From Candidatus Bathyarchaeota archaeon (GTDB lineage: Archaea > Thermoproteota > Bathyarchaeia > Bathyarchaeales > Bathyarchaeaceae): DNA of 24,002 nt. Both the position numbers and the translations under genes were made by a program. Below, one piece after another: positions 1 through 24,002 of the stretch; the first letter of the stretch is position 1; each line of letters starts with the position of its first letter. Location of the stretch: positions 231,048 through 255,049 of the forward strand of contig CP070636.1 of the NCBI GenBank assembly GCA_020356305.1, in the 5' to 3' direction. The notes under the pieces are model-generated. The model was given only the letters and a program-made list of their open reading frames with translations. It did not search any database and was not told where the DNA came from.

Positions 1-52
1 AGCTTTTTTAAGCGTTCCTATACGTCATACGCGCGCATGAAAGACTGTGAAT

Positions 53-847
53 TTACCACCACTTTACCAGTTTAGTTATTTGCCGCCTGACCTCTACAAA
101 TTTCGGATCCGTATAGTCTCTAGGTCTGGACAAGTCAATTGGGATAACCGCCTTCACACGAGCTGGAAGCTCAGTGAAAACCACAACTCTCTCGGCGAGA
201 TACACCGCCTCTTCAATGTTGTGGGTAACAAAGATCACGGTTCTCTTGAGTTTTTCCCAAATCCTCAGTACTTCTTTCTCCATGTAATATCGCGTCTGGG
301 CATCTAGATACCCGAAAGGTTCGTCCATCAGTAGCAGATCGGGTTTCATCACGAATGCTTGGGCGATGGCCACTCTCTGCTTCATGCCGCCTGAGATTTG
401 GTGAGGGTAATATTCCTTGAATTCATCCAAATCCACGAGGCTGATGATCTTCCTCACCTTGTCTTGAATCTCATTTTCGGAGATGCCCTGTTTGAGAACC
501 GCTTTTTTGATCTCTAGTCCGAATCTTACATTGTCACGGACATTTCTCCAAGGTAAGCAGGATGGTTCTTGGAAAACAAAAGATATGTTATGTTTCTGGG
601 GATCGATGGGTTCACCGTTGATGAGTACAGGGGTGCTGTTAGTGGCAGGAGTGAGCCCAGCTATGATGTTGAGTAAAGTGGTTTTGCCACAACCAGTTGG
701 GCCGCAAATACACAGAAACTCATTTTCGTAAACATGGAAACTGACGTTGTCTAAGACCAGCAAGTCTCCAAAACGCTTGGTGACGTTTTTGACGTGGATC
801 TTCACCGTTTTCTCCTTCGCGGCCGTTTTTGTCGTTGTCTTAGACAA
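53..847 (-). CDS. NitT/TauT-type ABC importer, ATP-binding subunit
   Basis: Energises uptake through the permease encoded just upstream; acts on the cytoplasmic face of the membrane. All ABC ATPase motifs are visible: Walker A GPTGCGKTT at residues 49-57, the Q-loop glutamine near 93, the signature ISGGMKQR at 151-158, Walker B LLLMDEP at 171-177 and the H-loop histidine at 209. The segment after the Q-loop (SCLPWRNVRDNV) is typical of the nitrate/sulfonate/taurine group. At 264 residues it has the usual length. The start is a TTG at 847-845, because no in-frame ATG lies before the conserved core. The gene overlaps the permease stop by 8 bases, which indicates translational coupling. It is last in the operon. 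The substrate cannot be told from the sequence. Confidence 0.93.
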   Translation of the reverse strand: MSKTTTKTAAKEKTVKIHVKNVTKRFGDLLVLDNVSFHVYENEFLCICGPTGCGKTTLLNIIAGLTPATNSTPVLINGEPIDPQKHNISFVFQEPSCLPWRNVRDNVRFGLEIKKAVLKQGISENEIQDKVRKIISLVDLDEFKEYYPHQISGGMKQRVAIAQAFVMKPDLLLMDEPFGYLDAQTRYYMEKEVLRIWEKLKRTVIFVTHNIEEAVYLAERVVVFTELPARVKAVIPIDLSRPRDYTDPKFVEVRRQITKLVKWW

Positions 848-1619
848 CTACTTCCCATCTCCACTTGAAGAGCCGCTTTTCAATTCTTACAAGAACCTCA
901 TTCATGGTGAATCCGATAATGCCGATCAGCACCATGCCGACTATAGAATACTCTATCATAAGCAGCTGTGCGTATTTCAATATTAAGTAGCCTAACCCTA
1001 TCATCTCTCCTCCAATCATTTCGGCGGCCACAATGCACATCCACCCTACTCCTAATCCTACCCGCATACCGGCGAGAACTTCAGGCAGAACCGATGGTAT
1101 CACTACATGCCGGACTATGTAACCCCTATCGGCGCCATTAACTCTGGCAACGTTAACGTGAACAGGGTTTACTCTTGGGATACTTGTGAGAGTGTTTATG
1201 AGAATCGGAAAGAAAGCGCCAAGCCATATTATGAAAACGTACCGTGAGAAACCTCGAAGAAGTACAATGACCAGCGGTATCCAAGCTATAGGTGGTATAT
1301 ACCGGATCGGTTCAATTACAGACCTTGACCCCTCATAAGTGATGGGGAATAGACCCATGATCAACCCTAACGGAATCCCTATCAGGCATGCAAGACCGAA
1401 ACCAGCTCCGATGCGAATTAAGCTCGCCTCAATATGAATTAGGAGCGAGTAGCCATCCAAGTCTCCATGTTTTGCTAGATCAACGAATGCCACCATAGTT
1501 TCTATGACATCTGGAAAAAAGGGAGATTCAATTATAGTAGCCATCAGTTGCCATAAGCCGATGAACCCGAGGATGACTAGTATGTTTAATATTTTGTCAG
1601 AGACAACTATCTTCTTCAT
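840..1619 (-). CDS. NitT/TauT-type ABC importer, permease subunit
   Basis: Membrane channel of the importer. The 259-residue protein has about six hydrophobic segments, beginning with one at residues 9-28. It carries the EAA loop that docks on the ATPase, seen as ARVNGADRGYIVRHVVIPSV followed by LPEVLAGMRVGLGVGW. The stretch PIRYIPPIAWIPLVIVLLRG is also typical of the SsuC/TauC/NrtB family (BPD_transp_1). The start is ATG at 1619, with GGAGAG about a dozen bases upstream. The gene lies 30 bases downstream of the binding-protein gene and overlaps the ATPase gene, so the three form one operon. It is complete, with no sign of decay. Confidence 0.93.
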   Translation of the reverse strand: MKKIVVSDKILNILVILGFIGLWQLMATIIESPFFPDVIETMVAFVDLAKHGDLDGYSLLIHIEASLIRIGAGFGLACLIGIPLGLIMGLFPITYEGSRSVIEPIRYIPPIAWIPLVIVLLRGFSRYVFIIWLGAFFPILINTLTSIPRVNPVHVNVARVNGADRGYIVRHVVIPSVLPEVLAGMRVGLGVGWMCIVAAEMIGGEMIGLGYLILKYAQLLMIEYSIVGMVLIGIIGFTMNEVLVRIEKRLFKWRWEVVV

Positions 1620-1649
1620 TTTTATCTAGCTCTCCAACCTTCAGAATTC

Positions 1650-2741
1650 TCAAGGGTGTCGACGAAACATTGACACCCTTGCCTTCACTACTATGCTCCA
1701 GATTTCAGAGTAGGAACCCAAAGCTAATAGACTTGGACGTTTAAGTTCCTCATCCAGTTCCTCGACGAACGAATTATCGATGGCTTCACTCAAGAACTCT
1801 TCTATGTCGGGGACATCGTCACTCTTTATCTTACCCGCCGCGATTTGCCCATCTAACATGATTCTGCAACTGTCTATATGCACGAGTGGTGGATACGGAT
1901 GCTTTACAACAGGGTGGGCTGCCTCAACTAAGCCGAGCGACAAACCTGAGTAATCAGCGATGAGCTCTTCAGCTTCTGAAGGGTTCTCCAAGACCCATCT
2001 CATGGCCTTCATGTGCCAACGAACAATTCTTCTCACGAGGTGCGGTGCGCCTCTCACCCAGTCGCCGCGGACTGCCACAACACAACACTGGTGCCCTTCC
2101 AGGATATCATTCGAAGTGAGTAGTGTATGCGCCCCACGAATTTCGTCTACAACTGCACGTGTAGCGTGAGGCTCCCAAGCGATATAGCCGTCGATTTCAC
2201 CCGTTGAGAGTTTTTCCTTCAAAAGGGTTACCGCGGCGCGGTGGACACTAAACGTGATGTTGTACTTCGCTTTAACTCTGTCTAACATATAGTCCTGTAT
2301 TGAACCAATACCTGGCGAACCAATAATTTTGCCTTGTAGGTCGGTGACATCTCGTATTTGTTCTTCAACGACTAGAGACGAACCTTCTGTATTCGATGAA
2401 GCTACAGCGATTACATCTACTCCAGCGGCACGAGCAGTTAGGAAAGGTACTGCTCCGACGTAGGCGACATCGAGCTCTCCAGCGGCGAAGTGCTCCATCT
2501 CGACTGAGCCATAGGAATATTCGCTGTGAATAACTTCAAATCCTTCATTCGCAAAGTAGTTTTTCTCCTTGGCAGCTGCCCAACCTGGTTGATGAAGTTG
2601 ATCAGCCAAGAGATGTCCTACACGTAAGGTGATCGGTTTGAAAGGCTTCTCTGAAGTTCTGGAGAGCCAGTAATACGCTCCAGTTGAAGCTACTGCCACC
2701 ACTATAATAACTATCACTGCAGAAACATGCAACTTGGACAT
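1650..2741 (-). CDS. NMT1/SsuA-like ABC substrate-binding protein, membrane-anchored
   Basis: Extracellular receptor of the importer. A lysine/arginine-rich start is followed by one hydrophobic segment (AVIVIIVVAVASTGAYYWL). No lipobox cysteine follows it, so the protein is probably held by an uncleaved N-terminal anchor. The rest is a type II periplasmic-binding fold: an early strand ITLRVGHLLADQLHQPGWAA, then GELDVAYVGAVPFLTA and DLQGKIIGSPGIGSIQDYML, as in the NMT1/THI5 and nitrate/sulfonate/taurine receptors. The ATG at 2741 is preferred because GGTGA stands 8 bases before it. A GTG at 2753 in the same frame (367 residues) overlaps that SD site and is the alternative. First gene of the operon. 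The ligand is not identifiable; nitrate, sulfonate, thiamine precursor and others are all possible. Confidence 0.9.
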   Translation of the reverse strand: MSKLHVSAVIVIIVVAVASTGAYYWLSRTSEKPFKPITLRVGHLLADQLHQPGWAAAKEKNYFANEGFEVIHSEYSYGSVEMEHFAAGELDVAYVGAVPFLTARAAGVDVIAVASSNTEGSSLVVEEQIRDVTDLQGKIIGSPGIGSIQDYMLDRVKAKYNITFSVHRAAVTLLKEKLSTGEIDGYIAWEPHATRAVVDEIRGAHTLLTSNDILEGHQCCVVAVRGDWVRGAPHLVRRIVRWHMKAMRWVLENPSEAEELIADYSGLSLGLVEAAHPVVKHPYPPLVHIDSCRIMLDGQIAAGKIKSDDVPDIEEFLSEAIDNSFVEELDEELKRPSLLALGSYSEIWSIVVKARVSMFRRHP

Positions 2742-2794
2742 TCTCTTTTTCACCTATCATCGACGCTTTCTTCTAAGCTCTTAAACGGGCGAAG

Positions 2795-2804
2795 ATTTAT
2801 AAAT
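2795..2804. promoter_or_regulatory. Palindromic TATA box in a divergent promoter
   Basis: ATTTATAAAT is a perfect 10-base palindrome between the divergent ABC importer and HTH regulator. Read leftwards, transcription would start near 2770, about 30 bases before the importer start. Read rightwards, it would start near 2828, about 43 bases before the regulator start. It matches the archaeal TATA consensus. That one box serves both directions is inference. Confidence 0.55.
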
Positions 2805-2870
2805 GTGACGATTTTAATGTACAATAAGGCAAGAAAGGCACCAACGAGAATACATTTGGGAGAATAGATT

Positions 2871-3413
2871 ATGAGTAGGTTATCCTTTTGGGAAGAGGTA
2901 GTTCACTCGAGTTTTAGGTCTGATGAAGAGTTTCGAAAGGCCCTAAAAAGATCTCTGGAAGAATCACGTATAGATGCTAAGAGGTTCAGCAGGCTTTCGG
3001 GGGTTTCAGAGAGTTCGCTTTACAAGATTCTCTCAGGCGAGAGGGCTAATCCCCGCCTCTCCACGTATCGCAAGATCGTAAAAGCATTGAAGCGGCTGGA
3101 GGGCGTTGAGGAGGGCGAGCCCTTCGTTGCAGTCATTGCTGCTCGACCAACGCTTGATGCCATTGGAACGAGATACGTGCAGGTTCGAGATCGTAAAATC
3201 CGGCTTAGAGAGTACGCCGCTACGAGCATCGAGGAGGTTATAATCGCAGCTGTCCGAGCGCAACACGAGGGGGCTAAAGCCATAGTCTGTGCTCCCATCG
3301 TCAGCACCACCGTTGAAAAGATAGCTAAGGTCCCTGTGTCTGCGTGTCCTGTTCTGCAGTGTCGACAACCGTTGTTAAAGGCTGCCGAAGCTGCTGCCTC
3401 AAAGATTTTCTAA
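2871..3413 (+). CDS. HTH transcriptional regulator with PrpR_N-like sensor half-domain
   Basis: The protein has 180 residues. Residues about 20-77 form a Cro/C1-type helix-turn-helix (RFSRLSGVSESSLYKILSGE, then the ANPRLSTYRKIVKALKRL helix). Residues about 84-180 contain an alpha/beta segment (GAKAIVCAPIVSTTVEKIAK, VPVSACPV, PLLKAAEAAASKI) whose pattern resembles the N-terminal sensor of PrpR-type regulators. That domain assignment is tentative. The start is ATG at 2871, with GGGAGA about 8 bases upstream. The gene is divergent from the ABC importer, so local control of that operon in response to a small ligand is a reasonable inference. The sua5 gene follows after 23 bases and may be co-transcribed. 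Confidence 0.8.
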   Translation: MSRLSFWEEVVHSSFRSDEEFRKALKRSLEESRIDAKRFSRLSGVSESSLYKILSGERANPRLSTYRKIVKALKRLEGVEEGEPFVAVIAARPTLDAIGTRYVQVRDRKIRLREYAATSIEEVIIAAVRAQHEGAKAIVCAPIVSTTVEKIAKVPVSACPVLQCRQPLLKAAEAAASKIF

Positions 3414-3436
3414 GACCAACGCTGCGCGGGGACTGT

Positions 3437-4039
3437 ATGCGAATCCTGACGGCAAAAGAGGACAACATTCTGAGAGCGTCACGAATAATAGCGCGTGGAG
3501 GGTTGGTCGTCTATCCAACCGATACCGTGTATGGACTGGGTTGCGACCCTTTAAACATAGAAGCGGTTACACGAGTTTTGAACGTAAAAGGAGAAAGGGA
3601 AAAACCTTTGCCCATACTCGCATCCGACATTAACAGTGTTAAGAAGATAGGCTTTGTTTCCGAAAGGGCTGGAAGGATTGCAGCGAGATTTTGGCCTGGC
3701 CCTCTCACAATCGTTGTTCCAAAGAAACCTGTTCTCCCAAATCTTGTTACCTGCAAACTCAACTCGGTTGGAGTGAGAATTCCTCAACATGAGGTAGCGG
3801 TAAGGCTCATCAGTCTTTCTAACGGATTGCTCGTGGGGACAAGCGCCAACAAAACAGGAGAGAAGCCGCCACGTACGGCTCGAGAGGCTGCTGAACAGTT
3901 GGGAAAAGAGGTGGACATGATTCTGGATGGAGGGCCCGCCCCCCTCGGTGTTCCGTCAACCGTGGTTGACCTGAGTCAGGAAAAACTGAAAATCCTTCGC
4001 GAAGGATCCATAAGTTTGGAAGAGCTCGTGAACACTTAG
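3437..4039 (+). CDS. sua5: L-threonylcarbamoyladenylate synthase (Sua5/YrdC/YciO family)
   Basis: Makes threonylcarbamoyl-AMP from threonine, bicarbonate and ATP, the first step of t6A formation on ANN-decoding tRNAs. The 200-residue protein is a single YrdC domain without the Sua5 C-terminal extension. Visible motifs are PTDTVYGLGCD (27-37), KGEREKPLPIL (51-61) with the KxR...K nucleotide-binding residues, WPGPLTIVVP (86-95), GVRIPQ (112-117), GTSANKTG (134-141) and GVPSTVVDL (161-169). The open frame extends upstream to 3344, but the conserved family start fits ATG at 3437; the upstream 31 codons overlap the preceding gene and look spurious. The gene converges on cgi121, which acts in the same pathway. 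The naming (sua5, tsaC, yrdC) varies. Confidence 0.92.
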   Translation: MRILTAKEDNILRASRIIARGGLVVYPTDTVYGLGCDPLNIEAVTRVLNVKGEREKPLPILASDINSVKKIGFVSERAGRIAARFWPGPLTIVVPKKPVLPNLVTCKLNSVGVRIPQHEVAVRLISLSNGLLVGTSANKTGEKPPRTAREAAEQLGKEVDMILDGGPAPLGVPSTVVDLSQEKLKILREGSISLEELVNT

Positions 4040-4070
4040 ACAAACGTTTGCCTAGTCGCTAGACCCAGCA

Positions 4071-4637
4071 TTAACGCTGTGTTGCTAAAAGAGCCATATG
4101 CTCAATCACCAAGTCGATCAGCGCCTTCTTTTCAGAAGCTTCTTTCTCTAGCATAGTTTCCAGTTCAAGGTCGGAAATGCCAAAAAGCTCCCGTATGCTC
4201 TTGACTTTTCCGTTGGTTATTTCAAGGACGCTGTCGTCACGCTCACCATTCGTTAGCCTAGAAACGTCTTTCAAACTAGAGACTGCCATCTGTTGTGTGT
4301 CAGCTATGATGAGAACTGCGACCTGCGATGAGTCAGGTTTTATCCCGAGCAGCTCCACGGCTTTCTCGATCTGTCGTTGAGCTGAGGCGTAGAGAAGCGT
4401 TTCAACAGCCAGGTTTTTCGAAATGTTTGTTTTGTTTCTGAAGGCATTCAGACCATTCAAAGCAGCAAAGTATAGGTGTTCCCAGCCTGCCACCAGCTGA
4501 GCGTCGAACAACTGAACATGGGCGTCTTCCACTTCCCTTCGAACTGCACCGAAGAATTTGTTGATGTCTTCAATCTTCACGTTTCTGAATCCATCTATGG
4601 CGAGGAAACTGTTGAAAGTTTCCATCTTCTTAATCAA
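4071..4637 (-). CDS. cgi121: KEOPS complex subunit Cgi121
   Basis: KEOPS transfers the threonylcarbamoyl group to A37 of tRNA. Cgi121 binds Bud32 and helps recruit tRNA. The family signature is clear: FDAQLVAGWEHLYFAALNGL at residues 44-63, then NISKNLAVETLLYASAQRQI (71-90) and EKAVELLGI. The 188-residue length is slightly above the usual ~150-180 residues. The start is TTG at 4637, overlapping the TGA stop of the phosphoribosyltransferase gene (TTGA). GAGGAG sits 5 bases before this TTG but 17 before the next ATG (4625), so the TTG start is favoured. Recognition is by sequence pattern from memory; an HMM search would confirm it. Confidence 0.85.
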   Translation of the reverse strand: MIKKMETFNSFLAIDGFRNVKIEDINKFFGAVRREVEDAHVQLFDAQLVAGWEHLYFAALNGLNAFRNKTNISKNLAVETLLYASAQRQIEKAVELLGIKPDSSQVAVLIIADTQQMAVSSLKDVSRLTNGERDDSVLEITNGKVKSIRELFGISDLELETMLEKEASEKKALIDLVIEHMALLATQR

Positions 4638-5233
4638 GTCTGCTCCTCAGCCAATTCTTGGATGAACCGATCCACAAGTTTCCGGTTTAGTCCAGACTGC
4701 ACCAGTTTCTCCACGGCTTGCTCGATCGATTTTCCTTGACTCTGATATTGTTTGAGAACCTGTCTAATTGCCTCCTTTCTCTCCCAAGGAAAGATTATCC
4801 AGCGGCTCGTCTCCTTTCCGTACCAATCTGGAACCACAAGGCTCCAAGGCTTGTAGTAAACTGTCAGAATCTTAACGTCTTTCGCACCATGCTCACTCAG
4901 GTGCGCCTGTACGAGACGCAGGCTCTTACCTGTGTCGGCGACTTCATCAACAACGAGAACCCTCTTCCCCCTCACAGATGTGGAAATTGGCTGCGTTATC
5001 ACGGGTTCATCCTTGGTTTTAGCAACCCCCAGATAGAATTCGGCCTTGATGTTTGCGAGGCCGGGATTTTCAAGAAGATCAGACATAATGCGCGCAGGAG
5101 GCCACCCGCCACGTGAAACACCTACGATTACGTCGGGTTTGAAGTTGGCTTTTCGAACCCTATCGGCGAGGTTTAGCAGTGACTCATAGATTTGGTCCCA
5201 CGTGGGAACTTCAAACTCTAATTCCGAACCCAA
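4634..5233 (-). CDS. Purine-type phosphoribosyltransferase (Hpt/Gpt-like)
   Basis: Transfers a phosphoribosyl group from PRPP, most likely to a purine base (hypoxanthine, guanine or xanthine) in salvage. The 199-residue protein has the type I PRTase PRPP loop VLVVDEVADTGKSL at residues 92-105, the early loop VIVGVSRGGWPPARI at 36-50, and the RWIIFPWE segment near 144-151 that is typical of the archaeal COG2236-like group. A C-terminal tail of ~40 residues (SIEQAVEKLVQSGLNRKLVD) looks helical and exceeds the core fold. The start is TTG at 5233, with GGAGGAG 8 bases upstream. The gene is coupled to cgi121 by a 4-base overlap. The exact base substrate is not visible. Confidence 0.85.
   Translation of the reverse strand: MGSELEFEVPTWDQIYESLLNLADRVRKANFKPDVIVGVSRGGWPPARIMSDLLENPGLANIKAEFYLGVAKTKDEPVITQPISTSVRGKRVLVVDEVADTGKSLRLVQAHLSEHGAKDVKILTVYYKPWSLVVPDWYGKETSRWIIFPWERKEAIRQVLKQYQSQGKSIEQAVEKLVQSGLNRKLVDRFIQELAEEQT
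4643..4648 (-). promoter_or_regulatory. Ribosome binding site deciding the TTG start of cgi121
   Basis: GAGGAG on the minus strand lies 5 bases upstream of the TTG at 4637 and 17 upstream of the ATG at 4625. It falls inside the end of the upstream phosphoribosyltransferase gene, so the two genes appear translationally coupled. Confidence 0.6.
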
Positions 5234-5317
5234 GATGCTTTCTCCTCCAGAGAGGCAAGAGTAGGTGAAACAGCCAAGTGATTTAAGCCTTGTCGCCTAA
5301 GGTGCACGAAAAAAGGC

Positions 5318-5779
5318 TTACTGTTCTGCTCTGACGATTTTTGGGCGCATGAACTTGGCGCAGCTGGAGCATTTTCGTCGAGAGAGCGTTCGCACCCGGG
5401 GGTAGCCCATAGACTTCAAGTGCGCTTTAGAAAGGGATTCGCTCCATTGATTTTTGCAGAAGGGACACTCTAACAGCACTGAAGCTTCCTCAACAACAGT
5501 GACTCTTTCTCTTCTGCCAACTAGAATAGCAACGCCTCCAATGAGCAATGCAAAACCAAAGATAGTGTAATGTATCAAGCGCAGTCCGATCCCAAGGGCG
5601 ATATCATCGTGAGGAGCTGTGAAAAGAGAGGTCTCGAGAGCCGAAAGAATGTCTTGAGAACTGTAAACTTCATCAGTATACGTCTTCCATACCACGATAA
5701 GCAGCATCAGTGCCCCTATGATGCAGAGGGCAAGTGCGAGTGTGTAGCCAGGCTTCTTCCTTAAGATAGTTCTTTTCAT
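5318..5779 (-). CDS. Unrecognised small membrane protein with C-terminal zinc ribbon
   Basis: I do not recognise a named family. The 153-residue protein has two membrane segments, at about residues 12-31 and 65-86 (LRLIHYTIFGFALLIGGVAILVG). A cytoplasmic-looking tail follows, with paired cysteines CPFC (about 110-113) and CSSC (about 137-140) that would form a zinc ribbon, surrounded by basic residues. The start is ATG at 5779. The stop lies 85 bases from the phosphoribosyltransferase gene in the same direction, so co-transcription is possible. The fold suggests a membrane-tethered nucleic-acid- or protein-binding ribbon, but no function can be assigned. Confidence 0.7.
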   Translation of the reverse strand: MKRTILRKKPGYTLALALCIIGALMLLIVVWKTYTDEVYSSQDILSALETSLFTAPHDDIALGIGLRLIHYTIFGFALLIGGVAILVGRRERVTVVEEASVLLECPFCKNQWSESLSKAHLKSMGYPRVRTLSRRKCSSCAKFMRPKIVRAEQ

Positions 5780-5964
5780 AAATCATCAACCTTAGTTGTG
5801 AAGTTTAGTTTATTTGTTTTATGAACAACTCATAGCAATCTGCTTTTGCGTGTGTGCAGTTGAAGCATCCGAGAGTCCATCAAAGTTTTTTTGGAGGTCT
5901 AGGATGCGCTTTCTAAATGCCTTTAGAAGAGGATGAACGAAGATGATAGTTGAACTCTACGCGA

Positions 5965-6933
5965 TTATGTCAGTTCCTGTAAAGCCCTTAAGCGCTTCAC
6001 TATGTTTGGATGTGAGGAAAGAACTTCCGCTATTCTGTCAAGTGTAGTGACTCTTCTTCTGAGAACGTCCTCCACGAGTTTCTGATCAGTTCTAAATTGT
6101 TTAGGTTGTGCGATAGCGGCGGTGTCTAGTTCTGCGCGATCAGGGTCTGCGATGAAAAGGGACTTGAAAGAGCTGAAGTTGCTGGTGTCTCGCCGGCTTC
6201 TTTTCATTCTCCCGGAGGATTGCACGATTTTCGCCAAGCCTTCAGAGAGTTTGCGCGGGCCGTCTTCGACCGTAGCGACGCTGTGGCGATCGGCGTAGTA
6301 CTCGCGCAGTCGGCTTAGGTAGAGGGTAAATATGTAGAGAATCCAATAAACTAGCATGCTCGCGAGGCCTATGACTATTGTTACTCCACTGCTGCTTCTT
6401 TCGTCTCTGCGTCCATACATAGAAGAAAGTATCATGGAGTACCCAATGAAATAGAATACTGCTGGCAGAAGGGAGACAAACATCATTACTTGCACATCTC
6501 GATGTTTTAGGTGTCCCAACTCGTGCCCGATCACTGCTTCAACTTCCTCGTCCTCTAATGTCTCCAGAAGCCCTTTTGTGACCGCTACTCTGGTTCCAGC
6601 GATGGGTGAGCCATAAGCGAAAGCGTTAGGAACAGGGATGTTCGCTGTCATAACCCGAGGCATCTTGATGCCGCTTTTTTGGCTGAGCCTTTCTACCATT
6701 GTGTACAGTTCTGGGTTTTCTGATCTCGACACTCTTCGCGCGCGATACATCATGTCTATAAGGTAGGGAGCGAAGAGCCACTGAGCTATGTTGAAAGCTA
6801 CGACGAAAACCAGCAATGTTAGGAGGTTGAAAGCGCCCGTTAGGGAGAGAAGGATGGTGAAGAAGAGGCTGGATACGCCTATGATGATGGCTAGGGTTCC
6901 GAGCATGGAAAATCGAAGCTTCCATATGCTCAT
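5965..6933 (-). CDS. htpX: Zinc metalloprotease HtpX homologue (peptidase M48)
   Basis: Membrane-bound protease of the M48 family, which in bacteria degrades misfolded membrane proteins. The 322-residue protein has two N-terminal membrane segments (about residues 10-32 and 35-56). The zinc motif HELGH is at 137-141, a second hydrophobic pair lies around 150-205, and the third ligand E211 is in EYYADRHSVA. NAFAYGSP near 103-110 is also characteristic. A ~110-residue C-terminal tail contains the usual DPDRAELDTA and HPNIVKRLRALQ segments. The start is ATG at 6933, with AGAGGA about 9-10 bases upstream and a TATA box at 6970-6978. It appears to be a single transcription unit. Confidence 0.93.
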   Translation of the reverse strand: MSIWKLRFSMLGTLAIIIGVSSLFFTILLSLTGAFNLLTLLVFVVAFNIAQWLFAPYLIDMMYRARRVSRSENPELYTMVERLSQKSGIKMPRVMTANIPVPNAFAYGSPIAGTRVAVTKGLLETLEDEEVEAVIGHELGHLKHRDVQVMMFVSLLPAVFYFIGYSMILSSMYGRRDERSSSGVTIVIGLASMLVYWILYIFTLYLSRLREYYADRHSVATVEDGPRKLSEGLAKIVQSSGRMKRSRRDTSNFSSFKSLFIADPDRAELDTAAIAQPKQFRTDQKLVEDVLRRRVTTLDRIAEVLSSHPNIVKRLRALQELT

Positions 6934-6969
6934 GGGCTTATCCTCTGAAGAGACTTCGAAGAGAAAACA

Positions 6970-6978
6970 CTATTTATC
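6970..6978 (-). promoter_or_regulatory. TATA box upstream of htpX
   Basis: GATAAATAG on the minus strand lies about 37-45 bases before the htpX ATG, which gives a predicted transcript start near 6946. The match is to the archaeal TATA consensus by eye. Confidence 0.45.
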
Positions 6979-7042
6979 TTTTGCTGTTTTTTATTGGTTT
7001 TTCTCTTCTATAGATTTTGAGGAAAGAAAATCCATTCGAACC

Positions 7043-8452
7043 CTAGTGAGAATGAAGGTTTTTTATTAGGTCCTGTAGCTTGTTCTTGGCTGTCGTGACG
7101 AGTTCTTCAGTGATCAGTTTCTCTGCTTTGGCTTCCTCCAGTTTTTCTTCATCCAACTTTCTTACTGTCCCGTTCGGCCAAATACAAATGTCAACCTCTA
7201 GGTCCACGTAACGAATTCCATGCGGATAAAGTTCTATAGGGGTATTCAGGTTAATGTACGTCCCTTTGTAGTCTCCCTCCTTCGAAAAATACTGGGTTTC
7301 GAAATGCCAATCTCCAACCTTGGCTTCGGTAATGGCGCGGTCTCCAAGATCTTTTGGAGTTCCAAGGCCGTCGTAAACCCCTTTTTTCTCAAAAACTCGG
7401 CTCAGTCGAAGCGTTGACTGATCATGGTTGAAGGCGTCCACCAAGGCTTCTCCCAAATCCAACACCTTCCCGTCAAGTTTTACATGCTCCATTGATATCA
7501 CAGAACCCACTGTAGGAAACTCTGCTTCCACAGTCTGTTTGAAAACGTCTTTCACCTTTGCAGGAGAATAGCCTTTCTCCAACAGTCTCTCCGCCATGTC
7601 TAGCGCCAATGAAATCCGTCTTCCACACGCCTTGTAGTAGTGATGCCCTTCCATCGTTGGTGCAACACACCTACGAAACTCATCTAGCTTCATCTTTGAC
7701 AGGGAAGGAAACTCCACATTCAGAAAGCTCCGTCCCTCCCATAGCATTGCAGGCGCTTCCACACGCTCGGCTTGCTCCACAACAGCTCGTCTCTCTCTAG
7801 CCAGGCGTGTGACTTCCTCCCGCAGCACTTCATCCGACTGACGGGCAGCAGCAGTACGCCAAAGAATTCCCCAGTTTGGAGGGATCAGCTCCTCCCCAAG
7901 TTTCTGGAGCCGGAACCTAATCTGGGGATCTCGAATCTTCTGGCTGACCCTAACTAGATGCTCAGGCATCAAAACCGCGTATCTCCCAGGAAACTCTATC
8001 GCTGTGGTTAAGATCGGCTTTCTAGCTCCCATCCTTCTTCTCTCAACCTGAACCACAATCTGCTTCAGCTCAGGATTCACGACCTCTATGTTCGCGATCT
8101 TGCCCAACACTACCCCAATGTCAACTACGAATGCGTGACTTCTGAGATCCTCCTCTTCTATTAACCCCTTGTAAATTCCATCAGCTGTGACCGCCCACCT
8201 CCTAACTATGACGTCGTCTAAGCGGGACTGCGCAATAGAGCAAAACGTGTTGATACTTTCAGCTTTCCCCAGCGCCTGAACTCCCTGTCGATCAAACCGA
8301 TCATTGACGTCAAGATCAGGCGACTCATCGCATTCGTCTAATCCGAATCTTTCCCTCAGGGTGATCGAAGGTTGAACAATGTCGAACCCATTGTCAAGAA
8401 GAAGCTTCGTTAAAGCAGTTGAATATATTCCTCGAACCCGAGCCTTCGCCAT
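7043..8452 (-). CDS. FAU-1-type ribonuclease / AU-rich RNA-binding protein
   Basis: Archaeal FAU-1 binds AU-rich RNA and has RNase E/G-like activity, with a reported role in rRNA maturation. This protein has 469 residues, close to the family norm. It starts MAKARVRGIYSTALTKLLL, has an S1-like N-terminal half (RSHAFVVDIGVVLGKI, FPGRYAVLMPEHLVRVSQKI, and PPNWGILWRTAA as in RNase E/G), and ends in a DUF402-type domain (GDWHFETQYFSKEGDYKGTY, NTPIELYPHGIRYVDLEVDI). The frame is open to 8506, but GAGGAGGG at 8459-8466 suits ATG at 8452 (spacing 6) or at 8455 (spacing 3). With either start the gene begins 13-16 bases after rtcA, so the two form an RNA-processing operon. Confidence 0.9.
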   Translation of the reverse strand: MAKARVRGIYSTALTKLLLDNGFDIVQPSITLRERFGLDECDESPDLDVNDRFDRQGVQALGKAESINTFCSIAQSRLDDVIVRRWAVTADGIYKGLIEEEDLRSHAFVVDIGVVLGKIANIEVVNPELKQIVVQVERRRMGARKPILTTAIEFPGRYAVLMPEHLVRVSQKIRDPQIRFRLQKLGEELIPPNWGILWRTAAARQSDEVLREEVTRLARERRAVVEQAERVEAPAMLWEGRSFLNVEFPSLSKMKLDEFRRCVAPTMEGHHYYKACGRRISLALDMAERLLEKGYSPAKVKDVFKQTVEAEFPTVGSVISMEHVKLDGKVLDLGEALVDAFNHDQSTLRLSRVFEKKGVYDGLGTPKDLGDRAITEAKVGDWHFETQYFSKEGDYKGTYINLNTPIELYPHGIRYVDLEVDICIWPNGTVRKLDEEKLEEAKAEKLITEELVTTAKNKLQDLIKNLHSH

Positions 8453-8458
8453 CATCGT

Positions 8459-8466
8459 CCCTCCTC
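8459..8466 (-). promoter_or_regulatory. Strong ribosome binding site for the FAU-1 gene
   Basis: GAGGAGGG on the minus strand lies 6 bases before the ATG at 8452 and 3 before the adjacent ATG at 8455. It rules out the longer upstream reading that would overlap rtcA. Confidence 0.65.
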
Positions 8467-8468
8467 TG

Positions 8469-9509
8469 CTAAGCTTCAATCTTCTCAATTCGATAAAGAT
8501 TGCCAAGCTTGGTAACTTGAAACTTCACACCCAAAATCTTCTGGGTAAGCCAAAGGTTTGTATCTAGATGGGCAGTCATGGAACGAGCAAGATAAACCGA
8601 GTTGCCCTCAGCCAAAGCAACATAGGGGACCAGCAGATCAGCGAGATGCGTATCAACTGTGGCCCTAGCTTCTATCTCCTTGAAGAGGTTCTCAGCAGCT
8701 TCACGACCCACCACCTCGCTGACTTTGCGAAGTTCGCCAATAGCGTCGCCTCCCAACAGCACGTCCGCACTGCTTTTTGCCCATAGTACGAGCGAGCTTC
8801 CTTTCTGAAGCGGATTGGACATATCGTTAACCACTTTAATCTCTGCCTCAAAACTGCGGGCCCTGAGATACTGGTTGGCTGCCCTAGCTTGGCGCTCCGC
8901 AACCTTCCGATCTGCTAGAAAGGTGCATACAGAAACTCCGCGTAGCTCCTCTATTTTTCCAAACTTGTCAAGTCGCAAAGGATCCAGTTTTTGGCAAGGC
9001 TCAACCGCCATTGAAACTTCGCCCATGCCTTTGGGATAGTAGCCATACTTTCGGATGGTTAGGTAAGCCTTCAAACCCATTCGCTCAAGTGTGGGAAGAA
9101 GCACGTGTTTCAGATAATTTATGGTGGGGGCATGACGAACATCGGTGCCACCCTTCACCACGTGAATGTTCGCTGTGCGTTTGGCACAGACACAAAGCGG
9201 CAACACTGTCAACAAGAGCATGGGAATGCTGCCGGCGGTTCCAATCTCAGCACGTATTTCGCCTCCTTTGATCTCGCGAGGCTCAAACCAAAGTTCACGG
9301 GAGCCCAACGTGGCACCTCTAGTCTCCGCACTGCAAAGCCTCGCCGCCGTGAGTGTAGCCTCAAGATGCTGAGGCCGCAAACCTGGCTGGCTTCGATTTT
9401 CACGGATGTTGTAAATGTGCAACGGCTCACCGAGAATGCCAGCTAGGGCTATTGCTAGGCGCAAGATGGTGCCGCTCCCGCTCTTTTGGCTGCCGTCAAC
9501 TTCCAGCAC
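8469..9509 (-). CDS. rtcA: RNA 3'-terminal phosphate cyclase (RtcA)
   Basis: Converts RNA 3'-phosphate ends to 2',3'-cyclic phosphate using ATP through an enzyme-AMP intermediate. Counting from GTG at 9509 (346 residues): substrate-loop residues SQPGLRPQHLEA around 40-51, GTAGSIPMLLL near 90-100, GGTDV near 120, YYPKGMG near 157-163, ADLLVP with D291, and the nucleophile region TAHLDTN with H314. GTG is preferred because GGAGG sits 7 bases before it and the product then begins LEVDGS, like typical family members. A TTG at 9515 lies only 1 base after that site. Oddities: the usual GEGGGQ loop reads KSGSGT here, and the usual glutamine after GTAGS..L.L is leucine. Operon with FAU-1. Confidence 0.88.
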   Translation of the reverse strand: MLEVDGSQKSGSGTILRLAIALAGILGEPLHIYNIRENRSQPGLRPQHLEATLTAARLCSAETRGATLGSRELWFEPREIKGGEIRAEIGTAGSIPMLLLTVLPLCVCAKRTANIHVVKGGTDVRHAPTINYLKHVLLPTLERMGLKAYLTIRKYGYYPKGMGEVSMAVEPCQKLDPLRLDKFGKIEELRGVSVCTFLADRKVAERQARAANQYLRARSFEAEIKVVNDMSNPLQKGSSLVLWAKSSADVLLGGDAIGELRKVSEVVGREAAENLFKEIEARATVDTHLADLLVPYVALAEGNSVYLARSMTAHLDTNLWLTQKILGVKFQVTKLGNLYRIEKIEA

Positions 9510-9516
9510 TCTCAAG

Positions 9517-9521
9517 CCTCC
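9517..9521 (-). promoter_or_regulatory. Ribosome binding site deciding the rtcA start
   Basis: GGAGG on the minus strand is 7 bases from GTG (9509) but 1 base from TTG (9515). The spacing supports the GTG start. Confidence 0.55.
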
Positions 9522-9647
9522 AATTGATCATTCTCGATTTAATCTAAAAGCTTCTTCGACGCTGCAATTAAGAGCTCACTTTTTCTGGTTTTCTCTACCA
9601 ATCAATTGTCAATTTCTTCTTATGCGCGCGTAGTCTAATTTTGAAAT

Positions 9648-9656
9648 AAATTATAA
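9648..9656 (+). promoter_or_regulatory. TATA box upstream of the 118-residue gene
   Basis: AAATTATAAG-like sequence lies about 35-43 bases before the ATG at 9691, which places a transcript start near 9680. An SD site GAGG follows 7 bases before the ATG. The 181 bases between the rtcA start (9509) and this gene otherwise hold only AT-rich promoter-like sequence for the two divergent genes. Confidence 0.45.
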
Positions 9657-9690
9657 GGCAGAAACGAAAAAGTAGTAAAGAGGTTTGATC

Positions 9691-10047
9691 ATGAGCGAAA
9701 AGAAGTTGAGTGAGGAAAAGCTACTTCAACGAATCGACGAGCTTCTCAGCGTTCTGAATATGATATCTAGAGACCTTACAGATGTCGCGAAACGTTTAAG
9801 GGAGACCAGCCCTCCCACCGTTGCGCCTACTGAAGAAGCGCAAACAATCGACAACGCTAAAATGTTGTTTCCTGAGGATTTAGAGAAAATGTTAACTTTT
9901 GAGGAAACAGGAAACTACATTGTGATAAAGCCGCGCCAATACTTGGGATCGGAAAACTTCGCCAAAATCGCATCTATCGTCCGAGACGCAGGAGGAGAAT
10001 ACATCAGCGCGGGAAAAGAGTCTCATTTTCGAATTTTCAAGCAGTGA
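9691..10047 (+). CDS. Unrecognised 118-residue protein: coiled coil plus conserved-looking C-terminal module
   Basis: No named family recognised. Residues about 1-42 are charged and heptad-like (KLLQRIDELLSVLNMISRDL), suggesting a coiled coil. A proline-rich hinge (SPPTVAPTEE) follows. The last ~50 residues form a compact module, EETGNYIVIKPRQYLGSENF then AKIASIVRDAGGEYISAGKE and SHFRI, with a beta-helix-beta pattern and a possible basic/aromatic ligand-binding face. The ATG at 9691 is chosen over an in-frame TTG at 9685, because the SD site GAGG lies 7 bases before the ATG. It stands alone, divergent from rtcA and facing the surE remnant. A small oligomeric nucleic-acid-associated protein is possible, but that is speculation. 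Confidence 0.75.
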   Translation: MSEKKLSEEKLLQRIDELLSVLNMISRDLTDVAKRLRETSPPTVAPTEEAQTIDNAKMLFPEDLEKMLTFEETGNYIVIKPRQYLGSENFAKIASIVRDAGGEYISAGKESHFRIFKQ

Positions 10048-10057
10048 TCAACCGAAG

Positions 10058-10282
10058 TTATCGTTTACCATGCACACATACGGCATAGGCTTTTGAGCCA
10101 TCTCTTAGTTGGGTCTCCAAAATTTCGACGTGTTTGTGGGCAGTAAAGGCTTTTCCAATATCGCCTCAGTCCTCTTTCGGAGTAACAACGATCACTTGGC
10201 CAAGCTCTTCTAAATGCTTCTCCAGGACGAACAAGCCGACGGATTGTATGTCATCGTCGTTGACTAACAGAATACATGGCAT
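10058..10282 (-). pseudogene. surE: Truncated, decayed surE (5'/3'-nucleotidase) remnant
   Basis: Translating the minus strand from ATG at 10282 gives ILLVNDDDIQSVGLFVLEKH followed by LEELGQVIVVTPKED, then an in-frame TGA (10168-10166). In the same frame it continues as GDIGKAFTAHKHVEILETQL and RDGSKAYAVCV before a TAA at 10058. This matches the first ~75 residues of SurE: the NDDG metal motif (here NDDD), GLxxLxxxLEELG, VVxPxxxQSG (the QSG is lost at the stop), GKAxTxHK, and SKAYAVxG. The remaining ~170 residues of a normal SurE are absent. A glycine-to-aspartate change, a nonsense codon and the truncation together mark it as a dead gene. No insertion sequence is visible nearby. It fills most of the 305-base gap here. 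Confidence 0.8.
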
Positions 10283-10352
10283 GTACCTTCATCCTAGGTT
10301 GACCCTGACGATATCTATCATAGAGATAAACCTTCGCCAATGACAAAATTCG

Positions 10353-11475
<1,123 letters not shown>

Positions 11476-11487
11476 CGAGGCTCATAA

Positions 11488-12369
11488 TTGAAAGTTGAGG
11501 CTGAGTGTGCCGCGTGTGTTCTTCAACGAGGATTGCTAGAAATCGAAAAAGCAACCAGCGACGTTTACATGCAGTTTAAGACTATGTCCGCTCTCGTGAC
11601 TCTCCTAACCAATGAATTCCAACCCACAGCTATTGCAGCCCACCTTGGAACGAAAAGAGACAGAATAGTAAAGGAAGTGACCGGCAATCCAGACCCTTAT
11701 GCAAAAGCGAAACAGACAAGCAATCAGAGGGCCTTGGAAATCCTTCCAACGGCTAAGAACATGATTTTGAGCGAGCCTTCGACAGAATCTCGGTTTCGAA
11801 AATCCTGTCTGTACTCAATGGTAGGCAACATCATAGAATTCGATATCCCAAATCATGTATTCAAATTCGAGGAATTGGGAACACTGATTAAGAGGGCCGA
11901 AGAAGACCTGGCTATCGACGAAATCTCAAAAATCTTAGAAATAGCCAGAAAGTCCAAGAGCATCTTATACCTGACCGACAACGCTGGAGAGATAGCGCTT
12001 GACACGCTGCTCGTCGAAGAATTGAAAAGGTTTGGAGCACAAGTCACGGTGGCGGTCAAGAGTAACCCAATACTCAACGACGCAACTATGGAAGACGTCA
12101 CATATGTGGGGATGGACGAGATTGCAGATGACGTGATCACCACGGGAACAGACTCTGTTGGTTTGGTTATTGAGGAATGCTCCAGGGAATTTCTGAGTCT
12201 TCACAGCTCAGCTGACTTGGTGGTGGCTAAGGGCATGGGATACGCTGAAACACTCACAGAATACCCTCTGACAACTCCACACGCACTCTTGTTACGGACA
12301 AAATGTCGACCAGTTGCCAACTTCTTTCGCGTGGGTAGAAACAAGAATGTTGCCAAGCTGATACTTTAG
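11488..12369 (+). CDS. DUF89 family damage-control phosphatase (ARMT1-like)
   Basis: DUF89 proteins are metal-dependent phosphatases proposed to remove damaged or unwanted phosphometabolites such as sugar phosphates. The 293-residue protein has an N-terminal CxxC (C7, C10 in ECAACVLQRG), as in the archaeal/bacterial subfamily. The metal and phosphate motifs are LTDNAGEIALD (162-172, with D164 and N165), VKSNPILNDATMED (190-203, with D198), DLVVAKGMGYAETL (243-256, with D243 and K248) and a final segment KCRPVANFFRVGRNKNVAKL. The start is TTG at 11488, with GAGG 7 bases upstream. It sits 12 bases after tpiA and is probably co-transcribed, hinting at a triose- or hexose-phosphate clean-up role (inference). 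Confidence 0.88.
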   Translation: MKVEAECAACVLQRGLLEIEKATSDVYMQFKTMSALVTLLTNEFQPTAIAAHLGTKRDRIVKEVTGNPDPYAKAKQTSNQRALEILPTAKNMILSEPSTESRFRKSCLYSMVGNIIEFDIPNHVFKFEELGTLIKRAEEDLAIDEISKILEIARKSKSILYLTDNAGEIALDTLLVEELKRFGAQVTVAVKSNPILNDATMEDVTYVGMDEIADDVITTGTDSVGLVIEECSREFLSLHSSADLVVAKGMGYAETLTEYPLTTPHALLLRTKCRPVANFFRVGRNKNVAKLIL

Positions 12370-12416
12370 CCACAATGTCGCTATTGCCAAAACAAATTCA
12401 ACATGGATGATGAAAA

Positions 12417-14522
12417 ATGGAGCTCGCCTTGCCAGAAATTCACCTCGGACCAAATGTTCTTTCGGATTTCAACAAGGCGATTCGGATGGAATGGCTGGTA
12501 ACCAACGGGTTAGGCGGATACGCCTCTTCCACAGTGCTGGGGATCAATACCCGAAAGTATCACGGTCTACTGATTGCTGCTTTCAATCCGCCCATAGATC
12601 GAAGAGTTCTCCTAACCAAACTGGATGAAGAAGTCGAGATTGGAAGCAAATCCTACTCGATCGGTTCCAACGAGTTTGAGCACGGCGTCCAACCTGAGGG
12701 GTATCGGTTTCTCTCAGGCTTCACACTCGACCCCTTACCAACTTACAAATATGCCATAGAAAACGTTCAACTTCAGAAAACCATCTTCATGCCACAAGGA
12801 AAGAACGCAACCATCGTAAAGTACGACATCTTCAATCCTCACGATGATAAGGTGTCCATCCGCGTTTTTCCGTTAGTCAATAGTAGACATTTCCATTCCC
12901 TCACAGATAAAGAAACGCTGAGTTGGGATATCATTCAAAAACCCTTTGAAGAAGGGGTGATCATTCATCCGTCAGTTCCGCTATCACATCTAATTATTTC
13001 TTCAGACAACGGTCAATATTTTGCCGGAAAAGGAGAATGGATCAGACGTATTCATTTTCGCGTGGACAGCTCACGAAGAGAGAGTTGCCATGACGACGGT
13101 TATAACCCTGGATGGTTCGAGGTTAAAGCAGCTCCCGAAGAGCGAACAGAAGTTCATGTTGCTGCCGTAGCGGCAAAAACAGAAGAGGACGTGAAGAGCA
13201 CCTATTCATCGCTTTTCAAAGGCATAAATGCGCTGCGTCTTAACGAGTTAGAGCACCGAGAAGGTTTGATTGCAAAGTTCCGAAACCAGCACAGTGACAT
13301 TAGAAGCAAGAACTGGCTGAAGTGGCTGGTTTTGGCCACAGACTCCTTCGTGGTGAACCGAAAGACAACCAAAACAAAATCAGTGATCGCTGGTTATCCG
13401 TGGTTTGAGGACTGGGGTAGAGATTCGCTGATCTCCCTGCCAGGGCTGACGTTGATAACTGGGAGGTTTGAGGACGCAAAACAGATCTTGCTTACATTTA
13501 AACACTATTGCCAAGAGGGCGTAATTCCAAACAGGTTCCCAGATCAGGCAGACGGAAAACCGGACTACAACACTGTGGACGCGACACTCTGGTACTTCAA
13601 CGCGGTTCTTCAGTACATGAAATACACGGGAGACCAGGATTTCGTCCATGAAGAGCTTTGGAGTCTCTTGAGATCAATTGTTGAACATCATCGCCAAGGA
13701 ACCCCGAATCGAATACGTTTGGACGACGACGGGTTGATCGAACACGGTCCGCAATTGACGTGGATGGACGCCATGGTAAACAATGAGTCTGTCACACCGA
13801 GAGATGGAAAAGCTGTGGAGATCCAGGCTTTATGGTACAACGCCCTCAAAACGATGGAACTGCTGGCAACATCTTTCAATGAGAAGGAGCATGCAGAGGA
13901 ATATTCCCTCTTGGCAGAGCGGGCTAGAAAGAGTTTCGTGGAGAAGTTTTGGAACCCGCAGATGGGTTGCTTGTTCGACGTGATTCGCGGCGAACAGAAG
14001 GACGCTTCTCTCAGACCAAGCCAGGTGATCGCCGTTGCGCTAGACTTTTCCATTCTTGACAAAACAATGAGCGAGAAAACAATTGAGACTGTTTGGAAAA
14101 GACTTTTCGCTGCCTATGGCCTGAAAACCCTGGCACAGGACGACCCGCGCTATGTTGGAAAATACTTAGGAGATTGGAACCAACGCAACAAAGCCTACCA
14201 CAACGGCACAGCTTGGGCTTGGCTCCTAGGCCCTTTTACCACCGCCTTCTTGAAGGTGAAGAACCACGAGGAGCACTGGCGCATCTTCGCCTTTGACACA
14301 TTTCTTCAGCCACTCTTTGATAAAGAAACTTTTCGAGCTGGACTGGGGACAATAAGTGAAATATTTGACGGCGACCCACCCCACACGTCTAGGGGAGCCA
14401 TAGCGCAGGCTTGGAGCGTGGCAGAACCTCTGAGGGCTTTTGTTGAAGATGTCATGTTGAAGAGACCCCCATACGAACGAAGAATCCTAGGAACGCGCGA
14501 AACAGTTTCAAATGAAAAATAG
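12417..14522 (+). CDS. Glycogen debranching enzyme, archaeal type (amylo-alpha-1,6-glucosidase, GH133)
   Basis: Removes alpha-1,6 branches during glycogen breakdown. The 701-residue protein has the archaeal debranching layout. An N-terminal beta-rich domain begins MEWLVTNGLGGYASSTVLGI with NTRKYHGLLIAA (about residues 24-55). An (alpha/alpha)6 catalytic domain runs from about 290 to 685, with IAGYPWFEDWGRDSLISLPG near 324-343, NTVDATLWYFNAV near 382-394, GPQLTWMDA near 444-452, and NGTAWAWLLGPF near 599-610. The start is ATG at 12417, 47 bases after the DUF89 gene. The strand and short gap allow read-through from the tpiA operon. It works with the GH57 enzyme and the two GT4 synthase-like proteins downstream. 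Confidence 0.93.
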   Translation: MELALPEIHLGPNVLSDFNKAIRMEWLVTNGLGGYASSTVLGINTRKYHGLLIAAFNPPIDRRVLLTKLDEEVEIGSKSYSIGSNEFEHGVQPEGYRFLSGFTLDPLPTYKYAIENVQLQKTIFMPQGKNATIVKYDIFNPHDDKVSIRVFPLVNSRHFHSLTDKETLSWDIIQKPFEEGVIIHPSVPLSHLIISSDNGQYFAGKGEWIRRIHFRVDSSRRESCHDDGYNPGWFEVKAAPEERTEVHVAAVAAKTEEDVKSTYSSLFKGINALRLNELEHREGLIAKFRNQHSDIRSKNWLKWLVLATDSFVVNRKTTKTKSVIAGYPWFEDWGRDSLISLPGLTLITGRFEDAKQILLTFKHYCQEGVIPNRFPDQADGKPDYNTVDATLWYFNAVLQYMKYTGDQDFVHEELWSLLRSIVEHHRQGTPNRIRLDDDGLIEHGPQLTWMDAMVNNESVTPRDGKAVEIQALWYNALKTMELLATSFNEKEHAEEYSLLAERARKSFVEKFWNPQMGCLFDVIRGEQKDASLRPSQVIAVALDFSILDKTMSEKTIETVWKRLFAAYGLKTLAQDDPRYVGKYLGDWNQRNKAYHNGTAWAWLLGPFTTAFLKVKNHEEHWRIFAFDTFLQPLFDKETFRAGLGTISEIFDGDPPHTSRGAIAQAWSVAEPLRAFVEDVMLKRPPYERRILGTRETVSNEK

Positions 14523-14531
14523 CGGGAAATG

Positions 14532-15332
14532 TTAGTTTTGGAGATAACTCCAATCTAGTGCGCGCGCAGTTTTGCGCTTTAGTATTTTCTGGAAGAAAAG
14601 GACGATTGCAACAATGATGCTCATTAATATCATCGATCCTCGGAGAAGGATGGCCAAGTCCAGTGATGTTGCTACACCAATGAACCCCAGAGCATCGTAT
14701 GCGCCGTGGATGATTGCGGGCACAAGAAGATTCCCGCCTGAGAGATAATACGTGGCTGCCATGGCCATGCCGAAGGTCGTCAAGTTCGTGAACAAGACAA
14801 TAGAGGCGATCTCGTATACAACGGCATAATAGAGGTGAATAGCAGCGAACAATGTTGACGAAATGAAGGCGAGGCTCAGCCAGTGGCGATCTTTGAAAAG
14901 GCTGAGCAAACCACCGTATACGAAACCTGTGAAGATGTACTCTTCAACTGGTCCTACAAGAAGCAGAGAAAACCATGCCATAAGCCATGCCAGTTCACGC
15001 TCTACGTCAAGCGCCGGATTGGGTTGGTCTAAGAGACTCAGCGCTGTGGGATCAACTGCCGCCATTATTAGAAGAATCACAATAGATACCAGCATACCCA
15101 GAACTGTGAAAGCACCGAAAAAACCCAAGCCAAACTTCAAAGCAGTGAAGGTGCGACTGAAGGCCTTCCGAATTATTTCTGATCCCCAGAGTAAGCTCGT
15201 AGCTAATAGCGGGACTCCGTAAACTATGATGATGCCCAAGATTGGATGGAGACTTTCAATGAAATACTGGGAATAGACTGAAGCGAAGACTACGCATAGC
15301 CCAACAAGATACGACTTCTTTGTGATCGGCAT
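14532..15332 (-). CDS. CPBP-family intramembrane protease homologue with altered motif 1
   Basis: The 266-residue protein has about seven or eight hydrophobic segments. Three CPBP (CAAX protease/bacteriocin-processing, ABI) motifs are recognisable: E130-E131 in GPVEEYIFTG, F162-A-A-I-H166, and H209-G-A-Y-D213. The canonical first motif is EExxxR, but the arginine position is threonine (T135) here; the other catalytic residues are kept. The ATG at 15332 is used; a TTG two codons earlier (15338) is an alternative. It converges on the debranching enzyme gene with a 9-base gap. Its role is unclear; it may process a membrane protein or be an inactive relative. Confidence 0.8.
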   Translation of the reverse strand: MPITKKSYLVGLCVVFASVYSQYFIESLHPILGIIIVYGVPLLATSLLWGSEIIRKAFSRTFTALKFGLGFFGAFTVLGMLVSIVILLIMAAVDPTALSLLDQPNPALDVERELAWLMAWFSLLLVGPVEEYIFTGFVYGGLLSLFKDRHWLSLAFISSTLFAAIHLYYAVVYEIASIVLFTNLTTFGMAMAATYYLSGGNLLVPAIIHGAYDALGFIGVATSLDLAILLRGSMILMSIIVAIVLFFQKILKRKTARALDWSYLQN

Positions 15333-15797
15333 TTCCAAACCGGATTATTATCTCTTGGCGAAGGGCTTTAGTCTTTCGTAGGGGACGCCCGCTAGAAGTC
15401 AACTGGGTACTCAAGAAAACTTATGACTTCATACACGCAAACGGATGCTGTTTTCGGTGACTTGGCGTTCAAATGTGTAGCCTAAGATAATAAATCTTTA
15501 AAAGGGCTATGGCCGTCTTTCAATCTCGTGGTGTACGCATTGACCGTTCTGTTAAAATCTCCTTCACCGATCACTATGTTTGTGAAGGGCTTCAAACTCG
15601 CTACGTACACTTTCTTTGTGCATTCCACCCTTTATTCTTACAACCATTCTTTAAACAAGACCAGCTATCTCAGCATCAAAGGGGGAATCGCAAAAAAAAT
15701 ATTGCTGACAACCAATCACAAACAATTAAATATAGCATTTAACGAGACACTTGTTACCTCTGCAAACGAAGTATCTGTACAATCTTGAAGGAGAAGC
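15333..15797. other. 465-base stretch without a convincing gene
   Basis: The stretch lies upstream of the GH57 gene and of the divergent CPBP gene. On the plus strand it holds a TATA-like CTTTAAAAGG near 15496-15505 and another, TTAAATATA, at 15726-15734. Two overlapping open frames (15509-15742 and 15528-15788) lack SD sites and recognisable sequence. I see no tRNA cloverleaf and no C/D-box pair. It may be a long regulatory leader for GH57, or may contain a small leaderless gene starting at GTG 15528. Confidence 0.4.
15726..15734 (+). promoter_or_regulatory. TATA box upstream of the GH57 gene
   Basis: TTAAATATA lies about 64-72 bases before the GTG start, which predicts a transcript start near 15760 and a leader of ~38 bases containing the SD site AAGGAGA. 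Confidence 0.5.
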
Positions 15798-17369
15798 GTG
15801 TGCGTGACCGATGTTTGCCTCATGTTTGAGGCTCACCAGCCGCTAAGGCTCAATCACAACTTCCACTTAGACCTAACGGGTCATCCCTCATTGAAGAAAA
15901 AAGATCTAAGTGAACTCTATTTTGACCAGAAGTTAAATCGCCACATTTTTGAAAGGGTTGCTCAAAAGTGTTACTTCCCATCCAATACTATTCTCTTGGA
16001 ACAGATAGACCGGTACAAGAGAAGTCGAAAAAAGTTTAAGGTGGCTTTTGGCATATCTGGCATACTAATTGAGCAGTGTGAACGTTGGAATCCAGACCTT
16101 CTGGACTCTTTTAAACAACTCGCAGAATCTGGGTGCGTTGAGTTTCTTGATCAACCTTACTACCACTCCATTGCCGGTCTCTACGGCACGGATCGATCAG
16201 AATTTGTTGAGCAGATCCAGATGCACCGCCAACTTATGAAGGATCTCTTCAACTATGAGCCAAAGGTGGCAGAGAACACCGAGTGCTTGTACAACAACTC
16301 TATTGCAAAGACTGTTGAAGGACTGGGTTACAAAGCCACGGTCACAGAGGGCGTTGAAAGAATTCTTGGTTGGAGAAGCCCAAATCATGTGTATACGGCG
16401 AAAGACTCTTCCCTTCCGGTTCTACTTCGCAACTACCGTCTGTCGGATGACATAGGATTTCGCTTCTCCTCTACTTGGTGGCAGGAGTGGCCGCTGACCG
16501 CGGAAAAATACGCCAGCTGGTTGGCATCAACTGAAGGGGATGTGATCGTCCTTTTTGTTGATTACGAAACTTTCGGTGAGCATCATTGGTCGGAGAGCGG
16601 AATCCACGATTTCTTAAGGTGGTTGCCTGGAGAGGTTATCAAATGGAATAATCTCTATTGGCATACACCATCAGAGGTCGTTCAGAGACACAGGCCCGCT
16701 GGGGAGATTGATGTTCAAGACTTCAACACGGTCTCTTGGGCAGACCTTGAAAGGGATCCTAGTGCTTGGATCGACAATCCGATGCAGATGCTCTGCTTTG
16801 AATCGCTAAAGGGGTTGGAGCAACTTGTCAAGGCAACGGGCGATGAAGAGCTGATCCGGCTGTGGCGTTATCTGCAGATGAGCGACCATCTTTACTATAT
16901 GAGCGTCAAAGGTGGGGGCCCAGGAGACGTTCACTGCTACTTCAACCCCTCTGGCAATCCTTTCGATGCTTTCACCGTTTACTCAAAGGTTCTTTCGGAT
17001 CTCGAGGCTAGAGTTATGTTGGAGCTGGAGAAACCTGAACTTGCAGCGAAGAGGATGTTACGTCGACTTCCAGCTGGGAAAGGCTTTACCTTCTTTAACG
17101 AGTTTGATCAACCCACTGAAATAAGTGTTCACAATCTCGAAGAGTTCTATTCTGCCCTTGAAGCCGTTGGCCTCAAGTCCATTCGGTTCCACATAAAACG
17201 AGGAGACTTTGAAGGTTGGCTTCGCCACGTAGTTGGAGACGAGAAGCTAGCAGACGAAATAGCGCACATATCAAGCAAGAGCTTGAGTGGCCGAGAGCTC
17301 CGCAAAAGAATTCTTGGTATCGTTGAAGCTAGAATTATGGAACTAAAGGAGATGCCAGTCAAAAGTTGA
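15798..17369 (+). CDS. GH57 alpha-glucanase (alpha-amylase/glucanotransferase-like) with extra C-terminal domain
   Basis: Hydrolyses or rearranges alpha-1,4-glucans, probably in the cytoplasm because no signal peptide is visible. The 523-residue protein begins with the GH57 motif MFEAHQPLR (E11, H13, P15), then FGISGILIEQ near 84-93. The nucleophile candidate is E152 in AENTECLYN, with TEGVERILGWRSPNHVY after it, and the acid/base candidate is D255 in VLFVDYETFGEHHW. A helical region follows to about 425. Residues about 428-517 (FTFFNEFDQP, LKSIRFHIKRGDFEGWL, SLSGRELRKRI) form an extra domain related to that of the regulator at 21358-21930; it may correspond to Pfam DUF5752. The start is GTG at 15798, with AAGGAG just upstream; a GTG at 15804 is also possible. 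First of a GH57-GT4-wHTH set. Confidence 0.92.
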   Translation: MCVTDVCLMFEAHQPLRLNHNFHLDLTGHPSLKKKDLSELYFDQKLNRHIFERVAQKCYFPSNTILLEQIDRYKRSRKKFKVAFGISGILIEQCERWNPDLLDSFKQLAESGCVEFLDQPYYHSIAGLYGTDRSEFVEQIQMHRQLMKDLFNYEPKVAENTECLYNNSIAKTVEGLGYKATVTEGVERILGWRSPNHVYTAKDSSLPVLLRNYRLSDDIGFRFSSTWWQEWPLTAEKYASWLASTEGDVIVLFVDYETFGEHHWSESGIHDFLRWLPGEVIKWNNLYWHTPSEVVQRHRPAGEIDVQDFNTVSWADLERDPSAWIDNPMQMLCFESLKGLEQLVKATGDEELIRLWRYLQMSDHLYYMSVKGGGPGDVHCYFNPSGNPFDAFTVYSKVLSDLEARVMLELEKPELAAKRMLRRLPAGKGFTFFNEFDQPTEISVHNLEEFYSALEAVGLKSIRFHIKRGDFEGWLRHVVGDEKLADEIAHISSKSLSGRELRKRILGIVEARIMELKEMPVKS

Positions 17370-17430
17370 TGTGGAACTTAGTAATTGAGAGGGGCAGACA
17401 CATAAGCAAGATCTTTCGAAGGTCATCTCC

Positions 17431-18591
17431 ATGAGAATCTGTATGTTGACGTGGGAGTTTCCACCCAGAGTTGTGGGAGGAATTGCTCGACACTGTGAGG
17501 GTTTAGCTAGAGCCCTTGCTCATTTGGGTCACGAGGTGCATATCTTCACTTTAGACTTTCCCGGCGCGCCTGATTACGAAGAGATTGAAGGGGTCAAGAT
17601 TTACCGAACTGTTACGGAGCTGGGGCATCCAAACTTCCTCACGTGGGCTCTCTTGTTCAACCATTTCTTGGAGAAGAGACTAGGAAATGTGAGCCAGCAA
17701 GTTGAGTTTGATGCACTTCATGTTCATGACTGGCTAACGGCTCCGGCAGGTATCTCGTTCAAGTACCGTGCGAAAAAGCCTATGATTCTGACCGTTCACA
17801 GCACGGAAATTGGCCGTGCACAGGGCCTCCACAACCCCGACTCGCTTGCGATCGACGGAATGGAGTGGTGGGCAACCTATGAGGCGAGCAAGATTGTAGT
17901 GACCAGCGGTTCCATGAAGGGGGAAATCTGTGGCCATTTTCACTTGCCAAGCGACAAGATCAAGATAATTCCAAACGCGATCGATTTGGCAAGATGTCAT
18001 ACTTCAATTGACCGGGAGTCTGTTCGACGACGTTACGGAGTGGGTTCCAACGAGAAACTTGTCCTCTGCGTGGGTCGATTGGTTCCTCAGAAGGGAGTGG
18101 AACATCTGATTCGCGCTGTTCCCACCATATCTTGGCGTCATCCAGAGGCAAAATTCCTAATTGTGGGCGAAGGATGGTTAAAAGGTCACTTGGAATATCT
18201 CGCACGGTCTAGCGGACATGGATGGAAAATACGATTTACAGGTTTCCTTCCAGATTCAGAGGTAGTAGCGCTCATGACCGGCGCTGATGTTCTGGTTATT
18301 CCGTCCATCTACGAGCCCTTTGGGATCGTTGCTCTCGAGGGGATGGCCGCTGGTGTTCCAGTGGTGGCCAGTCAGGTCGGAGGGTTGGCAGAGGTGGTGG
18401 AGCATGACCGAACTGGGATTCATGTATATTCTAGGAACCCTGAGTCAATCGCTTGGGGAGTTGACCGAGTCTTGTCCGACCCCGGCCATTCGCGGTGGCT
18501 CACAGAAAACTCCCGAGAAACAATACAAAAGACTTATAGTTGGGATGGAATTGCTAAGAAAACCGTGAAGGTCTACAAAGAGGTGTTGTAG
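17431..18591 (+). CDS. GT4 family glycosyltransferase (glycogen/starch synthase-like)
   Basis: Likely transfers glucose from a nucleotide sugar to an alpha-glucan. The 386-residue GT-B protein opens with MRICMLTWEFPPRVVGGIAR, the glycine-rich acceptor/donor loop of synthase-like GT4/GT5 enzymes, followed by FDALHVHDWLTAPAGI and LTVHSTEIGR. The second Rossmann half has LVLCVGRLVPQKGVEHLIRA, with the R...K pair that binds nucleotide phosphates, and the E-x7-E motif EPFGIVALEGMAAGVPVVAS. The start is ATG at 17431, with GAAGG about 8 bases upstream. It lies 61 bases after GH57 and 4 before the small winged-helix gene. It is a paralogue of the 414-residue protein at 19956-21200. The exact donor (ADP- or UDP-glucose) is unknown. 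Confidence 0.9.
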   Translation: MRICMLTWEFPPRVVGGIARHCEGLARALAHLGHEVHIFTLDFPGAPDYEEIEGVKIYRTVTELGHPNFLTWALLFNHFLEKRLGNVSQQVEFDALHVHDWLTAPAGISFKYRAKKPMILTVHSTEIGRAQGLHNPDSLAIDGMEWWATYEASKIVVTSGSMKGEICGHFHLPSDKIKIIPNAIDLARCHTSIDRESVRRRYGVGSNEKLVLCVGRLVPQKGVEHLIRAVPTISWRHPEAKFLIVGEGWLKGHLEYLARSSGHGWKIRFTGFLPDSEVVALMTGADVLVIPSIYEPFGIVALEGMAAGVPVVASQVGGLAEVVEHDRTGIHVYSRNPESIAWGVDRVLSDPGHSRWLTENSRETIQKTYSWDGIAKKTVKVYKEVL

Positions 18592-18595
18592 CAAA

Positions 18596-18844
18596 ATGTC
18601 AGAAGAAGTACCCGAGGAATTTCGTCTCCTCTGTATGTTACACAATATAGGCGCAACTAAGGTGGAAAGGTCGCTGTCCATCAAGGAAATCTGCGAGTGG
18701 ACCGCTTTGGAAACATCATCGGTGGAGCTTCACCTTCGAAGGTTGGTTGAACTCGGCTACGTTCAACCTATTGAGGCTGAAGGAGCTGGTAAATATCACC
18801 TCACTCCAAACGGAATCAGAAAGGTGCTGACTCTCTACAGTTAA
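18596..18844 (+). CDS. Small stand-alone winged-helix protein
   Basis: The 82-residue protein is a single winged helix. SLSIKEICEWTALETSSVEL forms the turn and recognition helix start, HLRRLVELGYVQPIE leads into the wing, and KYHLTPNGIRKVL closes it. It resembles the N-terminal half of the regulator at 21358-21930 (shared pattern EI, SS, HL.RL, GYV, Y.LT..G...L). The start is ATG at 18596, 4 bases after the glycosyltransferase stop, so it is the third gene of the GH57-GT4 set. It probably regulates carbohydrate genes, possibly its own operon (inference). Confidence 0.82.
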   Translation: MSEEVPEEFRLLCMLHNIGATKVERSLSIKEICEWTALETSSVELHLRRLVELGYVQPIEAEGAGKYHLTPNGIRKVLTLYS

Positions 18845-18858
18845 TTGTTAACCCTTTG

Positions 18859-19905
18859 CTACAGGTCCTTTTCTTCCTTCTGGGCAGCTTCTCTCAGGTT
18901 TTCAGCAGCGTCTTCAGGTGGCACAACGTTTATGAACATTCCAGTGCTCTTCTCAAAGCCGGCCCAAATGGTTAGCTTGGGATAGACTTCCAGGTGCCAA
19001 TGATAGTAGTTGACATCTTCTTTGCTCGGCGCAATGTGAAATCCGAAGTTGTACGGGGGGTCACCTAACAGAGATTTTAAACTGCCAAGACAGATTCTTA
19101 ACGCCACTGCTAGATCGTTTACTTCTGCCTTTGACATATCTAGCAATGTTGACTCGTGTCTCTTGGGAAAAATCCAGAACTCGAGAGGGTGAACGCTTGC
19201 CCAAGGGGCGAAAGCAACGAAGCCATTGTTTTCCCAGATGAAGCGGGAGGTGGCCCTTTCTTTTTCTATGATTTCACAAAAGATACACCGCTCGTTTTTC
19301 GCCCAAATTCTTCTGCTCGCTTCCAATTCTTCGTTTACAATTCTTGGGACATTAGGAGTTGAAATCAGTTGAGTGTGGGCATGGGAGAGCGACGCACCAG
19401 CGTCTCGCTTATGATTTCTGAAGATGGAAACATAATTTGTGTAGGTCTTTGCAGAAATTTCGTGTAGTCGGTCAAGATAAGCGTTGACGACGTGGACCAA
19501 TTGTGGAATTCCTGCTACCCCAGGATGTTCGTCATGGTTTGGTGACTCAACGATGACTTCGTGATGGCCAATAGCCTTCATACGCACGGCACCCTTTTCA
19601 GTCTTCACCTTCTCTCTTTCATCTACGGGAGTAAACGCGGGGTACAGATTTGAGAAGCATCGGACCAACCAGCCCTTGTGGCGAAAGCCGTTTCGGTCTT
19701 TCTCTTTTCTGATTCTTCCGCCCGAAGGAACATAAGCAAGGACGGCTGGTGGTGTCATACGTTCATTACCCGGACAAAACGGGCATGCATCCCTTTTTTT
19801 CTCCTCCTTTTTCTGCACAAAATCGGTTGGTCGGCGTTTTCTCTCTGTGGCGATCACAACCCAACGTTCTAGCAAATAGTCTCTTCGCAACTCGTTCGAT
19901 GACAT
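18859..19905 (-). CDS. galT: GalT-family nucleotidylyltransferase (galactose-1-phosphate uridylyltransferase or NDP-glucose phosphorylase)
   Basis: HIT-superfamily nucleotidylyltransferase that moves a nucleoside monophosphate between sugar phosphates through a uridylyl- or adenylyl-histidine. The 348-residue protein has the start RRDYLLERWVVIATERKRRP, zinc-site cysteines CPFC (41-44), and the catalytic HxHxQ as SLSHAHTQ (172-179, nucleophile H177). Late motifs are YYHWHLEVYPKLT and GFEKSTGMFINVVPPEDAAE. The start is ATG at 19905. It converges with the small winged-helix gene (14-base gap) and lies 50 bases downstream of glycogen synthase in the same direction. No galK, galE or glgC is in the window. 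It could serve galactose use or supply nucleotide glucose for glycogen; the sequence alone cannot decide. Confidence 0.87.
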   Translation of the reverse strand: MSSNELRRDYLLERWVVIATERKRRPTDFVQKKEEKKRDACPFCPGNERMTPPAVLAYVPSGGRIRKEKDRNGFRHKGWLVRCFSNLYPAFTPVDEREKVKTEKGAVRMKAIGHHEVIVESPNHDEHPGVAGIPQLVHVVNAYLDRLHEISAKTYTNYVSIFRNHKRDAGASLSHAHTQLISTPNVPRIVNEELEASRRIWAKNERCIFCEIIEKERATSRFIWENNGFVAFAPWASVHPLEFWIFPKRHESTLLDMSKAEVNDLAVALRICLGSLKSLLGDPPYNFGFHIAPSKEDVNYYHWHLEVYPKLTIWAGFEKSTGMFINVVPPEDAAENLREAAQKEEKDL

Positions 19906-19955
19906 TACGTCTCTTCCAGATTCAACAAGTGCGAAACGCTATTTTACGGTTTGAA

Positions 19956-21200
19956 TTATAAAAGCTGTTTGTAGAGTTGAGCCGTTCTCTTGGCAACTGC
20001 GTCCCAGTTGAATCTTTGAAGAACTATTTTTCTGCCGTTTTGGCCAAGCCATTCTTTTCGTTGAGGATCCTGAACCGCGTTAATGAGTCCCCAGGCGATG
20101 TCCGATGGGTCTTCTGGGTTGACATGGAAGCCGCATTGATCTGAGCCACTTGGAACCACAGATTCTCTCATCCCACTAATCCCTGCAGCGCCCACCACTA
20201 CCGGTTTTCCCATACTCATCGCCTCTAATGCAACGATTCCGAATGGTTCATAGAGGCTTGGGAAGGCTGCAACGTCGCACGCTGCGTAGTGGGCGATCCG
20301 TTCTTCTTCGGGCACGAATTCGAAGCGGAATTTAACAGTGTCTTGGAGCCTTAATGTTTGAACTTGCTTTTCCAAGTAATCTCTCATTTCTCCGAGACCT
20401 AGAACCACCAATTTAACGTTTGGAACCTTTTGCAGAACTTGAGGCATCGCCCTAAGCAGCTTATCCACTCCCTTGATCCAGACGAGTCTGCCAATGAAAA
20501 GCGCCATCAAGTGGTTGTCTCCGAGACCATATTCCTGTCTTACGTCCCTGATCTTCTCCTCGCTCACCTGCGTGGAAGAATATTTCTCTGGGTCCACTCC
20601 GTTGTAGCAAACCTGAATCTTCTCTTTAGGAAAGCCGAGTTCTGTCATTTCTTTCTTCATAGCTTCGGAAACGGTGATGACCCTGTCTGCCATCTGCGCG
20701 GCACGATGTTCGATGTTGCTTACGACGTCGGATCCGTTGCCCAATGTTCGTCCTTTTTCGGTGGAGTGAACGTGAAAAACGAATGGCAAGCCCAGTTCCC
20801 TTTTGATTGCTATGCCAGAGATAGCTGAGAGCCAGTCGTGGGCGACAACTAGATCATATTTGAATTCGTCTCTTCGAACAAGTTCGTTGATTAGTTTTGA
20901 TGCGCTGAGGTAGTTATACATCAAGATTTTCGAGAAGAGCTGGATGCCTCTACCCCACTTTTTGATGTCTTCCGCGATTACGTCTGGCAGAGAATCGGAC
21001 ACATCGATGTGCGCTGGTCTATGAATCTCGATTCCACGCCATAGTTCCCTCGTTGGGAGGCTTCCTTCGTCGTCGTTCATGGTGAAGACTGTGACGTCGT
21101 GATCGAGTAGAACGAATTTTCTTGTGATTTCAGCGGCGTAGGTTCCTAAGCCTCCGACAATCTTGGGGGGATACTCGTATACAAGCACTGCAATCTTCAT
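19956..21200 (-). CDS. Glycogen synthase-like GT4/GT5 glycosyltransferase
   Basis: Probably extends alpha-1,4-glucan from nucleotide glucose. The 414-residue GT-B protein has MKIAVLVYEYPPKIVGGLGT at its N-terminus (GGLG acceptor loop), YDLVVAHDWLSAISGIAIKR, FVFHVHSTEKGRTLGNGSD, the nucleotide-binding ALFIGRLVWIKGVDKLLRAM, and the E-x7-E motif EPFGIVALEAMSMGKPVVVG near residues 333-352. Compared with the paralogue at 17431-18591 it is slightly longer, with an insert after the first strand pair (GSLPTRELWRGIEIHRPAHI). The start is ATG at 21200, with AGGAG 9 bases upstream. The galT-family gene follows after 50 bases. It is divergent from the winged-helix regulator at 21358, a natural position for regulation by that protein. 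Confidence 0.9.
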   Translation of the reverse strand: MKIAVLVYEYPPKIVGGLGTYAAEITRKFVLLDHDVTVFTMNDDEGSLPTRELWRGIEIHRPAHIDVSDSLPDVIAEDIKKWGRGIQLFSKILMYNYLSASKLINELVRRDEFKYDLVVAHDWLSAISGIAIKRELGLPFVFHVHSTEKGRTLGNGSDVVSNIEHRAAQMADRVITVSEAMKKEMTELGFPKEKIQVCYNGVDPEKYSSTQVSEEKIRDVRQEYGLGDNHLMALFIGRLVWIKGVDKLLRAMPQVLQKVPNVKLVVLGLGEMRDYLEKQVQTLRLQDTVKFRFEFVPEEERIAHYAACDVAAFPSLYEPFGIVALEAMSMGKPVVVGAAGISGMRESVVPSGSDQCGFHVNPEDPSDIAWGLINAVQDPQRKEWLGQNGRKIVLQRFNWDAVAKRTAQLYKQLL

Positions 21201-21357
21201 TTTAATTAGCTCCTGAAAGTCAGCGTATTTTTCACCTAGTGAATAGCGTTCCAGTCAATATGTTTTTCGCATTTAAGACCTTTTTCCAAGTCTTGACGTA
21301 TGTAAATGTCTGAAAAGGCTTTTTAATGTAACGGATTACTAATATGTGGGATATCCA

Positions 21358-21930
21358 ATGGAAAAGCGTTCCAAGACGAGAGGAGATGAAGTTAGAAGAG
21401 AAATTCTGAAGATGATGTGGGAAGTTGAGGGACCAGTGAGATCCTGGGAGATAGCGGAGAAAATGGGAATCAGCGTTCCTTCGTCTACTATGCACCTACT
21501 CAGGCTGATTAAGGCTGGGTACGTTTCTACTCCCCAAAAGGGGCATTACCTACTCACGGTTCATGGCAAAGAAATTTTGGGATTGCCAAAAGTTGACAGA
21601 GAGCTGGTTTCGCGCATCTTGAGTTCGGTCTCGTCAGAAAAGGCCTTCCACTTTTACAAAGGGACAGGTGAGTATCTGCAAGTGTTCGCAAACAGCCTCA
21701 ACGATTTCCGCGAAAAAATCATGGCCATCGACGTCAAGTCTGTGGAGTTTCACGTGCCACGGAGAGATTTTGAACTATGGTTTCAAAGCTTGGGAGACTT
21801 TGAACTAGCTGAGAAAATGGGCGAGATTAGACAAATGAGTTTGTCTGGGGAACACCTTCGAAAAAAGGTTTACGAAACAGTTAGATCTCGCTACGAGGAA
21901 CTGAAAAGACTATTCCAACAGCATGTGTGA
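21358..21930 (+). CDS. Winged-helix regulator with C-terminal domain shared with the GH57 enzyme
   Basis: The protein has 190 residues. Residues about 5-75 are a winged helix (RREILKMMWEVEGPVRSWEI, MGISVPSSTMHLLRLIKAGY, KGHYLLTVHG). Residues about 95-185 are a second domain (KAFHFYKGTGEYLQVF, DVKSVEFHVPRRDFELWF, MSLSGEHLRKKV) that aligns with the C-terminus of the GH57 protein; it may correspond to Pfam DUF5752. The ATG at 21358 is preferred over GTG at 21346. No SD site is visible; TTTTTAATG near 21321-21329 is a plausible TATA box giving an almost leaderless transcript. It is divergent from glycogen synthase and converges with FBP aldolase/phosphatase. A glycogen or sugar-phosphate-responsive regulator is a reasonable inference. 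Confidence 0.85.
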   Translation: MEKRSKTRGDEVRREILKMMWEVEGPVRSWEIAEKMGISVPSSTMHLLRLIKAGYVSTPQKGHYLLTVHGKEILGLPKVDRELVSRILSSVSSEKAFHFYKGTGEYLQVFANSLNDFREKIMAIDVKSVEFHVPRRDFELWFQSLGDFELAEKMGEIRQMSLSGEHLRKKVYETVRSRYEELKRLFQQHV

Positions 21931-21970
21931 CCTCAGCTGCAACTGCTTCTACACTTGGCAAGAGTAAAGG

Positions 21971-23092
21971 CTACACAGGCTTGAACCTGTCCTTCAATTT
22001 TTCCAAAACTTTGGATATCGTGGTATATTCCATAACCTCCGCGCTGAGTCGAGCAGGTTCAAACTCGCCCATTCTTCGCAGAGCAGCGCCGTATTCAACA
22101 GCCTCGCGACGAGCCAGATCAAAGGCAGGATCATCAAACAGGTCGCTTATCAAGGGGAAACCGTCATCATCACTGGCAATCTTACCATCAGCAACTTGGA
22201 AACCGAGAGCCACTATTCTTGGGGGGCCGTCGAAAACGGTGCATCTGCTATCCTTTAATCCCACAGGCATCAACGGTCCCCAGTGACTGCCACGCATCCA
22301 ACCTTCAACAAAGTAACTGTGCATAAAGGGAACCAGAATTTCTCCAAGCGCAGGTAAGCCATGCTGAGCCCTTACAATGGAGACAGGATCATCTTTTCCG
22401 ATGTATCTTCCTGCTATTAACGCAAGCCTTGTTGTGCTCGTTACTCCGCATATGAGGTTGTCACTTGCCCGCCACACGTGGGAGACCACGTTGCGCCCAG
22501 GCGTCCCGATTAACGCAATTAGCTCATACATTTCCTCAGGGCACTTCAGGACAACTTTCTTGTTTTTGATTGTGTCAAGAACCTCGAACTTGAAGCCTCC
22601 AGCCATGCTAGGATCGATGACAAGTCCCGCAGTGCTGGTAGGGTCTGCAAATATGCGAAACATTGGGTAATTGAAAGCTCCAGGCTCTGTCTTGTCAGCG
22701 GCAAAAACAACGATAGGATCAGAGCCTCGTTCCTCGATTTCCATCTCGGCCACGCCAGGACCCATTCCGCGAACGTTCCCACTAAATGCTTGTTTCAAAA
22801 GGTCTTGTCCGGCACCATACAGCTTCAGACTTGCAGCCTTATTCGCAGCCTCTTGAAAGATGCTCCAAGCCAACTTGTGAATTTTAGGGTTGTTCTCCCC
22901 TCTGTTGTGAACCATGAGGAGTTCAAGATCGTCTCCTGCGTGAAACACATAATGGCTGTTGATGAGACCACTTTTTTGAGCCTCTACTAAACGTTTCTCG
23001 CCGATGTCCAGTAGAGGTTTTGGGACCGTATGATGTCCAGCTAGAGAACCCACATCACATTTGATCAGCGATACAGTCGTCTTTTGAGGCAT
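21971..23092 (-). CDS. fbp: Bifunctional fructose-1,6-bisphosphate aldolase/phosphatase
   Basis: Condenses triose phosphates to fructose-1,6-bisphosphate and dephosphorylates it to fructose-6-phosphate, making gluconeogenesis one-way. The 373-residue protein matches the family length. It begins KTTVSLIKCDVGSLAGHH (D13, H20), with metal ligands D54 and D55 (HAGDD), Q96 in YGAGQD, and ADKTEPGAFNYPMFRIFADP (D133). The Schiff-base region is RYIGKDDP with Y230 and K233, equivalent to the Tyr/Lys pair known in characterised enzymes, and Y356 is in EVMEYTT. The start is ATG at 23092, with GGTGA 7 bases upstream and a TATA-like CTTTTAAG near 23140-23147. With tpiA and the glycogen genes it completes a triose-to-glycogen route. 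Confidence 0.95.
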   Translation of the reverse strand: MPQKTTVSLIKCDVGSLAGHHTVPKPLLDIGEKRLVEAQKSGLINSHYVFHAGDDLELLMVHNRGENNPKIHKLAWSIFQEAANKAASLKLYGAGQDLLKQAFSGNVRGMGPGVAEMEIEERGSDPIVVFAADKTEPGAFNYPMFRIFADPTSTAGLVIDPSMAGGFKFEVLDTIKNKKVVLKCPEEMYELIALIGTPGRNVVSHVWRASDNLICGVTSTTRLALIAGRYIGKDDPVSIVRAQHGLPALGEILVPFMHSYFVEGWMRGSHWGPLMPVGLKDSRCTVFDGPPRIVALGFQVADGKIASDDDGFPLISDLFDDPAFDLARREAVEYGAALRRMGEFEPARLSAEVMEYTTISKVLEKLKDRFKPV

Positions 23093-23206
23093 TTCATATT
23101 CACCTTGATGTAAATTTGAATGTAGTTCTCTTGTTTCGACTTAAAAGACTTGTTACATACTGCTAAGTTTTTATGGCTCAAATTGGAGTAGCTATAGGAG
23201 TTCGCA

Positions 23207-23707
23207 ATGGGTAAACCTGCAGTGGTTTCTGCCAAGTTGCCTGAAGAGATCTATAAAGAGCTGATTCTCCGAGTTCCCAACGGAGAGAGAAGCAACTTCA
23301 TCCGTGATGCCATCCTTGAAAAGCTTCAAAAGGTTCCTCGACCCGACAAGATTTTTGAGCTGGAGCAGAAGATCAGTCAGCTTCAATCAGATCTTGCCGA
23401 GGTTAAAAAGTACTTGGTGGAGCTGGAGGTTCTGACCTACGAGAAGGGTAAGATAAATCCCCACGCCTTTTGCGTCGATGACATTGACCATAAAATCGTT
23501 AACCATCTTCTTCATTACGGAGGAGCCACTACCTCTGAACTTGCAGACTCCGTCGGAACCAACCGATGGTTGATCCTCAACAGACTCAGGAAAATTCAAC
23601 AACGTTCTAAGAAACAGCTCGGAAAGTCCATTGTCGAATACTGCCCCGGAGAAAGATCTGGAAAGAGAAAAGCCTGGTGGATGAGCGAGGAGCTTGTTGA
23701 GGCGTGA
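23207..23707 (+). CDS. Ribbon-helix-helix / coiled coil / winged-helix DNA-binding protein
   Basis: The 166-residue protein has three parts. Residues about 4-43 resemble a MetJ/Arc (CopG) ribbon-helix-helix: a short strand AVVSAKLPEEIYKELILRV, then NGERSNFIRDAILEKLQKV. Residues about 47-76 have coiled-coil heptads (IFELEQKISQLQSDLAEVKK). Residues about 90-160 form a winged helix (DDIDHKIVNHLLHYGGATTS, ELADSVGTNRWLILNRLRKI) with a basic wing (GERSGKRKAWW). Having two DNA-binding folds in one chain suggests a dimer that contacts two sites. The start is ATG at 23207, with GGAG 6 bases upstream. It is divergent from fbp across 114 bases. Its target is unknown. Confidence 0.82.
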   Translation: MGKPAVVSAKLPEEIYKELILRVPNGERSNFIRDAILEKLQKVPRPDKIFELEQKISQLQSDLAEVKKYLVELEVLTYEKGKINPHAFCVDDIDHKIVNHLLHYGGATTSELADSVGTNRWLILNRLRKIQQRSKKQLGKSIVEYCPGERSGKRKAWWMSEELVEA

Positions 23708-23783
23708 GCCTCCTCTCTGCCCACGTACATTTGTTGAAACTTGTTATTACAATGGAACAGTAAGGTCTGTTTTGAACTAGTCC

Positions 23784-23807
23784 ATTTTTTATGCCGTGTA
23801 GGCATAA
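23784..23807 (+). terminator. T-run plus inverted repeat between convergent genes
   Basis: Six Ts (23785-23790) lie 77 bases after the RHH-regulator stop, consistent with an archaeal U-tract terminator. They adjoin a perfect inverted repeat, TTATGCC at 23789-23795 and GGCATAA at 23801-23807, with a 5-base loop GTGTA. The repeat overlaps the last codons of the minus-strand gene. Confidence 0.4.
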
Positions 23808-24002
23808 GATATTATGAATGTGGCTATCCCCAGCACAAGCATAGCGTTGTTTGCTGTTTTGTTTGATACTTCAAAGAAGCCACAGACCAGTTCTTTACTT
23901 GAGAAGGGATACAAGGGTTTGAATGAACCATATGCTAAAGCATCTCCAAGCAAATGACTCGCTGTTCCTCCGAAGCCAGCAACAAAACCCATAGACCAAC
24001 CC
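23789..24002 (-). CDS. Partial DUF457/YdjM-like membrane protein (runs off the window edge)
   Basis: Only the C-terminal ~70 residues are inside the window, and the frame is open through the last base. The visible part has GFGGTASHLLGDALAYGSFK followed by PLYPFS, the H-x3-D and YPFS pattern of the DUF457/YdjM family (membrane-bound, predicted metal-dependent hydrolases). A final hydrophobic segment NAMLVLGIATFIISYAYTA ends the protein. An internal ATG at 23992 is unlikely to be the true start, because family proteins carry upstream membrane segments. It converges with the RHH regulator gene. Confidence 0.7.
   Translation of the reverse strand, partial: GWSMGFVAGFGGTASHLLGDALAYGSFKPLYPFSSKELVCGFFEVSNKTANNAMLVLGIATFIISYAYTA

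Follow-up and report, generated by a model that had tools for sequence, protein, structure and literature searches.

Why do a glucan-active enzyme and a DNA-binding protein, encoded about 4 kb apart in a Bathyarchaeal genome, end in the same domain, and what might this domain do? The question is raised by a stretch of 24,002 nucleotides from a Candidatus Bathyarchaeota archaeon, the whole of which we call the window. Its part from 12.4 to 23.1 kb is, as judged from profile matches, a glycogen/gluconeogenesis locus, and scans for Rfam families and tRNAs across the window returned no matches. The features concerned are the following:

12417-14522, + strand: archaeal glycogen debranching enzyme (TIGR01561 gde_arch, 488 bits, cut-off 364)
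15798-17369, + strand: GH57 enzyme with C-terminal DUF5752 module (PF03065 and PF19027 matches)
17040-17357, + strand: the DUF5752 module within GH57 (residues 415-520)
17431-18591, + strand: GT4 glycosyltransferase directly after GH57 (PF00534, 157 bits; best NCBIfam model glgA_Coryne, 202 bits, under its cut-off of 302)
18596-18844, + strand: 82-aa winged-helix protein, 4 nt after the GT4 gene
18859-19905, − strand: galactose-1-phosphate uridylyltransferase (GalT)-like protein (PF01087 and PF02744 over cut-off; best NCBIfam models under cut-off)
19956-21200, − strand: second GT4 glycosyltransferase, divergent from the regulator (PF00534, 131 bits)
21201-21345, no strand: divergent promoter region between the second GT4 and the regulator (gap between open reading frames; upstream element common to part of the relatives)
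21346-21930, + strand: winged-helix regulator with C-terminal DUF5752 module (HTH_5 and PF19027 matches)
21385-21528, + strand: winged-helix DNA-binding domain of the regulator (PF01022 HTH_5, residues 14-61 in 194-aa numbering)
21601-21915, + strand: the DUF5752 module within the regulator (residues 86-190 in 194-aa numbering)
21971-23092, − strand: archaeal fructose-1,6-bisphosphatase (FBPase_3), tail to tail with the regulator (PF01950, 533 bits)

A DUF5752 module shared by enzyme and regulator

The GH57 frame is open over 523 aa from its GTG, and the database form of 521 aa begins at GTG 15804, two codons after GTG 15798. PF03065 (Glyco_hydro_57) matches residues 8-307 with 298 bits over profile positions 2-291 of 291. 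Residues E182 and D253 (P0121 numbering), located in the TEG and DYETFGEHH motifs, are invariant in 33/33 aligned homologues, and we take them to be the catalytic Glu and Asp. The regulator frame is also open, giving a 194-aa form from GTG or a 190-aa form from ATG 21358. Its HTH_5 match reaches 26.0 bits, above the Pfam cut-off of 22, and the NCBIfam ArsR/SmtB model HTH_metalloreg gives 22.5 bits, far under the cut-off of 55; a Foldseek search with the whole regulator as query filled the match list with winged helices. A first-pass annotation had described one module attached to a glucan enzyme and to a winged-helix protein, and the PF03065 and HTH_5 matches agree with both attachments.

The C-terminal regions of both proteins exceed the gathering cut-off of PF19027 (DUF5752; 23 bits, model length 208 positions), with 47.8 bits for residues 409-510 of the GH57 frame (E 1.5e-12) and 24.8 bits for residues 90-179 of the regulator (E 1.6e-5), so that the family name previously suggested with some reserve now has a profile behind it. 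Neither window protein covers all 208 positions; the best stretches are 97-208 and 107-207, that is, one module each. Compared directly by BLASTP, the two C-terminal pieces align over 99 columns with a single gap, 33% of them identical and 58% positive (E 1e-18 for this one comparison). A profile built from 58 regulator modules recovered 33/33 GH57 modules at 72-104 bits, the top of 2000 shuffled decoys reaching 9.3, and the profile from the 33 GH57 modules recovered 58/58 regulator modules at 80-99 bits (top decoy 7.2); hhalign of the two profiles gave a probability of 99.8. The claim that enzyme and regulator share a C-terminal domain is thus borne out, and by its sequence this shared domain is real, family-level and old. 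Its location was also given correctly, at about residues 428-517 of GH57 and 95-185 of the regulator, whereas the boundaries found here are slightly wider (415-520 and, in the 194-aa form, 86-190). The motifs listed at that time are the conserved ones in our module alignments.

The homologues that carry these modules are Bathyarchaeal as far as they are named, which most of them are not. Specifically, 49 GH57 homologues cover the module region, 47 of them with a precomputed PF19027 match, and the organism name, where given, is Bathyarchaeota; the regulator has 272 homologues, and among the 120 listed, all those with an organism name are again Bathyarchaeota.

The DUF5752 module comprises ~105 residues, a β-hairpin followed by five helices. 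Confident structure models of both window modules match a single PDB entry, 4CSO (OrfY), which supports a common predicted fold, as had been expected. The F-x-F, H, D-F and W positions are present in both window modules. Across 108 modules, H136 and W145 (194-aa numbering of the regulator) occur in 108/108, D141 in 106/108, each F of F-x-F in 105/108, and R139 in 86/108, the losses of the latter falling chiefly in the N copy of tandem proteins, where the column adjoins an insertion and may be misaligned. Losses of R139 mostly in the tandem N copy would be expected if one copy of a pair can spare the site. The invariant His, Asp and Trp could, against a sensing role, be residues of the fold core. 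The module motif resembles one of bacterial PEP/pyruvate-binding proteins; a pattern scan of viral contigs was empty, and we claim no relation to those proteins.

OrfY, tandem proteins and the architectures of the module

The sole solved relative found for the module is 4CSO, OrfY of Thermoproteus tenax, which a profile of GH57 and stand-alone modules detects twice, at residues 7-114 and 116-212 (E 2.7e-16). As read from the sequences, the 208 positions of the PF19027 model hold a ~105-residue module twice in tandem, and OrfY is built likewise. In locus L082, the tandem protein aligns with residues 2-214 of 4CSO without visible difference; its gene (7986-8636) is thus the OrfY gene of T. tenax or of a very close relative, and the next gene, overlapping by 4 nt, encodes a TreT-type GT4 enzyme (PF21269, 190 bits) that is closest, among solved chains, to trehalose synthases. 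Four of the enzymes encoded next to tandem genes score 400-447 bits with the NCBIfam model for Thermococcales TreT, under its cut-off of 775. Among 300 genomes of the phylum, 87 match PF19027 at E 1e-3 and 80 exceed the cut-off; 22 carry one full-length match and one a split match. The neighbourhoods of 20 of these 23 tandems were examined, and a same-strand TreT frame lies downstream in 19/20, overlapping by exactly 4 nt in 11 and beginning 334 nt downstream of the tandem gene in L079. The twentieth genome (G123, locus L072) has a tandem gene and no TreT match at E 1e-10. Sulfolobus acidocaldarius alone was positive for PF19027 among 14 control genomes. A placement of OrfY in the TPSP operon was considered and rejected: the operon is msc-gt-tpsp in the available part of the source (PMC3634074), and the 4-nt overlap is with treT.

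Since this sole solved relative is encoded beside a trehalose-making enzyme, the module probably serves sugar metabolism, as a sensor or for docking. GH57 enzymes from the 20 genomes with a tandem gene match the window GH57 family with E 6e-125 to 3e-134, and in 19/20 the match stops at profile position 391-408, short of the module; the exception, G046, matches to position 495 with an internal stop. Bathyarchaeal GH57, by contrast, carries the module.

Several observations concern the tandem proteins themselves. In their N copy, H49, H52 and H58, which shortly precede D67 and may bind a metal, are invariant in 10/10 aligned proteins, and single modules have one invariant His in the matching region. 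Three bacterial tandem proteins (P0243, P0250 and P0269) come from records named Deltaproteobacteria, Gammaproteobacteria and Rokubacteria, and plasmid searches gave no gene context for them.

To survey the architectures, an iterated module profile was run over 1330 ORFs of 77 loci, namely the window, 16 regulator loci and 60 loci chosen by hand from listings, so that the counts are no estimate of frequency. The 92 module-bearing proteins comprise 21 single, 20 winged-helix, 19 GH57 and 18 tandem proteins together with 14 others, of which seven have an N-terminal region of 60 residues, one has one of 40 residues and six are of other kinds. One of the 21 single modules (L005) is the end of a GH57 at the locus edge; two further tandem loci (L080 and L081), outside the 92, showed their two copies on an all-ORF search; and L002, being the same place as L087, was left out of later counts. 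In Bathyarchaeia the module is single, located C-terminally on GH57, behind winged helices or alone. Among proteins of the 60-residue type, those of L115 and L117 exceed the HTH_45 cut-off and carry a degenerate module (52-54 bits with the module profile, unreported by Pfam), those of L089, L098, L101 and L102 exceed the DUF5752 cut-off with sub-threshold N-terminal HTH matches, and that of L097 occupies the regulator's own gene slot.

Some of these loci have further regularities. In 7/21 single proteins the stand-alone module lies directly behind an Lrp/AsnC-family gene, an assignment made by scanning one member; these are L084, L085, L086, L094, L095, L100 and L103, and in 6/7 a divergent family 12 gene lies farther upstream. 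L115 and L117 share a gene row of winged helix plus degenerate DUF5752, a 480-aa protein, GH57-DUF5752 and a 446/454-aa protein (MFS in L115); the start of the 480-aa protein recalls, to our eye, maltokinases.

The module tree indicates that the GH57 and regulator lineages are old. Tandem N copies form one clade (18/18, UFBoot 98), as do C copies (18/18, UFBoot 99). Of the GH57 modules, 13/18 fall with the L005 GH57 end in one split (UFBoot 100), and 15/19 regulator modules fall in another with L015 and L097 (UFBoot 94), both of which occupy the regulator's gene slot. Outside the main splits lie the GH57 modules of L096, L115, L116, L117 and L121 and the regulator modules of L014, L114, L118 and L122. 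Because GH57 modules and regulator modules belong for the most part to different lineages, a recent local duplication of the module was rejected.

Such old and mostly separate GH57 and regulator lineages, and the variety of architectures (single, tandem and with several kinds of N-terminal region), would also suit a mobile structural add-on for stability or oligomer state, reused by unrelated proteins with no functional link between them. We consider this improbable, for TreT stands beside 19/20 tandem genes, GT4, debranching enzyme, FBPase and GalT neighbours are frequent, and the polar H, D and R positions are conserved across classes.

Gene neighbourhood, co-occurrence and the divergent promoter region

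The neighbours of the module genes belong largely to sugar metabolism. In 18 GH57 loci of unequal stretch length, GT4 occurs in 13, FBPase in nine, GalT in nine and the debranching enzyme in eight; additionally, a nucleotidyl-transferase gene of the NDP-sugar pyrophosphorylase type adjoins GH57 in L008. An FBPase-family gene lies immediately downstream on the opposite strand in 15/19 regulator loci, and a GT4-family gene immediately upstream and divergent in 8/19. The archaeal FBPase family PF01950 is known as fructose-1,6-bisphosphate (FBP) aldolase/phosphatase. Some modules adjoin Trm1-like, TrmO-like or topoisomerase I genes, with no evident sugar role. The family of the 82-aa winged-helix protein has 12 members in the fetched loci and lies within four genes of GH57 in 8/18 loci and of the regulator in 9/19.

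The C-terminal position on GH57, near debranching enzyme and GT4 genes, would fit an alpha-glucan-binding domain that anchors enzyme and regulator to glycogen. This is most unlikely, given that the tandem copies go with TreT, whose product is a disaccharide, and that some stand-alone copies lie behind Lrp/AsnC-family genes. No carbohydrate-binding module is among the structural matches listed for the isolated module, which does not speak against such a domain.

Enzyme and regulator tend to occur together. Among 201 Bathyarchaeia genomes, GH57 is found in 102 (E 1e-40, a few of them with partial matches short of the module) and a nearly full-length regulator in 87 (E 1e-46 or better, hand-picked); 79 genomes have both, eight the regulator only, 23 GH57 only and 91 neither (Fisher p 4e-25, uncorrected for phylogeny and completeness in a sample with near-duplicate genomes). 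Same-contig pairs in 29 genomes, three with identical spacing, are separated by at most 11.3 kb in 19, by 16.8 kb in one and by 22 kb to 1 Mb in nine. Proximity of the two genes is thus common, not obligatory, and the nine pairs at least 22 kb apart weaken the idea of an obligatory enzyme-regulator pair. With FBPase adjoining the regulator in 15/19 loci and the GH57 spacing variable, FBPase, not GH57, is the regulator's steadiest neighbour.

These data bear on a docking or dimerisation role, in which module copies pair with each other, as a homodimer or between GH57 and regulator, or bind GT4, and the regulator reads complex formation. OrfY is a built-in pair of modules whose gene overlaps treT, and in L007 a stand-alone module gene sits between the GT4 gene and the regulator. 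Moreover, both single-module models span 4CSO from residue 2 or 3 to 217 with just 94-96 residues aligned; if the alignment is sequential, its last part maps on the other OrfY copy, suggesting an exchange of end helices that single modules might make in a dimer. In T. tenax, as described in the available part of the source, another trehalose enzyme, TPSP, is activated through complex formation with a GT4 protein, which makes a docking role plausible, though the operon differs (PMC3634074). Nevertheless, the helix exchange is read from the end points of model alignments, the genome overlap is incomplete (23 GH57 only, eight regulator only), and the genes are at least 22 kb apart in 9/29 same-contig pairs, so that we rate docking as rather unlikely to be the module's role. 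Far more speculative is a trigger-enzyme circuit, in which the GH57 and regulator modules would swap the end helix as the OrfY copies seem to, and the state of the enzyme, free or busy on glycogen, would control the factor.

Upstream of the regulator, an element close to ATCTGAAAAG lies at 21308-21319. With at most one mismatch, ATCTGAAAAG occurs in 9/19 regulator upstream regions, some of them from close relatives, compared with at most five in 10 block shuffles; elsewhere in the window it is not over chance. The ATCTGAAAAG-like element may be a basal promoter element. The same region contains a perfect inverted repeat, AAGAC-N10-GTCTT, at 21275-21294, followed by GAC-N10-GTC. It was rejected as an operator, as the relatives show no such repeat in front of their regulator genes and, when up to two mismatches are allowed, its frequency in the window is that expected by chance.

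A proposed regulatory input and its known counterparts

The reading that we favour, tentatively, is that the module is a regulatory input of archaeal sugar storage and synthesis, and that both copies answer one glucose-derived signal. It builds on the shared family and fold, the OrfY tandem, the treT overlap, the winged-helix attachment and the glycogen/sugar neighbourhood. A module found in tandem beside a glucosyltransferase, C-terminally on a glucan enzyme and at the effector position of winged-helix proteins follows the pattern of a regulatory input domain, and its neighbours, TreT, GH57, GT4, GalT, FBPase and the nucleotidyl transferase, indicate glucose-derived metabolites as the signal. 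In this mechanism, one copy would act as the C-terminal domain of GH57 and another as the effector domain of a one-component winged-helix factor, and the signal for both would be one intracellular compound, a sugar, sugar phosphate or NDP-sugar. A common input could thereby reach GH57 activity and the transcription of the second GT4, the FBP aldolase/phosphatase and possibly the regulator itself; tandem OrfY would do likewise for TreT, as a subunit of its own. It is the sensing, the identity of the signal and the regulated genes that we infer here.

Other findings count against the sugar-sensing reading, namely the modules without evident sugar neighbours, the G123 genome without TreT and the scarcity of TreT in Bathyarchaeia (15/101 genomes). 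The depositors of 4CSO call OrfY a transcription factor, whereas DUF5752 is the only Pfam domain in three tandem proteins scanned, and this too stands against the proposal. The earlier interpretation as a whole is partly supported. Its two functional proposals, sensing of a sugar or sugar phosphate and pairing of enzyme with regulator, both agree with the data as possibilities; the solved relative 4CSO, the tandem nature of the Pfam model and the further architectures were absent from it.

The family name DUF5752 was already known, and some GH57 fusions are named 'DUF5752 family protein' in the source database; new here are the single and tandem forms, the links to the OrfY structure and to treT, and the set of enzyme, regulator and stand-alone proteins. 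A literature search, with most subscription journals outside its scope and absence therefore unproven, found no paper on the DUF5752/PF19027/4CSO family; by title, 'OrfY protein' refers there to Streptococcus suis and Salmonella PduO proteins, not DUF5752. DUF5752 becomes testable through a solved OrfY, its partner gene treT, and the presence of an enzyme and a regulator with matching modules in a single Bathyarchaeal glycogen locus, and deletion strains are reported, in the portions of the papers available, for archaea with a treT-linked module (PMC8158581, PMC7688234). The accessible text of a review describes archaeal glycogen metabolism and its regulation as mainly unexplored, and asks whether an amylase-type GH57 is the missing branching enzyme of TACK archaea (PMC11046441). 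A regulatory domain on an amylase-type GH57 would give a handle on both glycogen regulation and this enzyme.

As for known systems, the two module copies of OrfY carry insertions of 13 and 9 residues ahead of the DF motif and are joined by no further Pfam domain, whereas each window protein has one copy, fused to another domain. The neighbour of OrfY is TreT, whereas both window GT4 proteins lack a TreT_GT1 (PF21269) match, and the OrfY/TreT gene pair is absent from the window. One-component regulators of the ArsR and Lrp type have a winged helix followed by a C-terminal effector domain. The window regulator has a plan like that of these ArsR-type and Lrp/AsnC-type proteins, with DUF5752 as its C-terminal domain. 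As for the enzyme, a counterpart by analogy is the GH57 encoded by S. acidocaldarius amyA (saci_1200), a possible orthologue. Both genes have a glycogen synthase-like gene in a glycogen neighbourhood; in S. acidocaldarius, amyA and glgA lie on one transcript according to the available part of the report (PMC8158581).
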